Shown: positions 1 to 64,000 of the stretch, one piece after another
How positions within the stretch are numbered: position 1 is the first letter of the stretch
How the letters are laid out: the number at the start of each line of letters is the position of its first letter
Assembly (NCBI GenBank): GCA_016192705.1
Contig: JACPTQ010000042.1
Location: forward strand, 62,001-126,000
DNA: 64,000 nucleotides
Source: Deltaproteobacteria bacterium
Lineage (GTDB): Bacteria > Myxococcota > JACPTQ01
Reading direction: 5' to 3'
Translations under genes and position numbers: made by a program
Notes under the pieces: model-generated
Database searches by the model: none
The model's input: the letters and a program-made list of their open reading frames with translations, nothing else
Told to the model about the DNA's origin: nothing

Positions 1-340
1 TCACACAACATCTGACGACGCGCGCATCCTCGCCGAGCGCATTCGCGTTGACGTCGACCTCGCGAGCGGCCCCGACCCAAGCCAGCGTGTCACAATTTCC
101 GGTGGCCTCGCTGATCTCTTGACGGCCCGCGCCCATGCCGTCAACGAAGTCACGGCAGCGGCCGACGCCGCTCTCTACGAAGCGAAAGCCCGCGGGCGAA
201 ACCGGACCGTCGTTTTCGATGAACGAGAGTCAGAAAGAGCCTTTTTGGATAGGGGCGTCCTACGTCTCGAACAGGAGGAGGAAAAAAATGGTTACGCTCG
301 ACACCGTGATGCACCAGCCCATCGTGGCGGTTGCGCCTAG
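1..340 (+). CDS. GGDEF domain protein, C-terminal end only (partial)
   Basis: This is the 3' end of a gene that starts outside the window; the reading frame is open from base 2 to the stop at 338-340. The tail carries the typical end of a diguanylate cyclase GGDEF domain: a VTISGG-like beta strand followed by AADAALYEAKARGRNR, which matches the family signature ADxALYxAKxxGRN. GGDEF domains make cyclic di-GMP, but the catalytic GG(D/E)EF loop lies upstream and cannot be checked, so activity is unknown. The last 53 bases overlap the start of the following CBS gene in another frame, an unusually long overlap that suggests the two are translated from one message. Confidence 0.8.
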   Translation, partial: HTTSDDARILAERIRVDVDLASGPDPSQRVTISGGLADLLTARAHAVNEVTAAADAALYEAKARGRNRTVVFDERESERAFLDRGVLRLEQEEEKNGYARHRDAPAHRGGCA

Positions 341-794
341 AACGACAGCCGGCGAGGCCCGGAAACTCGCGCAACACAGACACGTCCGCCACCTGCTGGT
401 CGTCGATAAAGCAGACCTGGTCGGTGTGGTTTGCGTTTGCGACCTTCGCGATGCCGATTGGAGCGAGCCGGTCGAGGAGAGAATGCGGTTTCCCGTCATG
501 ACGATCGATAAACAAGCGTCCGTTCACGATGCCGCGGCGATTCTGCGAGAGCAGACCATCGGCTGCGTTCCGGTTATCGCGGACGATTCCGTTGTCGGCG
601 TTGTTTCGCGCGGCGACCTCCTGCGCGCGGGATTGCCGCCCGATGAAGTTCTCGGCACGCACGTCTGCGCCGCGTGTGGCCGGTACCACGACGTTCATCC
701 GTACAGGCTCGGACCCGACGTACAGTTCTGCGAGGAGTGCCTCGATCGCGCGACACCGGCGAGCGACGATGATGAAGTCGGCGGAGGTGATTGA
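288..794 (+). CDS. CBS-pair protein with C-terminal zinc ribbon (copy 1)
   Basis: A 168-residue protein with two CBS motifs (about residues 1-60 and 65-125) followed by a CAAC...CEEC four-cysteine cluster at about residues 128-156, which should bind zinc. CBS pairs sense adenine nucleotides or similar ligands and often regulate a partner. The ATG at 288 was chosen over longer in-frame starts because a strong AGGAGGAGG ribosome site lies just before it and because the neighbouring paralogue starts with the same MVTL and has the same length. The gene overlaps the GGDEF gene upstream and lies 54 nt before copy 2. The target of regulation is unknown; the GGDEF neighbour is a candidate. The acidic tail (DDDEVGGGD) is shared with copy 2. 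Confidence 0.85.
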   Translation: MVTLDTVMHQPIVAVAPRTTAGEARKLAQHRHVRHLLVVDKADLVGVVCVCDLRDADWSEPVEERMRFPVMTIDKQASVHDAAAILREQTIGCVPVIADDSVVGVVSRGDLLRAGLPPDEVLGTHVCAACGRYHDVHPYRLGPDVQFCEECLDRATPASDDDEVGGGD

Positions 795-848
795 AGTTTT
801 CTTGCGCGAGGCGCATTCTGTTTAAGGGCCAGAAAGGGGGTAAAGAGA

Positions 849-1355
849 ATGGTTACACTCGAAAACGTTATGCATGGACCGCCCGTCGCCGTGTCGCCGC
901 GAATGCGGGTCGGCGATGCCGCGGTCGTTTCCAGTTGGAAGCACGTGCGGCATCTCCTGGTCCACGACACCAAGCGAATCGTCGGAATCGTTTGCGTGTG
1001 CGACCTTCGCAGCGGCGATCTGCGGGCGCCCGTTTCGCAGCAAATGAAGACAACCATCGTCACCATCGACAAGTCGGCGAGTCTGCACGAGGCCGCGGCG
1101 GCGCTTCGCCAACACGGTGTCGGCTGCCTCCCCGTCATGTCGGATGGAACGATTGTGGGCGTCGTGTCGCGTGGCGATTTGTTGCGCGCCGGGCTTGAAT
1201 CCGACGAGGTTGTGGGCGAGCGACTCTGTTCGTCGTGCCACCGGTACCACGATCTGCGCGCGCTCGGCGACGACACCGACGTTCATTTTTGCGCCGATTG
1301 TCTTGAACGCGCGGCGCCCGCTGTGGACGACGACGAGATCGGCCCGGGCGACTAG
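849..1355 (+). CDS. CBS-pair protein with C-terminal zinc ribbon (copy 2)
   Basis: A 168-residue paralogue of the gene just upstream, collinear over its whole length: two CBS motifs, then CSSC...CADC, then an acidic tail DDDEIGPGD. Shared landmarks include MVTL at the start, KHVRHLLV, VCVCDLR and VVSRGDLLRAGL. The two copies have diverged clearly at protein level, so this is an old tandem duplication rather than a recent one. The start follows an AAAGGGGG-type ribosome site at about 834-841. The stop codon overlaps the stop of the convergent minus-strand gene by four bases. A role as nucleotide-sensing regulatory protein is inferred from the CBS family; ligand and partner are not visible. Confidence 0.85.
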   Translation: MVTLENVMHGPPVAVSPRMRVGDAAVVSSWKHVRHLLVHDTKRIVGIVCVCDLRSGDLRAPVSQQMKTTIVTIDKSASLHEAAAALRQHGVGCLPVMSDGTIVGVVSRGDLLRAGLESDEVVGERLCSSCHRYHDLRALGDDTDVHFCADCLERAAPAVDDDEIGPGD

Positions 1356-2653
1356 TCGGTCGGAAGGTCAGATTCAACCACGACGCCACTGTCAATGACG
1401 CGAACGCGACGAATGCTGACCGGCACGTTTCGACCGCCGATTTTGATCGACGCGGGAATCGCGACCTTCTTCACCATGTCGTGCGTTGTTCCCCACAGCT
1501 CCGATTTCAGCCAAACGCCGACCTCAAAAAGAAAATCGCCGCGCTTTGATACGACGCGAAGCCCATCGGTTTTCACTTCGAGCGACCGATCCGCCGCGAG
1601 TGCGAGCGAGAGCTTCCCTTCGAGCGTCACGACGCCCGCGGGACTCGACAGCTTCCAGAAGTGAACGCGCACCGTGCCGCCGTCCCGTTGGCGCCATTCA
1701 AACGACACGCGAAAATCGCCCTTCGGATCGGGCTTCCCCTTCGCATTGAACCGCGATGGCGCAAGGCCACGCGACATGGCGTAGAGGACGGCATCGAAAA
1801 GCGTCTGCCCGCGAACGAGCATCGTTAGCGCCCACGGCCCGGCCGGGATCGCCATTCCATCGAGGGGATCGTCAGAGGTGGACAGCGTTGTCGTTGCAAC
1901 CGCGACGACCGAATCGTCGGTCGATCGCACGCTCACCGAATTGAGCGGGATTTCCGTACCAGGCTTGAGCGCGGGGAGCGCAAACGAAAAACGCGCGAAC
2001 CGATCGAGATCGACGCCAAGGCCGGCGAGCGCCGCGCGGGCAAGGGCAAGGACGCCGCTCGAGAGTTTGTCGATAACCGCGGGCACCGATGACTGAATGA
2101 CCTTCCGAAGCAACCCTCGCGGTGCAAGCGCCGCGACCCAGGCCGCGACTTTTTCCTTCCACCCGGCTGCCAACTTGAGAACGAGGGCACGCGCCCGCGA
2201 CAGCCGCAGCGAAATATCAACCCGACCGCCCAGGAGCGCCGCCTCAACCGGGAACTCGCCCGCAACTTCGATGGACGCCGGCGCCTGTTTTCCGGCGGTC
2301 ACGTCAAACATCACGCGAAGGCCGAGGCACTCGGCACAGGCGCGGGTTGATTCGATCGCGACGCGCCTCAGCGCGACTTTGATCCCGAGCCCGAGCACAG
2401 GAAAGCCAAAACTCTTTTCGATCGCGCGTTCGGCCAGCTTCTTCTCGATGAGCGCCTGGACAACCGACAGCGGAACCGCAACCGCCACGTGCTCGCCGCG
2501 CGCGTTCACACGCGGAAACGTCGACAGCCGCTCATACTCAACGCGCAATCCCGCACCCGCACCGCATTGTGCCGTCGTCAACGCCAAGACGCCAACAATT
2601 CCTCTCCCCACCGCAAACATCCCTCGCAGATAATTTGGACTAATTCGGTCCAC
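1352..2653 (-). CDS. hypothetical exported protein
   Basis: A protein of 433 residues that I do not recognise. The N-terminus ([14 protein letters not shown], then QCGAGAG) looks like a signal peptide; the Cys is preceded by Gln, so it is not a good lipobox and cleavage rather than lipidation is more likely. The rest is rich in beta-strand-like alternation, with a segment of helices around residues 155-210, and could be an amphipathic lipid-binding fold, but this is speculation. The GTG at 2653 has a GGGAGAGGA ribosome site about 8 nt upstream; ATG at 2620 is the alternative. It is divergent from the DUF255 gene and ends tail-to-tail with CBS copy 2. Confidence 0.6.
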
Positions 2654-2712
2654 TTGACGATCCTCTCCCTCTCAGTTCAGTGTTGAGAACCATCGTAGCC
2701 GAAAGGACGCTG

Positions 2713-4612
2713 ATGCCAAACCGCCTTGCCGCCGAAACCAGCCCTTACCTCTTGCAGCACGCAGAGAACCCCGTCGACTGGTATGCCTGGGGCGACGAAG
2801 CGTTCACGCGCGCAAAAGCCGAAGACAAACCAATTCTTCTTTCGGTCGGCTACTCCGCTTGTCACTGGTGCCACGTGATGGAGCGCGAGAGCTTTGAAGA
2901 CGCGGCGACGGCCGCCGTGATGAACGCGCACTTCGTGAGTGTGAAGGTTGATCGCGAAGAGCGCCCGGACCTCGACGAAATCTATATGCACGCCGTACAG
3001 GCGTTTACGGGCGGACACGGCGGTTGGCCGATGACGGTTTTCCTCACACCCGACAAGTTCCCCTTTTTTGCGGGAACTTATTTTCCGCCGATCGCCACGC
3101 GCGGTATGCCGTCGTTTCGTGATGTCCTCCACCACACCGCGGGGCTTTGGCGTGAACGGCGGCTCGACATCGCACGCGTGACCGGCGACCTCGCGGATCA
3201 TTTAAAAGGGGTTGGTCGACTGCCCGCTCCGGCCGCCACAATCGAAACCGATTGGCTCGCGCGCGTGGCCGCGGGCTGTCGCGACGATTTTGACCCGCGC
3301 TTTGGCGGATTCGGCGGCGCGCCAAAATTTCCGCCTTCGCGAACGGTCGGCGTTTTGCTCGCACATTGGAAGACGACCGGCGATGAAACTTCGCGCACGA
3401 TGATTGTAAAGACGCTCGACGCGATGGCAGCGGGCGGCCTGTACGACGTTTTGGGCGGCGGCTTTGCGCGCTACTCGGTCGATCACGAATGGCTCATCCC
3501 GCACTTTGAGAAGATGCTTTACGACAACGCGGAGCTCGCGTGCGTTTACATCGACGCGCACGTCGCGTTCGCGAACGAGACTTACGGCCGCATCGCGCGC
3601 GAAACGCTCGACTACTTGCTTCGCGATATGACGTCGCCCGAAGGTGCTTTCTATTCGTCGGAAGATGCCGACAGCGAAGGACATGAAGGCAAGTTCTATG
3701 TATGGACGCCGGACGAAGTTTCGGCCGTTCTCGGCCAGCGAGACGGACAACGCGCGTGCGAGCTGTTCGGCGTCGCGGCCGACGGCAATTTTGAGCACGG
3801 CGCGTCGGTCATCCGTCCCAAACGGGCGCTCGAAGAGATGTCGACCGATGACCGCCTTTTTTTCACCAAGGCAAAGGACACGCTTTTCGCTTCACGCGAG
3901 GCGCGGGTGCGGCCGGGACGAGACGACAAGATCATCACCGCGTGGAATGCGCTTGCAATCTGTGCGCTCGCTAAAGCGGGCGCCGTTTTCGACGATGCGC
4001 GGTATCTGGGCGCCGCCGGCGTTTGTCGATGTTTACGAGGCGACATTTGATACGCGATGGGTCTCGCGCGCCCTCGAGCTCGCCGACGACATGGTTCGTC
4101 TCTTTTGGGACGACACGGACGGTGGTTTTTTTTATACGGGCAGCGACGCGGAAACGCTTCTCGCGCGCAGCAAGCACCCACTCGGCGGCGCCGAACCATC
4201 CGGCAACGGTGTCGCGGCACTCGCCTTCGCACGCCTCGCCACGTTATGCGGTCGCAATGACCTCGGCGAAAAAGCAGACCGCATCTTGCGATCGTACGCG
4301 CCAATCCTTGAGCGCGCCGCGCGCGTGCTCGGCCCTGAGGCCGTTGCCGGTGCATGGCGATCCGGTGACGTTGAGGAAATCGGCGTCGTTGGCCGCGCGG
4401 ATGACCCAACGGTGCGCGCGATGCTTGCCAACGTTCGGCGTCGTTATCACCCGTTTCGCGTCGTTTGTCGCCTCGACGTTGGCGCCGCGACGGACCTTTT
4501 TCCGTGGATGCTCGCGCGGACCGGCGGCGAAGCGCGTGCATTTGTCTGCAAGGGCTCGACGTGCCTTGCGCCCGTTGACACCGCGGAAGACCTGTCCGCC
4601 CAGCTCGGTTGA
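2713..4612 (+). pseudogene. DUF255/YyaL-type thioredoxin-fold protein, disrupted by internal deletion and frameshift
   Basis: The N-terminal part (2713-about 4020) has the thioredoxin-like DUF255 domain with the [11 protein letters not shown] motif, VDREERPD and GGWPM, then the six-hairpin-like region through [12 protein letters not shown]. The reading frame then stops at 4050, while the rest of the family ([39 protein letters not shown]) continues in the next frame from about 4026 to 4612. Joined, the parts give about 633 residues; family members usually have about 680, and the missing 40-50 residues fall exactly at the junction. So both a deletion and a frame change occurred near 4015-4030, or the assembly dropped bases there. 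The ATG at 2713 gives the usual family start [17 protein letters not shown] after a GAAAGGA ribosome site. Function in this family is poorly known. Confidence 0.8.
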
Positions 4613-4679
4613 TACCGAAAACCTTTGACCGCGCGGGCCGCGTTCTTTGGTATCATGCCTTCGGCGAAAGGAGGATGCT

Positions 4680-5240
4680 GTGAAGCAGTTGATTCTCGTA
4701 CTTTTGGGTTCTTTCATTGGAATCGGATCGGCGTGCAAGAAGGAGGACGCGACCACCAAACCGGCCGACCCGCGGGCTGCGGCTCGACCCGCAACGCTGC
4801 CACCGCGCGCAGAACCGGCGAAGCCCGCTTTCCTCGCCGTGCCGAAGCTCGGCGTTCAGATCGAAGTCCCGGCGGATGCCAAAGTTAACGATGGCGCGGG
4901 CGATTCAGTCATGATCATGAGCGATTCGCAACCCGATTGCGTTGTGATGCTCTCGAAGGTTAATCCCGACATAGCCGACAAGTTCGAGAAAGTTGTCGCC
5001 GAAATAAAAAATGCAAAGATGGGGCACGGACCGCTCAAGGCGATGACAAAAGAAGAGAATCAGCCAAACGGCAACTGGAAGATTGAGTGGACGTCGACGA
5101 GCGACATCACCAAGAAGGATCTGTTCGGCGTTCAACACCGCGTCGTGTTGGCTGGCACACTTTACGATTGTGCGCGAAAAACCAACACCGCAGCCGGACA
5201 GGCTTGCGTTGCGCGCGCGTGCTCGAGCCTCAAGAAATAG
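4680..5240 (+). CDS. small lipoprotein, unknown function
   Basis: A 186-residue protein starting at GTG 4680, directly after an AAAGGAGG ribosome site; the longer in-frame start at 4647 would bury this site. The N-terminus (VKQLILVLLGSFIGIGSAC then KKED) is a lipoprotein signal with GSAC at the cleavage point. A Thr/Ala/Pro-rich linker follows, then a globular domain of about 150 residues containing two late cysteine pairs. I do not recognise the domain. A hairpin terminator lies between this gene and the helicase gene downstream, so it is probably transcribed alone. Confidence 0.65.
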   Translation: MKQLILVLLGSFIGIGSACKKEDATTKPADPRAAARPATLPPRAEPAKPAFLAVPKLGVQIEVPADAKVNDGAGDSVMIMSDSQPDCVVMLSKVNPDIADKFEKVVAEIKNAKMGHGPLKAMTKEENQPNGNWKIEWTSTSDITKKDLFGVQHRVVLAGTLYDCARKTNTAAGQACVARACSSLKK

Positions 5241-5303
5241 CGCCGACCCCCATCGCAGCGCGGCAATCACCCTTCCCATCGCTGGTTTCGAGTCGACCGA
5301 TGA

Positions 5304-5331
5304 AAGCGCCCGACGGCGCTTGACGGTTTTT
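5304..5331 (+). terminator. intrinsic terminator after the small lipoprotein gene
   Basis: A perfect 7-bp stem (AAGCGCC / GGCGCTT) with a 4-nt loop CGAC at 5304-5321 is followed by GACGG and a run of five T at 5327-5331. It lies 64 nt after the lipoprotein stop and 24 nt before the helicase start, so it should separate the two transcripts. Confidence 0.55.
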
Positions 5332-5354
5332 CACGATTCGCGCATGGTGCGCAA

Positions 5355-7592
5355 ATGGACCTCACGACGCTCAACCCGGCTCAACGCGACGCCGTGCTTC
5401 ACGACGGCGGGCCACTTCTCGTTCTGGCCGGCGCTGGCAGCGGAAAGACGCGCGTCGTCACAACGCGCATCGCGCGAATGCTCGCCGAAGGGCTTGCGGC
5501 GGACCGCTTGTTCGCCGTCACGTTCACGAACAAAGCCGCGGGTGAAATGCGTTCGCGGGTCGAATCGATCGCAGGTGGAAGCGCAACGGGGATTTGGCTC
5601 GGGACGTTTCACGGCCTTTGCGCAAAGCTTCTTCGCATTTATGGTGAGCGCATCGGCGTCGGTGCGGGCTTTACGATTTTCGACGATGACGACAGCGAAC
5701 GCCTCATCTCGGCGGTCCTCAAGGAAAAAAACCTCGACGCGAAACTTTACCCGGCGCGTGCGGTGAACGACCGCATCGATGCGGCGAAAAACCGCGGGGT
5801 CGATGCAACCGAGTTTACGAAAACGGCGTTCGGGCCGTATGAAGAACGGATCGCGGCGATTTTTTTGGCCTACCAGGCGCGGCTGCGCGCGTCGGGCGGC
5901 GTCGATTTCGCCGATCTGCTCCTTGAGGCGCGGCGCCTCCTGACCGAGTGCACCGACGTGCGCGACCGTTTGCGGCGGCGGTTTCACGAGATTCTCGTCG
6001 ACGAGTTCCAGGACACGAATCGCCCGCAGTACGACCTTTTGCGTCTTCTTGTTCCCGAGTCGCAGCGCATAACCGTTGTCGGCGACGACGACCAGTCGAT
6101 TTACCGCTGGCGCGGCGCCGACGTCGGGAACCTGCTCGGTTTCGAGGACGACTTCCCGGGAACGCGCGTGGTCAAGCTCGAACAGAACTACCGCTCGACC
6201 GGGAACATCCTCGCGGCCGCCAACGCGGTGATCGCCGCAAATCCGCACCGCCACGAAAAAAAGCTTTGGACCGAGGCCGTTGCGGGCGAGCCGATCGCGT
6301 GGAACGTTGTCCCCGATGAGCAGGCGGAGGCGCGCCTTGTGACGCGGGCGATTTCGACGTGGATCGCGGAAGGTGGCGCCGCGTCGGATTGCGCCGTCTT
6401 CTATCGCGTCGGGGCGCATTCGCGCGCGGTCGAGCAAACCCTCGCGGAAGAACGCATCCCTTACCGCGTCGTGGGCGGGCTTCGCTTTTTCGAACGCGCC
6501 GAAGTGAAAGACTGCCTCGCCTATTTGCGGCTTCTCCAAAACCAGAACGACGAGGTCGCGCTTCGCCGCATCATCAATACGCCCACACGCGGAATTGGAC
6601 GCACCACGCAGGAAGCAATTTGGCAAGCGGCATCGCAAACGCCAACATTGTGGGAGGCCGTGCGCGCGTCGCCCGCGCCCAAAGTTGCCGCGTTTGCCAC
6701 GCTCATCGAGTCGCTGCGCGCAGAGGTCGACGGCGCCGGGCCCGCAGATGCGCTCACGACGATTCTGGAACGCGTCGGGTACGTTGCGTGGCTCGGTGAC
6801 GAAACGCGCGAAGACGAAGCGCGCGTCGACAACGTCGGCGAGCTCCTCTCGGCGGCGCGACGCTTCCAAGATGCCGCGGAGACACCAACCGTCGCGGCCT
6901 ACCTTGAAAACGTCGCGCTCGTCACGGAGCTCGACCGCCTCGACACGTCAACCGACTTTGTGACGCTCATGACGCTTCACGCGGCGAAAGGGCTCGAGTA
7001 CCCACTCGTTTTTCTGATTGGCCTCGAGGAACAAACGTTCCCGCACGCCCGCGCCTACGAAGACGACGCCGAGATGGAAGAAGAACGGCGCCTTTGTTAC
7101 GTCGGCATCACGCGGGCGCGACAACGCCTCATTCTCACGACCGCGCAGATGCGTTCGGTTTTCGGTTCGCGCTTGCCGCGGATCGCGTCGCGTTTTGCGC
7201 GGTCGATTCCGCAAGACCTTCTTGAAGTGACGGCGGCGCCCGAGCGCGAGGATTTTGTCCACGAGGACAGAGGCGCGGATGAATCACCCTGGTCGACGCA
7301 GATGGCTCGGCGGTTTCGCGGGCGCTCTTGGGACGAGCACGACCAGCGGACGGAACACGACACCGACGCGCCGATCGCACCGGCGCGATTTTCCGAGCGC
7401 GCTTACAAAGAGACGCTTGCTGAAGTCGTTCCCGCGGCCCCTTTTGAGAAGGGCGCGCGCGTGCGGCACGCTCAATTCGGCGTCGGCAGCGTGCGAGCGG
7501 TCGAGGGAAGTGGCGCGACGTGCAAAGTCGTCGTCACGTTTCCGGGAATCGGCGAAAAGAAAATCATCGCGCGCTTTCTCGCCGCCGATTGA
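5355..7592 (+). CDS. pcrA: ATP-dependent DNA helicase, UvrD/PcrA type
   Basis: A 745-residue superfamily 1A 3'-5' helicase. Visible motifs in order: NPAQRDAV (Q motif), GAGSGKT (Walker A, about residue 26), VDEFQDTN (motif II, about 215), GDDDQSIYRWRGA (motif III, about 242), QNYRST (motif IV, about 276), HAAKGLEYP (motif V, about 541) and YVGITRAR (motif VI, about 581). The C-terminus (about 690-745) carries the GARVRHAQFGVGSV segment typical of PcrA/UvrD tails, which in relatives contacts RNA polymerase. The family acts in nucleotide excision repair and in clearing RecA or stalled polymerase. Length is normal. A second, different UvrD-like helicase lies at 15959-17977. Gene symbol by motif and tail resemblance; uvrD would be equally defensible. 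Confidence 0.93.
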   Translation: MDLTTLNPAQRDAVLHDGGPLLVLAGAGSGKTRVVTTRIARMLAEGLAADRLFAVTFTNKAAGEMRSRVESIAGGSATGIWLGTFHGLCAKLLRIYGERIGVGAGFTIFDDDDSERLISAVLKEKNLDAKLYPARAVNDRIDAAKNRGVDATEFTKTAFGPYEERIAAIFLAYQARLRASGGVDFADLLLEARRLLTECTDVRDRLRRRFHEILVDEFQDTNRPQYDLLRLLVPESQRITVVGDDDQSIYRWRGADVGNLLGFEDDFPGTRVVKLEQNYRSTGNILAAANAVIAANPHRHEKKLWTEAVAGEPIAWNVVPDEQAEARLVTRAISTWIAEGGAASDCAVFYRVGAHSRAVEQTLAEERIPYRVVGGLRFFERAEVKDCLAYLRLLQNQNDEVALRRIINTPTRGIGRTTQEAIWQAASQTPTLWEAVRASPAPKVAAFATLIESLRAEVDGAGPADALTTILERVGYVAWLGDETREDEARVDNVGELLSAARRFQDAAETPTVAAYLENVALVTELDRLDTSTDFVTLMTLHAAKGLEYPLVFLIGLEEQTFPHARAYEDDAEMEEERRLCYVGITRARQRLILTTAQMRSVFGSRLPRIASRFARSIPQDLLEVTAAPEREDFVHEDRGADESPWSTQMARRFRGRSWDEHDQRTEHDTDAPIAPARFSERAYKETLAEVVPAAPFEKGARVRHAQFGVGSVRAVEGSGATCKVVVTFPGIGEKKIIARFLAAD

Positions 7593-7610
7593 TCCGGTCG
7601 CCGCGCAATC

Positions 7611-7662
7611 GGGGCCAATAGTCCCCATACGGGACGTCACGGGGATGGGGTCAATTGTCTCC
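7611..7662. repeat. pair of 16-bp quasi-palindromic direct repeats
   Basis: Two copies of GGGGYCAATWGTCYCC lie at 7611-7626 and 7647-7662, in the gap between the helicase and CapA-like genes. Each copy is itself close to a palindrome, and the spacer plus arm also allows CCCCAT/ATGGGG pairing. This could be a REP-like unit, a binding site for a dimeric regulator, or part of the helicase terminator. There is no T-run, so simple termination is not supported. Confidence 0.5.
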
Positions 7663-7739
7663 ATTTCGTTTTTCGTCGCGAGCCGACCCGAGAAGAGCGT
7701 CGCCGCTTGAGGGCGCGCACTTTGCACCTTATCCGCGCC

Positions 7740-8984
7740 ATGAAAACACGATGGTGGTGCAAAATCGTTTTCGCGGCTTCTGGGCTTGCGTGCGGCGGCA
7801 CGGGTCCAGGTTTGCCCGATTCTCATATCGACGACGAGGACAGTGATTACTACGTCCCGCTCGCTGATGAGGATGGCAAAACCGACCGCGTCGTCTCTCG
7901 CCTCGCGTTCACGAATGCGTGCGCGGCCGGTCCCAAGCTCGTGATCTCGGCCGTCGGCGACGTTCTCCTTCACAGCTCGTTGCAGCGGCAAGCCTATCGC
8001 GCGTCCGACGGCGCCCGAACCCTCTGGAAAGACGTCGAGCCGCTCTTTGCGAAGGCCCACATCTCTTACGCAAACCTCGAAGGGCCCGCGGCCTCGGGCG
8101 TCGTCGCGAGCGGTCGCGACGCACGCGACCCGGGCAAAGTGTACGATGGCAGCGTCTACTCGGGTTATCCGCAGTTCAACTATCATCCATCGCTTCTCGC
8201 CGACCTCGTCGCCGCGGGGATCGACATCGTCTCGACGGCCAACAATCACGCGCTCGATCGTCGCGCACTCGGCGCCAACCGAACCATCGCTGGGCTCAAC
8301 GCCGCCGCGCTCAAGTTTTCCGGTACGCGCACCTCAACCGCATCGTCGCGCACTTTCCACACGACGACGTCCGCGGCCGGGTTCAAAATCGCGTGGCTCG
8401 CGTGCACATTCAGCACGAACGGCATCCGCGACGCCAAAGATCAGGTCCTCATGTGCTACGAGGACACGACCGAAATCGAGGGGATCATCCGCGCGCTCGC
8501 GAAAACGCCTGGGATCGACGCGGTCATCGTGACGCCGCACTGGGGCAACGAATACGAGGCGACACCGTCGTCGTCGCAAAAATCGCTCGGCAAGAAATTC
8601 TTAAACGCGGGGGCGCTTGCGGTCATCGGTAGCCACCCGCACGTCACGCAACCGTGGGAAAAATTCGTGACCGCCGACGGACGCGAGACGTTCATCATCT
8701 ACTCGCTTGGCAACTTCGTGAGCGCACAATCGCAGCTCGCGCGACGCTCAACGCTTGTTCTCTACCTCGGGCTCACGCGCGGGGCGAACGGCAAGACGAT
8801 CATTAACGGCGTCCGGTACGTGCCGCTCACCATGACGTCGACGAGTGCCGGTCGTTCCCTCAAGTTCGCATCCGAGGCGGGATCGACCGCGAGCAGTTAC
8901 CGACTCACCGTTGGAATGTTTGGGCGCGATAATCGCCTCGCACCGACGGACCCCGTTGTCACGAATCCTGAGTGCCCGCGGTGA
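7740..8984 (+). CDS. CapA family (poly-gamma-glutamate synthesis type) metallophosphoesterase-like protein
   Basis: A 414-residue protein, if started at ATG 7740 (MKTRWWCKIV). Its first residues look like a signal peptide ending near GLACGG, possibly a lipoprotein. The CapA fold follows: VISAVGDVLLH (about 66), YANLEGP (about 113), STANNHALD (about 165), VTPHWGNEY (about 263) and GSHPHV (about 297), then SLGNFV. These histidine- and asparagine-bearing motifs are those of the calcineurin-like phosphoesterase superfamily. In Bacillus CapA takes part in poly-gamma-glutamate export; in Gram-negatives the substrate is usually unknown. The 3' end overlaps the M23 peptidase gene on the other strand by 88 bp. 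Confidence 0.85.
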   Translation: MKTRWWCKIVFAASGLACGGTGPGLPDSHIDDEDSDYYVPLADEDGKTDRVVSRLAFTNACAAGPKLVISAVGDVLLHSSLQRQAYRASDGARTLWKDVEPLFAKAHISYANLEGPAASGVVASGRDARDPGKVYDGSVYSGYPQFNYHPSLLADLVAAGIDIVSTANNHALDRRALGANRTIAGLNAAALKFSGTRTSTASSRTFHTTTSAAGFKIAWLACTFSTNGIRDAKDQVLMCYEDTTEIEGIIRALAKTPGIDAVIVTPHWGNEYEATPSSSQKSLGKKFLNAGALAVIGSHPHVTQPWEKFVTADGRETFIIYSLGNFVSAQSQLARRSTLVLYLGLTRGANGKTIINGVRYVPLTMTSTSAGRSLKFASEAGSTASSYRLTVGMFGRDNRLAPTDPVVTNPECPR

Positions 8985-9838
8985 GCAGGCGACTTCGACA
9001 ACTTCGCGAGTTTTCGCGAGAGAGGGATAAGGCGCGTGGGATCGATCGATGTGCGCCCAATGCGCGCCTCCCAATGAAGGTGTGGCGCCGTCGACGACCC
9101 GGTTGAGCCAACGCGGCCAATCGTCTGGCCGCGCTTTACGGTGTCGCCCGTCTTCACGTCGATCGCGTCGAGATGAAAGTACATTGTGAACAGCCCGAGC
9201 CCGTGGTCGAGGTAAACGCAGCGTCCCGTTCCAAAGAAATGTCCGGTCAAGATGACGCGACCGTCGTTCGTGGCTTTGACGCGCGATCCGCGCCGCGCAC
9301 CAATATCGACGCCGAGGTGCCGACCTTTCCATTTTTTCTCGAGCTTGCCGTCGCGATAACGCGTGTACGACCGCACAACGCCAAACGGATGACCACCCCC
9401 CTCTGCGGGCCACTCAAACGGTGCGCTCCAAAGACGCTTGGGCGCCGACACCGACGTCGCGGCGCGAATCGCTTCGCGTCCATTCACGGGGCCATCGACA
9501 GGGGCCGTTCCCGCGTCCGCAAGCCCCTTCGCAATACTTGGCTTCGGCGTCCGCACACGAAAAACAACATGCCCCTTGCGATCCTTACGCGGTACAAGTT
9601 TCACAACAACTTGTTCGCCACCCACATCCACTGCGTGCAAACCGCGCGAGTCGACCGGTATCCCAACGATGCAGACTGCCCGCTGCCCGGAAATGCCAAA
9701 GCACCCTTCTGGCACCGATTGGCGGTGCTTAAGAACGATTGCGACTGGTTCACCAGCTCGTGGAGTACTTGGCAAGACTGACGCGCCGATCGATTCGATG
9801 CCTTGAAAGGCCAAGAACGCCCAAGAAAAAATGGTCAT
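8897..9838 (-). CDS. M23 family metallopeptidase (LytM domain), exported
   Basis: A 313-residue protein. The N-terminus (TIFSWAFLAFQGIESIGASVL) fits a signal peptide. After a beta-rich middle region, the LytM/M23 domain at about residues 135-265 shows HLGVDIGA (HxxxD zinc ligands, about 169) and PHLHWEA (HxH, about 249), so the usual zinc set is intact. M23 enzymes cut peptide cross-links in peptidoglycan or act as activators of amidases. The ends of this gene and the CapA-like gene run into each other over 88 bp. The start lies 46 nt from the divergent NUDIX fusion gene. Confidence 0.88.
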   Translation of the reverse strand: MTIFSWAFLAFQGIESIGASVLPSTPRAGEPVAIVLKHRQSVPEGCFGISGQRAVCIVGIPVDSRGLHAVDVGGEQVVVKLVPRKDRKGHVVFRVRTPKPSIAKGLADAGTAPVDGPVNGREAIRAATSVSAPKRLWSAPFEWPAEGGGHPFGVVRSYTRYRDGKLEKKWKGRHLGVDIGARRGSRVKATNDGRVILTGHFFGTGRCVYLDHGLGLFTMYFHLDAIDVKTGDTVKRGQTIGRVGSTGSSTAPHLHWEARIGRTSIDPTRLIPLSRKLAKLSKSPAHRGHSGFVTTGSVGARRLSRPNIPTVSR

Positions 9839-9883
9839 CGACGTCGGGTTGCGCCTCTTGCTTCCGATGCTATAGTTGGGTCA

Positions 9884-11824
9884 ATGACAACTCAACCGCC
9901 GGCATCCGAAAACGGAGCGCCGCGCGGCGAGGCCAACGGGAAGCACGAGGGGACACCGCCCGAGCGTGAGGGCGATTCGGGCCGAAGAGCGGTAAGTCCG
10001 CCGGACGTTCTCTTCCACGGGGTCACCGACCGCGAGCGAGCGCGCATTCAACGCATGGGCCGGATTGTGCCCCGGCGTCGATTCGTCGAGCTCGTGCAGT
10101 CAGAGCGCGAGGCACGTCGTCGCGTGCACCAACGCGGCAAAGAGAATCCGGTCGTTTTGTTCGTCGACGCACGGCGCGCGGTGCGCGATGGCGTCGAATT
10201 TTTTCGTGGGCGGCACGGAACGTTTCTCACGCGACGCATCGACCGGCGCTACATTCTAAATGCGTGGCATGGCTTTCGGCGGGCCCGTTCCGCGGGGGCT
10301 GTCGTCATCGCACGCGGCGAGGGCGAGCCACGCGTCGCGATGCTCGAGGTGCAACGAAAAGCCGGTCTTTCGTGGGAATTCCCCAAGGGCGGCTATGAAC
10401 CCGGCGAAAACGCTGAGACCACAGCGGTTCGCGAGGCGCACGAGGAGCTTGGTCTCAATTGTGAGCTGACGATTTCTGGGTGGCTCGGGACGATTCACTT
10501 TGGGTTTTACGATCAGGACGGCCGGCCGTGCATGAAAAGTGTTTCGTTCCTGCGGGTCGAGGCGCACGGTGACGATTTGTCACTTCACCCGGAAAACGCC
10601 GAAGGGATTGTGCGCGGCGAATGGGTTCCTCTCCGCGAGGTTCCGAGCCGGCTCTCGCATCGCAACATGGACCGCGTGATCGCGCGGGTGTTTGAGATCG
10701 AGCGACGCGAAGAGGCTGAAGCGCAAGGTGGTGTTCGTGCGGGCGTGTCATCGCCGGACGACTTGGATGTTGATGTGGGGGAAGGGGAGGAAGAAAAGAG
10801 AAACCACAGAGACACTGAGGACACAGAGATCGGAGGAGATGAGAATAGCGATAGGAAAAAAGAAGCGGAGGCGGGGGCGGACGTGGATTCGGATTACGCG
10901 GTGATGGCGCGCGCGGCGGGAATCGTTGATTTGTCGACGCGCGGAAAAATCGCCGTCACGGGGTCGGAGCGCGTGTCGTGGCTGAACGGCATGGTGACGA
11001 ACGATGTCGCGAAGCTCGCGCCAGGCGAATCGTGCCGCGCTTTTGCAATGACCGTAAAGGGGCGTCTTGCGGCCGACTTGCGCGTTCACATGCGCGACGA
11101 CGCCGTTTTTCTTGAGATGGAGCCCGGCTTTGCAGGGCCAACGATCGCGGCGCTCGATCGGCTGCTCATTTCTGAAGATGCTGCGCTCCGAGACGTTACG
11201 GACCGTTACGCCCTCTTCACGGTGCAAGGGCCGCGCGCAAACGACGTCAAGCCACCGCCCATTGGTTTCGTGACCCGCATCGCGCGCACCGTTTGGGGAG
11301 GATTTGATTTGTGGGTTCGGGCCGACGAACGAGATGCGGCGGCCCGCGCTTTGACAGAAGCGGTGGCGACCGTCGACGGGGGTTGGGCGTCCATTGACGC
11401 GCTCGAAGTCGCGCGCATTGAGGCGGGCGAGCCACGACAAGGCGTCGACATGAACGAGGAGACGTTTGTGCTCGACCTCGGCCGCTGGAGCGCCATCAGC
11501 ACGTCGAAAGGGTGTTACGTCGGCCAAGAAGTCGTCGCGCGCGTTGACGCCCACGGCCACGTCAACCGCAGCCTCGTTGGGCTTGTTTTGTCGGGCGGCG
11601 AAGCGCCAAAGCCGCACGCCGAAATCACTGTCAATGACGTCGTCGTTGGACACACGTTATCGGGCGCGCTTTCGCCTGCGCTCAAGGCTCCCGTCGCCCT
11701 CGCTCTCGTTCATCGCGCGCACGCGAACCCTGAAACGATCGTCGTCATTCGCGAGCAGACTGGGTCCCGTGAGGCGCGCGTCGTGAAACTTCCGTTCGTA
11801 AACCCCCGAACCGAGGGCTTGTGA
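9884..11824 (+). CDS. fusion protein: KptA-like C-lobe, NUDIX hydrolase and YgfZ/GcvT-like folate-binding domain
   Basis: An unbroken frame of 646 residues from ATG 9884. About residues 40-125 resemble the C-terminal lobe of RNA 2'-phosphotransferase Tpt1/KptA (VLFHGVT, then NPVVLFVDARRAVRDG and GTFLTRRIDRRYI), but the N-lobe with its catalytic Arg-His pair is absent. Residues about 130-290 are a NUDIX domain with the box GGYEPGEN...REAHEELG. A linker of about 45 charged residues follows, encoded partly by the CCACAGAG repeat. From about residue 340 to the end it is YgfZ, with the diagnostic KGCYVGQE motif; YgfZ uses tetrahydrofolate and supports iron-sulfur enzymes. The longer start at 9803 would overlap the M23 gene. 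An internal start near 10901 could yield YgfZ alone. Confidence 0.8.
   Translation: MTTQPPASENGAPRGEANGKHEGTPPEREGDSGRRAVSPPDVLFHGVTDRERARIQRMGRIVPRRRFVELVQSEREARRRVHQRGKENPVVLFVDARRAVRDGVEFFRGRHGTFLTRRIDRRYILNAWHGFRRARSAGAVVIARGEGEPRVAMLEVQRKAGLSWEFPKGGYEPGENAETTAVREAHEELGLNCELTISGWLGTIHFGFYDQDGRPCMKSVSFLRVEAHGDDLSLHPENAEGIVRGEWVPLREVPSRLSHRNMDRVIARVFEIERREEAEAQGGVRAGVSSPDDLDVDVGEGEEEKRNHRDTEDTEIGGDENSDRKKEAEAGADVDSDYAVMARAAGIVDLSTRGKIAVTGSERVSWLNGMVTNDVAKLAPGESCRAFAMTVKGRLAADLRVHMRDDAVFLEMEPGFAGPTIAALDRLLISEDAALRDVTDRYALFTVQGPRANDVKPPPIGFVTRIARTVWGGFDLWVRADERDAAARALTEAVATVDGGWASIDALEVARIEAGEPRQGVDMNEETFVLDLGRWSAISTSKGCYVGQEVVARVDAHGHVNRSLVGLVLSGGEAPKPHAEITVNDVVVGHTLSGALSPALKAPVALALVHRAHANPETIVVIREQTGSREARVVKLPFVNPRTEGL
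10796..10860 (+). repeat. dispersed CCACAGAG-type repeat inside the NUDIX/YgfZ gene
   Basis: The segment reads AACCACAGAGACACTGAG then GACACAGAG, then a purine-rich stretch containing GATAG and GGAAAAAAG. It is translated in frame as NHRDTEDTE plus charged residues and is followed by a Gly/Ala/Asp-coding GC-rich run. A second copy, same sense relative to its gene, lies near 14195-14285. It fills the linker between the NUDIX and YgfZ domains, where insertion is tolerated. Confidence 0.7.
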
Positions 11825-11866
11825 GTTTTTCGTCCGCCTGCTGCGCGGCACGCTGCATCCCGGCTG

Positions 11867-12472
11867 TCAGCGTTTCGCGGCCACAAGTGATGGCCAAACA
11901 ATCGCTTCGCGCTTTTCACAGATTGTGTCGTCGCAGTAAAAAAAGACCACGCGCGCACGAATCGGGTGGGCTCCGCGACGGCGCGAGGTTCCATCAACTG
12001 AAAACGTTATGAACGTCGCGCGCTCGGCGTCGTTGGTGTACGTCGCATGGGTCCGATCGAGAACCGTGCGCGTAAGCAAAACCCCCTTCCGCGCAGAAAG
12101 CTCAACCGCGAGCCGCGATTTCGGGTGGATGTAGGCCTCGTCATTTCCAATCCCAATACGGATTTCCGCGCCACGAGCCCGAACATGATAAGGCACAACT
12201 TCTACGTTGCAACCTCGTGTCTTTGCGACGCGAGGCAGGTCGGCCGTTTTGACGCGAAGGTCGTCGAACTCGACAAAAACGCGCTTCGCTCTTCGATCAT
12301 GCGCCACGTGGACCACGCCCTCGTGTCGCTTGAGTGCCTTGTCGGCCGCCTTCACGCAACGAACCCCTTGAGGGCCAAAAACAGACAATGAAACTTCTCG
12401 GCGCGCCGCTTCAGCGGAAAGAGGCACCAGCGCAACCACGCACGCGACAGCGGTGTTGAGGCGCGCGATCAC
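11867..12472 (-). CDS. periplasmic protein with HMA-like N-domain, partner of the RND-type gene
   Basis: A 201-residue protein starting at GTG 12472, which overlaps the TGA of the upstream gene by four bases (GTGA), so the two are translationally coupled. Residues 1-25 (VIARLNTAVACVVALVPLSAEA) form a signal peptide. Residues about 28-95 follow the pattern of a heavy-metal-associated ferredoxin-like fold (GPQGVRCVKAADKALKRHEGV, split by an alignment-style helix and the strand RVFVEF), but the usual CxxC is reduced to a single Cys. The second half ends in FFYCDDTIC, which resembles the sheet domain of DsbD-type N-terminal modules. Function is unknown; a role in metal or thiol handling is inference only. 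Confidence 0.6.
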   Translation of the reverse strand: MIARLNTAVACVVALVPLSAEAARREVSLSVFGPQGVRCVKAADKALKRHEGVVHVAHDRRAKRVFVEFDDLRVKTADLPRVAKTRGCNVEVVPYHVRARGAEIRIGIGNDEAYIHPKSRLAVELSARKGVLLTRTVLDRTHATYTNDAERATFITFSVDGTSRRRGAHPIRARVVFFYCDDTICEKREAIVWPSLVAAKR

Positions 12473-14583
12473 GATTCGACGTCCCGCGCAAACCCAGGCC
12501 GCCACCACGCAAGTGCGGTCACCGTCGCGAGAACGCCAAATGCCGCAAGCCCGATTCCAATCCAAGCGACCGGCTTAACGGGGACAAAGCCGAAAAGTGC
12601 GAAGGGGATCGTCACAACGAGTGGCAAAAAAAAGGCGCGCGGCCGCACCTTGACGTGGGGCGCCGCGCCACGCCGCGCGAAGCCAATCGCCAATGAAACG
12701 ACACCCGTCGCGGAAGCAGCTCCCACGAGGGACGCCAGATTCGGTTGACCCGTTTCGACCAACGCAAAAAAGAGAGCGGCGACGCCCATCGCCCCAAAAC
12801 CGGGAAGCGGACGAACGCGAAAATACACCACGCCAAATGACATCAAAAGACCAATCGCTCCGAGCAGTACAACTTGTCGCGCGGTAGTCTCAAGGCCCTT
12901 TATGAACGCAACCTGCGGCCCCACAAGCGGTTGTTCGCGATCGCGCAAACGCCATATCCGTTCCGCCAAGTGCACGATAATAACGCTTCGCACGGCGTCA
13001 CCCTCGTCGCGCCGGACAAGATTCGCGATCTCGCTTTGCCCGCGCAAGAGCCCGAAAACCGTCTCGACCTTCGCACGCGTGTCGGGCAGCGCCGCGCTCC
13101 CGCCAAACCCCTTCGCGACGAGTCGAACGACGTCGGTGATGGCGTCGACCCGAGCCACGCGCGTTCGTCCCGTCGCCGACGATATCCCGAGGCGCAGCGC
13201 GTTCACCTCGCGGTCAACTTCCGCCAAAACAGCGGGGTCTCGAAGGTCGCCGCGCACAGGCCAAAACGTCGTGTCGCGGATTCCAAAGCGTTGGGCGTAC
13301 CAAGCCTCGGCGCGCACGGCGTCGTGCGACGCAGGCAGGCTGGTGCTTGGTGATGGCGGCGGCGCGCCAAACGGCTCGCCCACAAACAGAATCGCCGCGG
13401 TTATCATCCCAAGAACAGCGAGCCCAATATCGGGCAAAAGCGCAACCCAGCGAGTGGTCCCGCTCGGTGCGGGGATTTGCGGTGCAGCGCTAACGCCATT
13501 CTGGACACGCAAACAAGCGGCGCCGGCGGCCGCAGACAAGACGGACGCCGCGAGCTGCCAAGAAGCGCCAGACGCAAATGGAAATCCTGCGACCAGCGCA
13601 ACGACCGGTGCCGCAACGAACGCCGCGCGTGCCGACTGATGGGCTAGAGCAACCGCTCCGACCGCAACTGGGAGAACAACGACGACGTCCAGCACAGCAA
13701 GCATCGGAACGCCTTCTACGAACGTTCGCGTGAGAAGACCGACCGCACCGGAAAACGCCCAAACGACAAACGCGGTCGCCGCAAAACGCAGTCGCGCGCT
13801 CCAGGCGAGACCGGCAAACGCGAGCAGCAAGGCGAGCGGCAAACAAACAGCGAGGGGGACGACGCTCGCCCCTTGCGCGGCAATCGCCACAACCGGGAGC
13901 CCCAAAAAATGAACTTCGCCCGCGCCCAACTCACGCCGCGCCGTCGACCGAACCAAAGCCACCGCGCGCTCTGCGGCGTCACCCCGCGCATCCTTGAGCG
14001 TCACGATGATGAGCGCTGCGCGCCGATCCCGCGACAACAGACGCGCGGACGCGAGCGACCGCTCAACGCGCTTTCGAAGCGCCGCCATCCCCACCGAATC
14101 GTGCGGGATGTCACCAACCAGCGGCGCCACCACCGCCTCACCGCCCGCCTCCGACTCCGCATCCGCCCCCGCATCCGCGCCCGCTCCCGACCTTTTTTCT
14201 TCCCCAGCTATCTCTTCTCTGTGTTTCCGCGCTCTGTGTCTCTGTGCCTCTGTGGTTGCATTTTCCTTCTCCTGTCCCCCCACATCCAAATCGAGCAGCT
14301 CCGTGATGCTGTCAGCGCGCGCGACACCCGGCGTCGACGCAAGCGCCCGCGTTGCCCGTCTCAATCTCGACAATCCATCGCGCGACCATAGTTCAGACGG
14401 CTCAAACCCGACCACGACCATCCGATCGATTTGAAAGCGCCGCGCGACATCTTTAAACGCCTCGACATCGGCCCGCGGCCCAGGCAGCGCGGAAAGTGGA
14501 TCGTCGTCAAGCCCGCGCATCGCAACACCCACGCCCGCCAAAACCGCAAGAGCTGCGACCAGAAGAATGGGCGTCGATCTCAT
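12469..14583 (-). CDS. RND/MMPL-type membrane protein (lipid or hydrophobe transporter-like)
   Basis: A 704-residue protein. It begins with a membrane helix (STPILLVAALAVLAGVGVA), has a periplasmic porter-like loop to about residue 225, a block of about five or six helices (about 240-420), a second periplasmic loop (about 425-580) and a final helix block (about 580-700). This loop-helices-loop-helices plan is that of RND/MMPL proteins, at a length similar to hopanoid exporter-like members. The first loop carries the CCACAGAG-derived peptide NATTEAQRHR plus a Gly/Ala/Asp run at about residues 100-145. It starts the two-gene unit with the small periplasmic protein. Substrate is not evident. Confidence 0.75.
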   Translation of the reverse strand: MRSTPILLVAALAVLAGVGVAMRGLDDDPLSALPGPRADVEAFKDVARRFQIDRMVVVGFEPSELWSRDGLSRLRRATRALASTPGVARADSITELLDLDVGGQEKENATTEAQRHRARKHREEIAGEEKRSGAGADAGADAESEAGGEAVVAPLVGDIPHDSVGMAALRKRVERSLASARLLSRDRRAALIIVTLKDARGDAAERAVALVRSTARRELGAGEVHFLGLPVVAIAAQGASVVPLAVCLPLALLLAFAGLAWSARLRFAATAFVVWAFSGAVGLLTRTFVEGVPMLAVLDVVVVLPVAVGAVALAHQSARAAFVAAPVVALVAGFPFASGASWQLAASVLSAAAGAACLRVQNGVSAAPQIPAPSGTTRWVALLPDIGLAVLGMITAAILFVGEPFGAPPPSPSTSLPASHDAVRAEAWYAQRFGIRDTTFWPVRGDLRDPAVLAEVDREVNALRLGISSATGRTRVARVDAITDVVRLVAKGFGGSAALPDTRAKVETVFGLLRGQSEIANLVRRDEGDAVRSVIIVHLAERIWRLRDREQPLVGPQVAFIKGLETTARQVVLLGAIGLLMSFGVVYFRVRPLPGFGAMGVAALFFALVETGQPNLASLVGAASATGVVSLAIGFARRGAAPHVKVRPRAFFLPLVVTIPFALFGFVPVKPVAWIGIGLAAFGVLATVTALAWWRPGFARDVES
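14195..14285 (-). repeat. dispersed CCACAGAG-type repeat inside the RND-type gene
   Basis: On the minus strand the segment reads AACCACAGAGGCACAGAG then ACACAGAG, ACACAGAGAAG, GATAGC and a GGGGAAGAAAAAAGG tail, closely parallel to the copy at 10796-10860. It is again read in frame on the coding strand (NATTEAQRHR) and is again followed by a GC-rich run coding Gly/Ala/Asp. The two host genes are unrelated, so the similarity lies in the DNA. Confidence 0.7.
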
Positions 14584-14678
14584 CTGCGCCTTTTACCACG
14601 CGGAATTCACGTTGACGATCCCGTCAAATTCGTGTATTAAATGCCGTTCCATTTTCAGATTCTCGGCGAAGGAGCAAC

Positions 14679-15929
14679 ATGTTGGGCACCTTGCATATCG
14701 CTCGAGCCGCTCGTTTCTCGGCCTATCTTGCCGTCACGCTGTCCGCGGCTGCGTGCGACGTCGTTCGCGATCCGGCGCCCAGCGACGGACGTCCTCCAGG
14801 CGCGGGGCGAACAGCCGACGGCGGGATCGACCCGAACGCGTCATCCGGTGACGCCGGCCTCCCCGACATCGACGCAGGTCCGTGCGGTCTGGGCGGACTT
14901 ACAGGACGCGCGTGCGCCCCGGATCGCGCAACCGCCGTCAGCAGCGCGACCGTGACGCTCGAGGGAACCGATTGCGCGGGCTCCCTGTATCGCCTCGACG
15001 GGCGCTCCGGCTCCGACGGCCGATGGAGTTTCTCGAACGTCCCGTCCGGCGAAGCAACGCTTACCATCACCGTGGGCTCTTACGTCCAGCGCCAAACCGT
15101 CCGCGTGACAGCCGGCGTCACAACGGCGCTCGTCGACGCCAAAACTTGCTTCAACCCGCAGTCGGTTCGCATGGCGGTTGTCACGGGGCAAGGCGACAAG
15201 ATCGAGGATTTCCTTACGGCGCTTGGGTTTTCGCCCGACGTCATCGACGGCAAACCGACGTCATCGCGCCCGATTCCGCCCGCCGCCGCTTTTCTCGCCG
15301 ACGCCTCGCGCCTCGGCCAATATCAAATTGTCTTCATCGATTGCGCCGCGTTTACGCGAAACGATCGACTCGACCTCGGCCCGAGCACAACCGCGATCTT
15401 GCAAAACCTCCGCGCGTTCGTCCTCGCTGGTGGCTCCCTCTACGGCTCCGACTGGGCGGGTGTCATCCTCGCGCGCGCATTTCCCGATGACGTCGGCCTT
15501 CGCCTCGCTTCCGGCGGCGACACGCATGCGTCGCCCATCCAGCTTCCATTCACGACAACCGCGCTCATCGGGTTTTCAGAGCAGCAGATCGCGGCGACCG
15601 TGCCCAACGCCGCGCTCGCCGCGTACCTCGGTGGTTCGTCGGTCACCATCACCTTCCCGCGCAGCCCACCCTCGAACCACTGGGCGCTGCTCGCCCCGTC
15701 GCCCGCCAACGTCTCGAACGACATTGTCGGCCCCGCACTCCCGTGTGCCAGCTCAAGTTGCGCGTCTCCCGCATCAGCGCCGCTTCCCGATGTGCCGCTC
15801 TCGATCTCGTTTCGCGCAGACCCCACGCGCACACGCGGCGGGAACGTGGTCTTCACGTCGTTTCACAACCTCGCGCAATCGACCGACGACGTAAAACATA
15901 TCCTCGAGCACCTGATCTTCCGGTTGTAG
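14679..15929 (+). CDS. lipoprotein with carboxypeptidase-regulatory-like domain
   Basis: A 416-residue protein with an AAGGAG ribosome site before the ATG. The signal peptide ends in LSAAAC, a good lipobox. A Pro/Gly/Asp linker (residues 25-70) leads to a beta-sandwich segment (ATVTLEGTDC to VRVTAGVTTALV, about 85-155) like the carboxypeptidase regulatory domain used for surface display. The remaining 250 residues include VRMAVVTGQGDKIEDFLTAL and FVLAGGSLYGSDWAG, which recall a class I glutamine amidotransferase or ThuA-like fold, but no catalytic Cys motif is seen. Function is unknown. Confidence 0.65.
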   Translation: MLGTLHIARAARFSAYLAVTLSAAACDVVRDPAPSDGRPPGAGRTADGGIDPNASSGDAGLPDIDAGPCGLGGLTGRACAPDRATAVSSATVTLEGTDCAGSLYRLDGRSGSDGRWSFSNVPSGEATLTITVGSYVQRQTVRVTAGVTTALVDAKTCFNPQSVRMAVVTGQGDKIEDFLTALGFSPDVIDGKPTSSRPIPPAAAFLADASRLGQYQIVFIDCAAFTRNDRLDLGPSTTAILQNLRAFVLAGGSLYGSDWAGVILARAFPDDVGLRLASGGDTHASPIQLPFTTTALIGFSEQQIAATVPNAALAAYLGGSSVTITFPRSPPSNHWALLAPSPANVSNDIVGPALPCASSSCASPASAPLPDVPLSISFRADPTRTRGGNVVFTSFHNLAQSTDDVKHILEHLIFRL

Positions 15930-15958
15930 TCGCCGCGTCTTTAGGCTGTAGTCCTTGC

Positions 15959-17977
15959 ATGCGCGAATACACAATTCGGCGCGAGGCGCTTCCGGCGAAA
16001 GATGTCGCGTTCCTCACCGAGCTGAACGACGAACAGCGGGCCGCGGTCACCGCGGAGTCCGGGCCAACGCTCGTTCTCGCCGGCGCTGGAACGGGGAAAA
16101 CGCGCGTTGTCACGTATCGCGTCGCATGGTTCATCGCGCAAGGGACACCGCCCGAACGCATTTTGCTCGTCACGTTCACGAACAAAGCCGCGCGCGCGAT
16201 GCTCGAGCGCGTCGAAAAGCTCGTGGGCGGCGACGTTAGAAAACTTTGGGGGGGGACCTTTCACCACGTCGGCAATCGCCTCCTTCGCGATCACGGCGAA
16301 CAGGTTGGGCTCGCGCCCGGTTTCGGCATCCTCGATCGCGAAGACGCGCGCGACTTGCTCGAAGCGTGCGTGTCCGAGCTTGGCCTCGGGGCGAAAGGGC
16401 GCCGCTTCCCGAAGGGCGACGTGCTTCTTGACATCATCTCCGCGTCCGCGAATCGCGGCCTCCCAATCGAGTCGATCATCCTCGACCGCGCGCAGCCGTT
16501 TTGGCACGAGCGCGCCGCGATCGAAGACGTTGCCGCGCAGTATGAACGCCGAAAGCGCGCGATGAACGTTGTCGACTTCGACGACCTTCTCACGCTTTGG
16601 CTTCGCCTGCTCGATGACGCCTCGCCCGCGCGCGCCGCTCTCGAGCAGCAGTTCGACGCAATCCTCGTCGATGAATACCAAGACGTGAATCGCCTTCAAG
16701 GCGACATCGTCGATCGCATGGCCGCCGCCCACCGCAACGTCACGGTTGTCGGAGACGATGCGCAATCGATTTACTCGTTCCGCGGAGCGTCGTTCGAAAC
16801 GATCATGGAGTTCCCGGACCGTTACCCCGAGGCGCGCGTCGTTCGCCTCACGCAGAACTACCGCTCGACGCCCGAGATTCTGCGCCTCGCGAACGCCGTC
16901 ATCGCGCAAAACAAGAACCAGTTCCCAAAGGAACTCGCCGCGACTCAAGAGTCTGGTTCAACGCCCGCCGTCTTGCCACTTCGCGACGCCGCGCTTCAAG
17001 CCGATTTTGTTTGCCAGCGCGTTCTCGAACTCCGCGAAGAGGGCGTCCCGCTCGAATCGATGGCCGTCCTCTACCGCGCGCACCACCACGCGATGGAGCT
17101 TCAAATGGAACTCGCGCGCCGCGGCATCCCGTTTCGCGTGCTCGCGGGGCTTCGCTTTTTCGAGCAGGCGCACGTGAAGGATGTCCTCGCGCACCTTCGT
17201 GTCCTTCACAATCCGCGCGAAGAACTGTCGTGGCTTCGCGTCTTAAAACTTCAAGAAGGTATCGGCCCCGCGACCGCCGACCGTCTTTACCAAACGATCC
17301 GTACGGCAAACGATCCCGTCGACGCCGTTGCGCACGGCCTCGCCGATACGCCCGGCCTTTCAACGCGCGCACGTCGCGGCACCCTACGCCTCGCGGGCCT
17401 TTTTGACGCCCTGCGCGCCGCGCAAAAGCCAGACGACCTTGTAAGTGCGGTTCTTCAGGGCGGCTATTCCGCGTACCTTCGCGTCGTTTACCCCAATTCA
17501 CGCGACCGCGAAGACGACATCGCGCAACTCGCAACCTACGCCGGCGGCTTCCCATCGCTCGAAGTTTTTCTCACCGACCTCTCGCTCGTCACCAACCTCG
17601 AAGCCGAGCGGGTCGTCCGCGCCGGCGAAAAAGACGAAGCGCTCACGCTCGCGAGCGTGCACCAGGCAAAGGGGCTCGAGTGGCGCGCCGTCTTCGTCAT
17701 CTGGCTCGCCGACGGCCGCTTCCCATCGGCGCAATCGATGGCGCACGAAGCCGCACTCGAAGAGGAGCGCCGCCTCTTTTACGTCGCCGTCACCCGCGCC
17801 CGCGAAGAGGTTTACCTTACCTACCCCCTCACGCACACAACGCGCGATTATCGCCAAGTCATCCTTCAGCGCTCGCCGTTCATCGCCGAGATCGACCGCG
17901 GCGATGACTCCCCGTTCGAAACGTGGCGAATCACCACCGCGACCGAACCCGCGCCCCGCCTCGACGAGCCCGAATGA
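15959..17977 (+). CDS. second UvrD/Rep-type superfamily 1 helicase
   Basis: A 672-residue helicase if started at ATG 15959, 30 nt after the lipoprotein gene; the frame extends further upstream inside that gene but this part resembles nothing. Motifs: NDEQRAAV, GAGTGKT (about 41), VDEYQDVN (about 236), GDDAQSIYSFRGA (about 264), QNYRST, HQAKGLEW (about 566) and YVAVTRAR. It lacks the basic PcrA C-terminal tail and ends soon after motif VI, so it belongs to a shorter subgroup common in Myxococcota and relatives. The DNA role is probably repair or replication restart, overlapping with the helicase at 5355-7592. Confidence 0.92.
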   Translation: MREYTIRREALPAKDVAFLTELNDEQRAAVTAESGPTLVLAGAGTGKTRVVTYRVAWFIAQGTPPERILLVTFTNKAARAMLERVEKLVGGDVRKLWGGTFHHVGNRLLRDHGEQVGLAPGFGILDREDARDLLEACVSELGLGAKGRRFPKGDVLLDIISASANRGLPIESIILDRAQPFWHERAAIEDVAAQYERRKRAMNVVDFDDLLTLWLRLLDDASPARAALEQQFDAILVDEYQDVNRLQGDIVDRMAAAHRNVTVVGDDAQSIYSFRGASFETIMEFPDRYPEARVVRLTQNYRSTPEILRLANAVIAQNKNQFPKELAATQESGSTPAVLPLRDAALQADFVCQRVLELREEGVPLESMAVLYRAHHHAMELQMELARRGIPFRVLAGLRFFEQAHVKDVLAHLRVLHNPREELSWLRVLKLQEGIGPATADRLYQTIRTANDPVDAVAHGLADTPGLSTRARRGTLRLAGLFDALRAAQKPDDLVSAVLQGGYSAYLRVVYPNSRDREDDIAQLATYAGGFPSLEVFLTDLSLVTNLEAERVVRAGEKDEALTLASVHQAKGLEWRAVFVIWLADGRFPSAQSMAHEAALEEERRLFYVAVTRAREEVYLTYPLTHTTRDYRQVILQRSPFIAEIDRGDDSPFETWRITTATEPAPRLDEPE

Positions 17978-17986
17978 GTCGATCTT

Positions 17987-18325
17987 TCAGCAACCTGATA
18001 GTGCGTCGATTTTCGCCGCGAGTATAAAATCGTTTTCGGTGAGCCCGCCCACCGCGTGCGTCCAGATCGTGACGTCGACGCGGCTGTAGTGCACACAAAA
18101 GTCGGGGTGATGCCCTTCGGCCTCTGCAACCTCGGCCACGCGATTCACAAACGCCATCGCCTCGACAAAGTTCTTGTGGGTGAACGCCTTGTGGATCTTG
18201 TCGTCCGTTTCCGTCCAACCCGAAACATCTCGAAGCAACGCGCAAACCGTCTCACCGGCGAGCTTCGGGACACCGCCTTCGCACGGCACACACCTCTTAG
18301 ATTTCAGATCCATGGCCGCCTTCAT
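17987..18325 (-). CDS. phhB: pterin-4a-carbinolamine dehydratase
   Basis: A 112-residue protein. The signature EGHHPDF, VTIWTHAVGGLTENDFILA and the preceding FVEAMAFVNRVAEVAEAE are diagnostic of the PCD/DCoH family, which dehydrates 4a-hydroxy-tetrahydropterin formed by aromatic amino acid hydroxylases. The start at ATG 18325 follows a GGAGG ribosome site; this places the first 29 bases inside the 3' end of the Kelch gene. The N-terminus has a CVPCEGG pair of cysteines, common in bacterial members. No phenylalanine hydroxylase gene is in the window, so the partner is unknown. It ends 10 nt from the convergent helicase gene. Confidence 0.93.
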   Translation of the reverse strand: MKAAMDLKSKRCVPCEGGVPKLAGETVCALLRDVSGWTETDDKIHKAFTHKNFVEAMAFVNRVAEVAEAEGHHPDFCVHYSRVDVTIWTHAVGGLTENDFILAAKIDALSGC

Positions 18326-20021
18326 TTCGCCTCCGACCGCGGATGCCGAACAAAACGCCCACCAAAACGAACAACATTCCAAGGCCGCCGCCAGACGCAG
18401 CGCCGCTGACGCCACACGCACAACCACGCTTGCTGCCGCCATCGGTCGCCTGCGTCACTCCGGCGTCTGAAACCGGGCCGGCATCGATAACGCCCGCTCC
18501 CGCGTCCGCACCCGCTCCCGCGTCCGCACCCGCTCCCGCGTCCGCACCACCGTCCGCTCCCGCATCCGCCCCCGCATCCGCATCCGCACCCGCGTCCGCG
18601 CCAGCATCCGCACCCGCGTCCGCGCCAGCATCCGCACCAGCATCCGCTCCCGCATCCGCGCCAGCGTCAACCGCCACGCACGCTCCCGCAGCGCACTGCC
18701 CGCCATCACAGGGCGTTCCGTTTGCCAACACAACGGTTGTTCCGTCCATCTGCGCGACAGCACACATGATCGCAAGTCCTGGGTCGTAAACGTCGACGTT
18801 CGAGATGTACGTCGAGTCGTCAATCCGCCCGATCCGACCGCCCGCCGAAAGAACGCGACCATCTTTCAAAAGCGAAATCGACGAGTCGTAACGGGCGCTG
18901 AGCGAACCGGTCGCCGTCCAACTGTTCGTCACAGGGTCGTAAACTTCGCAAGTCCCGGTCGCGTTTCCGCCGTCGACCAAACCGCCGACCACCAGCACCT
19001 TTCCCGTCGCGAGCGCAATCATCGACGCGGCGCCGCGCTTCTCTGTCATGCTCGGGCCTGCGTCGATCGTGTTCGTCGCGGGGTCGTAGATTTCGCATGT
19101 GTTCGACGAAGGCGCCCCGCTGCACGGACGGCAGCCGCCACAATAGAGGATGCGCCCATCCGGAAGCCGCGCGGCCGCGTGCGCAATTTTTTCTGTCGCG
19201 ACCATGTTGGGGCCCGCGTCAAACGAGCCGCCGTCTGGGTTGAAAATCTCGATGTACTGCGGCATGTCAAACGGCGGCACGCCTCCACCGATGAGCGCCA
19301 TGCGCCCGTCGGGCAAAAGCGCCGTCATCGTACCAATGCGTGCGTGAACCATTTCGCCTGCCGTCCGCTCGAACTTGTTTGTCGCGGGATTAAACAGCTC
19401 GGCCGTCTTGATGTAGCCACCGTCGTGCTGCCCCCCGGCGATCAGCACCTTGCCATCAGCGAGTCGCGCCGTCGTCGGGAATGCGCGCCGCTCGCCGAGT
19501 CCATTTCCAGCAAGCCCTCCATCGAGATGCGTCCAAAGCCCGGTCGTGGCGCTCCATCGATCGGCGGTGTCCCATCCGATAACCTCGGCGCCCGCTTGAT
19601 ATCCTCCGCCCGCAAAAAGGGCATCACCGCCCTCGAGCGCGATGAGCCCACCCATCATGCGCGGTACCGACATCAGGGCTCCGCCCGAAACCGTTCCGTT
19701 GGTGTTGTAAATGTCGAGCGCCTTGCAGGCGGCTGAAAATGGCGGACCAAGGCACGAAGGCGGCGACGCCGTTTTTGCTTGGCCGCCAGGAATGAGGACG
19801 CGCCCGTCATCGACGGCGATGGCGCGCAAGTCGGCCGTGAAGAGGCCGCGCGCAACACCGAGACCACCACCGACCGGCTGCCACTCCCCAACAACCGGCA
19901 TCCGATGCGTGCCCACGTCGCTTAACGACGGAAGCGAATCGCCGCCCGACTTGCAACCGAACTCCGCAACGATCGCGGCAATCACCGCGAACCGGCTCGC
20001 ACATCGAACTCGACTTTCCAT
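18297..20021 (-). CDS. Kelch-repeat surface protein with Asp-Ala-Gly linker and MYXO-CTERM-like tail
   Basis: A 574-residue exported protein. The N-terminus is a signal peptide ending near AEFGC; the residue at -3 is Glu, so lipidation is doubtful. About residues 45-430 hold six or so Kelch repeats (for example LADGKVLIAGG, LPDGRILYCGG, LATGKVLVVGG), forming a beta-propeller. Two cysteine pairs follow, then about 75 residues of DAGADAG-type repeat. The last 40 residues show CACGVSG, a hydrophobic helix (GGGLGMLFVLVGVLFGI) and RGRRR: the layout of the MYXO-CTERM sorting signal, with a Cys-containing motif, helix and basic end. Such proteins are cut by an intramembrane myxosortase and moved to the surface. 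The 3' end overlaps the dehydratase gene. Confidence 0.85.
   Translation of the reverse strand: MESRVRCASRFAVIAAIVAEFGCKSGGDSLPSLSDVGTHRMPVVGEWQPVGGGLGVARGLFTADLRAIAVDDGRVLIPGGQAKTASPPSCLGPPFSAACKALDIYNTNGTVSGGALMSVPRMMGGLIALEGGDALFAGGGYQAGAEVIGWDTADRWSATTGLWTHLDGGLAGNGLGERRAFPTTARLADGKVLIAGGQHDGGYIKTAELFNPATNKFERTAGEMVHARIGTMTALLPDGRMALIGGGVPPFDMPQYIEIFNPDGGSFDAGPNMVATEKIAHAAARLPDGRILYCGGCRPCSGAPSSNTCEIYDPATNTIDAGPSMTEKRGAASMIALATGKVLVVGGLVDGGNATGTCEVYDPVTNSWTATGSLSARYDSSISLLKDGRVLSAGGRIGRIDDSTYISNVDVYDPGLAIMCAVAQMDGTTVVLANGTPCDGGQCAAGACVAVDAGADAGADAGADAGADAGADAGADAGADADAGADAGADGGADAGAGADAGAGADAGAGVIDAGPVSDAGVTQATDGGSKRGCACGVSGAASGGGLGMLFVLVGVLFGIRGRRRNEGGHGSEI
18478..18672 (-). repeat. GC-rich tandem repeat encoding DAGADAG
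   Basis: About 195 bp of imperfect 6- and 12-bp units (GCGGAT/GCGGGAGCGGAC on the minus strand) within the Kelch gene. It keeps the frame and codes a flexible, negatively charged stalk between propeller and sorting tail. Unit number is likely to vary by slippage. Shorter runs of the same composition occur in the genes at 9884, 12469, 32606 and 49182. Confidence 0.8.
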
Positions 20022-20086
20022 GTCGAGATTAAGAATAAGCTACCGGGCGAGATTTCGCGAGTCCCCGCGACAAAGGGCAAACCGAT

Positions 20087-22267
20087 TTATTCATTCTCCC
20101 TAACGCCGGTTCGCGCGAATCGCTCGGCGAGCCCGCTGTAACGGTCATCGGCGCGATCGGTGCGGATGGCGATGTCGAGGGCGCGGCGGCTGCCAACGAG
20201 CGCGACGAGGCGCTTGCCACGGGTCATCGCGGTGTAAAGCAAGTTTCGGCGGAGCATGATGTAGTGCTGCGTCGTGAGCGGCACAACGACGGCTGGGTAT
20301 TCGCTCCCTTGCGACTTGTGGATGGAAACGGCGTAGGCGAGCGTGACGTCTTCGATCTGCTCTTTGGAGTATTCGACGAGGCGTCCGTCGAAGTTAATCG
20401 TTGCCGTGCCTTTCGCCGCGTCCACCCATTCGACCGTTCCGATGTCGCCGTTAAAAACGTCGAGGTCGTAGTTATTTTTGATTTGCATGACGCGGTCGCG
20501 GACACGAATCGTTTCGTTGCCCCGCTTGAGTCCAGGCGCGTCGCCACCGTTGAGTGCGGCTTGCAGCGCGCTGTTTAGCGCCTCGACACCAACGTCACCG
20601 CGACGCATCGGCGCCAACACTTGAATGTCGGTGCGCGCGTTGAGACCAAAGGCGTTCGGAATTCGCTTCGCGCAAAGCTCAACGATCGTCTCGCAAAGCG
20701 CAGCAGGTTCGTTGCGCTCAATGAAGTAAAAATCGGTCAGGGCACCGCCGGCGTCCGGGATGCGCGGGCGCTCGCCGTGGAGCACGCGGTGGGCATTTTC
20801 GACGATGAGGCCGGTGTCGTTTTGGCGAAAAACGGTCGTGAGGCGAATAACGGGAACGGCGCGGCTCGCGATGATGTCGCGAAACGGCGAGCCCGGGCCA
20901 ACGGGCGGAAGTTGGTCGATGTCACCGACGAAGACGATGCGCGCGTGCGCGGGGAGCGCGCGAACGAGGCTGTGCGCGAGCGGCAAGTCGATCATGGACG
21001 ATTCGTCGACGATGAGCGCGTCAAATTGGAGCGGGTCGTCGACGCCGCGGAGGAATTGGCCCGACTTCGGGTCGAATTGAAGCAGACGGTGGATGGTGAG
21101 CGCGTCGCGACCGGTCGTTTCGACGAGCCGTTTTGCGGCGCGGCCCGTGGGCGCGGCGAGCGCGACGGTTTCGCCGAGTGCGCAGAGCATTTCGAGGAGC
21201 GCGCGAACGAGCGTGGTTTTGCCGGTGCCGGGGCCGCCCGTGAGAACGACAACGCGTGCGGTGAGTGCGGTTTCGGCGGCGCGGCGCTGTTCATCCGAAA
21301 GGCGAAGGCCGATTTGGCGTTCGACACGCTCGAAGAGGAGGCCCGTCGCGAGATCGTGCGAAATGTGCTTGCCGCTCGCGAGGGCGTCGAGGTCGCGGGC
21401 GAGCTCGACTTCGGCGTCGTAAAGGGAACGCGCATAAATGCGCCCCGACTCCTCGACAAAAAAGTCGCGCTCGAAAAGCGAGGAGAGCGCGCGTTCCACA
21501 ATGAGCACGTCGATTTCGAGCGCTTCGGCGGTCTTTGTAATGAGCTCCTCGCGCGGCAAGAAAACGTGGCCGTCGTCGGAAGCTGTGACGAGCATGTGGA
21601 AAAGGCCCGCGGCGGCTCGTTCCGGCGAATCGAGCGGGACACCCAGGCGGCGCGCGATCGAGTCGGCCGTCATGAAACCGACGCCCGAAACTTCTAGTGC
21701 GAGGCGGTACGGGTCCTTTTGGACAACTTCCGCAGCCGATCTGCCGTACGTTTTAACGATGCGCCCGGCGACACCGGGCCCAAGCCCAAGCCCGTACAAA
21801 AAGACCATCGACTCGCGGTCGACGCGCCGCGCTTGAATCGCCCCCGCGATCGTCGTCGCCTTCTTTTTTCCGACGCCCGGAACCTTGCGTATCACCTTTG
21901 GGTCTTTGGCGATGATGTCGATCGCATCGACGCCAAGTGCGTCAACGATCGCTTCGGCGAGTTTTGGGCCGAGACCTTTCGCGATGCCGGACGCAAGATA
22001 GCGAACGACGCCATCGCGCGTCGCGGGTGGCGCAATCGAAAACGACCGCACTCGGAATTGGCGGCCGAAGCGCTTGTCGTCGACCCAAACGCCCTCAAGT
22101 TCAACCGTTTCGCCCGCTTCAATGACGGCGAGCTCGCCGACGGCACTCACGACCTCGCCATCATCGGCGCGCCGAAAGCGGGCCACGGTGAAGTCATCCT
22201 TCGCGCTCTTCCAGACGACGCGCTCAAGCGAGCCGCGCAGCCGCTCGATCTTTTTCGGCGTTTCCAC
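20087..22267 (-). CDS. recD2: RecD2-type 5'-3' DNA helicase
   Basis: A 726-residue protein with the RecD2 layout: N-terminal OB-like region (about 1-90), helix-hairpin-helix units (VDALGVDAIDIIAKDP, VPGVGKKKATTIAGAI; about 105-200), then the superfamily 1B helicase core with GGPGTGKTT (about 346), VDESSMIDL, GDIDQLPPVG, VFRQ and the final AVSIHKSQGSEYPAV. RecD2 is the RecBC-independent form, known in Deinococcus and Bacillus from genetic stability and repair work. The ATG at 22267 gives a normal family length. It is divergent from the YbjN/PspA unit, with a 162-nt shared upstream region. Confidence 0.92.
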   Translation of the reverse strand: METPKKIERLRGSLERVVWKSAKDDFTVARFRRADDGEVVSAVGELAVIEAGETVELEGVWVDDKRFGRQFRVRSFSIAPPATRDGVVRYLASGIAKGLGPKLAEAIVDALGVDAIDIIAKDPKVIRKVPGVGKKKATTIAGAIQARRVDRESMVFLYGLGLGPGVAGRIVKTYGRSAAEVVQKDPYRLALEVSGVGFMTADSIARRLGVPLDSPERAAAGLFHMLVTASDDGHVFLPREELITKTAEALEIDVLIVERALSSLFERDFFVEESGRIYARSLYDAEVELARDLDALASGKHISHDLATGLLFERVERQIGLRLSDEQRRAAETALTARVVVLTGGPGTGKTTLVRALLEMLCALGETVALAAPTGRAAKRLVETTGRDALTIHRLLQFDPKSGQFLRGVDDPLQFDALIVDESSMIDLPLAHSLVRALPAHARIVFVGDIDQLPPVGPGSPFRDIIASRAVPVIRLTTVFRQNDTGLIVENAHRVLHGERPRIPDAGGALTDFYFIERNEPAALCETIVELCAKRIPNAFGLNARTDIQVLAPMRRGDVGVEALNSALQAALNGGDAPGLKRGNETIRVRDRVMQIKNNYDLDVFNGDIGTVEWVDAAKGTATINFDGRLVEYSKEQIEDVTLAYAVSIHKSQGSEYPAVVVPLTTQHYIMLRRNLLYTAMTRGKRLVALVGSRRALDIAIRTDRADDRYSGLAERFARTGVRENE

Positions 22268-22429
22268 TTTCGCGCAAAGCTACGCCGGGCGCCGGCCACC
22301 GGTCAACGAAGCCACTCCGTGTCGGATTCGCGCCCAACTTAAAGACACGGTTTCCCCTCGTGTTGACCCAGGGCGCGGCCGTTCAGTAAAGTCCGGGCAC
22401 TTTCGGCGATTCAAGGCGAAGGAGGTGCC

Positions 22430-22972
22430 ATGAAGACGAACAGCGATATCGAGCGCTACTTGCTGGACATGGGGGTGAACTATGAGTCACCACGTGAAGG
22501 GATTTGGGTTGTTCACGATGATAACGGGGCGAACCTCGTCGTCATGCACGCGCCGCCGGTCACAGTTTTTCGCGTGAAGCTCGCGCCGGTTGCGAACGAT
22601 ACCAACCCCGAGCTTTACCGAAATCTACTTCAGCTGAACGCCACGCAGATGGTCGCGGGCGCTTATGGCATCGAGGACAACGACCTCGTTATTACCGACA
22701 CGTTGCAGTCTGAAAACCTCGACCGAAACGAGTTCAGGGAATCGGTCGATGGGTGCCTACTCGCCGCGGGTTCGCATTTCTCGCTGCTCGCAAAGTATCT
22801 GCGTCAAAACGGCGCCATCGTCGATCCGGCGCGACCAAGGGCTGCGTCGCGTGGGGCAAAAAAGGCGGCAAAGGTTTTGACGCGCGCGAAACCGGTGAAG
22901 GCGGTACGCGCAAAAAAGACTGTGCGTCGGGTGGCGAAAAAGTCGGCGAAGGCCGCGAAGAAGGCGAGGTAA
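22430..22972 (+). CDS. YbjN/CesT-like domain protein with Lys/Ala-rich tail
   Basis: A 180-residue cytoplasmic protein with a very strong AAGGAGGTG ribosome site. Residues 1-125 follow the YbjN-like (type III secretion chaperone-like) fold, which binds proteins as a dimer: IERYLLDMG, VFRVKLAP, LYRNLLQLNATQMVAGAYGI. The last 45 residues are an Ala/Lys/Arg-rich basic tail like those that bind nucleic acid or membranes. It ends 9 nt before pspA, so the two form an operon. A role with the stress protein PspA is inferred from position. Confidence 0.7.
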   Translation: MKTNSDIERYLLDMGVNYESPREGIWVVHDDNGANLVVMHAPPVTVFRVKLAPVANDTNPELYRNLLQLNATQMVAGAYGIEDNDLVITDTLQSENLDRNEFRESVDGCLLAAGSHFSLLAKYLRQNGAIVDPARPRAASRGAKKAAKVLTRAKPVKAVRAKKTVRRVAKKSAKAAKKAR

Positions 22973-22981
22973 GGAAGAGTC

Positions 22982-23731
22982 ATGGGAATCTTTGGACGAT
23001 TGGGAACGGTCCTCCGGTCAAACATCAACGACCTCATCTCGAAGGCCGAAGATCCGGAGAAGATGCTGAATCAGATCATCGCCGACATGCAGGAATCGCT
23101 CATCGAGTCGAAGAAGCAGGTTGCGGTTGCGATCGCCGATGAGAAGCGGCTGAAGAAACAGTGGGACAGCGAGCTCGCGCAGGCGCAAGAGTGGGAGCGA
23201 AAGGCGATGATGGCGGTGCGCGCCGGAAACGACGAGCTTGCGCGCGAGGCGCTGTCGCGAAAGGCGGAGCACGACAAGCTCGGCGGCGAATACCAAAAAA
23301 ACTGGGAAAGGCAAAAAGCGTCGTGCGACGCCCTGCGCGACACGCTTCGGCTGCTCACGAATAAGATAGAGGAAGCGGCGCGGAAAAAGAATTTGCTCAT
23401 CGCGCGAAAGAAGCGTGCCGAAGCGCAGAAAACGATTCACGCGACGATGCAGGGGTTGCAAGACAACAGCGCGTTCGCGGCGTTCGACCGGATGGAAGCG
23501 AAAATCGACCAGTCGGAAGCCGAGGCGGACGCGATGGGTGAACTTTCGTCCGATGCGGCCGAGGTTGGGCTTGAGGACAAGTTTAAGAGCCTTGAAACAA
23601 CGGCGTCAGCGGATGATGCGCTCGCGTCGCTCAAGGCGAAGATGGGTGTCGGTCCTGGAGTCGGCGTATCGGCGCAGAATCGCGTGAAGATCGAAGTGCC
23701 CGTCGAAGTCCCGTCCAACGTCAAGAAGTAA
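22982..23731 (+). CDS. pspA: PspA/IM30 (Vipp1) family membrane-stress protein
   Basis: A 249-residue protein with the PspA start MGIFGRLGTVLRSNIND, an amphipathic helix that binds stressed membranes, followed by SKAEDPEKMLNQIIADMQ and about 150 residues of continuous coiled coil (KQVAVAIADEKRLKKQW and onward). This is the ESCRT-III-like fold. The last 50 residues are a looser tail ending in VEVPSNVKK. Homologues protect the inner membrane against proton leakage. No PspF-like sigma-54 activator or PspB/C gene is adjacent; instead the neighbours are the YbjN-like gene and the convergent DUF4178/SpeE-like unit. Confidence 0.92.
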   Translation: MGIFGRLGTVLRSNINDLISKAEDPEKMLNQIIADMQESLIESKKQVAVAIADEKRLKKQWDSELAQAQEWERKAMMAVRAGNDELAREALSRKAEHDKLGGEYQKNWERQKASCDALRDTLRLLTNKIEEAARKKNLLIARKKRAEAQKTIHATMQGLQDNSAFAAFDRMEAKIDQSEAEADAMGELSSDAAEVGLEDKFKSLETTASADDALASLKAKMGVGPGVGVSAQNRVKIEVPVEVPSNVKK

Positions 23732-23732
23732 C

Positions 23733-23857
23733 CCTGTGCCACGATAAGGACTCGTCTGCGGCGTTGCCTTCGTCGCTCGCGGCCTCAACGTACGCAGAGT
23801 ACGCCTCGGCCGCTTGCTCCTCGGCGCCTTGCATCCGAGCCCTTCTCGCGGCACAGG
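23733..23857. repeat. 125-bp imperfect palindrome between pspA and the DUF4178 gene
   Basis: The outer arms CCTGTGCC (23733-23740) and GGCACAGG (23850-23857) continue inward with CGA/TCG, AAGG/CCTT, CTCG/CGAG and TGC/GCA pairs at matched spacing, then GCGGCC and CGTAC near the centre. So almost the whole 125 bp can fold as one long imperfect hairpin. It sits between two convergent genes, a usual place for REP-like repeats that stop transcription from both sides. Its sequence style suggests a genome-wide family, but only one copy is in this window. Confidence 0.75.
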
Positions 23858-23884
23858 CGTATTTGATTGAATTTGTTTCGGGCT

Positions 23885-24466
23885 TTAGCTTCCTGGCAGA
23901 ATCTCGACCGTCGATTCGTCGATCTCACGCCCCACATAGACTTCGTACGATTCGCCGAACTGCTCGATCGACAGATAGTGATCCCCTTCGCCGTCGTAGT
24001 CGTAATAACGGCACGACCCGCCGCGCCGCTTCCCGCGCTCGCCCTCGTATGTAATCGTCGCCTCCCCGCGCTCGACCTGTTTGTACCGGATGCCGTCGTG
24101 ATTCAGCTGGTCGGGCGGGCGATTCCCCTCGATCTTAAGGTCCTCAACTTCTTTTAAGAGGCCGACAAAAAGCTCGTCGTCGTCCTCAACCTCAAGCCAC
24201 CACTGATCGTTTCCGTCCGCGAGGAGGTACTCCCTCCACTTCCAACCCTGCTGGTCAAACGTGCAAATCGACTCGACGATGAAATCCTGGTTTGTGTAAG
24301 TGACGATGTCTTTTAGGCGAATGTTGCGAATCGACCGCTCTGCGCGCTTCTTTTCCTTCTCCGCCTTTTTCTTGTCGTCCTTCTTCGACGCACGCCGATA
24401 CATGACGTAACCGACGATCGTCGATCCCCCGAGCACCACCAAAAGTCCTGTCGTCACTGGGTCCAT
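23885..24466 (-). CDS. DUF4178 domain protein, membrane-anchored
   Basis: A 193-residue protein: an N-terminal membrane helix (TTGLLVVLGGSTIVGYVMY), a Lys/Glu-rich coiled segment (about 28-48), then a beta-rich domain with the DUF4178 marks DIVTYTNQDFIVESI, WREYLLADGNDQWWLEVED, and GRRGGSCRYYDYDGEG-like turns. DUF4178 has no known activity; it recurs beside spermidine synthase-like, DUF2617 and DUF4247 genes, as here. The start has a GAGGT ribosome site 8 nt after the stop of the SpeE-like gene, so it is the last gene of that operon. Confidence 0.75.
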   Translation of the reverse strand: MDPVTTGLLVVLGGSTIVGYVMYRRASKKDDKKKAEKEKKRAERSIRNIRLKDIVTYTNQDFIVESICTFDQQGWKWREYLLADGNDQWWLEVEDDDELFVGLLKEVEDLKIEGNRPPDQLNHDGIRYKQVERGEATITYEGERGKRRGGSCRYYDYDGEGDHYLSIEQFGESYEVYVGREIDESTVEILPGS

Positions 24467-24474
24467 CGTCTACC

Positions 24475-25947
24475 TCACTGAAGCCACTTGCGCGTCGACT
24501 CGCGATAATAGCTGTTTATGGTTGGGCGAAGAAGGGTGTTCGGCTCGACGTCGACCGGTCCCGTGTCGGTCGCAAAAACGAAGAGCGTTGGAAGAAGCGC
24601 GTCGTTCAGATAGCGATACGAAATCCCAGGCGCGAGCGCCTTCGGAATCTGCACCGCGCGTGGACTTGCGAGCTGAAATCCCCATTCGCCAAAAGCGGGA
24701 ACGTACGCGTGAAAGGAAGCGACGCTCAAACCAGCCGCCTCGACCGATTTCCGAATCGACCAGAACGCCGCACGCGCGAGAACCGGCGACGTGCTTTGTG
24801 TCGCGAAGACACCGTCCGCCGCAAGCGCTCGTTTCACAAGGCGGTAAAACTCAACCGAATAAAGCTTCCCAAGCGCCTCGTTGTTGGGGTCTGGAAAATC
24901 CGCGAGGATCGCGTTCCAACCTTCGCCCGAATACTCCTCGAGGTATTTGAACGCATCGCCCGGCACGACGCGAACGCGCGGATCATCGAGGCTCGCGCTG
25001 TTGAGACGTTTGAGAGGCGGGAACTCACGCGCAAGTCGAAGGATGCCGGGATCAAGATCGACGAGCGTTACCTGCTTGACGTCGACGTGCCGCAGCACAT
25101 CGCGCAGCGCGAGTCCGTCGCCTCCGCCCAAAATGAGGATGCGCTCACGGACGCGCGCCGCAGCGAGTGGAACGTGAACCAGCGCCTCGTGATAGCGAAA
25201 CTCGTCGGCGCTCGAGAACTGCAAGTTGCCGTCGATGTAGAGGCGCAAGTCGTCGCGGTACCGCGTAAAGACGAGCTGTTGGTATTGCGTCTGTTCGCGC
25301 ATGATCACTTTGTCCTGAAAGAGGCGCCCCTCAAGAAACTTCGTGAACGCGCCAGAGCCAACGAGAAGCACGATGAGCGCGACGGAGGCGACGACCGTTG
25401 TCACGAACAGGCCGCGGAAACCGGTGATGCGGTCGCGGAAAACAAAGAGAACGAGAAACCCGACGACAACATTCACAAGGCCGACGGCCGCCGCGCTGTG
25501 CACGAGCCCAAGCTGCGGGATGAGCACGAGTGGGAAGAGAAGCGACCCCGCGAGCGCGCCGACATAGTCCCACGTCAGAACGTTTGCGATGAGAACGCGG
25601 AGCGTCGCCGAGCCGCGCAAGATGCGCGTCACGAGGGGTATTTCAATCCCGGCAAGCGTCCCAATGGCCACGATGAAGAGCCCCATGAACAGGTGGTAAA
25701 TCTGCGACGTTGCGAAGATTCCGAAGAGCGCGAGGCTCGACACACCGCCGACAAGCCCGATGACAACTTCGATCGCGACGAATTTCGCGGCGAGATTGGT
25801 TCGAATGAATTTCGAAAAAAACGAGCCCAGCCCCATCGCCGAGAGGAAAAGGCCGACCGTCAGCGAATACTGGAAGATGCTGTTGCCGAGAAGGTAGCTT
25901 GAGATGGCGCCGATGAGCAGCTCGTAAACGATCGTGCAAAGCGACAC
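24475..25947 (-). CDS. membrane-bound spermidine synthase-like protein (SpeE family)
   Basis: At least 490 residues. About residues 1-195 hold six or seven membrane helices; about 200-470 form a polyamine aminopropyltransferase domain with LILGGGDGLALRDVL (SAM-binding), VTLVDLDPGIL, DDPRVRVVPGDAF and ADFPDP. The enzyme family transfers aminopropyl groups to polyamines; membrane forms may use another substrate. The GTG at 25947 is the first standard start, but the frame stays open upstream and codes RAGVLLFSIFL, which would complete the first helix. No ATG, GTG or TTG occurs upstream in frame, so a rare start such as CTG 26046 is possible. It is preceded by the DUF2617-like gene. Confidence 0.82.
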   Translation of the reverse strand: MSLCTIVYELLIGAISSYLLGNSIFQYSLTVGLFLSAMGLGSFFSKFIRTNLAAKFVAIEVVIGLVGGVSSLALFGIFATSQIYHLFMGLFIVAIGTLAGIEIPLVTRILRGSATLRVLIANVLTWDYVGALAGSLLFPLVLIPQLGLVHSAAAVGLVNVVVGFLVLFVFRDRITGFRGLFVTTVVASVALIVLLVGSGAFTKFLEGRLFQDKVIMREQTQYQQLVFTRYRDDLRLYIDGNLQFSSADEFRYHEALVHVPLAAARVRERILILGGGDGLALRDVLRHVDVKQVTLVDLDPGILRLAREFPPLKRLNSASLDDPRVRVVPGDAFKYLEEYSGEGWNAILADFPDPNNEALGKLYSVEFYRLVKRALAADGVFATQSTSPVLARAAFWSIRKSVEAAGLSVASFHAYVPAFGEWGFQLASPRAVQIPKALAPGISYRYLNDALLPTLFVFATDTGPVDVEPNTLLRPTINSYYRESTRKWLQ

Positions 25948-26096
25948 GAGGAAAATCGAAAAGAGAAGAACGCCCGCGCGGTGTCGTTCGTCGGGCGCAA
26001 TCGCCCCAACCTCGTCAGCCAGCTCGCGCGGTGACGGGAGATCCAGTTCCTGCTTTCCTGCATTTCTGATTGAGCCCTCTTCTTCAGGTTCCTTGC

Positions 26097-26636
26097 CTAG
26101 AAGAGCTCCGTCTTCGTCACAACCGCCGAGTCTGACTCGGGGTACGTGTGAATCGTCTCGTACGACGATGTCGTCTCATCGACGTCAACCACCGTCATCG
26201 CAATCCCGCACGGCGACGGGAAACGATGCGAAACAGCCCCCGCCCCAATCGCACGTCCCACCCACCGCGAAATGAGCGTCGGCGAAAGCGGCATTCTCGT
26301 GTAACTGACGCGGAGGCGCCCGATCGAATCAGCGACGCGCACCGAGTCTTTCCCAGCGATCGCCACAAACTTCACGCGACGCGCGACCGCTTCGGCACCC
26401 AACTGCTCGTCCGGAACGCACGCGACGAGCTCGGTCAATTGCCGCTCGCCCCGCGTGAGCACGATCGCGTGGCTCTTCCCGATGATCGAGACGTCAAGCG
26501 ATACGCCACTCCGAAACTGGAACCGTCGCGCCGCGAACACGTTGAACCGCGCGACATCCAGCGCGCCCCCAAAAAACTGAACCGTCAGGGCATCGACCAA
26601 CCCTTTCGGCAACAGCACTTCGCCGCGTTCGATCAC
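26097..26636 (-). CDS. DUF2617-like protein
   Basis: A 179-residue protein starting at GTG 26636, which overlaps the TGA of the upstream gene by four bases. The segment VSLDVSIIGKSHAIVLTRG followed by ELVACVP, and the end HTYPESDSAVVTKTEL, match my memory of the DUF2617 family (strand-SH-turn motif and a HxYPxTGxxxxT end). In actinobacteria DUF2617 genes sit next to DUF4178, DUF4247 and spermidine synthase-like genes, the same set as here. No catalytic motif is visible. The longer frame up to 26774 is ruled out because it only overlaps the Gly/Tyr-rich end of the upstream gene. Confidence 0.6.
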   Translation of the reverse strand: MIERGEVLLPKGLVDALTVQFFGGALDVARFNVFAARRFQFRSGVSLDVSIIGKSHAIVLTRGERQLTELVACVPDEQLGAEAVARRVKFVAIAGKDSVRVADSIGRLRVSYTRMPLSPTLISRWVGRAIGAGAVSHRFPSPCGIAMTVVDVDETTSSYETIHTYPESDSAVVTKTELF

Positions 26637-27220
26637 TTGCCGCCGCTCCAGCCGCCGCTGCGCACCGAGCTCCGACCGCCATAACCACGCGACGCGCTGC
26701 CGTAAGAGCGACCGTAGTACCCAGGCGAAACATACGAATAATGATACGGGCGCCACCCGCCGTAATAACCCCAATGCGAGGTGTACATCGAGCTAATCAA
26801 ATAAATGCTCGCAATGTCGGTAAACAACATGTGCCGGTGGTAGTGATACCCGTCACCCGCGATGACGTAGTTCCGTGTCCCGTCGCGTTGCACTTCGATC
26901 TTGAACACAAATTCGTCCGATTCCTTGTCGTACAGCGCGTTCGCGTTCTTATCGACGTAACAAACCACTGCCGCGCCCTTGTCGGCCCACGAGCATGCGA
27001 GCTTGTCGCCGGGCGGGTAGATCTTCTTTTCGTTCAGCGCGTTTTCAAACGCCGTCAGATCGCGCCCGCTCGCGCTCTTCACGAAAATATCGCTGACCTG
27101 TTCGAGGTCGACCTTATTGACCGGCGAACTGCCACCGCTCACGAGCGCGATCGTAACGACGATCCCCGTCAGCGCGAGCGATGAAACAAAAATCGTAAGC
27201 CAGAACTTCTTTGCGTTCAT
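26633..27220 (-). CDS. DUF4247-like membrane-anchored protein
   Basis: A 195-residue protein and first gene of the minus-strand operon. The N-terminus has one membrane helix (FWLTIFVSSLALTGIVVTIAL). A small domain follows with two cysteines (DKLACSWADKGAAVVCYVD), then a Tyr/Gly-rich segment and a C-terminal RSGGWSGGK. A helix, small domain and Gly-rich end are the pattern I associate with DUF4247, which occurs with DUF2617 and SpeE-like genes. The family assignment leans on neighbourhood as much as on sequence. The next gene starts by a GTGA overlap. Confidence 0.5.
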   Translation of the reverse strand: MNAKKFWLTIFVSSLALTGIVVTIALVSGGSSPVNKVDLEQVSDIFVKSASGRDLTAFENALNEKKIYPPGDKLACSWADKGAAVVCYVDKNANALYDKESDEFVFKIEVQRDGTRNYVIAGDGYHYHRHMLFTDIASIYLISSMYTSHWGYYGGWRPYHYSYVSPGYYGRSYGSASRGYGGRSSVRSGGWSGGK

Positions 27221-27242
27221 TCGTTAGGTCTCCAGCACCCCT

Positions 27243-27272
27243 AAGTTTGGGAGGCCGCGCACGCGGTGTCAA
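27243..27272 (-). promoter_or_regulatory. candidate promoter of the DUF4247-SpeE-DUF4178 operon
   Basis: On the minus strand a perfect -35 box TTGACA (27272-27267) is followed after 18 nt by AAACTT (27248-27243), a weak -10. The spacer contains CCGCGTGCGCGG, a short inverted repeat that could serve as an operator. The ATG of the DUF4247-like gene is about 23 nt downstream of the -10. Confidence 0.35.
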
Positions 27273-27342
27273 GTGAACGATTCGTGCGTTCAGGGAGTGG
27301 TCGCACTTTCCCCAAAAAAGTCGGCATCCAAGAGTGAATTCG

Positions 27343-28776
27343 CTATCGACCAAACCCAACGAACTGGCCGTCAACGCAATACGTTTGCCGGTCGTTTCTT
27401 CGCGGATTCGTCATCCCGCTCGGCGTATCCCGCGCAAAGCAGCGCGTGTACCCGCCATCACCGTCCATGCCAGTATTCTGATTGTTCGCCGCCATGTGTG
27501 CGCCGGAAAAGAAGACCCCGCCGTCCGCCTTCTGCGCCATCATGATGATCGACCTCCCCTCGTTACCAAACGGATTCCCCATAGAATCAACGATGGTAAA
27601 GAACCCGCTCATGCTCGCAGGCGCTGGCGACGACGCGCGTCCCCCGTCCGGTGGGTTCCACGTCGTCACCGACCCTCCATCCACCATGCCACCCCAACTG
27701 CTTCGGCCATCGACCCAGTTGCCCGCACCAAACCATGTCGCCACCGTCGAATCCGACAGCGCCACAAGGCGGCCAACGCCACCATCGTTTTCGATCCCGG
27801 CATCCCGTGTCTGCGCAACGAGCGTTACTTCGCCCGCATCGCCAATGCGAACGTTCATCAGGGTGAGCGGGTCGCCCCCCCCGTATGTCATCAAATAGAG
27901 TGTGCGATTGCGGAGGTCGTTGATTGTCGCCGCATTTGCCGCGGAAATTCCAATGATTCCGCCGCTTCCTCGCGCCAGATCGATGAGCACCGCCCCAGCC
28001 GCCGTGGCGGTCGCCCGAGCACGCATCGAACTCGTTTGGCCCGTGGGGATGTCGATTGTCGTAACGCCGTTCGCGCAGGTCGAACCACCGTCCGGGATCG
28101 TCATCGTGCCTTGGTCGCCCGACGTCAGCGCTGACTTGATTGGGTCGTTGCTGTTGCCGGTCGAGTAGGCGCCGTTGACGACGAGTCCGTAGTCGTAGTT
28201 CGTTACCCCGCTGATCGTTCCGTCGCTTGCCCCGGTCAGCGTTGACTGACCGAACACTTGCGATAGAACGCCCGGCGGTCCGACGCGAACCGTGTTGTAC
28301 GTCCCTGACAAGTTGTGGCAGTCGGACATGATCACGCCGAGGTGCAGGTCGTGTCGCCTTTCGCCGCCGCTTCCCGCCGGGTGCGCGATGTAAGCGACGC
28401 CCGGGAATTCGAGCGTATAAAACTGGTCGCCCGCCTTTGGCGACCCGCCGTCCGCGATCGTCGGCGTCACACCCGATAATGTGCATGTCCGATAATCAAA
28501 CGTGGCGTTCCGCGCGCTGCACGCGCCCGTAATGACGTGCGTTCCGCCGTCGACGGCGTTCCCCGTCTCGTCGACCTTCGTGAGCGTGACGCGAATATCC
28601 GCGCCGCCATCCGCGACGACCCACACGGCGAGGTCGCCTTCGCCCGACGTCGCCACGTACGACAGCGACGACGACGTCGACGACGACCCGCCACCACCGC
28701 CCGACGTGCTGCCCTTGCAACCAACCGCTGCACAACAGCCAATCAGCGCAAACCAACGAACCGCTTCACGATTCAT
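27343..28776 (-). CDS. lipoprotein, tandem paralogue A, unknown function
   Basis: A 477-residue protein starting at ATG 28776 after a GAGGAGTGG ribosome site. The signal peptide ends in AAVGC, a lipobox, followed by a Gly/Ser linker. The remainder aligns along its full length with the next gene upstream (476 residues): SYVATSGEGDLAVW, GGTHVITGAC, GVAYIAHP, RRHDLHLGVI, GGSTCANGVTTI, GGIIGISAANAAT, and the end DRQTYCVDGQFVGFGR. The sequence is rich in beta-strand and Asp-Gly-Gly turns, as in other surface proteins here. No known domain is recognised. The 47-nt gap to paralogue B suggests one transcript. Confidence 0.75.
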   Translation of the reverse strand: MNREAVRWFALIGCCAAVGCKGSTSGGGGGSSSTSSSLSYVATSGEGDLAVWVVADGGADIRVTLTKVDETGNAVDGGTHVITGACSARNATFDYRTCTLSGVTPTIADGGSPKAGDQFYTLEFPGVAYIAHPAGSGGERRHDLHLGVIMSDCHNLSGTYNTVRVGPPGVLSQVFGQSTLTGASDGTISGVTNYDYGLVVNGAYSTGNSNDPIKSALTSGDQGTMTIPDGGSTCANGVTTIDIPTGQTSSMRARATATAAGAVLIDLARGSGGIIGISAANAATINDLRNRTLYLMTYGGGDPLTLMNVRIGDAGEVTLVAQTRDAGIENDGGVGRLVALSDSTVATWFGAGNWVDGRSSWGGMVDGGSVTTWNPPDGGRASSPAPASMSGFFTIVDSMGNPFGNEGRSIIMMAQKADGGVFFSGAHMAANNQNTGMDGDGGYTRCFARDTPSGMTNPRRNDRQTYCVDGQFVGFGR

Positions 28777-28823
28777 TTTCCACTCCTCGTTACGCGTCGT
28801 TTCTGCCGCGCATACCCCCTCAA

Positions 28824-30254
28824 TTAACGCGAGTAACCGACGAACGGCCCGTCGATGCAGTAACTCTGGCGATCGTTCTTGCGCCCGTCGGGTGTCCCGT
28901 CGGGTCGCGGCTTCGAGAAGCAACGCGTGTAGCCACCGTCTGAATCCTTGCCGCTGTTGTCGTTGTTCACGCCCATATGCACGCCCGACAAAAAGATTCC
29001 GCCGTCCGCCTTCTGCGCCGCGAGAATGATAGGCCGTCCCTTTTCGATGAATGGGCGCCCTTGATTGTCAACGATCGTGAAAAACCCACTAAGCGTCGAT
29101 GGCGCTGGCGACGATGCCCGCCCGCCATCGGGTGGACTCCACGTGTTAACGAACCCCCCATCGACCGTCGCCGACGTCATGTTCTTGGAGTCAACCCAAC
29201 TCCCCGCACCAAAATAACTGGTGAGTGACGAATCGCCAAGCGCAACCATTCGGCCTAAACCGCCATCGTCCTCAGGACCGCCGTCCTTGACGTCCGCAAC
29301 AAACGTCACCTCGCCGGCATCGCCTACGCGAACACGCATCAGGTTAACTGAATCATCGCCTTCATAAGCAACAATGAAAAGATCGCGATTTCGAAGGTCA
29401 CTGAGCGTCGCGGCGCTCGCGGCCGAGATGCCGATGATTCCACCGAGACCCCGCGGCAGGTCGATAAGGAGCGCCCCGGCATTCGTGACCGTCGCGCGCG
29501 CGAACACCGCACTCCCTCCTCCAGCGGGCAAGGCGATCGTTGTTACACCGTTCGCGCACGTAGACCCGCCGTCAGCAATCGAAATAGTGAACTCATCGGT
29601 AAGCAACGCAACCTTGATCGGGTCGCTGCTGCTGTTATCTGAATAGGCGCCGTTGACGACCATGCCATAGTCGTAGTGCGTGACCGCGCTCACCGTGCCG
29701 TCGTTCGCTCCCGTTAAGGAGAACTGTCCAAAACCTTCGATCAATGTGCCAGGCGGCCCAACGTGAACCATGTTGTACGAGCCCGTGATGTTGTGGCAGC
29801 TCGCGGCGATGACGCCGACGTGCAGATCATGCCGCTTGTCGCCACTCTGCGAACCCGTGGGGTGCGCGATGTACGCAACGCCCGGCAATTCGAGCGTGAC
29901 GTACTGGTCGCCCGCTTTCGGAGAGCCGCTGTTCGCTACGACGGGCGTCACCGACGAGATCGTGCACTTGCGGTAATCGAGAACCGCGTCGCGTGCGCCG
30001 CATGAGCCAGCGATCGTATGCGTACCGCCGTCGACGGGATTGCCGGAGGTGTCGACCTTCGTGAGAACCACGGTCACGCTGCCGCCACCATCCGCGACTG
30101 TCCACACCGCGAGGTCCCCCTCGCCCGACGTCGCGACGTAAGTTGATGGTGTCACGACCGCATCGCCGCCGCTTCCTCCGCCACCTGAACTGCTCTTGCA
30201 CGCCAATCCCAACACAGCAAAAAGCGACGTCCACAATAGACCGTTACGACTCAT
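28824..30254 (-). CDS. lipoprotein, tandem paralogue B, unknown function
   Basis: A 476-residue protein with an AAAGGAG ribosome site. The signal peptide ends in VLGLAC, then KSSSGGGGSGG. It is the first of a tandem pair, matching paralogue A throughout: SYVATSGEGDLAVW, GVAYIAHP, HDLHVGVIAASCHN, GGSTCANGVTTIALP, LGGIIGISAASAATLSDLRN, and SYCIDGPFVGYSR at the end. Conserved cysteines in both copies suggest disulfides in an exported fold. Function is unknown. The region upstream holds a palindromic element, not an obvious promoter. Confidence 0.75.
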   Translation of the reverse strand: MSRNGLLWTSLFAVLGLACKSSSGGGGSGGDAVVTPSTYVATSGEGDLAVWTVADGGGSVTVVLTKVDTSGNPVDGGTHTIAGSCGARDAVLDYRKCTISSVTPVVANSGSPKAGDQYVTLELPGVAYIAHPTGSQSGDKRHDLHVGVIAASCHNITGSYNMVHVGPPGTLIEGFGQFSLTGANDGTVSAVTHYDYGMVVNGAYSDNSSSDPIKVALLTDEFTISIADGGSTCANGVTTIALPAGGGSAVFARATVTNAGALLIDLPRGLGGIIGISAASAATLSDLRNRDLFIVAYEGDDSVNLMRVRVGDAGEVTFVADVKDGGPEDDGGLGRMVALGDSSLTSYFGAGSWVDSKNMTSATVDGGFVNTWSPPDGGRASSPAPSTLSGFFTIVDNQGRPFIEKGRPIILAAQKADGGIFLSGVHMGVNNDNSGKDSDGGYTRCFSKPRPDGTPDGRKNDRQSYCIDGPFVGYSR

Positions 30255-30335
30255 ATCGACTCCTTTCAGAAAACCAGCGGGCTTGTCAGGGGGCCTTCGC
30301 CTACCAATGTACGAAACGCTAACGCATCATTCAAG

Positions 30336-30475
30336 TTGCGGCAGAAAATACACCCGACGCGCGAGCCCCACAACTCTATTTCTGCCGCAATCTGCCGACA
30401 AGCCTGTGGCTTGTTGGCGCGGCAGAAATGGGGAGCGCCTGTTTACAGAGCGCGAACCCCACCTCTCTTTTCGCG
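30336..30475. repeat. palindromic element, intergenic copy (relative of the one inside leuS)
   Basis: Three arms of one motif are present: TTGCGGCAGAAAATA at 30336-30350, its near-complement TATTTCTGCCGCAA at 30377-30390, and GCGGCAGAAATGGGG at 30419-30433. Arms two and three form a hairpin whose tip is ACAAGCC-TGT-GGCTTGT, a perfect 7-bp stem. The right part (CGAACCCCACCTC) parallels the matching part of the leuS copy. The element lies between the divergent lipoprotein B and SCP2 genes and fills most of that 270-nt gap. Confidence 0.75.
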
Positions 30476-30524
30476 GTACGGGAATCGCGTTATGGTGGCG
30501 AAACTTAAACCACGGAGGTGCACC

Positions 30525-30947
30525 ATGTCCGTTCCGTTCCCGAGTGCTGATTGGGTCGTGAAATACAAAGAAGCCATCAATGGAAGCGCCGCCTACAAAG
30601 CGGCGGGCGCCACATGGGAAAAGGGCGTCGTCGCGCTCGTTTGCACGAAAAAGCCTGAGATTGGATTGCCGGACGACGTCGGGATCTGGCTCGATTTGCA
30701 CCAGGGTGTTTGTCGCGATGCGAAGCTCGTCGCGGTCGGCGAAGCGCAGAAGGCGCCGTTTTGCATCACGGGCGATTACGCGCGCTGGAAGCAGGTGGTG
30801 CGAAAGGAGCTCGACCCGGTGAAAGGGATGATGCAGGGCAAGTTGAAGCTCAAGGGCGATCTCGCGACAATCGTGAAGTACGTCAAGGCGTCGCAGGAGC
30901 TTGTGGAGTGTTGTTCGAAGGTCGATACGAAGTTTTTGGATGAGTGA
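30525..30947 (+). CDS. SCP2 sterol-binding-domain protein (first)
   Basis: A 140-residue protein from ATG 30525 after a GGAGGTG ribosome site. It follows the SCP2 pattern: an initial helix pair, a beta sheet (VALVCTKKPEIG, GIWLDLHQGVC), then FCITGDYARWKQVV and the closing helix region MMQGKLKLKGDLATIVKYVKA. SCP2 domains bind lipids or hydrophobic ligands in a cavity. It lies 51 nt before an iron-type alcohol dehydrogenase gene, which is followed by another SCP2 gene, so a lipid-related alcohol or aldehyde is a reasonable but unproven substrate theme. Confidence 0.8.
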   Translation: MSVPFPSADWVVKYKEAINGSAAYKAAGATWEKGVVALVCTKKPEIGLPDDVGIWLDLHQGVCRDAKLVAVGEAQKAPFCITGDYARWKQVVRKELDPVKGMMQGKLKLKGDLATIVKYVKASQELVECCSKVDTKFLDE

Positions 30948-30998
30948 AGAAGCCGAAAGTTAACAGTTGAAAGTCGAGAGTTAAGAAAGGAGTCGGAC

Positions 30999-32177
30999 AT
31001 GGCGTACGACGCGGACCTGAATTTTAATTTCGTTTACCGAACGAAAATCGTCTTCGGCGCCGGAAGTTTGCGCGAGGCACCGATAGAAGTGGCGGCGCTG
31101 GGTGGAACACGGGTGCTACTCGTGACCGACCCGGGTGTCGTAAAGCTTGGGCTCGCGAAGCGCGTCGAGGCGGCGCTCGGCCAAGGCTCGGGAGGGATGC
31201 ACGTAGGGACTTACGCCGATGTGCCGAGTGATTCGTCAATCGACACGGTCGAGCGCGGCGCGGCACTTGGGCGCGAGATGAAGGCCGATGCGGTCGTCAG
31301 CGTTGGGGGCGGCAGCGTCATCGACACGGCGAAGGGAATCGCCATTTGTCTCGGCACGGGGCACCGACTCGTTGAGCACGAAGGGTGCAACACGCTTTCG
31401 AAGCGGCTCACGCCGCACGTCGTTATTCCGACGACGGCGGGCACGGGGAGCGAAGTGAGCTACGCGGCCGTTGTCAAAGACGCCGAGAAACACCGAAAGA
31501 TTCTGTTCGTCGACTGGTTTATTATCCCCGACACGGCGATCCTCGACCCCGAGCTGACGGTCGGGTTGCCACCCAAACTCACGGCGGCCACGGGAATGGA
31601 TGCGCTCACGCACGCGGTCGAATCGCTCCATTCGCTCCAGCGCGAACCGATCGCCGACGCGCTCGCGCTTCATGCGATTCGCCTCATCAAGGAGTATCTG
31701 CCGCAGGCCGTAGAGAACGGCAAAGACTTGCACGTTCGCGGACAGATGCTCATTGCGGCGAACATCGCGGGGTGCGCGTTTTCGAACGCGCAGGTTGGGC
31801 TGGTGCATGCGATGGCGCACACGGCGGGCGCTCGGTTCGGCATCCACCATGGCCACGCGAATTCGATCTTTTTGCCGCACGTGATTCGGTACAACGGCGA
31901 TGCGTGCGCCGATCGGTATCGGCTGGCGGCCGAGGCGATGGGCGTCGACACGCGCGCGATGAACGACGACGCGGCGGTTGAGGCGGCGGCGCGAGCGTGT
32001 GCGGAACTGGCGGCGCGCTGCGGGCTTTCGGCGCGGCTTCGCGATGTTGGCGTCGCTGAGAGTGCGATCACCGCGGAGCTTGCGGAGGCGACGACCTACG
32101 ACGGGTCGATCGTCTACAACCCGAAGTTCGTGGGTGAGTCGGCCTCGCTCATCCCGGTTTACAAGGCGGCGTGGTGA
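30999..32177 (+). CDS. iron-containing alcohol dehydrogenase
   Basis: A 392-residue group III (Fe) alcohol dehydrogenase with an AAAGGAG ribosome site. NAD(P)-binding GGGSVIDTAKG is at about residue 102, TTAGTGSEVS at about 147, and the metal site shows GMDALTHAVE (Asp and His), HAMAHTAGA and IHHGHANS, giving the usual Asp and three His ligands. Length is normal. Family members reduce or oxidise a wide range of alcohols; substrate cannot be read from sequence. It lies between two SCP2-domain genes, the second of which starts on the last base of this gene's stop (TGATG). Confidence 0.92.
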   Translation: MAYDADLNFNFVYRTKIVFGAGSLREAPIEVAALGGTRVLLVTDPGVVKLGLAKRVEAALGQGSGGMHVGTYADVPSDSSIDTVERGAALGREMKADAVVSVGGGSVIDTAKGIAICLGTGHRLVEHEGCNTLSKRLTPHVVIPTTAGTGSEVSYAAVVKDAEKHRKILFVDWFIIPDTAILDPELTVGLPPKLTAATGMDALTHAVESLHSLQREPIADALALHAIRLIKEYLPQAVENGKDLHVRGQMLIAANIAGCAFSNAQVGLVHAMAHTAGARFGIHHGHANSIFLPHVIRYNGDACADRYRLAAEAMGVDTRAMNDDAAVEAAARACAELAARCGLSARLRDVGVAESAITAELAEATTYDGSIVYNPKFVGESASLIPVYKAAW

Positions 32178-32602
32178 TGGGCGCGGCAACTGTCACCGTC
32201 GACAAAGCTGCCGAAGAAAACGGCCTTGCAAACATGCTCGCCGATCTCATTTCGCAAAACCTCGAGCGCTGCCCCGAGCGGATGCCGGCGTTTCATCGGA
32301 TGCGCGGGCGCGTCGTCATCGTCGCGCGCGACATCGACGTCACCGTGACGCTCGATTTCGACGGCGGACGCCTCACGGTGTACGACGGCGAGCGCGGCAA
32401 GCCGAAGCTCAAAGTCACGACCGACAGCGACACCGTCCTCGATTTGTCGAAGCTCAAAGTGAAAATGGGGCTGCCGTTTTTCTTCGACGAGGTCGGCGTC
32501 GGCGTCTTGAAGAAGATTTTCAACCGCGATCTCGTCATCTGCGGCATGGTCACAAACTTCTTCCCACTCGCGCGGCTCACGTCGCTCATTTCGATTCACT
32601 GA
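32177..32602 (+). CDS. SCP2-like domain protein (second)
   Basis: A 141-residue protein from ATG 32177, which shares one base with the stop of the dehydrogenase gene (TGATG); GTG codons at 32171 and 32174 are alternatives. The sequence VVIVARDIDVTVTLDFDGG, LKVTTDSDTVLDLSKLKV and a final LVICGMVTNF region fit an SCP2-like lipid-binding fold. It is not a close copy of the first SCP2 protein. Tight coupling suggests it works with the dehydrogenase, perhaps delivering or holding a hydrophobic substrate. Confidence 0.65.
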   Translation: MGAATVTVDKAAEENGLANMLADLISQNLERCPERMPAFHRMRGRVVIVARDIDVTVTLDFDGGRLTVYDGERGKPKLKVTTDSDTVLDLSKLKVKMGLPFFFDEVGVGVLKKIFNRDLVICGMVTNFFPLARLTSLISIH

Positions 32603-32605
32603 CAC

Positions 32606-34105
32606 TCACGGACATACGATCTTGATGTTGCAGAGCGATCCTCCAGCGTCATTGGCGAACTCGGTTCCTGATGCGAAAAGTCCTAACGGGTTGAGACCAG
32701 CATCGGCGAAATTAACGATCGAATCCCATCCGGTACATCGTGTCGCGTCGCTCCAACTGCAGCCGGCGTCTCCGACGACGAGGCGACCTCCGTCGGGCGT
32801 CAAATCATTCACCGTCGCGCAACCGCAAGAGACGACCCCCGCGTCGGCGCCGGCGTCGATCCCAGCATCTGTACTGGTACCCGCGTCTGGCGGTGAGGCC
32901 GTTCCCGCGTCGACCCCCGCGTCCGCAAAAACGACGTCCGCGCAAGCCCCCGCGACGCACCGCTTGCCGCGCGTTTCGCAATCGTCCTGAACCCATCGCT
33001 GGCAACGCAATTCCGCGGAACATTTCCACGCCACGATGTTGTTGTCGTCGCAAAAACGCGCGCCGGCATCCGGGCAATCTAAGTTCGTTTTGCACGAGCT
33101 GCCCGTCGCACACGCACCCGCAACGCACACGTTTCCCGCATGCCAGCACGCCTCAACCAGCCGTGGAAGGCACCCACCGCTGACGCACTGCCAGCGCCAA
33201 ATCTCCTCATCGCCGCCACAATACGCGGCGCCGCCGTCCGCGCACGCGCTGTCGGTCGTGCATGTTGTTGCGAGCACGCAGTTGCCGTTCGAGCAAGTTT
33301 GCGGCATCGTCGGGTTTCCACACGACGCGATCTGGTCCTCGATGCAGCGGCCGTTCACGCAAATCGCCTGCACAATGGTCTCCCCTTCGCACGTGCGCGC
33401 GCCACTCGCCGCGCAGTCCGAGCTTGTCGCGCACGCGAGCCCACCCACGCACGCACCCTCGACACAGTGCTTTCCATTTGCCACGCAGTTGTCGATAACC
33501 GTGATGGCACATTTCCCCGCGACTCCGCACAGCGACTGCACGAGGTTCCCCATCACGCAAAACGCCGCACCGCCGCCCGGGCACGCCCCGTTCGACGAAC
33601 AAGTGTCGCTCGCCCACTGCGCCGCCCCGCCCGACGAGAATCCGCGAATAGTCGTAACGACGCTCCAGGTCTCGGGATCGATCCAGCTCGGAACGCGATC
33701 CCAACCGCCGCCATCGCTCCATACAATGGTGAGCATCGACAGAGCATCAAGGCCCGCGTCGCTCCCCGCGAAACCGGAAAGCGGCAATCGAATCGTCACC
33801 GCCGCGTCGAATATCTGCCCCGCTGGGCCAAACTCATAAAACGGGCCAACGCCCAAAAAGGCGCTCGCGTTGGGCGTTGCGATTGTCTTAACAGTTATCG
33901 TCGTTGACCCATCCAGCGCACCTGCCGGGATTTCGAGCGAGCCGCCCCCGTGAAAGCTGAGCGCGCCGCCCAGCGAACCAAAATCCTCGCTTGTTGACGG
34001 AGTCGGCACCGATGTCGATGGAGTCGGCACCGACGAACAGACGCCACTTGCCGCCACAACCACCGCGACGCCACTCGCCATCCAAATCTGCTTTTGACGC
34101 ATCAC
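32606..34105 (-). CDS. Cys-rich surface protein with ZU5-like domain
   Basis: A 499-residue exported protein. After the signal peptide (VAVVVAASGVC) and a doubled VPTPSTS linker, about residues 45-140 look like the ZU5-like domain (GGSLEIPAGALDGSTTITV) common in myxobacterial secreted proteins. About residues 165-395 hold four or five repeats with regular cysteines (CSSNGACPGGGAAFC, CATSSDCAASGARTC, CTTDSACADGGAAYC, CKTNLDCPDAGARFC), probably disulfide-linked. A DAGADAG linker precedes a last domain with four cysteines. No sorting tail is present. It is convergent with the second SCP2 gene, only 3 nt apart. Confidence 0.75.
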   Translation of the reverse strand: MMRQKQIWMASGVAVVVAASGVCSSVPTPSTSVPTPSTSEDFGSLGGALSFHGGGSLEIPAGALDGSTTITVKTIATPNASAFLGVGPFYEFGPAGQIFDAAVTIRLPLSGFAGSDAGLDALSMLTIVWSDGGGWDRVPSWIDPETWSVVTTIRGFSSGGAAQWASDTCSSNGACPGGGAAFCVMGNLVQSLCGVAGKCAITVIDNCVANGKHCVEGACVGGLACATSSDCAASGARTCEGETIVQAICVNGRCIEDQIASCGNPTMPQTCSNGNCVLATTCTTDSACADGGAAYCGGDEEIWRWQCVSGGCLPRLVEACWHAGNVCVAGACATGSSCKTNLDCPDAGARFCDDNNIVAWKCSAELRCQRWVQDDCETRGKRCVAGACADVVFADAGVDAGTASPPDAGTSTDAGIDAGADAGVVSCGCATVNDLTPDGGRLVVGDAGCSWSDATRCTGWDSIVNFADAGLNPLGLFASGTEFANDAGGSLCNIKIVCP

Positions 34106-34173
34106 CGCCCTCCAACTTGATTCTAGCGGATCGAATCAGCCGGCGCTGGCTGGCGTCAATGTGGGACGACCCC

Positions 34174-35199
34174 TCACCGCGGAATGTAGTGAACCGACAG
34201 GAGCTGAACCCAGATGTTGCAAAGGCCGTGGAAGATGATGGGCGCAATGATGGAACCGGTTTTCGCGCGAAGCCAGCCGAACGCGAGCGACGGAAAGAAG
34301 ACCGCGAGAACGACTGGTGTTCCGTGGGACACCACGTGCGTTAGCGCAAAGAGAGCTGACGTCGCGAGAAGTCCCCAGCCAACGGTCGCTCCGAGGAAGG
34401 TCCGACGCGGCGGAAACGCTTCGTCAAGGCGCGTCTGCAAGTATCCGCGGAAAAAAATCTCTTCAGAGAGCGCGACGAGTAGAAACTGCGCGAGGAACAA
34501 ATTGATGAGCCAACCGAGGTCGCGCGCGACCTGCACGTCGGGCGCATCGGGCGTGTTGCCGGTTGGGCCGATGCGAATGCGCGACTTATCGAGCGTCGTC
34601 TCACCTTCAAGAAACCGCACCGAGAATCGCTTGATTCGTTTTGCGTCGAGCGTCACGGCATGCTCTCGTGCGCGTGCGGGGATGATGACGTCCGCGCCGT
34701 TTTCAAGCGCGGTGCCTGAGCGGACAACGGTGGTACCGGCGATCGTCACGTTGGCGCGCACAAGCTTTGGGACTTGAATCGAAAGGTCGCCGCGGCTCAC
34801 CCAGACGTGGGCGTGCGTCGCGTCGAATTGCACCGGCGGACCTTCGATGTGGCGCGGCCAGCGAAGGTAGTTCGAAAGCGAGAAATCGGCGCGTGCGGTA
34901 AAGACTTCCTCTTGCCAAATGTGAAAGCCGACGGAGTATGGTGGAAGCGTGGCGAGCGCGAGGGGAATGACATACGCCGCGCCGCGAAGAGCCCCGCGGG
35001 TCGTAAGGCCAAAGTCGCGGTATTCGCGTCGGCGCCAGCGAATCACGAAAAGCGGGAGGTAGATGAGGACGATCGCGACAAAGCTCGCGGTGTTTTCGGC
35101 GACGAAGGGAACGGCGGGTGAGATGAGGACGACGGCCGCGATGAGCGCCACGGCGATCGCGGTGACGGCGAATGCCTCAAACAACGGTGGCCGCTTCAT
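34174..35199 (-). CDS. CPBP family intramembrane protease
   Basis: A 341-residue membrane protein. Two N-terminal helices (residues 8-55) and another around 75-90 precede a soluble, beta-rich insert of about 125 residues (about 95-225), then the CPBP core with EEIFFRGYLQ (about 243), FALTHVVSHG (about 284) and HGLCN (about 325), the three glutamate and histidine motifs of these glutamic or metal proteases. The long insert between helices is unusual. Some CPBP proteins (MrtX, MrtC) cleave MYXO-CTERM tails, so this is a candidate myxosortase for the Kelch protein in this window, but other roles are equally possible. It follows glpK by 11 nt. Confidence 0.85.
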   Translation of the reverse strand: MKRPPLFEAFAVTAIAVALIAAVVLISPAVPFVAENTASFVAIVLIYLPLFVIRWRRREYRDFGLTTRGALRGAAYVIPLALATLPPYSVGFHIWQEEVFTARADFSLSNYLRWPRHIEGPPVQFDATHAHVWVSRGDLSIQVPKLVRANVTIAGTTVVRSGTALENGADVIIPARAREHAVTLDAKRIKRFSVRFLEGETTLDKSRIRIGPTGNTPDAPDVQVARDLGWLINLFLAQFLLVALSEEIFFRGYLQTRLDEAFPPRRTFLGATVGWGLLATSALFALTHVVSHGTPVVLAVFFPSLAFGWLRAKTGSIIAPIIFHGLCNIWVQLLSVHYIPR

Positions 35200-35210
35200 T
35201 GGGACTCAGC

Positions 35211-36683
35211 TTACGCCTTCGCGACAGCGGCTTTCCATTCCTTGAGGCGCGCCGCGGCGTCGGCCGGCTTCATTGCGGGCTTGAATCGACGGTCTTCGCG
35301 AAATGCGCGCGCGACGTCTTTGGTGTCGCGCCAGACGCCGGCGCCAAGCCCCGCCAAAAGCGCCGCGCCAAGCGCCGTCGTTTCAACGAGCGCCGGGCGC
35401 ACGATTTCGACGCCGAGTAAATCAGATTGGATCTGCATGAGGAGGTTGTCGGCTGCCGCTCCGCCATCGACGCGAAGCGATTTGAGCGATGCGCCCGAGT
35501 CGGCCTGCATCGCCAAAAGGATTTCGGCAATTTGAAATGCGATCCCTTCGAGCGTCGCGCGCGCGATGTGGGCACGGCGTGTCCCACGGGTGATGCCCGT
35601 GATGACGCCGCGCGCATCGGGTCGCCAATACGGCGCACCGAGCCCGGTCAACGCGGGCACGAAAAAGACGCCACCCGAATCGCCAACAGATGCCGCGAGC
35701 TTCTCGACCTCGGCGGACGTCCCGATGATGCCGAGGCCATCGCGAAGCCACTGCACCGCCGCGCCCGCGATGAACGCGCTCCCCTCGAGGGCGTACGTCG
35801 TGTCGCGCCCGATGCGCCACGCAATCGTCGAGAGCAACCCGCTCCGCGACTTCACGACGTCGCTCCCCGTGTTCATGAGGAGAAACGCGCCGGTGCCATA
35901 CGTGCACTTCGCGCTCCCGCGATCGAAGCACGTTTGCCCAAAGAGCGCGGCCTGTTGATCGCCGGCGGCGCCGCAAATCGGGATTCCATCGGGTAACCCC
36001 GGCACGTCCTTCGTTCGGCCAAAGTCGCCGGCCGACGCGCGGACGTCGGGGAGAATTTCGCACGGCACGTTGAAAAGCGCGAGAAGCTCGTCGTCCCACG
36101 CTCCACGCTTGATATCAAGAAGCAGCGTGCGCGAGGCGTTCGTGACGTCGGTCGCGTGTACCTTGCCGCCGGTCAGTCGATAGATGAGGTAGCTGTCGAC
36201 GGTGCCCGTCGCAAGCGCCGCAAGGTTTTTTCGGTGCTTGGGTTCGGCATCGAGAAGCCACTCGATCTTCGTGCCCGAAAAATAGGGATCGAGAACAAGC
36301 CCTGTCTTGTCGCGAATCCAGTCCTCGAGGCCTTGCGTTTTCAGCGCCTCGCAGCGCTCCGCTGTGCGGCGGCACTGCCACACTATCGCGTTCGCGACCG
36401 GCCGCCCCGTCGCGCGTTCCCAGAGAACCGTCGTCTCGCGCTGGTTTGTGATTCCGATCGCCGCGATTTCGCCCGACCGCGCATGCGCCGCTTCGATCGC
36501 CGCACGCATCACGTCGCAGGTCGTCGACCAAATCGCCTCGGCGTTGTGCTCGACCCAACCGGGCCGCGGGTAAATCTGTGGAAACTCGCGGCTCGCACGG
36601 CCGCGCACCGTCAACGTTTTGTCGATGACGAGCGCTGTCGTCGCTGTCGTTCCCTGGTCGAGCGCTAGGATGAAGTCAGGCAT
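35211..36683 (-). CDS. glpK: glycerol kinase
   Basis: A 490-residue FGGY-family kinase with an AGGAGAG ribosome site. It begins with [17 protein letters not shown] (phosphate-binding loop of the actin-like fold), then [50 protein letters not shown] and [16 protein letters not shown], all characteristic of GlpK. It phosphorylates glycerol to glycerol 3-phosphate. No glycerol transporter or GlpD lies nearby; the gene precedes a CPBP protease with an 11-nt gap. Length is that of the family. Confidence 0.96.
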
Positions 36684-36753
36684 TCTGGTGCTCTCCTAAC
36701 ATGCGTTCCGAACAATCTTAGGGGTGCGTCAGAGGTTCAACCGTGGGCGTAGA

Positions 36754-36817
36754 CGTAGTCGTAGTCGTGGACGATTCCCGGAATTCGACGACGCCTACGA
36801 CCACGACCACGACTACG
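36754..36817. repeat. inverted repeat with 17-bp arms of GTAGTC/GTCGTGG type
   Basis: Left arm 36754-36770 (CGTAGTCGTAGTCGTGG) pairs with right arm 36801-36817 with one mismatch; the 30-nt loop contains ATTCCCGGAAT. It lies between glpK and the tRNA-Leu gene, downstream of the tRNA. The arms are built from TCGTAG/TCGTGG hexamers, a composition seen in many intergenic repeats of delta-type bacteria. Confidence 0.65.
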
Positions 36818-36850
36818 AGCGGCTCCCATAACTGTCCGAGAGTTCTCAAT

Positions 36851-36934
36851 TGCGAAAGGGGGGATTCGAACCCCCACAGGTGTGACCCCGCCAGACTCTG
36901 AATCTGGTGCGTCTACCAGTTCCGCCACTTTCGC
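36851..36934 (-). tRNA. tRNA-Leu (anticodon CAG)
   Basis: An 84-nt class II tRNA. On the minus strand the acceptor stem is GCGAAAG/CTTTCGC, the D arm contains AACTGGTAGACGC, the anticodon stem CCAGA/TCTGG encloses TTCAGAG, giving anticodon CAG (codon CUG). A long variable arm (CGGGGTCACACCTG) fits leucine, and the T arm GGGGG-TTCGAAT-CCCCC is intact. The discriminator base is A and CCA is not encoded. Confidence 0.97.
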
Positions 36935-36994
36935 GTCGCGCCTGCGTCCGTCGCAAGCCGCAAGAAATTACCGAACCCTGCGCGAAAAAACAAC

Positions 36995-37402
36995 CTACCA
37001 GACGGCGCGAACGTGCGGATATGCCAGCAGCGCGCGATCCGCCGTGAGAAGTGCGCAATCGTGCAGCCGTGCCGTCGCAACCAGGATTCGATCGGCCGGG
37101 TCGGCGTGCATGGGCGACGGAAGCGCATACGCCTCTTCGATGATATCGAGATCGATCGGCAACACCCCCCAACCGTTCGATTCAACGTAGTGTCGGAACC
37201 AGAACTTCCAGTGGCGGTCTAAAGCCAGTTTCTTCCGTGCCACCGCACACGCGACTTCAGCGCAGCTTATCGGCGACACGAAAGTCTCCGTGTCCTTCGC
37301 CTCAAGGAGCTTGCGCGCCGCTTGGGACAGCTTCTTTGGCTCAGCGACGGCCCAAACAATGGCGCACGTGTCGAGGACGACCGCTATCGACTCCCGGGCC
37401 AA
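36995..37402 (-). CDS. vapC: PIN-domain toxin, VapC-like
   Basis: A 135-residue protein with a PIN ribonuclease fold: VVLDTCAIVW (first Asp), CAEVAC (Glu), HADPADRILVATA (Asp) and LLTADRALLAY (last Asp) provide the four acidic metal ligands. VapC toxins cut tRNA or rRNA. The TTG start at 37402 lies inside the antitoxin gene (19-nt overlap), giving coupled translation; no ATG or GTG is better placed. Gene symbol is by family, not by proven target. Confidence 0.88.
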   Translation of the reverse strand: MARESIAVVLDTCAIVWAVAEPKKLSQAARKLLEAKDTETFVSPISCAEVACAVARKKLALDRHWKFWFRHYVESNGWGVLPIDLDIIEEAYALPSPMHADPADRILVATARLHDCALLTADRALLAYPHVRAVW

Positions 37403-37632
37403 ATGGAACCCCAGTCTCGCGCCGACAAGAGCGGGCGGGTGAGATCGCCACGCGTCTTGGCGCTTCCTCGACCGCGGCCAAGCACCGTGCGATTCGATCG
37501 TTTGGAATTCACCGGAATCACGCGAGCAATCGGGATGTTGCGCTTTCGCACTTCGACCTCTTCACCCTTTTCCACCTCCGCTAGAAGTTCGCTCAAGTGG
37601 TTCTTAAACTCCGCGATGTTGGCTATCTTCAT
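37384..37632 (-). CDS. Phd/YefM-type antitoxin
   Basis: An 82-residue protein from ATG 37632 (84 if ATG 37638 is used). Residues 1-50 match the Phd/YefM DNA-binding fold: IANIAEFKNHLSELLAEVEKG split by a turn, then EVEVRKRNIPIARVIPV. The C-terminal 30 residues are basic and Trp-containing, presumably the toxin-binding tail. Because a near-consensus promoter sits directly before the first ATG, transcription would start at about 37632, making the second ATG the 5' end of a leaderless message. Antitoxins of this type usually repress their own promoter. Confidence 0.88.
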   Translation of the reverse strand: MKIANIAEFKNHLSELLAEVEKGEEVEVRKRNIPIARVIPVNSKRSNRTVLGRGRGSAKTRGDLTRPLLSARDWGSIWPGSR

Positions 37633-37638
37633 GGCCAT

Positions 37639-37667
37639 ATTATAGGCGCCGATTATGGCTTAAGCAA
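37639..37667 (-). promoter_or_regulatory. strong sigma-70 promoter of the toxin-antitoxin pair
   Basis: On the minus strand TTGCTT (37667-37662) is separated by exactly 17 nt from a perfect TATAAT (37644-37639). The expected start point, 6-7 nt further on, coincides with the antitoxin ATG at 37632. It is the clearest promoter in the window. Confidence 0.75.
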
Positions 37668-37832
37668 ACGCAGGCGCCGCGGACATTAGGCTGTGCGCCG
37701 AGAAGAGACGCACCGACGATGCATTGCCACCCTTTCGTCACAAGTGCTCCATCGTCTTTCGTCATGCACGCCAAACCGATTCGCGAGGATGCTCGTCAGA
37801 AGATCACGATTACCAATCAAGGAGGTTTGGAA

Positions 37833-38264
37833 ATGAATCGAGATCACGTCTTCGGCGCGGCTCTCGTCTCTCTTGCGCCGCGTGCTGCGCTTGCGTGTGG
37901 CCGGCTTGAGCCATTGACGGAGCCCCTCATCGTTCTGCCAACAATCATTTATGTGGGGGTCATCATCGTGGGAATCTTCCGCCTCACGACCGGAACACGA
38001 CCCCGAAAGTGGCACAGACTGCTAAGTTATTATGGTTTCCCAATTTATTCTCTGTTTCTTGCCTTGTCGTTGTTTGACGAGATGGGACCAGGAATGCTCC
38101 ATTTCGATGAGATTAGGCTTGGCGATGCCGTTTTTGATCTCAATCCGAACGATATCTGGTTGTTGTTTGTTCTGCCGTGCGTCACTTTCGCGGTCACACT
38201 TAGCGCCGAACTCTCGGTTCGAATAAAGTTTCGGGCTTCGGGTGGCGGAAGCACGGATGTTTGA
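37833..38264 (+). CDS. hypothetical membrane protein
   Basis: A 143-residue protein from ATG 37833 after an excellent AAGGAGG ribosome site; the longer frame from 37719 has no such site. A short N-terminal signal-like stretch (ALVSLAPRAALAC) precedes three membrane helices: LIVLPTIIYVGVIIVGIF, LLSYYGFPIYSLFLALSLF and IWLLFVLPCVTFAVTLSA. I do not recognise a family. It stands alone between the toxin-antitoxin pair and the sigma-54 activator, and its DNA is somewhat lower in GC than its neighbours. Confidence 0.65.
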   Translation: MNRDHVFGAALVSLAPRAALACGRLEPLTEPLIVLPTIIYVGVIIVGIFRLTTGTRPRKWHRLLSYYGFPIYSLFLALSLFDEMGPGMLHFDEIRLGDAVFDLNPNDIWLLFVLPCVTFAVTLSAELSVRIKFRASGGGSTDV

Positions 38265-38371
38265 CGGCCTCGGGACCGCGGGCATCAGCGGTCGCGCGTC
38301 AACAGGCGACATCCACCGTTCGTCAATTGTTTCCACCGCACGCGAAAACTCAACCGTCGAAATCGATTGGG

Positions 38372-39937
38372 CTACGCGCGCCGCGACGGCTTCTCTTCGA
38401 GCCCGTAGTCTTTAATCTTCTTGATGAGCGTCGTCCGACTGATACCGAGGTCGCCCGCGAGCTTCGTCTTGTTCCAGTGCGTCGCGATGAGACCTTGGTG
38501 AATCATATCCTTCTCAAGCGCCGCGACCGCGACTTCCATATTCCCCTGCTTTCGGTACTCGTCAAACGTTGGCGCCACGCGGTCAGCACCGATCCCCGGC
38601 GACAAAAGGTCGGGCCCAATTTCCTCGCGCTCGCCCGCCAATACGACGAGACGTTCAATTTCGTTCTCGAGCTCGCGAATGTTCCCTGGCCAGCTGTGCG
38701 CGTAAAGTCGCGCCATCGTTTCCGGCGAAAGGCGACGCGATCGCTGCCCCTCCTTCGTGAAGCGCCGCAAGAAGTGCTCGACGAGCATCGGCAGATCGTC
38801 GATCCGATCGCGCAGCGGCGGCACGCGCAAGCTAATGACGTTGAGCCGATAATAGAGGTCTTCGCGAAACTGCCCGCGCTCAACCATCGCGCGCAAGTCG
38901 CGGTTCGTCGCCGCGACGATTCGCACATCGACCGTCCGCATCGCGACCGACCCAACCGGCAAAAACGTCCCTTCCTGAATAACGCGAAGGAGCTTCACCT
39001 GCATCGCGGGGGACATGTCGCCCACTTCGTCCAAGAAAAAAGTTCCGCTGTTCGCGACTTCGAAAAGCCCCTTCTTATCCTTTGATGCGCCTGTGAACGC
39101 TCCACGGACGTGCCCAAAAAGTTCGCTCTCAAGCAGGTTGTCGTTCAGCGCGCTGCAGTTCTGGACGACAAACGCCTTGTCGCGTCGCGGCCCGCTGTAA
39201 TGAAGCGCACGCGCGATGAGCTCCTTGCCTGTTCCGTTTTCGCCCTGAATCAGAACGGTGCTGTTCGATTCGACAACCTTTTCAAGCACGCCAAAGAGGC
39301 TCTGCATCGCCGCACTCTTCCCGACAATGTTGCCAAACCGAAAGCGCCGCCCGAGCTCGTTCGTCAACTCGCGAATCCGATCTTCCTGTTGGCGCAGCGT
39401 GCGCCCAAAATCGACAATCTCCTCGACCGTGACCTCCATAAGGTCGCACAGGTATTCGACGTCCTTCGGTTCGAGCGTCGGCATGTCGGCGAACGCATCG
39501 TCCTCGCTCGGGAAGTCGAGGCCGAGCGCACGCGACTTTTCGAGAATCGGGAGCCGGCGTTCCTCGTTGCCACGCACCATAAAGCCGCTCCCAAAAATCG
39601 CACCGTAATATTTCCCCTCGGCGACGATCGGGCAGATCACAATCGGAAAGCCGAGGTGGCACGTGTCGACGACGCGCGCCTTGACCACACTCTCACGCGC
39701 CATGAGCTTGCACGCCTCTTCGACCGATCGATTGCACGCCGCGAAACCGTCCTTGTCGGCGAGCGACGCCTGGCAGATCCGGTTGTGCGGCGGAATAATA
39801 ACGCCCTTTGAATGATCAAGCACAAAGCCTTCTGGATTCGCGTACGCGATTTCGATGCGCCACCATTTGCGCACCTGCTCGCGAATCTTTCGGACGATGT
39901 GAAGGTCTTCAAAGCGACGCGTGTCGAAAATGTTCAT
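38372..39937 (-). CDS. sigma-54-dependent activator with PocR sensory domain
   Basis: A 521-residue regulator. About residues 10-165 form a PocR-type ligand domain (NRICQASLADKDGF, CNRSVEEACKLM, CHLGFPIVICPIV, YYGAIFGSGF), known from the cobalamin/propanediol regulator PocR and thought to bind small hydrocarbon derivatives. The AAA+ domain (about 205-440) has GENGTGKE, the sigma-54 contact loop GAFTGA and DEVGDM; a Fis-type helix-turn-helix (NKTKLAGDLGISRTTLIKKI) ends the protein. It should activate sigma-54 promoters; none was identified nearby. ATG 39937 overlaps the stop of the epimerase gene (ATGA). Confidence 0.92.
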   Translation of the reverse strand: MNIFDTRRFEDLHIVRKIREQVRKWWRIEIAYANPEGFVLDHSKGVIIPPHNRICQASLADKDGFAACNRSVEEACKLMARESVVKARVVDTCHLGFPIVICPIVAEGKYYGAIFGSGFMVRGNEERRLPILEKSRALGLDFPSEDDAFADMPTLEPKDVEYLCDLMEVTVEEIVDFGRTLRQQEDRIRELTNELGRRFRFGNIVGKSAAMQSLFGVLEKVVESNSTVLIQGENGTGKELIARALHYSGPRRDKAFVVQNCSALNDNLLESELFGHVRGAFTGASKDKKGLFEVANSGTFFLDEVGDMSPAMQVKLLRVIQEGTFLPVGSVAMRTVDVRIVAATNRDLRAMVERGQFREDLYYRLNVISLRVPPLRDRIDDLPMLVEHFLRRFTKEGQRSRRLSPETMARLYAHSWPGNIRELENEIERLVVLAGEREEIGPDLLSPGIGADRVAPTFDEYRKQGNMEVAVAALEKDMIHQGLIATHWNKTKLAGDLGISRTTLIKKIKDYGLEEKPSRRA

Positions 39938-40851
39938 AACTGTTTGAAAGCACAAGCGACGTCGCGAAGACCGTCATCGAGCGTCATCTCGCACCGAACG
40001 CCGAGCTCGCGGCGAAGGCGCGTCGCATCAACGGAGCTGTAACGCAGCTCGCCCGGAATCGCATCGTCGTGTCGCGGCGCAACCGTCTTGCCAAGACTCG
40101 CTGCAATCTTGGCGTAAAGCGCGTTGACGCTCGTCTCGATCCCCGTACCCACATTGTAGATACCGCCGTCTCCGGCCGTCAGCGCGACGGCGTTGGCGCG
40201 CACAACATCGCTCACGTGGACAAAGTCACGCGTTTGCTCGCCGTCGCCGAAAATGCGCACCGGTTCGCCCCTCAAAAGCGCGCGCGTAAAAATCGCCACA
40301 ACGCCCGCCTCGCCGTTTGTTCCCTGGCGCGGTCCGTAAACGTTGGCGTAGCGAAGAACGACCGTCTTGATCGCGCCCGCCTTGTTCGCCCACAGCAGAT
40401 ACTTCTCGCACGCGCGCTTCGAGACGCCGTAAGGGCTTTCGGGCCAAACGGGGGCCGTCTCGGGCGTTGGGCGAAGCTCGGTTTCTCCATAAAGAGCGCC
40501 GGCCGTCGACGCGAAAACGAGGCGCTTCACTTTGGCGCGCGACGCACATGCGAGCACGTTCACCGTCCCGTAAACATTCACGCGCGCATCTTCGTCGGGG
40601 CGCTCGAGCGAGGCGCGTACGCTCGCCTGCGCCGCGTGGTGATTGACGACGTCGAACGACGCCCAGTCAACAAGCTCCACGAGCCGCGGCGACGTGATGT
40701 CACCCTCGACAAACTTGGCGCCCGTCGGAAGATTCGCACGGCGCCCCGAGGACCAATCATCGAAAACCGTCACGTCGTGTCCCGCGGCAAGGTACCCATC
40801 CGCGACGTGCGACCCGATAAAACCTGCGCCGCCTGTCACAAGGATTCTCAT
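39934..40851 (-). CDS. NAD-dependent epimerase/dehydratase (GalE-like)
   Basis: A 305-residue extended short-chain dehydrogenase from ATG 40851: MRILVTGGAGFIGSHV (NAD-binding GxxGxxG), FVEGDI, NHHAAQASVRASL, and the catalytic YGVSK with an upstream Ser/Thr in FASTAGALYG; later LRYANVYGPRQ and RDFVHVSDVV. This is the UDP-sugar 4-epimerase or dehydratase type. It probably acts on nucleotide sugars for surface polysaccharide. The next gene, a sigma-54 activator, is coupled by a 4-nt overlap, so the two are co-transcribed although functionally unlike. Confidence 0.92.
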   Translation of the reverse strand: MRILVTGGAGFIGSHVADGYLAAGHDVTVFDDWSSGRRANLPTGAKFVEGDITSPRLVELVDWASFDVVNHHAAQASVRASLERPDEDARVNVYGTVNVLACASRAKVKRLVFASTAGALYGETELRPTPETAPVWPESPYGVSKRACEKYLLWANKAGAIKTVVLRYANVYGPRQGTNGEAGVVAIFTRALLRGEPVRIFGDGEQTRDFVHVSDVVRANAVALTAGDGGIYNVGTGIETSVNALYAKIAASLGKTVAPRHDDAIPGELRYSSVDATRLRRELGVRCEMTLDDGLRDVACAFKQL

Positions 40852-40890
40852 ACGCGGACGCTTAGCACGGCGCCACGCGCGTCTCAACCG

Positions 40891-43800
40891 TTACGGAATA
40901 TCAACGACGGCTGACGGCGTCGCGCGATCTTGAGTCGTTCCGTCGCCGAGCTGGCCGAACGCATTGTCACCCCAACACGCGAGCGTCCCGTCGCCTTGAA
41001 TGGCGCACGTGAATGCCCCGCCCGTCGCCATGAGAAGAATGTTTGCGACGCTGCTTGCGAGCGTCGGCGTTAACTTCACGCTGGTCGTCCCGTCGCCAAT
41101 CTGACCGCGGGAGTTCTGCCCCCAGCACGACGCTGTTCCATCGCTTCGTCGAATGCAGGTGTGCGAACGCCCCGCCCAAACCCCCGTCGCGGCCCCCGCA
41201 TCGAGAGTGGCGACGTTCGTTGCTATCCAGCGGTCTGTCTGTGTTCCGTCGCCCAGCTGGCCGTCTGAATTCGCGCCCCAGCACGTCGCCGTTCCGTTCG
41301 CGAGCAGCGCGCACGTGTGAAGTTCGCCGGCCGCGAGAGCCTTCGCGCTCGTGACGCCAATCACCGCGACCGGCGCCGACCTCCCCGCGTCGGTTCCATC
41401 GCCGAGCTGGCCCGCGTTGTTTCGCCCCCAGCACCACGGCACGCCACCATCCAATACAACGAGCGCACACGCGTGAAATCCACCGACCGCGATCGACCGA
41501 ACATTCGCGAGACCGTTGACAACGGCTGGAGCGGCAAAGTCGCCGGTCGTGTTGTTCCCGATTTGACCATACGTGTTCGCGCCCCAGCACTTGACCGTCC
41601 CGTCGCCAAGCAGCGCGCAGCTTTGACCCGCTCCGCCCGCAATCGTCACCGCCGAGCCGAGGCCCGCCACGACCGTCGGAACCGCGCGATCGGTCGCCGT
41701 GCCATCTCCAATTCCACCATCTCGGTTGTCGCCCCAGCAAACGACACGGCCGCCATCGCTCACAATCGCACAGCTGTGCGCATACCCTGCTCCGACCGCG
41801 ACAACATCGCCGAGTGCCGCGACGTCGACCGGGCGGCTTCGGTTCGTCGTTGTCCCGTCGCCGAGTTGACCGTGGTCGTTCATTCCCCAACACTTGACGC
41901 CGCCCGTTGTCATTCGCGCGCACGTGTGTCCCGCGCCCGCCGCCAGCATCGTCGCGCCCTCAGGGCCAAGCGGTGCCATCGACAAGACGGGGGTAACGCT
42001 CGCGTCGGTCCCGCCCGTACCGAAGTTTCCGTAGGTATTGGTCCCCCAACATTGCACGGTTCCGTCCCACTGTGACGCGCAAGAATAGGAGTACGATCCT
42101 TGCATGCTCGCCGCATTCGCGAGGTTCGACACCGCTACGGGCGTCGGCCGCGTCACCGTCGTGCCGTCACCCACCGCACCGAATTGGTTGTGGCCCCAAC
42201 ATTTTGCTGTCCCATCGGCAAGCGTTGCGCAAGTGTGATTGGATCCACAGGAGAGGTCGACCGCGCCGGCCAAATCGAGAACAGGAACTGGGACCGGGCT
42301 GTCGGGACCACCGTCGTTCCCAAGTTTCCCCGAATTGTTGTCGCCCCAACATCGGGCGCTGCCGTTTGCGAGCCGCGCGCACGAGAAATACCACGCCAAA
42401 GAAACTTCGACGGCGTCTGTAATCCCTTCAACCACAACCGGTGAATTCGAAAACGCGCCGCCGCCGTCATTTCCAAGTGCGCCTTCACCATTGCCTCCCC
42501 AACACCGAACTCCGCCGGTCGAGAGAACGGCACATGCGTGAGTGCCACTTACTTTCACGTCGACCGCGTCTGATATTCCCGCGACGGTGACGGGCACAAG
42601 GCTGCAATCCGATCCGCCGCAGAGCGGCCCGTGGCTTGTGACGCCGTCGCCAAGCAAGCCACTCGAATTGCCGCCCCAGCAGCGAATCGTTCCGTCATCC
42701 CTAAGAGCGCACGTCGAGTAAAACCCGGCCGCAACAGCGACTGCTCTCCCGCCCATGCTCGATGGCGTAACCAGCGATGCGCTGTTCACCGTCGACCCGT
42801 TACCAAGTTGACCGTAGTCGTTCATTCCCCAGCACCGCACGGTCCCGTCGCGAAGCACGGCGCACGAGTGCGTCCAGCCGGTCGAAATCTGGGCAACGCC
42901 AGAAAGCTCTGTATTCACAAACCCAGAGGGGTAGCAGCTTGATGTGCCGCCAAAAAGGTTGTTGCACGTGCTCGCCGGTGCGCCGGCTCCCTGTCCGAGC
43001 TGCCCGACGGCGCTTCCTCCCCAACACTTCGCCGTTCCGTCCGCGAGTACGACGCACGTGTGGAGGCTGTCGGGCCCCGCGGCGAGTTGAATGACCGACT
43101 TCGTGCTTGCCGGCTTCGACGACACCTCGTTTGAATTCGAATCGCGGTTGCCCGCCTGATCACGTGCGCGAACAACGAAGTAGTACCGAGTCCCCTGGGT
43201 GAGGCCCGTCACGGTCGTCGATGTTTGTCCGGCGTCAGTTGAGATCCCCGCATCGTACGTGGCAATGCACGTTCCCGCGACCGTCGACAGGCAAATGTCA
43301 TAAGGAATCGCCGCCGATGCGTCGGTAACGGCGTCGATCGCCGCATCCCACGAGAGCGCGATGCTCGATGTCGACACGCCTTTCACGGAACCAACGCCCG
43401 CAAAAGTCGGTCCCGTACTGTCTTCTGTGTAAGTGACGACAATCGAATGACACGCCACGGGATTGCCGGCGACGTCGGTCACCGTCGCGTAAAACGCGGC
43501 TGTCGCGTTGTCAGGCACCGAGACCGCAACGCTGAAACCCGCGTCGCTGTTGGCTGTGGTCGTCGCGGGCGATGCGCCTGTGCACTGCGAGTCTTGGTAT
43601 ATCCGAACGGTCGATGCCGCCTCTGCGGTGCCGCTCACGACGGGGCTGTTGTTGTTCGCAGGTCCAACGGGGGAGACACTGGCGTTTAACACTAAGCTCG
43701 GGAGTGCCGTGTCGTTGACGTAGACGACGCCGCCGTCCGAACAGGCCGAAACATTCCCGGCCGAGTCGATCGCGCTCGCGAAAAAAGTCGACGTCGAATT

Positions 43801-44844
43801 GGCCGAGACCGTCAGCGATATCCCGGCGTCCCCAAACGCCGCCGCCGAACCTTGCACGGCAACGCCTCCGTCACACTCAGCCGCGGCGTGGATTCGCACG
43901 GTTGAACCAACTTCAGCGGACCCTTTCAACATCGGCACCAGGTTATTCGACGGCGACGCGGGCGAGACGGAGAGCCCCGACGGCGCAGCGGGCGCGACGC
44001 TGTCGTTCGTGTACGAAAGAGGCCCGACGCACGGCGAGACGTTAGACGCGGTGTCGGTCGCTTGGGCGAAAAGCGTCGTCGTTTGGTTCGCGGGCACGGT
44101 CACTTGGATTCCGGGCGATTTGAACGCCGCGCCCGTCCCGGTCGCGAGAAGCGCCGCGGTCGCGCACGTCGACGCCGAGTATATCTTGACGGTCCAGTCG
44201 TCGTCCGCGGTTCCAATGACGAGTGGCGTCAGGCTCGGCGATGGCGATGCCGGAGTCGTGGACGAAACCGTGAGCGACGTCGACGTTGTGGTCTTGCACG
44301 AATAACCCGTTCGGCACGGAATTTCACACGTGGTGGTTTTCGCGGCCGCGGAAACGAGTTGCAACGCGGCGCCCGTATCATCGACCTCGCGCGTCACCGA
44401 CTCCGATTTGTCGCCTTGCAACGTGACGACGCATCGAAGCGAAATCGGCGATGAGCCCCAATTCCCACTGAAGTTGAACGTGAAATTCGTGTTGGTGCTC
44501 GAAAACGGGCTCGGGATGATGCTGACGCAGTATTCGTTTCGGCCGTCGGCGTCGCAGTCCGAAACGCTCGCGGAGTACCGAATCCCTTGCACGTTGTACT
44601 CTTGCGCGGCCATCGCTGTGAGGTTGAGGCCCGCATCGCCGACGCCGTCGAGAATGAGCTGCAAGCCGGTCACGGCCGCGACATCGAAGTTGGTCCCGAG
44701 GCGGACCTTCGCGGTGAGCGCCGCGTTCTCTTTCGTCGCCGGGCAGCCGAACAGTGCGACCACCAAAACGAATGGGCCCCACCAATAAGTTCCGCGCGTC
44801 GCGCACCGAGAGGCGATTTGATTCTTCAACAGATCACTGCCCAT
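40891..44844 (-). CDS. giant RCC1-repeat lipoprotein with Ig-like and fibronectin type III domains
   Basis: A 1317-residue surface protein. The signal peptide ends in ALFGC. About residues 40-170 form an N-terminal module with cysteines; three Ig-like repeats follow to about 480, each with a phrase like TASNVSPC or SAGNVSAC; a fibronectin type III domain (about 490-590) comes next; and 14 RCC1 repeats fill about residues 600-1317. Each repeat has the form HxCAxxxDGTxxCWGxNxxGQLGDG, with a Cys pair likely forming a disulfide. Fourteen repeats would make two seven-bladed propellers. Such proteins are common in Myxococcota; the ligand is unknown. It is divergent from the gene at 45090. Confidence 0.88.
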   Translation of the reverse strand: MGSDLLKNQIASRCATRGTYWWGPFVLVVALFGCPATKENAALTAKVRLGTNFDVAAVTGLQLILDGVGDAGLNLTAMAAQEYNVQGIRYSASVSDCDADGRNEYCVSIIPSPFSSTNTNFTFNFSGNWGSSPISLRCVVTLQGDKSESVTREVDDTGAALQLVSAAAKTTTCEIPCRTGYSCKTTTSTSLTVSSTTPASPSPSLTPLVIGTADDDWTVKIYSASTCATAALLATGTGAAFKSPGIQVTVPANQTTTLFAQATDTASNVSPCVGPLSYTNDSVAPAAPSGLSVSPASPSNNLVPMLKGSAEVGSTVRIHAAAECDGGVAVQGSAAAFGDAGISLTVSANSTSTFFASAIDSAGNVSACSDGGVVYVNDTALPSLVLNASVSPVGPANNNSPVVSGTAEAASTVRIYQDSQCTGASPATTTANSDAGFSVAVSVPDNATAAFYATVTDVAGNPVACHSIVVTYTEDSTGPTFAGVGSVKGVSTSSIALSWDAAIDAVTDASAAIPYDICLSTVAGTCIATYDAGISTDAGQTSTTVTGLTQGTRYYFVVRARDQAGNRDSNSNEVSSKPASTKSVIQLAAGPDSLHTCVVLADGTAKCWGGSAVGQLGQGAGAPASTCNNLFGGTSSCYPSGFVNTELSGVAQISTGWTHSCAVLRDGTVRCWGMNDYGQLGNGSTVNSASLVTPSSMGGRAVAVAAGFYSTCALRDDGTIRCWGGNSSGLLGDGVTSHGPLCGGSDCSLVPVTVAGISDAVDVKVSGTHACAVLSTGGVRCWGGNGEGALGNDGGGAFSNSPVVVEGITDAVEVSLAWYFSCARLANGSARCWGDNNSGKLGNDGGPDSPVPVPVLDLAGAVDLSCGSNHTCATLADGTAKCWGHNQFGAVGDGTTVTRPTPVAVSNLANAASMQGSYSYSCASQWDGTVQCWGTNTYGNFGTGGTDASVTPVLSMAPLGPEGATMLAAGAGHTCARMTTGGVKCWGMNDHGQLGDGTTTNRSRPVDVAALGDVVAVGAGYAHSCAIVSDGGRVVCWGDNRDGGIGDGTATDRAVPTVVAGLGSAVTIAGGAGQSCALLGDGTVKCWGANTYGQIGNNTTGDFAAPAVVNGLANVRSIAVGGFHACALVVLDGGVPWCWGRNNAGQLGDGTDAGRSAPVAVIGVTSAKALAAGELHTCALLANGTATCWGANSDGQLGDGTQTDRWIATNVATLDAGAATGVWAGRSHTCIRRSDGTASCWGQNSRGQIGDGTTSVKLTPTLASSVANILLMATGGAFTCAIQGDGTLACWGDNAFGQLGDGTTQDRATPSAVVDIP

Positions 44845-44915
44845 TAATCTCTAGCTTAGGGGTCCAGAACACGAATTACAAATGTTGCACGGCAGCCTGT
44901 CCTGGCGTCACCCGC

Positions 44916-44942
44916 GACGTCGCAGTGGGACGGTGCGACGTC
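44916..44942. promoter_or_regulatory. perfect 9-bp inverted repeat in a divergent promoter region
   Basis: GACGTCGCA (44916-44924) and TGCGACGTC (44934-44942) are exact complements around a 9-nt spacer. The repeat lies between the divergent RCC1 and beta-propeller genes, so an operator for a dimeric regulator is a reasonable reading; a hairpin is the alternative. Confidence 0.4.
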
Positions 44943-45056
44943 CGCCGGACGTGACCGATGCGGCCGCCCGAGAACCATTACGCACAAAACACCAAGTGAA
45001 TCGCTTCATACCATCGCGCTAACCATGGACCGCAATGTGCTTTATCAAGGCTCAAC

Positions 45057-45074
45057 GCCCTCACAAGCGAGGGC
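45057..45074 (+). promoter_or_regulatory. leader hairpin just upstream of a ribosome binding site
   Basis: GCCCTC (45057-45062) pairs with GAGGGC (45069-45074) around ACAAGC. The ribosome site GGAGGG begins a few bases later and the ATG is at 45090. It might influence translation or message stability of the propeller gene; there is no further evidence. Confidence 0.3.
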
Positions 45075-45089
45075 CATGGAGGGAATCTC

Positions 45090-46829
45090 ATGCAACGATC
45101 AACTCACATTCGAACGATTGTTCTTGCAGGCGTCGTGCTCACGGTGTCGCTTTTTGGATCGACGGCTCGCGCGCTCGATGCACCGATCGGAACGTTCGTT
45201 GCCGCGGACCCGGCGAAAAGCCCCGTGACGCGCCTCGTCCTCACGTCGGACGGCAAGAGCCACATCGAAGGAACTTATGCGTGTTCGGCGAAGACCTGCG
45301 CGGCGACAATCCACGACGGGTCTTTCGAAACCCGAGACCGAAAGCCGCCGATCCTCGTCATCGTTTCGTCCTCACACAAACGCATCGTGAGTTTGGAGTA
45401 CGAGCTCACGGGAACAACGCTCAAGCTGAGAAAATCCGGCGGAAAGGCGTGGAGCAATTTGACGCGCGCGACGGCCGGCTGGTGCTCCATCGCGACGAAC
45501 TGCGCGACACAACGACTCGCCGCTCTCGCGAACGGGAAAGAGTGGCGCTGCAACAAGAAGAACGTTTGCGAAATAGGCGACGCCCCGAAAGCGCCACGCT
45601 GGACGGGTGTTAAGACGTTTCGCACCGAGCGCGAAAACGAGGGCGCGCCAGGACTCGCGATCACGCCACAGGGTGAAGTTGTGATGGGAGGCTTCACGGT
45701 GGGCGGCCTTTTCGGGAAGTTCAAAGGGACCGTCGATATGATCCTCGCGAAGCTTGGAACTTCGGGAAACACAGTCTGGTCGACGCAGCTGGGTTCGCCG
45801 TTCGGTGAGTCGGTGAGCGCGCTCGCGGTCCTTTCAAATGGCGACATCAGCGTTGCTGGCCGAGCCGAAGGGGATTTCCTCAAGGGCACCGATGAACTCA
45901 TTCTTTACAAGAACGTTTTTATCGCGAGGCTTCGGCCGGACGGTTCGTTTGTGTGGACCAAAATTACGGGCGTCGACGGAGCGTCGAGCCATGGAGCAAC
46001 TCAGCTCGCCGTCGATTCGCGTGACAACATCTATGTCGCGTTTTCGCTCTCGCGCGTCATGGTCGAACCGTATTCCGGCGACGACATCGCGGTTCTAAAG
46101 CTCGACGGCTCGGGCGCGGTTCAGTGGACGACGGAGATGAAATCGGCTGGCGACGACTCCGTCAACGGGATGGCAGTTGCGGCCGACGGCATCGTCCTTA
46201 CCGGCCAAGCCCACGGCAGTTTTGAGGGCCAACCGATGATCAGCAAGTTGGGGGGAACGTATGCGCGCGATTGTTGGTTCGCGAAGCTGGACGCGTCTGG
46301 CAAGAAACAGCTTGTTAAACAATTTGGAACCGAGGACGTCTGTCTTGCAAACGCGGTCGCGGCGCACGCGAACGGCGACACGGTTGTTGCGGGTTATTTC
46401 AATGGAACATTCGCAAGCTCGAAGACTCAGGGAACGCATGACGCTTTCGTAACGCGGTTCGACAAGAAAGCAAACCCGCTCTGGACGAAGCGCTACGGCG
46501 CGGCTCAATACGATTCAGCGGACGGCCTCTCGGCGGCGCCGGACGGGAGCACGGTTGCGGTTGGCTATCATGTTATTCAACCGTCGAACCGGGATTCAAA
46601 CGGACACACCGTCATCTGGCTTGCGCGATTAGCGGCGAATGGCGACCAAGTGATTTACAAGGAGTTTGGGCGAAAGGGCACCTCGAACCTCGCGGAGGCC
46701 GTCGCGATCGATCGCGAGGGGAATTATGTGGTGAGCGGAACGAACGTCGGTGGCTGGTCAGCGGACCGCCCTGGAAAAGACACGGACATCGTCGTGTTTC
46801 GCGTCGACGCAACGGGCAACGTGCTGTAA
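45090..46829 (+). CDS. secreted beta-propeller-like protein
   Basis: A 579-residue protein with a cleavable signal peptide (RTIVLAGVVLTVSLFGSTARA). About residues 25-165 are an N-terminal domain with several cysteine pairs (YACSAKTC, WCSIATNC). About residues 180-579 contain repeats of about 50 residues with phrases such as MILAKLGTSGNTVWSTQLG, VFIARLRPDGSFVWTKI, AVLKLDGSGAVQWTTEM and FVTRFDKKANPLWTKRYG, the pattern of SBBP-type beta-propellers seen in secreted myxobacterial proteins. No catalytic residues are evident. It is convergent with the GT-C operon, 12 nt away. Confidence 0.75.
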   Translation: MQRSTHIRTIVLAGVVLTVSLFGSTARALDAPIGTFVAADPAKSPVTRLVLTSDGKSHIEGTYACSAKTCAATIHDGSFETRDRKPPILVIVSSSHKRIVSLEYELTGTTLKLRKSGGKAWSNLTRATAGWCSIATNCATQRLAALANGKEWRCNKKNVCEIGDAPKAPRWTGVKTFRTERENEGAPGLAITPQGEVVMGGFTVGGLFGKFKGTVDMILAKLGTSGNTVWSTQLGSPFGESVSALAVLSNGDISVAGRAEGDFLKGTDELILYKNVFIARLRPDGSFVWTKITGVDGASSHGATQLAVDSRDNIYVAFSLSRVMVEPYSGDDIAVLKLDGSGAVQWTTEMKSAGDDSVNGMAVAADGIVLTGQAHGSFEGQPMISKLGGTYARDCWFAKLDASGKKQLVKQFGTEDVCLANAVAAHANGDTVVAGYFNGTFASSKTQGTHDAFVTRFDKKANPLWTKRYGAAQYDSADGLSAAPDGSTVAVGYHVIQPSNRDSNGHTVIWLARLAANGDQVIYKEFGRKGTSNLAEAVAIDREGNYVVSGTNVGGWSADRPGKDTDIVVFRVDATGNVL

Positions 46830-46841
46830 AGGCGCCTAGGC

Positions 46842-47972
46842 TCAACCCGTCACGAAGCGCGTTGCGAGAAGGCCGAGGAGAAGGGCGGAGGCGGAGAGGG
46901 CGAAGTGTAGGGCGGTGGGGCGGGCGGTCACGCGCGCGAGGAAAAAGATTGCGGGACCGACGGTCGCGGTGATGCGAAGCGCGAGGTCGATGCGCGGAGT
47001 CGCGAGCGCGGCCATGAGGAAAACGAGGGCAAGCGCAAGATCGGCCCAAGCGCGGCGGCGAGCGAATGAAACAGAGGCTGCGACCAGGAGGGCGATCGCG
47101 CCGATGTTGAGGAGCGCGAAAACGGCGATGGGGTCTCGCTTCACAAAAGTCCAGTCGACGGCGCCAACGGCGGCAAGGAATTCGGACCACGGGACGGCGA
47201 CGAGGCGTCCCACATCAATGTGCGCACCCGCGGCATGCGCGGCGACAAGACCGAGCGGCATGGCGAGAAGCGCGAGTGCGTCGCGCCCCCATCGCATCGG
47301 GTTTCGTCCATCGCGAAGGAACGTCGCGATGACGAGGGGCGGCAGCAAGAGGACTCCATAAATGTGGCCGAAGGCGAGCGCGAAACCGAGAACCGCCGTC
47401 GCGATGGGGCGGCGCCACATGAACGCAGCACTCGTCCACAAGAAAAGCGCAAAGACGGTCGAGTCGGGGACAGGCGCCGAAAGGTAAAACGACGTTGGAA
47501 AGGCGGCGGCGATAACGGCAGCACGACGAGCAAAGGCGTCCCCGAATGGTTCGCGCGTGAGACGAACAATTCCCCAGAGGCAAAAAAGAAACGCGAGGTT
47601 TGCGACGAGAAACGCGGCGGACCAGACGCTTCCGGTGATCGCGGCCGTGACTTTGACGAGGCCAGGGAAGAGCGGAAACAGCGCGGTCTCGGGGCCCGTC
47701 GTGGAGTAGCCGGTCGTCGCGATTTTGGGCGAGAGCGCTGCGTCGCCACGACACCACGCGCTCCAGTAGCTCGCGGGGCCGAACGGAGTCGGCGTTTCGG
47801 GCGGGAGCGGCTCGCGGGCCATGAGAAAGTGGCCGATGAATGTCACCGCGAAGAGGGCGCCGCGACTGACAAGGAAAAGAATGAGTGCGTATCGAAGGTG
47901 CTGCCAACGGGGACTCGTCACGGCATCACAAGCACCACGACATCTCGAGCCCCATGTGGAGGCTGCGGTCAC
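46842..47972 (-). CDS. PIG-V-like mannosyltransferase homologue 2 (divergent)
   Basis: A 376-residue membrane protein with about ten helices, last gene of a four-gene operon. GTG 47972 overlaps the TGA of the preceding paralogue (GTGA); a second GTG about 19 codons in would give the start VTSPRWQHLRYALILF, closer to the paralogue. Helix order and phrases such as SRGALFAVTF, TALFPLFPGLVK and FGHIYGVLLLPPLVIATF match its neighbour, but the RWDSGWY motif of PIG-V proteins is changed to CRGDAAL, with only the Asp kept. Activity may therefore differ or be lost. Confidence 0.7.
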   Translation of the reverse strand: MTAASTWGSRCRGACDAVTSPRWQHLRYALILFLVSRGALFAVTFIGHFLMAREPLPPETPTPFGPASYWSAWCRGDAALSPKIATTGYSTTGPETALFPLFPGLVKVTAAITGSVWSAAFLVANLAFLFCLWGIVRLTREPFGDAFARRAAVIAAAFPTSFYLSAPVPDSTVFALFLWTSAAFMWRRPIATAVLGFALAFGHIYGVLLLPPLVIATFLRDGRNPMRWGRDALALLAMPLGLVAAHAAGAHIDVGRLVAVPWSEFLAAVGAVDWTFVKRDPIAVFALLNIGAIALLVAASVSFARRRAWADLALALVFLMAALATPRIDLALRITATVGPAIFFLARVTARPTALHFALSASALLLGLLATRFVTG

Positions 47973-49141
47973 CCGACGAATCTCCACGTCGCGAAGCCGA
48001 TCGTCACAACCGCTGCGAGAAGACTCCCCGCGATGATGAAAGACCGCGAAACGAGAGGCCGCCCTTGCGACACGAGCGCCATGACGACGAAGACCGCTGG
48101 GACGCCCAGGGCGAAACGGTTGATCGACAACGTGCGCCCCGACATGAGCGGCAGTACGACGCAGGCACCCGCGAAGAGCGCGTGCGCGATGTCGAGCCGC
48201 CGAAGCGCGTAGACCGTTGCGCCCCAAATCACGAAGACGCCGAACCAACCGAGAATGAGGCCCGTTCCCCACCACGGATCGATGGGCGACCAAGGCCACG
48301 GGCGTTTAGTCGCTTCGTCGTAAAGCGCGGCGAACGGCAGCTTCGACTCGCGCGCCCAGCCGGCTTGCGCTTTGAGCCACGCCATCGCGTCGTGGACACG
48401 CGGCTCCTTCGCGAGCATCCACATAAACGCGAGGAGACCGCCCGCGATGAGGAAGAGCCAAAGGAAACGCACGCTAAGGCGCGATGGGCGCCAGCCGACA
48501 CGATGCACGGCGCCGATGAGGAGCGCGGGGAGAAGCAAGATGCCCGTTGCGCGCGTGAAGGCGGCGAGAGCGCCGAAGAGCGCAGCGGGAAGAAAGCGGT
48601 CGCGCTCGTAGTAGTAAAAGGCGCCGGCGACGGCCATGAAGAAAAGGCCTTCGCTGTAGTAGCACGAAAAAAGAAACGTCATCGGAAACGTGAGCGTAAA
48701 GATGACCGCGCGTTCAGCGCCGTCGTCGTCGAGGTAGCGGCGCGCGATGCCGTACAGAAAAAAGAGGCCGATGAGGAGGCACACGTTCGACACGATGAGC
48801 CCGGCGGTCCAATGATCGCCGACGATTTTTCCGAGGAGGCGCGCGGCGTACGGGAAGCCTGGGAAAAACGCGGTCGCGTTTTGGTGGCCTTCGATGTAGT
48901 AGCCGCGCTCGGCGATGCGCTTGTACCAACCAGAATCCCAGCGCGCGAACGAATTCCAAAAGTGGCGAGGCGGATCTTGAAAGGCGCTGTAGTCTTTGTG
49001 TGGGTTTGGGTGTTCGCGAAAAAGGTTTAGGCCGACCATGTCGACCGCGAAGAGCGCGCCGCGCCACAAGAGAAAAGCGATGAGCACGAAACGGGCAGGG
49101 CGCGAAATTGAGAAGGGGAGCGGGAATCGGAAGCGCTTCAC
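47969..49141 (-). CDS. PIG-V-like mannosyltransferase homologue 1 (GT-C fold)
   Basis: A 390-residue polytopic protein. The first periplasmic loop carries ARWDSGWYKRIAERGY with the acidic residue expected in GT-C enzymes, followed by ATAFFPGFPYAARLLG and helices with YSEGLFFMAVAGAFYYYERDR and AFTRATGILLLPALL. This matches the PIG-V/GT76-like mannosyltransferases, which use a lipid-linked sugar donor. The start is GTG 49141 with GAGGA upstream. The next gene is a paralogue coupled by GTGA; upstream are a membrane-anchored protein and another GT-C-like protein, so the operon probably builds a cell-surface glycan. Confidence 0.82.
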   Translation of the reverse strand: MKRFRFPLPFSISRPARFVLIAFLLWRGALFAVDMVGLNLFREHPNPHKDYSAFQDPPRHFWNSFARWDSGWYKRIAERGYYIEGHQNATAFFPGFPYAARLLGKIVGDHWTAGLIVSNVCLLIGLFFLYGIARRYLDDDGAERAVIFTLTFPMTFLFSCYYSEGLFFMAVAGAFYYYERDRFLPAALFGALAAFTRATGILLLPALLIGAVHRVGWRPSRLSVRFLWLFLIAGGLLAFMWMLAKEPRVHDAMAWLKAQAGWARESKLPFAALYDEATKRPWPWSPIDPWWGTGLILGWFGVFVIWGATVYALRRLDIAHALFAGACVVLPLMSGRTLSINRFALGVPAVFVVMALVSQGRPLVSRSFIIAGSLLAAVVTIGFATWRFVG

Positions 49142-49181
49142 CCCGAGCTGTCCTCACTCGTCGTTGTGCGTTGGTCGCGCG

Positions 49182-50258
49182 TCAAAGCGTTCCGCCCGTG
49201 AAACAGAGGTGGTACCGACCGGGGGTCGACACCGTAAACGTAATGGCGAGTGTCGATTCGGCGCTTGGCTGCGCCGTCGAAAGCGACATTCGTTGCCACC
49301 CGGGACTTCGCGTGTGGTCGTACGAACCGAGCGGCTGCGGGCCACGGAACACCGAGACGCGAATCGGCGCGACGGCACCCGCGCTGTCGGCGAGCGCAGT
49401 CCAGAGCGAGAGCTCGCGCGCGAATGGGAAGTTTGGGTATTCGACGCGAAGCTCGCCCGACGGATCGGGATGCGCGTGAACGCACGGAAAGTTCCGACCC
49501 TGAACCGGGAGAAGCCGTGGGCCAACGACGACCCAGCCTGGTGCGTTTGGGCAAACCAAGGGGCCGTTCGGTTGTTGCCGCGCGCACGGCGATTGCGCAC
49601 CCGGTTGCCCGAACGACGCACTGACGCCGCCCGAAAGTTTAAGGAGAGATGCGCGCACGTTTGCCTGCAACGCAACGGAAGTCTTTCCGAAGCGCGTGTT
49701 GTGCGTAACAGGGCCAAGTCCGGGGAAGCCGTCGGCACCAAACACGGGTCCTTGAATTTCTTCGGTTTCGACCAGGAATACACGCGTAAACCCAGACAGG
49801 TCGGGGATTTGCGGAGGCAGCGCGACGAAGGGCATTCCGTGGAAGGCGTCGGCGGCCGTTGGAGGCGTCGCGCGATTTACGAGGACAACGTCGCCCTTTT
49901 GAAGCTTCGAGCGAACGTCAGACGCGGCCGCGGAGAGCCCCGAGGGCAGCGCGCGAATCTTTGTGATGACGCCGGCACTGAGAACGACAACGGGAATTAG
50001 GAAGAGCGCGGCCTCGATGGCGAGCACAGCGGGCTTTCGTGAACGAAAAAGCGGCGCGGGGGGAGGAGCGGTATCGGGAGCCGGAGCGGGTGCGGGCGCA
50101 GGTGCGGGCTCGGATGCGATTGCGGGCGCGGTATCGGGAGCGGATTCGGAGGCGGTATCGGAAGCCGGAAGCCCGGCGTCGGCAGCCGGTGTCGCGGGTG
50201 CGGGCTCGGGAGCTGAAGTTAACTCGCCGTCCTTTGGTCTGTCGTCGTCAGCCGTCAT
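49182..50258 (-). CDS. membrane-anchored periplasmic protein of unknown function
   Basis: A 358-residue protein. Residues 1-70 are a disordered Ala/Pro/Asp/Glu-rich cytoplasmic stretch (DTAPAIASEPAPAPAP). One membrane helix (AVLAIEAALFLIPVVVLSAGV, about 77-98) leads to a periplasmic domain of about 255 residues with cysteines in SPCARQQ, LVCPNAP, FPCVHAH and LCFTGG; the end resembles a beta-sandwich carbohydrate-binding module. ATG 50258 overlaps the stop of the GT-C-like gene upstream (ATGA). A sensor or scaffold role in glycan assembly would fit but is guesswork. Confidence 0.6.
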   Translation of the reverse strand: MTADDDRPKDGELTSAPEPAPATPAADAGLPASDTASESAPDTAPAIASEPAPAPAPAPAPDTAPPPAPLFRSRKPAVLAIEAALFLIPVVVLSAGVITKIRALPSGLSAAASDVRSKLQKGDVVLVNRATPPTAADAFHGMPFVALPPQIPDLSGFTRVFLVETEEIQGPVFGADGFPGLGPVTHNTRFGKTSVALQANVRASLLKLSGGVSASFGQPGAQSPCARQQPNGPLVCPNAPGWVVVGPRLLPVQGRNFPCVHAHPDPSGELRVEYPNFPFARELSLWTALADSAGAVAPIRVSVFRGPQPLGSYDHTRSPGWQRMSLSTAQPSAESTLAITFTVSTPGRYHLCFTGGTL

Positions 50259-51895
50259 GGCACCTTCCGATACGCTGCGAGCGCTTCATTCACAAGTCCA
50301 CCCGCGGCCGCCGCATTCCCGCTTTTTATCTGCGCAACCGGCCCACCCGGAGCGCCCTCCGACTTTGGTCGCGGTGTGTAATCCGCTCTATACCGCGCCG
50401 ACTCAACGCGCGAAAGCTGATCCGTCGCCTGTGGTTTCGCCGCCAACACGTACAAAAACCCCAACGCCGCAATCAGCGCTGCGCCAAATCGAACCATTCG
50501 AAACTCGCTCACGTCGCCGATCCGACGAAGCACGATGGCGATCAGCGCGGCAAACGGAATCGCCGACGCCATCCCTTCGAGCCCAAACCACATCCCGGGG
50601 TTTGTGGGAACAAGGCCGTCGCGCCAAAAATCGAGCGCGAAGTCGCGATAAGGATTTGCGATGCGCGGTTCGAAATACGGATATGGGATCGACGCAAACT
50701 GCACAAGCACGACCGACGAAATCGCCGCCGCAAGAAACCAAACGGACGGGAAGCGGAATCGCATCGACGAAAGCGCGTTCGCGAAACAGGCGACTGGAAC
50801 GAGCAAAAAGGGAATCACGGGCGTGAAGTGACGCGGGCCGGTCGAATCGCCGCCCACCCAATACCCGAATGACGAGACGAAATAAACGTAGGCGGCCGTC
50901 GCGGCGAGGCACGTCCAAAAGACGGCGCGCGCGCCCGCTTTGCGTGCGAGACTCCAAAACCCTGGAATCGCGAACGCGAGAAATGGCGACAACACAAAGA
51001 GGCCGCGGTTCAAGGAGAAAAAATTTCCCGCGAAGGCGTCCCACGTCGGAGTCGTCACACCGAAGAGGCCCTTCGCGTGAATCGCGGCGAACGACGACGC
51101 GAGGTGCGAGTAGCCGGTTTTGAAAGGGCTGCCAAAAGCGGTCGCGTTGTAATAGAGCGTGAGTCCCACTGGGATTGCTGCTCCAGCGACGACGAGTGCA
51201 ATGCGCGTCCATGGGCGAACCGTCAAAAGCGCGTACGCGCCGATGACAACGAGAAGAAAGAGGACGGGGTATTCGACGGCGAACGACATCCCGAGTGCAA
51301 AGCCAGCGATGAGCGCGCGAGTCACCGACATCATCGTGCCCGCGCGGCGTGCCGATTCAATGAGCGCGAATCCGCCGAAGACGAGAACAGCGGCGTGCTG
51401 ATGGCTAAAGAGGAGGGGGGCGTACGTGAATGCGATGGTGCCGAAGGCGTACGCGAGGACAACGGCCGCTCGAATTCGCGCTTCTGGCGCGTAGGGGCGC
51501 AAAAACAGAAACAGGGTGGCAACGAAGAGTGCGTTGAGCGCGAGAAACGGCAGACGCGTGATGAAGTGAACAGCACGAAGCGAAAGCTCGGCGCCAAAAA
51601 CAGACGCGATCCCTTTTGCGGCAAGATAAAACGGGACCGCGAGGAACGCGACGCCTGGCGCCTTGTCGCTGTAACTTTTTCCGTTTACCACCGAGCGGTC
51701 CCAGACAGGCCCGTACTTCCGAAACGGTGTGTCGATCGACAGCGTCCGCTCATCGACGATCGACATCGCCAGGTAAACGCGCGCCGTCTCGTTGGGGTTG
51801 GGAATCCCGTTTTGCTGGTGAAAGAAATACGCCGTCGCCGCAAACGTGAGAAGCCCAAGCGAAATGGCCGTGCCGCGCTCTGACGCCTCGATCAT
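50255..51895 (-). CDS. polytopic GT-C-type glycosyltransferase-like membrane protein
   Basis: A 546-residue protein from ATG 51895 (a start at 51931 is also open). Early phrases NPNETARVYLAMSIVDERT and GKSYSDKAPGVAFLAVPFYL are typical of a family of predicted glycosyltransferases with the acidic residue in the first loop. Ten to twelve helices follow, with a loop SSFGYWVGGDSTGPRHFTP. It leads an operon of four membrane proteins at 46842-51895, all with 4-nt overlaps or short gaps. Sugar and acceptor are unknown. Confidence 0.7.
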   Translation of the reverse strand: MIEASERGTAISLGLLTFAATAYFFHQQNGIPNPNETARVYLAMSIVDERTLSIDTPFRKYGPVWDRSVVNGKSYSDKAPGVAFLAVPFYLAAKGIASVFGAELSLRAVHFITRLPFLALNALFVATLFLFLRPYAPEARIRAAVVLAYAFGTIAFTYAPLLFSHQHAAVLVFGGFALIESARRAGTMMSVTRALIAGFALGMSFAVEYPVLFLLVVIGAYALLTVRPWTRIALVVAGAAIPVGLTLYYNATAFGSPFKTGYSHLASSFAAIHAKGLFGVTTPTWDAFAGNFFSLNRGLFVLSPFLAFAIPGFWSLARKAGARAVFWTCLAATAAYVYFVSSFGYWVGGDSTGPRHFTPVIPFLLVPVACFANALSSMRFRFPSVWFLAAAISSVVLVQFASIPYPYFEPRIANPYRDFALDFWRDGLVPTNPGMWFGLEGMASAIPFAALIAIVLRRIGDVSEFRMVRFGAALIAALGFLYVLAAKPQATDQLSRVESARYRADYTPRPKSEGAPGGPVAQIKSGNAAAAGGLVNEALAAYRKVP

Positions 51896-51963
51896 CGCCG
51901 CGACAATAGTTGACGCGTGGCGAGCGCGCAAACGAAGCTGTCGGTTGAACAGCGAGGTTTCCG

Positions 51964-52830
51964 ATGAACGACATCAAACACCACACCGTCCAAATAAATG
52001 GAATCTCTTTCCACGTTGCTGAAAAAGGAGAGGGGCCGCTCGCCCTCATGCTGCACGGGTTTCCCGAGTGTTGGTACTCGTGGCGATTTCAAATCGACGC
52101 GCTTGCTGCGGCTGGGTTTCGCGCTGTTGCGCCCGACCTCCGCGGGTACGGCCAAACCGACGCACCGCCGACCGGCTACGACTTGCGAACGCTGGTCGCC
52201 GATGTTCGCGCGCTTGCAGCCGAGCTCGGTGAAGAACGGCCGCACATCATCGGCCACGATTGGGGCGGCCTTATCGCGTGGTCGTATGCGCAGTCACACC
52301 CCGACGCTCTCGCGACGCTCACGGTCATGGACGCGCCGCACCCACGCGCCATTGCGTCACCCAAAGGCCTCTTAAACCCGCGGCAGCTCGCGCGCTCGTG
52401 GTACATCTTTTGGTTTCAGGTCCCGTACTTCCCAGAGCGAAAAATCGTTCGGCACGCGCGCGGCTACGCGAAGGCGGCGATACGCGGAACCGCGACCCGC
52501 AAAGAGAATTTCACCGACGCCGACATGGCGGTTTACGCTGAGTTGCTGAGCGCGAACGTTTCACAAAAACTCGCGTATTACCGGCAACTCTTTCGCCAAT
52601 TCCCAACCGTCGCCCGCGACGCGCGTCGACCCATCACGGCTCCGACGCTCGTCCTTTGGGGCGAAAACGACCCGTTCGTTGGCGCGCACTTCACGCGCGG
52701 GCTCGATGCGCTCGGCGTTTGCAACTTACGCGGCGCTCACGTCATCCCGAACGCCGCGCACTGGCTGCAACAAGAAGCGCCCGACGAAGTGAATGGTTAC
52801 CTCGTCGAGCACCTCACACGACGATGTTGA
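51964..52830 (+). CDS. alpha/beta hydrolase, epoxide hydrolase-like
   Basis: A 288-residue enzyme. The oxyanion motif HGFPECWYSW (about 31) and nucleophile elbow GHDWGG (Asp at about 99) are those of epoxide hydrolases and haloalkane dehalogenases; the HGxP form favours the former. The acid is likely Asp in WGENDPF (about 235) and the base His in NAAHWLQQE (about 264). A helical lid lies between about 135 and 210. It is a cytoplasmic enzyme with no export signal. Its end overlaps the convergent leuS end by 17 bp. Confidence 0.88.
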   Translation: MNDIKHHTVQINGISFHVAEKGEGPLALMLHGFPECWYSWRFQIDALAAAGFRAVAPDLRGYGQTDAPPTGYDLRTLVADVRALAAELGEERPHIIGHDWGGLIAWSYAQSHPDALATLTVMDAPHPRAIASPKGLLNPRQLARSWYIFWFQVPYFPERKIVRHARGYAKAAIRGTATRKENFTDADMAVYAELLSANVSQKLAYYRQLFRQFPTVARDARRPITAPTLVLWGENDPFVGAHFTRGLDALGVCNLRGAHVIPNAAHWLQQEAPDEVNGYLVEHLTRRC

Positions 52831-55354
52831 CGAGCTTGCCGGGGACGACGATGACCTTTCGCGGCGGCTTTTGGCCCAAGAAAGCGAGCACGCGTTCACT
52901 CGCAAGCGCGAGTTTTTTTGCGTCGTCTTCGGGAATCGCGGCGGGCACGTCGATTCGATCGCGCACTTTGCCGTTGACCTGGACGACCAGCGTGACGGTG
53001 TCGTCCTTTGCGAGCGCGTCGTCGTACGTGGGCCACGCCTCACGATGAACGCTCGTCGCCTTGCCGGTGCTCGCCCAAATCTCGTCGGCGAGATGCGGCG
53101 CAAGCGGCGCGAGCAAAAGCGCGAGGACCTCGCGAGCCCGCGTCCAGAGCGGATTTCGCGCAACTGCCGTCTCGCGAAGCTTCATCAAGTCGTTCACGTA
53201 CTCCATGAGCACGGCAATCGCCGTGTTGAACTGAAACGCCGACACATCGCGTGTCACGGTCTTTGTCGTCTTGTGGATGAGGCGCTCAAGCTCGCGCACC
53301 GTTGCCTCACGATCGCTGCCGCGCGGCGCTTCGATTCCAACGACGTGCGCACGCTGAAGAAACCGCACGCAGCCCTCGATTCCACGTGAATTCCATGGCC
53401 CACCGAGCTCCCAGGGCCCAATGAACATCAAGAACACGCGCACGGCGTCAGCCCCAAGCTCGGCGACCAGCTTGTCAGGATCGATGACGTTGCCGCGCGA
53501 CTTCGACATCTTTTCGCCGTCTTCGCCAAGAATCATCCCTTGGTTGAAAAGGCGCTTGAACGGTTCGTCGCCCGTGACGAGCCCCATGTCGCGAACAGCT
53601 TTCCAAAAGAACCGCGCATACAAAAGGTGCATGCAGGCGTGCTCAATGCCGCCGGTGTATTCGTCGACGGGAAGCCAGCGCTTTGCTTCGGCTGCGTCGA
53701 ATGGCGCCGCGTCGTTCGCGGGGCTGAGGTAGCGAATGAAGTACCAGCACGAACAAACGAACGTGTCGAGCGTGTCGGTCTCGCGCATCGCGGGCCCCGC
53801 GCACTTGGGGCACAACGTATTTAAGAACGCCGCATGCCGGCCCAAAGGTGAATCACCCGTCGGCCGAAACTCGACGTCATCCGGGAGCCGAACGGGCAAG
53901 TCTTTTTCTGGCACCGGAACTGTCCCGCAACGGTCGCAGTAAACAATGGGAATCGGCGACCCCCAATAGCGCTGCCGACTCACCAGCCAATCGCGCAAGC
54001 GAAAATTCACTTTGCGCGCGCCAATCCCTTTTCGCTCGATCGCTTCGGCAACGCGTGTCCAGCCCTCGGTGGACGCAAGCCCCGTGAATTCGCCGGAGTC
54101 GACCATCGCGCCGTCGCCCGTGTACGCCTCGGTTAAACGATCGCCAAAGCCGCCGTCCGGCATGATGACGACGCGAATCGGGATGCCGTGGCGCTTCGCG
54201 AAATCGAAGTCGCGCTCGTCGTGCGCCGGCACCGCCATGATCGCGCCGGTGCCGTACGACGGAAGCACGTAGTCGGCGATGTAGATGGGGACGTCCGCGC
54301 CCGTGAAAGGGTGAACCGCAGAGGCGCCCGTGAAAACGCCGGTCCGCTCGCGCTTCGTCGAGAGGCGTTCGATCTCCGACACGCGTCGCGTCGCTGCGAG
54401 GTATGCGTCGACATCGGCGCGGCGATCGGCGGTCGTCAACTCGCGCACCAGCGGATGCTCCGGCGCAAGCACCGCGAACGTCACGCCGAACAGCGTGTCG
54501 GGTCGGGTTGTGAATACTCTGAACGCCCCGCCGCTCTTCACCTTCCACTCGAATTCAACGCCGACGCTCTTCCCAATCCAATTCTTCTGCATCGCAATCA
54601 CGCGATCCGGCCACTCGAGTCCGTCGTACTTGAGAAGCTCCTCGGCATACGCCGTGATCTTGAAAAACCACTGCGTGAGGTCGCGGATTTCAACCGGCGT
54701 CTCGCATCGGTCGCAGCGCCGTTCGTCGCCAACAACCTGCTCATTCGCGAGAACCGTGTTGCACTTCGGGCAAAAATTTGCGGGCCCCTTCGCGCGATAC
54801 GCCAAGCCACGCTCAAACAGCTTCAAAAAAAACCACTGCGTCCAGCGGTAATACGCGGCGTCCGACGAAATCGCTTCGCGCGACCAATCGAACATCGCAC
54901 CCATCGAGCGCAGCTGCCCGCGCATCCTCTCGATGTTTGCGTAAGTCCACGTCTTGGGATGAATCCCGCGCTGGATCGCCGCGTTCTCCGCCGGTAAACC
55001 AAAAGAATCGAAGCCCATTGGGAAAAGAACGTCGCGGCCATTCATACGGAAAAAGCGCGCGCGCGCATCGGCTGGCACCATGGCGTACCAGTGTCCGATG
55101 TGAAGATCGCCCGAGGGATAAGGAAGCATCGTGAGCTGGTACCATTTATTTTGCGAGCGATCGGCAGTGAAGCCAGTGGCTTCGCTGCGCGAGCAAAATG
55201 GGGAGGCCGACGGAACGGAGACCGAACCCAACCATTTATCTTGCGCGCGAACGGGCGCGGTCTCGTAAAGGCGATCTGCCGCCCATCGCTCTTGCCATTT
55301 GCGCTCGAGTTCACGCGGATTGTAGCGCCCGGCCCTCGTTACCCCGGTTGTCAT
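52814..55354 (-). CDS. leuS: leucyl-tRNA synthetase with in-frame palindromic insert
   Basis: An 846-residue class I synthetase that charges tRNA-Leu. HIGH appears as GDLHIGHW (about 85), the zinc-type loops as CPKCNTVLANEQ and CDRCETP, the editing domain around 225-420 (VFTTRPDTLFG), and KMSKSRGN at about 613; the C-terminal domain ends in VVPGKLVNIVV. Near the N-terminus, between RAQDKW and YQLTM, there are 30 extra residues (SVSVPSASPFCSR and flanks) encoded by a palindromic DNA element. The flanking peptide is partly repeated (QDKW / QNKW). The insert lies before the HIGH motif, in a place that tolerates change, so the enzyme is probably active. Confidence 0.95.
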   Translation of the reverse strand: MTTGVTRAGRYNPRELERKWQERWAADRLYETAPVRAQDKWLGSVSVPSASPFCSRSEATGFTADRSQNKWYQLTMLPYPSGDLHIGHWYAMVPADARARFFRMNGRDVLFPMGFDSFGLPAENAAIQRGIHPKTWTYANIERMRGQLRSMGAMFDWSREAISSDAAYYRWTQWFFLKLFERGLAYRAKGPANFCPKCNTVLANEQVVGDERRCDRCETPVEIRDLTQWFFKITAYAEELLKYDGLEWPDRVIAMQKNWIGKSVGVEFEWKVKSGGAFRVFTTRPDTLFGVTFAVLAPEHPLVRELTTADRRADVDAYLAATRRVSEIERLSTKRERTGVFTGASAVHPFTGADVPIYIADYVLPSYGTGAIMAVPAHDERDFDFAKRHGIPIRVVIMPDGGFGDRLTEAYTGDGAMVDSGEFTGLASTEGWTRVAEAIERKGIGARKVNFRLRDWLVSRQRYWGSPIPIVYCDRCGTVPVPEKDLPVRLPDDVEFRPTGDSPLGRHAAFLNTLCPKCAGPAMRETDTLDTFVCSCWYFIRYLSPANDAAPFDAAEAKRWLPVDEYTGGIEHACMHLLYARFFWKAVRDMGLVTGDEPFKRLFNQGMILGEDGEKMSKSRGNVIDPDKLVAELGADAVRVFLMFIGPWELGGPWNSRGIEGCVRFLQRAHVVGIEAPRGSDREATVRELERLIHKTTKTVTRDVSAFQFNTAIAVLMEYVNDLMKLRETAVARNPLWTRAREVLALLLAPLAPHLADEIWASTGKATSVHREAWPTYDDALAKDDTVTLVVQVNGKVRDRIDVPAAIPEDDAKKLALASERVLAFLGQKPPRKVIVVPGKLVNIVV
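55141..55245 (-). repeat. 90-bp palindromic element inserted in frame in leuS
   Basis: Direct repeats ACCATTTATTTTGCG (55141-55155) and ACCATTTATCTTGCG (55231-55245) differ at one base and are exactly 90 bp apart, that is 30 codons. Between them, GTGAAGCCAGTGGCTTCGC forms a hairpin tip and the outer bases ATTTTGCGAGCG and CGCGAGCAAAAT extend the stem. A relative with the same order of parts, but different stem sequence, lies at 30336-30475. Confidence 0.8.
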
Positions 55355-55412
55355 CTCAGCAGCCTCCCGTCGCGGTCACGTCTTCCCACGATCACCGCGC
55401 AGCGGCCCGTTG

Positions 55413-56960
55413 TCAACGTTGTGTGTTTGAAACCATGCGGCTGAGCGACGCAATTGGATTGACGCGCCCACGAAATCGATGACAAAGCGCAAAACGAAAC
55501 TCGCGCGCCTTTTTGCCACCGCGCTTCGTCTCGAGCGCCGGGAGCGTTTCAACGCGGTCGCATCTCAAGATGTCGTCGACGGGGCGCTGGTAGCGCCAAT
55601 CGTTAACAAAGACGGCCGTACGTCCGAGCCAATCTTCATCGCGCGTCCAATACGAAAAAGCGTCGGTGCGTTCCGAAAGACACGCAAACGGCAATCGTCC
55701 GTCGAGCGCAAACTCGAGCTGACCGCAAAGCGTGTAGTGGTACGACGTCACGAAGGCATTCGGCGCTTTCGTGGCGACGATTTCGAGCGCGCGCGCGGCG
55801 GCTTTGTCCCAGTCGCGGGTTTCGTTTGCGAGATCCCACTTCGCCTCGTACGCCTTGTCCGGGAGAAGCATGACGACGAACGGCGTTACGAGATGAATAT
55901 GCGCGACGATAATGAGTGTGATCGGGAATGCCCAGAGGAGGCGACGCGCGATGCGAAACGAGCGGCGAGAATCGAAGCGCCGGCGCCAGTCGTCGTAGCG
56001 GCGCGCGACCTCGATGTAGAGGGGAAGGTAGGCGAACGCGGGCCAGTGGGGCTCGGCTTTGCGCGTCCAGACGACGAAGCCGCTCAAGATGAGGAGGGAC
56101 GGCGCCGACGCAAGCCAGAGCACGCGTGCGCGAGAGGCGCCGATGCGCCAAGCGTCGCGCGTCAGGCTCGGAACGACGGCAAGCGCAAACGCGAGAAGGA
56201 CCGGTGAAATGTAGAGGAGTTGTCCGCCGATGAGCTGCGCGAGGGTCGCGAACGAGGGACCTGCGTTGAGGTGGCGGCCCGCGTGGTACTGCAACGTCGC
56301 CCAGCTGGTTTCGATGTTCCACAATACGACTGGAATTGCGGCAGAGGCGGCAACGACGACCCCCACGTAAAGCCACGGCGACTTGAACGCTCGGGCGCGT
56401 TCGCGAAACGCAAGATACGCAAATGGGAAAAGGAGAAGGAGCGCGACATACTTTGCGAGAAAGCCGACGCCAACAACGATCCCCGCGAGCACCCACAATC
56501 GTGACGTGCCACCATCGGCAATCCGCGACGCAACGAGAAGTCCCGCGCACCAAAGCGCGCCGAGCGGAACGTCGGGAACCGCCGTGCCGCCGCCGAGACC
56601 AAATGCGGGCGTGACGACGAGGAACGCAACCGCGAGAAACGCAGCGCGCGAACCATAGAGGCGATGCGCGAGTCGAAAGAGAAAAAACGCCGCGGCCGCG
56701 AAAAGAAGAGTCGGCCCGAGCCGTACCGCGAACGTGTTGTTTCCAAGAACCGATGTCGTTCCGGCGATGAGCCATGCGATCGCGGGCGGGTGATCGAAGT
56801 ACGAGAGCGAAAGGTGTTGCGACCACGCCCAGTAGTACGCCTCGGAATCGCCGAGCCCGACAACGGCGTTCAAGACAAGGCGCGCGACCGTCATCGTCGC
56901 GACCAGCACAAACGCGCGACGCCCCCACGCGGCGCCGCCCTGATTCCAATCGACGCTCAC
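55413..56960 (-). CDS. ArnT-like GT-C glycosyltransferase (PMT_2/GT39-GT83 type)
   Basis: A 515-residue polytopic protein. The first loop has LGDSEAYYWAWSQHLSLSYFDHPP, here cited in parts as DSEAYYWAWS and YFDHPP, the signature of lipid A or glycan transferases using polyprenyl-phosphate sugars. Ten or more helices follow and a C-terminal periplasmic domain of about 120 residues. The GTG start (56960) abuts the stop of lpxB (TGAGTG). Position next to lpxB suggests lipid A or lipopolysaccharide as acceptor, for instance adding an aminosugar, but this is inference. Confidence 0.82.
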   Translation of the reverse strand: MSVDWNQGGAAWGRRAFVLVATMTVARLVLNAVVGLGDSEAYYWAWSQHLSLSYFDHPPAIAWLIAGTTSVLGNNTFAVRLGPTLLFAAAAFFLFRLAHRLYGSRAAFLAVAFLVVTPAFGLGGGTAVPDVPLGALWCAGLLVASRIADGGTSRLWVLAGIVVGVGFLAKYVALLLLFPFAYLAFRERARAFKSPWLYVGVVVAASAAIPVVLWNIETSWATLQYHAGRHLNAGPSFATLAQLIGGQLLYISPVLLAFALAVVPSLTRDAWRIGASRARVLWLASAPSLLILSGFVVWTRKAEPHWPAFAYLPLYIEVARRYDDWRRRFDSRRSFRIARRLLWAFPITLIIVAHIHLVTPFVVMLLPDKAYEAKWDLANETRDWDKAAARALEIVATKAPNAFVTSYHYTLCGQLEFALDGRLPFACLSERTDAFSYWTRDEDWLGRTAVFVNDWRYQRPVDDILRCDRVETLPALETKRGGKKAREFRFALCHRFRGRVNPIASLSRMVSNTQR

Positions 56961-58121
56961 TCAAGGGCCCGACAGAAGCGAAGTTGCGATCCCCGCGACC
57001 CGCCCGGCGACGCCGCGCGATCCAAGTTTTTCACGAAGGGCGAGGAGATCGTTTCGCGTCGATCGCGCGTAGGTGGGCTCATCCAAGAAGCGTTCAACTT
57101 CGCGCGCGATTCTCGCCGGCGTTGCCGCACCCTGGACCAATTCTGGCACGAGGCGACGCCCGGCCAATATGTTCGCCATGGCGATGTGGTCAACGCGCAC
57201 CACCCTTCGCGCGAACCAATACGTGAGCGGATTGAGCCGATAGACGACAACCATCGGCGTTCCGAGAAGCGCGGCTTCGAGCGTCGCTGTGCCCGACGCG
57301 ACGATCGCAGCATCGGCCGCGCGCAAACAGTCGTACGTCGCATCCTCGACAATTCGAATCGGAAGCGGCGAGCGCGCGAGGTGCTGTTCAACGTCGGACC
57401 GCGAAAGTCCCGGTGCGAGCGGCAGAAGGAAACGGACGCTTCGCCCTGCGAGGCGTGCCGCTGTTTGAACAAGGCGGGGGAGAATGCGACTCACCTCGGA
57501 TCGGCGACTCCCTGGCATCAGCGTGACCCATGCCCCGTCTGGAATTCCGAGTCGCTCGCGGGCGAGGGCGCGCTCCTTGTCGAGGTCTGCTGGCGCTTCG
57601 ATTCGGTCGAGCAGGGGGTGCCCCACAAACGAAACCGGGACTTCGGCGTCCCGGTAAATCGCCTCCTCGAACGGAAACACGACGGCGGTGCGACTCACGA
57701 TTCGCCGCATGAGGGCGAGGCGGCCGGCACGCCACGCCCAGACTTGCGGGCCGATGAAATAAAGGACCGGCACACGAAGTCGTGCGAGGCGTTTTGCGAC
57801 GCGCAGGTTGAAATCGGGCGAGTCGATGAGAATGGCGAGCGACGGACGATCGGCGGTGAACCCTCGTACGAGCGATCGGAAGAGGCGCCAAATGGAAACG
57901 ATTTTCGTAAGAACCTCGAACAACCCGACGACCGCAAGGCGCGACGAATCGTGGATCACGTCGACGCCGGCCCGTCGCATCGCGTCGCCGCCAACGCCGT
58001 AAAGCCGCACGCCGGGCACCGCGCGCTGAATGGCACGCGCGACTTCTGAGGCGTGGAGATCGCCGGACGCCTCGCCCGCGACAATAAGAACCTTCGGCGT
58101 CGACTGGGGTGCCGGATTCAT
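56961..58121 (-). CDS. lpxB: lipid-A-disaccharide synthase
   Basis: A 386-residue GT19 enzyme: VLIVAGEASGDLHASEVAR at the start, YGVGGDAMRRAG, then FNLRVAKRLA, YFIGPQVWAWRAGR, VSFVGHPLLDRI, LMPGSRRSEVSRILP and ASGTATLEAALLGTPMVV, all typical of LpxB. It joins UDP-diacylglucosamine and lipid X in lipid A synthesis at the inner membrane. ATG 58121 overlaps the stop of the CoA pyrophosphatase gene by four bases (ATGA), and the ArnT-like gene follows without gap. Presence of lpxB shows a lipopolysaccharide-bearing outer membrane. lpxA, lpxC and lpxD are not in the window. Confidence 0.95.
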   Translation of the reverse strand: MNPAPQSTPKVLIVAGEASGDLHASEVARAIQRAVPGVRLYGVGGDAMRRAGVDVIHDSSRLAVVGLFEVLTKIVSIWRLFRSLVRGFTADRPSLAILIDSPDFNLRVAKRLARLRVPVLYFIGPQVWAWRAGRLALMRRIVSRTAVVFPFEEAIYRDAEVPVSFVGHPLLDRIEAPADLDKERALARERLGIPDGAWVTLMPGSRRSEVSRILPRLVQTAARLAGRSVRFLLPLAPGLSRSDVEQHLARSPLPIRIVEDATYDCLRAADAAIVASGTATLEAALLGTPMVVVYRLNPLTYWFARRVVRVDHIAMANILAGRRLVPELVQGAATPARIAREVERFLDEPTYARSTRNDLLALREKLGSRGVAGRVAGIATSLLSGP

Positions 58122-58729
58122 GGTGACGCGGGCGGCGTCCAACCGATTGTGACATCCAGGAAATCGAGAACGATTCGACACGTCGCGCCCCAGATGCGGT
58201 GCGGGCCGACCAAAAACGCAGGGAGCGTCACGGGATTCCCGGCGATTTGAATCGTCATCGCGGCAGCGTTAAAGGTCCCTGGTGCCGTTAGCTCGCCAAT
58301 CGGAACCGTGAAGACCGACTGGATCTCTGCCGCGTTCCAACGCCAAGGGCCACCGTTCGGCAAAACTCCGACAACTGGGGTGATTCGAAACCCCGTGATG
58401 GTGACCGTGTCGTCGAGCACCCCGAGCACGCGAACCGACGCGCGGTCAACGCCAATCTCCTCTTCCGCCTCACGAAGCGCCGCCGCCCGCTCGTCCGCGT
58501 CGAACGCCTCGATACGACCGCCCGGAAACGAAACTTGCCCCTTGTGGTCGCTCACGTGGTTCGATCTTTCAGTAAACAGGAGGGCGGGGCTCTGTCCGAT
58601 CACAACGATCGGAACAAGAACAGCCGCGGGCGTGACACCTGCGGGCAACGTGATTCGCAGAACCTCACGCGCGGCAAGCCGCTCCGCAAGCGCCGAGAAA
58701 TCCCCGCAAACTGCCGGCGAGACCTCCAT
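58118..58729 (-). CDS. NUDIX hydrolase, CoA pyrophosphatase type
   Basis: A 203-residue NUDIX protein. The box GGRIEAFDADERAAALREAE, continuing EEIGV, is complete (about 70-93), and the preceding LFTERSNHVSDHKGQVSFPGG is cited here as HVSDHKG and QVSFPGG, the extra motif of CoA pyrophosphatases (NudL/Pcd1). These split CoA or its oxidised form to phosphopantetheine and ADP. It is the first gene of the lpxB operon. Upstream, TATAGT about 17 nt before the ATG may be a -10 box. Confidence 0.88.
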   Translation of the reverse strand: MEVSPAVCGDFSALAERLAAREVLRITLPAGVTPAAVLVPIVVIGQSPALLFTERSNHVSDHKGQVSFPGGRIEAFDADERAAALREAEEEIGVDRASVRVLGVLDDTVTITGFRITPVVGVLPNGGPWRWNAAEIQSVFTVPIGELTAPGTFNAAAMTIQIAGNPVTLPAFLVGPHRIWGATCRIVLDFLDVTIGWTPPASP

Positions 58730-58943
58730 AACGACCGTATATACTATAAGAAAACACCTCTTCAGCGAACCGTCAGAATCGGTCTACTCGGCGGTCCCCC
58801 CTGGACGTCACCTACATTCACACCCACGAAACCTACATAAGCTACTGATTTATAAGCCTTTATTGATTTTTGCGTTTTGACCCTTTACCTTGGGATCAAA
58901 GAGAATAGCGCCCAACATTCTCGCTGGTTTGGTGGAGGCGCGA

Positions 58944-59528
58944 TTGGTCAAGAACGGATGGTGGCGGAGCGGATGGCGGCGCGTCGGTTTTCTTTTTGCG
59001 ATGAACCTCGTCTCGATCGCTGCTTGCGGCGGACCAGAGCCGCTTGACGAAATAGACACCGCGGCAAATACGCCACGTAGTTCGACACCAACAAAAACAG
59101 ATTCGACCAGTTCCTACATCGACAGCCCCTATCAAACTGGAGTCTCGCAAGGAAGCGCGACCGCGGCGGCAATTCCGGCGACCCTGCACATGACGCCGGC
59201 TACGCTTTCGTTTGTGGTCGATCGCGAATGGGCCGCTGTCGGGGTTTCAGCGACGCTCAAAGTCGTCAACGGAACGAGCAGCCCCGCGAGACTGGATCGA
59301 TTTGAAATCACGGGAGCCGACGGCCCAATGAGCGGGGCGTCACGGTTTTTCTCATTCGAGAACACGCCCTCGCCTGTGATTCTCGCACCAGGCGAAACTC
59401 ACCGCATCACCCTCGTATTTCGGAGTGCACAGACACGCTCCGTTGTCGGGCGACTCGTCGTGAAGTCTGAGCAGGCAACAAACGGTGAGCTTGAGGCATC
59501 ACTTTACGGAAAGATCACGTCGTTTTAG
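58944..59528 (+). CDS. lipoprotein with ASH/choice-of-anchor-like domain
   Basis: A 194-residue protein. I chose TTG 58944 because a GGAGG site stands 5 nt before it and it gives a sensible signal peptide (VKNGWWRSGWRRVGFLFAM, then NLVSIAAC); TTG 58890 is the frame's earliest start. The lipobox is SIAAC. A Thr/Ser-rich linker follows, then a beta-sandwich of about 105 residues (TPATLSFVV, LKVVNGTSSPARLDRFEI, ILAPGETHRITLVFRS, GRLVVKSEQ) of the ASPM/SPD-2/Hydin-like type found in extracellular bacterial proteins. The upstream 200 nt are richer in AT and contain TTGACC near 58880. Confidence 0.7.
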   Translation: MVKNGWWRSGWRRVGFLFAMNLVSIAACGGPEPLDEIDTAANTPRSSTPTKTDSTSSYIDSPYQTGVSQGSATAAAIPATLHMTPATLSFVVDREWAAVGVSATLKVVNGTSSPARLDRFEITGADGPMSGASRFFSFENTPSPVILAPGETHRITLVFRSAQTRSVVGRLVVKSEQATNGELEASLYGKITSF

Positions 59529-59558
59529 GAATCTGAAAAAAAGGGCGGGGAGAGAATT

Positions 59559-59578
59559 GGGCGGCCGTTAAGCCGCCC
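59559..59578 (-). terminator. hairpin between convergent genes, likely terminator
   Basis: GGGCGGC (59559-59565) and GCCGCCC (59572-59578) form a perfect 7-bp stem with loop CGTTAA. On the minus strand, seven T follow about 16 nt downstream of the stem, so termination of the metalloprotease gene is plausible though the spacing is loose. There is no T-run for the plus strand. Confidence 0.45.
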
Positions 59579-59592
59579 ATCGCGGGCGAGTC

Positions 59593-62500
59593 TTACCAGG
59601 CGCGCCCGTAGATGTCGTACATCCAGCGGAGGAGGTCGAGGTCGTCGGAGACGCTGTCGATCTGGTTTTCAAGATCGGCCTTCGTGTTGGGATCGGTCTC
59701 CGCCACCCAACGGTCGTAGAGCGCCTTGCCAATTTCGACGTTGCGAACGCCAAGCGTCTTCTTGCGCGTCTCCGTTACCCCGTTTCGCGAAAGCGCCGCA
59801 TATCGGAAGCCGCGCTTCGGGTTCGTGAACTCGACAGCGGTGTAGCCGTCGCCCGCCTGAACCGCCTCGCCCGCGCCAAGCTTGAACACCTTGGCCTGGT
59901 CAGGGTACGGCACCGAAAGGAACGACGTGAAGCCTGCCATACCGAGGTAGAGCGTGTAGATCCTCTGCATCCACGAAACGCCCAACCGCGAGAACTTGAG
60001 GCCGGCCGGGGGATTCAACGTGCACCGTCGGAATGGCCGCGGATCGGCGGCGTTCGCCGTACACGTCGGGTTCGTCCCGTCGACGTAGTTCGCGACGTAG
60101 TCGTAGCCCGGTATCGAGAAGACCTTCGCGGTCCCATCCGGCTGCGGCGACAGACGCGAGCCAACCGCTTCGTTGTCCTCGAGGATAACGGAGTTGTAGT
60201 AGTGCGTCAGCTCATCCGGGAAGATGAGGAAGTACGGGAGCAAGAACGTTCGGAAGTCGGCACTCGTATCAGCTCCAACAACCGTCGCCTCGGACTCCGC
60301 GATCGCGAACAGCGCCGCGATCACTTCCCAGTAATGCCCCGACTCGAGGACCTTGTCGTACATATTGTAGCCACTCGTGTAGTCGTACCGCGTGAAGAAG
60401 CGGCGGCCAGCGCCCATCGGGACCGACGTCACCGGGCGGCGCGGGTTACCCTGCGCGTCCGGATTTCCGCAGTCCTTCACGTTCTTCATCTGATACGTGC
60501 AGGAGTACCACTGGTTGTTCGCCTCGAAATGCGTTCCGTAACGCGGCCGCGTGAGAACGCTCGTCAGCAGGTTGAACCCGTCGAACGCCCCGATTGCATC
60601 GAGGATCGCGTGCGAGAAGCCGAACCCTTCCGAGAACTGCGCAAAGAGCCAGTTCTGGTAAACGTTCGGAAGGACCGTAAAGTACCGGCCGTAGACGCGC
60701 ATGAGAACGTCCTGCGAATCGAAGCCGTACCGGTCGCGCTTAAAGTTGTTAAAGAAGTAGTAGTTCTCGTAAGTGTCGATGACGTTCTTCGTGATTTCAA
60801 ACGCATCGGCACCCTCGTCCCAACGGTTGCAGTTACCGGTCGAACCGACGTACTCGTCACCGCAGAAGAGGTACGGAACCTCAACAAGCGTCTTGTTCCT
60901 ACGAACCTCGTTGCCGCGCGCCCACGAACGCGCCTTAAGAACCTCGAGGCCCTTCGTCGCATCGCCGCCTTCCACGACTGACGTCTGGAGATCCTTGGTG
61001 GCATCGCAAGCAAACATGCTCTTCAAGCGGAAGGCGTACATCCCTTCGAACGCACCTTGGCCCGCCGCCGTGTCGTCCTCGGCGCCGTAGCAAACATCAC
61101 ACTTCGTGTTGCCACGGCAGATACCCTGGAGCTTGCCGCCACCCATGAGGTACGGGAGTTGGCTGTAGTGCACCATCTCGGTGAGCGACTTGAAGACCGG
61201 TGCCGGCCGATCGTTGTACGTCTGGAGAAGCTTCGGCAGCTTCGCGTAGCTGATAGGAAGCTTCGCGCTGTCAAAGATTTCGACGTAACCCGAATCGACG
61301 CATCGCCATTCGTCACGCCCCACGGGCGCCGCAAGCGCACCGTTCTGGCAGTAGAACCGATTCGAGCTCGTACCCGGGCGAAGTGGGTAGAGCTGCGACT
61401 CGGTCAAGATGTCCGATTTCGGCGTAACGCGCGTCTGGCCCGTGTACGCGTACACGATGGCCGCGTCATCGTACTTGCCCGTTCCATGGATGTCGCTGTT
61501 CAGGCGCGCGCCGTAATCCATAACGGTCGAGTACTGGAACTCGCGCATCTTCCCAATCTTCTGTTCGTCCGTGAACGTCGCCTGCTCAAGCGCGTGGTTC
61601 AAGTTGTAACCCGCAACGCGGTTACCGTTGAAGCGAACGAGGCTGTCCGGCGCTCCCGCTTCTGGCCCCTTGAGCGTCTGCTGACGAAGGCGCCAGTATT
61701 CGTCGAAGAAGTTGAGCGAGTCAAACGACCCTTGGAAGTTGTGGCGAAGGCCAAGCGTGTGCCCGACCTCGTGCTCCGTCACCGCGCGGTAAATGCGCGT
61801 GCGGATTTCGCCCCACACTTCGCGATCGATCTTCGCCTGTTCTTCCATCGACGAGAGTTCGTACTGTTGGTTGTATTTGTTCGCGAACTCAAGCGCGAGC
61901 CCTCGAATCGCATCGTCACCAAACTCGGCGAGCCAGATGTTGTTCTTCGAGGCCTTCGCGATCCGCTCCTTATTCTTCCGCATCATCGCGGGAAGCCCGT
62001 AAACCGCCGACTCCATCTTCTCTTTCTGACGCGGCGTTACAACGGCGCCCTGGTCAAACGGGTTGATCCCCGCGGCCTGACGAACCTCTTCGTGGTTCAT
62101 CATCATGTCGGCAAGCGGCGTCCCCTTGATCTTCATCATGCGCCCCTCAAGCCAGCCCCTGTACCCCTCGGGAAGTCCGGCCTGCTTGAGCGAATTGATC
62201 CGATTAACGGTCTTCTGGCCGATCGCCTTACCCAAAAGATCTTCGTGATCGCTAAGCTCCTTGAATGACGTCGTCTCGCCAACCATGTGGCGCGGGTCGA
62301 CGCGCTCGAGGTTCGCCATGATGTGGTCGCGAACCGCGGTTCCGTCGATGAGGTCCTGGATCTTCAACTTGTTGTTAAGCAGTTTGATGATGTCGAGACC
62401 CTGCGTCGCGATCGTGTCGGTCGGCGCGCCGTATACGTACGCCGTACCGCTGATGATTTCGCCCGTCTCAGGGTCGGCCGCCGACGGACCGTAACCCCAC

Positions 62501-64000
62501 GGCGAATAAAGCTGCGGACTGTCGACCCACCAGATCACGTTCTTGCGGACGTCGCCAATTCGAACTTTGACGTTCGCCGGATTGAACGTGAAGATTCGCG
62601 TCCGGGTGCCGTCGCTCGTGTACGACGCATTCGAAACGCACTCGGCGTAGTACTTGTTCTCACCGACCGTATCGAACTCGCGGCAACGAAGCGCGCGGCG
62701 ATCCGCATCGACCGTGCCATCATCGTCGGTCGCCAAGCGGTTGTACCGAACGACAACGCGGCCAACCCGATTTCCGTTCGCCCAACGCTCCGACGGAGCG
62801 CTCTCGTCAAACGACACACCCGCGATCGCGCGGCGATCAACCCACTGGTCGTTCGACAGATCCTTCGGCGTCTGGAATTCGTCGTACCCGTTCAAATCGA
62901 GCACAAACATATCGGGAATCGACTCTTCCGACTTGCCCATCGCAAGCGCGACGCTCTTCCGGAACGCGCGATTCCAGCTCTTCGCGATGTTCTCGAGCGA
63001 CGGGATGAGCTGAACCGGATGATGAACCGACGCGTGGTAAACGACCGGTTTCGGCTCGCGAAGCGAGAACGGCATGCTCGCCTTCACAAGCTCAGACTCC
63101 AAGCAGCCCGAGCGATACGCTTGCGCAACCATCGCGTCGTCGCAAACGACCTTGGCACCGTCGCCCCTGAGGCAACCGAGCTTCGCCGCACCAAAGGGCG
63201 CCTGCACTTTCGCCGGCAGACGCACCCACACGAGTTCTCGCCACTCGCACGGATCGACCAAGTTTGCCTTCACATCGCGAACCGGCGCGGAACCCGGGTA
63301 CTCGAAAAGCTGCCCGTTCGATACAAACTTCTTGACGAGAACTTTGCCGCCCTCGGCCACAAAGAAGCTTTCGTCCGTCAGCTGATAATCCTGACCTTCG
63401 TTCGCCGGCAGCGTCACGGCACCGAGCGCTCCCGCTTCGATCGCGCCCTTGCAAATCGCAAGCGGCTGCGCGTTCGAGCCCGAGTATTCGGCGAGATGCA
63501 CGCCCGCGCGGAAGTAGCTCGAATCCTTCGTCAGGTCGAGCGCGCCCCGCTCACGGTCTTGCTGCGTCGTCGCACGAAACGCCGACGAACAAACGCGAAG
63601 ATGCTTTCCATCCGAACCCTTGACGTAGCTCTCTTTCCACATCGGGTGCCGGTTCGCCAAGTAAATGCGCCCCGACTCCGTCGCGCCACGGTCACGGTTA
63701 TACGTGATGCGCTCGGTGCGGAAATAGCCGAATTTTGCCTGGTCTTTATCCGAGTAAGGAAGAGGCTCGTACTCGCTCTCGGCCGCAACCTTCGCGAAAG
63801 ACATGCGAATCTTGACTTCGGCCGACGTGCAGTCTTCGTAACCCTGCCCGTAGAACGACAGGATGCAGCCCCAAAGGTCGGGCGTCACGAACAGCTTCGA
63901 CGTGAAATCGAAATACCCGAGGTCCTTCGCGTGGCGAATCGCGTTCTCGGCACCGAGGACGTTGCCTTGCGAATCTTCAGCGTAGAAGGCGTCATCGCCC
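59593..64000 (-). CDS. very large zinc metalloprotease, 5' end outside window
   Basis: At least 1469 codons; the frame is open to the window edge, so the start and any signal peptide are not visible (GTG 63888 is only an internal codon). The catalytic motif HEVGHTLGLRHNF (HExxHxxGxxH) is near base 61770, about 740 codons from the window edge, followed by a STVMDYGAR Met-turn. This is the metzincin pattern, and the flanking style (AVTEHEVGH, RHNFQGSFDSLN) resembles DUF4953/DUF5117-type zinc proteases. Cys pairs (CRGNTKCDVC) suggest an exported enzyme. The long C-terminal part of about 650 residues is unassigned. It probably degrades extracellular protein, as in predatory or saprophytic bacteria. 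Confidence 0.85.
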   Translation of the reverse strand, partial: GDDAFYAEDSQGNVLGAENAIRHAKDLGYFDFTSKLFVTPDLWGCILSFYGQGYEDCTSAEVKIRMSFAKVAAESEYEPLPYSDKDQAKFGYFRTERITYNRDRGATESGRIYLANRHPMWKESYVKGSDGKHLRVCSSAFRATTQQDRERGALDLTKDSSYFRAGVHLAEYSGSNAQPLAICKGAIEAGALGAVTLPANEGQDYQLTDESFFVAEGGKVLVKKFVSNGQLFEYPGSAPVRDVKANLVDPCEWRELVWVRLPAKVQAPFGAAKLGCLRGDGAKVVCDDAMVAQAYRSGCLESELVKASMPFSLREPKPVVYHASVHHPVQLIPSLENIAKSWNRAFRKSVALAMGKSEESIPDMFVLDLNGYDEFQTPKDLSNDQWVDRRAIAGVSFDESAPSERWANGNRVGRVVVRYNRLATDDDGTVDADRRALRCREFDTVGENKYYAECVSNASYTSDGTRTRIFTFNPANVKVRIGDVRKNVIWWVDSPQLYSPWGYGPSAADPETGEIISGTAYVYGAPTDTIATQGLDIIKLLNNKLKIQDLIDGTAVRDHIMANLERVDPRHMVGETTSFKELSDHEDLLGKAIGQKTVNRINSLKQAGLPEGYRGWLEGRMMKIKGTPLADMMMNHEEVRQAAGINPFDQGAVVTPRQKEKMESAVYGLPAMMRKNKERIAKASKNNIWLAEFGDDAIRGLALEFANKYNQQYELSSMEEQAKIDREVWGEIRTRIYRAVTEHEVGHTLGLRHNFQGSFDSLNFFDEYWRLRQQTLKGPEAGAPDSLVRFNGNRVAGYNLNHALEQATFTDEQKIGKMREFQYSTVMDYGARLNSDIHGTGKYDDAAIVYAYTGQTRVTPKSDILTESQLYPLRPGTSSNRFYCQNGALAAPVGRDEWRCVDSGYVEIFDSAKLPISYAKLPKLLQTYNDRPAPVFKSLTEMVHYSQLPYLMGGGKLQGICRGNTKCDVCYGAEDDTAAGQGAFEGMYAFRLKSMFACDATKDLQTSVVEGGDATKGLEVLKARSWARGNEVRRNKTLVEVPYLFCGDEYVGSTGNCNRWDEGADAFEITKNVIDTYENYYFFNNFKRDRYGFDSQDVLMRVYGRYFTVLPNVYQNWLFAQFSEGFGFSHAILDAIGAFDGFNLLTSVLTRPRYGTHFEANNQWYSCTYQMKNVKDCGNPDAQGNPRRPVTSVPMGAGRRFFTRYDYTSGYNMYDKVLESGHYWEVIAALFAIAESEATVVGADTSADFRTFLLPYFLIFPDELTHYYNSVILEDNEAVGSRLSPQPDGTAKVFSIPGYDYVANYVDGTNPTCTANAADPRPFRRCTLNPPAGLKFSRLGVSWMQRIYTLYLGMAGFTSFLSVPYPDQAKVFKLGAGEAVQAGDGYTAVEFTNPKRGFRYAALSRNGVTETRKKTLGVRNVEIGKALYDRWVAETDPNTKADLENQIDSVSDDLDLLRWMYDIYGRAW

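Follow-up and report, generated by a model that had tools for sequence, protein, structure and literature searches.

The window analysed here, a stretch of 64,000 nucleotides from contig JACPTQ010000042.1 of a Deltaproteobacteria bacterium, carries the leucyl-tRNA synthetase (LeuRS) gene leuS with a 90-bp insert that contributes exactly 30 additional residues to the protein and leaves the reading frame intact (Table 1). The insert-derived part of LeuRS comprises residues 42-71, or an equivalent shift of these, with LGSVSVPSASPF as an example of the encoded peptide, and the structured strand of the inserted copy is the plus strand, which is antisense to the leuS mRNA. A second copy in the window is situated between the start of the gene at 28824-30254 (minus strand) and the gene at 30999-32177 (plus strand). 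The former of these genes and its neighbour at 27343-28923 are adjacent minus-strand paralogues (27343-30254), the DNA of which is about 72-86% alike in blocks 1481 bp apart. Elsewhere in the window, nine degenerate 78-nt repeats spaced by approximately 150 bp or multiples thereof are present at 40939-43065 within a 1317-aa ORF (40891-44844, minus strand), and by appearance only they look like RCC1-type repeats.

Table 1 Features of the leuS insert and related features. Positions are those of the window unless a locus or contig is named.
Feature	Position	Strand	Remarks
leuS, leucine--tRNA ligase	52814..55354	-	846 aa; TIGR00396 E=4e-282; sole LeuRS match in genome
Left direct repeat ACCATTTAT	55141..55149	+	target T-rich tract and element start
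Element core in leuS	55148..55233	+	86 nt (ATTTTGCG...CCCAACC); CM R1 104.2 bits
Hairpin 1	55148..55199	+	7-bp stem, tandem GA/GA internal loop, 2 bp, 5-nt bulge, 11-bp variable stem, AGT loop; covariation
Hairpin 2	55200..55229	+	GGG/CCC, GA-rich internal loop, 4 bp, conserved GACGGAACGGAG loop region; covariation
Right direct repeat ACCATTTAT	55231..55239	+	runs on into ATCTTGCGCGCGAACGG, 14/17 like element 5′ end
Full inserted unit in leuS	e.g. 55148-55237 (90 bp)	+	ends ambiguous within 9-bp repeat
Second window copy	30378..30463	+	CM R1 76.3 bits; CM R2 104.2 bits (C43:92378-92463)
Degenerate ISCR/IS91-type transposase C-terminus split by two copies	L065:1501-2263 (C77), L179:1-140 (C31)		contig end; sole Y2_Tnp match in genome

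The insert in leucyl-tRNA synthetase

The original prediction held that 30 extra residues precede the HIGH motif of an otherwise normal LeuRS, and this is borne out by the protein alignment, in which exactly those residues are missing from 27 relatives of the same phylum while the remainder is collinear. They are also absent from the Thermus LeuRS, which jumps from residue 19 to 32 where the source LeuRS runs from 26 to 68, and the long spacer was found in none of the 73 LeuRS sequences measured, drawn from two sources. A pattern scan for LeuRS gave its top matches in Chloroflexi and Bacillota MAGs. In an AlphaFold model based on a 22-sequence alignment (mean pLDDT 85.5), residues 37-66, which correspond to the insert, are the sole segment besides residues 1-8 with a pLDDT below 50, and the additional residues are probably floppy. 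That the protein with the insert is made and working is inferred only from the fact that no other LeuRS gene was found in the genome.

The near-identical direct repeats reported at 90-bp spacing are likewise real, extending over 24 nt (55141-55164 and 55231-55254) with 88% identity (21/24), of which the first 9 nt are exact. The accompanying QDKW/QNKW peptides had been taken as a trace of insertion; the peptides are indeed there, but the family has no general target duplication, and the duplication in leuS arises largely because the 5′ end of the element (ATTTTGC, antisense CAAAAT) is similar to the host DNA. The host side of the junction at 55231-55254 matches the 5′ end of the element beyond ATTT in 14 of 17 positions and nevertheless encodes residues collinear with other LeuRS proteins, a likeness which can be explained only tentatively.

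A repeat family and its two-hairpin fold

The DNA of the insert has 42 BLAST matches in the genome, the best of which reach up to 94% identity over 77 nt. CM R1 yielded 146 genome matches and CM R2, built from a second subfamily, about 18 more; altogether the 5.21-Mb draft genome contains no fewer than 160 members of the family, with several assembly contigs terminating in or next to copies and a core length of 84-89 nt across the family. Either the presence of the same 30 residues in related LeuRS proteins or the lack of other genomic copies would have refuted the prediction, and neither was encountered, the residues being in no relative and further copies being plentiful.

Outside this genome, no matches were obtained with CM R1 in 96 other genomes of the phylum or with CM R2 in 194 phylum genomes, both under stricter filters, and an exact pattern with 22 specified bases had no hit in viral contigs or among 85k species genomes. 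Phage and plasmid records contained nothing relevant, the phage, plasmid and viral collections gave at most weak fragments, and a comparison of 12 element loci with Rfam matched only tRNAs and no Rfam family for the element. The element thus appears confined to its source lineage, a statement limited by sampling as no relative at the level of genus, family or class was compared. Since no sequence shared with the collections searched was detected, the predicted independent family of coding-compatible elements is supported, and insertion in frame does recur.

The folded strand, antisense to leuS, has the hairpin 1 consensus ATTTYGC-GA-GC-NNNNN-[11-bp variable stem]-AGT-[stem]-GC-GA-GCRAAAT, followed by the hairpin 2 consensus GGG-GAG-[4 bp]-GACGGAACGGAG-[4 bp]-GAA-CCC-N-ACC. 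In 21 hand-picked copies, 97.9% of the cells are paired and two-sided changes are present in 17 of the 29 pairs; none of 500 shuffles reached the observed values, and the signal is lost when the partners are slid. For hairpin 2 alone, with nine pairs and 99.5% of the cells paired, the covariation score exceeds that of all 500 shuffles. Much the same pairing and covariation are found in the second subfamily, where two Watson-Crick pairs and tandem GA/GA loops occur in alternation and other loops, such as CTGTTTACAGA, take the place of GACGGAACGGAG. The evidence for the fold comes from the alignment and not from any single sequence, as single-sequence RNA folding gives a z of only -1.8.

Across 116 distinct copies, G.T pairs on the folded strand outnumber A.C mismatches by 97 to 10 (p about 5e-19, with copies treated as independent). 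A palindrome acting as a duplex would give nearly equal counts, which argues that selection sees one folded strand; whether that strand is ssDNA or RNA is undecided, the two being indistinguishable from the data here. The hairpin core of the original prediction is real and conserved, with compensatory changes, and the description of the element as palindromic is correct as regards the hairpin and incomplete otherwise, since the unit is a two-hairpin fold under one-strand selection that is often located at tRNA 3′ ends.

Placement of the copies and traces of mobility

In at least 12 ORFs the reading frame continues uninterrupted across a copy, which is in the sense orientation in ten and in the antisense orientation in two (leuS and a transaldolase-PGI), as called from the codon phase on both flanks together with open frames. 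The proteins concerned include LeuRS, ProRS, a PS decarboxylase, an acyl-CoA synthetase, CusB and a flippase, and in six of the ORFs the copy lies either inside a recognised domain or immediately ahead of the HIGH motif. By Pfam, copies lie inside AMP-binding, ProRS tRNA_edit, CusB HlyD_D23, PS_Dcarbxylase and Polysacc_synt, as well as between Radical_SAM and SPASM, and the PDB homologues of ProRS and PS decarboxylase are without the inserted residues. Lengths always divisible by three had been anticipated for copies in genes, which does not hold: the cores are not multiples of three, junction bases bring the net length into frame, and a copy in a transposase remnant shifts the frame. This remnant, an ISCR/IS91-type C-terminus at 34.5-35.26 kb of contig C77, is interrupted by two copies, one of which separates LERLSETVDGRIAYK from LKKPRQGKRFLVMTP in a different frame while the other contributes a stop codon, and once the two flanks are joined, the ISCR profile is matched again without a break (E = 5e-15, profile 336-410). 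Insertion would accordingly be frame-blind, with selection retaining the harmless events; as inferred from these junctions, the frame is kept by selection and not by the element.

A copy starts 0-1 nt past the tRNA 3′ end and on the same strand in 15 of the 41 tRNA genes, against a chance expectation of 0.002. The 3′ flanks of most tRNA genes lacking a copy are rich in T, so a preference for T tracts may suffice for the placement there, and a function of the element at tRNA ends is not excluded. In the tRNA-Arg(tcg) gene (L131:1400-1720; C44:124.6-124.9 kb), the element occupies the anticodon region and is followed by an exact 82-nt repeat of the promoter and the tRNA 5′ half and then by the intact tRNA; the tRNA-Leu(caa) gene (L020) has a diverged version of this arrangement. 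At tRNA-Ser(cga) (L279), a similar tRNA 5′ fragment is seen upstream of the element, and a cluster of tRNA genes (Trp, Thr, Gly, Tyr, Thr; L063, C41:76-80 kb) contains at least eight copies, some of them degenerate.

In 75 of the 79 copies outside the MITE described below, ATTT is preceded by A or T; T accounts for 42% of the first four bases downstream of the core. Across the family, no general target-site duplication was found, the only standouts being the 82 nt at tRNA-Arg, one of 9 nt and a few of 5-6 nt, and resemblance of the flanks to the other end of the element is not general, with 5 of 75 copies at the cut-off compared to 60 of 1851 mismatched pairs. Strict or general placement of the copies 3′ of genes was not found; some abut stop codons, and many run antisense to genes or lie in divergent promoter regions, within one another, inside the MITE or in coding sequence.

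The MITE itself is approximately 830 bp long and non-coding, with inverted halves, ends like CCTGATCCCCGGTTAAC and 8-9-bp target duplications of its own (e.g. GATTCCAA); both of its arms bear the folded element, oriented oppositely, contigs often break within it, and its loci include L059, L061, L062, L067, L073, L075, L077, L078 and others. In a subset of the MITE-borne copies (L157, L158, L160, L161, L170, L178 and others), hairpin 2 is broken after GACGGAACA by a shared sequence (CCCGAGATCTTTGTGTGCTCGGAGTTGCAAATG...), which suggests a possible third repeat. Six MITE arms are without the element, making empty and filled sites comparable: an empty site reads GCGT-CCGCAGG or CCTC-CGCAGG and a filled one ...T[ATTC...ACC]TTTGCGCAGG, which implies that the T tail is part of the unit and that about one base is lost. 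In nested copies, the inner element lies directly 3′ of the hairpin 1 tip (AGTGGNT) of the outer one, at the cost of two bases. Four copies (C79:38369, C58:62067, C58:84613 and, less clearly, leuS) have a further, incomplete 5′ portion of the element 3-6 nt downstream, whose variable stem matches that of the copy for as long as it extends; the period is about 87-90 nt, and the insertions amount to 1.2-1.4 units head-to-tail. From these a circular or concatemeric donor, or repeated use of a template, is inferred. Mobility as such is inferred from the duplications and empty sites and was not observed, because no second strain was available for comparison.

No matches to Y1/RAYT (PF01797; control genomes positive), reverse transcriptase (PF00078, RVT_1), IS110 (PF01548) or TnpB (PF07282) were found in the genome, and these were rejected as mobilisers for want of any such gene in the draft. 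The absence is not final, as the draft is 96.7% complete and breaks at repeats. The only mobiliser-type match is the broken Y2/ISCR fragment, and the two copies interrupting it may be there by chance, in a gene undergoing decay, or may point to a rolling-circle partner.

Interpretation and relation to known elements

The best explanation of the leuS feature, with a probability of roughly 0.8, is that it represents one copy of a non-autonomous mobile element, roughly 90 nt long and specific to this lineage, which folds single-stranded into two hairpins, inserts frame-blind and is tolerated in leuS as a flexible loop. Such an element would spread as a folded single strand, either ssDNA, possibly with a circular or concatemeric intermediate, or RNA copied to DNA, and the strand would join T-rich sites via a few bases of microhomology. 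Insertion would take place regardless of frame, and since only in-frame, stop-free events would survive in essential genes, translation of the leuS copy would add a flexible loop of 30 tolerated residues ahead of the HIGH motif. A more far-reaching proposal is at present only tentative, namely that this is a minimal mobile element of a new class from one under-sampled lineage, the approximately 90-nt folded strand of which, by way of a circular or concatemeric intermediate, would be joined by microhomology at T-rich sites, above all tRNA 3′ ends and the hairpin tips of its kin, with the help of host functions or of an unrecognised or IS91/ISCR-type rolling-circle enzyme, and not of RAYT, reverse transcriptase or IS110.

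The abutment on 15 of 41 tRNA genes, always on the tRNA strand, the one-strand selection on the fold and the copies abutting stop codons would also be compatible with a primarily host-serving, cis-acting RNA structure for 3′-end processing, termination or stabilisation, which works after tRNA genes and stop codons and for which the intragenic copies are side effects. This reading appears unlikely, however, given the many antisense, promoter-located, nested, MITE-borne and coding copies and the lack of a general bias to the 3′ side of genes, and a T-rich preference alone could account for the position after tRNA genes. Bypassing or splicing elements exist elsewhere and the element is structured, but splicing of the insert from the mRNA or skipping by the ribosome, leaving LeuRS without the 30 residues, is hardly credible when an open frame runs without interruption across the copy in those conserved genes that were found, the structured strand in leuS is antisense to the mRNA, and the frame is broken in a dispensable gene as plain DNA insertion predicts.

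Length variation before the HIGH motif does occur, yet an ordinary lineage-specific loop or an assembly artefact with no link to a repeat is refuted beyond reasonable doubt by the BLAST and CM matches to at least 160 other copies and the 30-residue gap in relatives; the same event moreover recurs in unrelated proteins, and the junctions are internal to a 183-kb contig. A GTAG REP family of the RAYT type, the Y1 transposase of which has disappeared or escaped the draft assembly, seems improbable: it would agree with a short palindromic element lacking a general target duplication, 16 of 82 independent copies do end in TACN, the complement of GTA, and REPs likewise occur within genes (PMC3733652), but besides the missing PF01797 match, any of the four bases may precede ACC, so that GTAG is not conserved, and 86-90 nt with two unlike hairpins is not a 20-40-bp stem-loop.

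The mobile-element reading is of wider relevance since palindromic elements compatible with coding are familiar chiefly from Rickettsia, in which their movement is still open, while the family here is independent, larger, well preserved and from an unrelated bacterium, and hits LeuRS and ProRS among others. The nested copies, empty sites, 82-bp target duplication and multimeric insertions constrain the mechanism, and that selection sees one folded strand, as indicated by covariation and the G.T/A.C asymmetry, is directly testable. The frame-breaking copies in a dispensable gene separate avoidance of damage by the element from removal of damage by selection, and the tRNA 3′-end association provides a clean assay site.

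Among known systems, a classical MITE was rejected, as there is no general target duplication and, by the alignment, the ends (ATTT..., ...NACC) are not mutual inverted repeats. The missing target duplication and head-to-tail units would fit rolling-circle HUH elements of the IS91/ISCR type, and the only Y2-like remnant in the genome contains two copies; the remnant is, however, a broken C-terminal fragment, no IS91 target tetranucleotides are found beside copies, and no direct link has been shown. GTAG REPs and REPINs, with RAYT (IS200/IS605-type Y1) transposases, are similarly palindromic, multi-copy and sometimes intragenic, with an ssDNA-type fold (PMC3733652), whereas the element here is a larger two-hairpin unit without a conserved GTAG and without any RAYT found. 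CGTC-tagged REPs, including RPE-4 and RPE-6, likewise have no dedicated transposase known and occur in intragenic copies (PMC3733652), but no CGTC tag is present at either end of the copies read, and size and fold differ. Coding palindromic repeats are described for Methanocaldococcus jannaschii and Wolbachia, as are the enterobacterial RU, ERIC and YPAL elements (PMC2229807, PMC2759123); all resemble the element as small mobile repeats in frame within genes, and YPAL/RU-2 have target duplications of variable length (3-26 bp). No sequence relation to any of these has been established, and ERIC differs by TIRs and target duplications that are as a rule absent from the element.

The Rickettsia palindromic elements (RPE) are not known to have an autonomous partner. 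Like the present family, they are short dispersed repeats that form hairpins, occupy numerous conserved protein genes with the frame preserved, and have links to RNA genes (Ogata et al. 2000; PMC2229807, PMC10969869). They measure 105-150 nt compared to 86-90 nt here, no sequence relation was detected with Rfam (12 loci) or with the exact pattern in 85k species genomes, and the host is GC-richer and outside the phylum relatives of Rickettsia; the element is further distinguished by two unlike hairpins, one-strand covariation, tRNA 3′-end copies, self-nesting and a long tRNA-gene target duplication. Within the portions of the literature on these systems that were available, no description was found of a one-strand covarying two-hairpin fold, tRNA 3′-end placement, hairpin-tip nesting or multimeric insertions. 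By analogy, the element may be called RPE-like in its way of working, family membership not being shown; judging from its sequence, for which no relation was found, it is a new, independent family that would work like the known coding palindromes.
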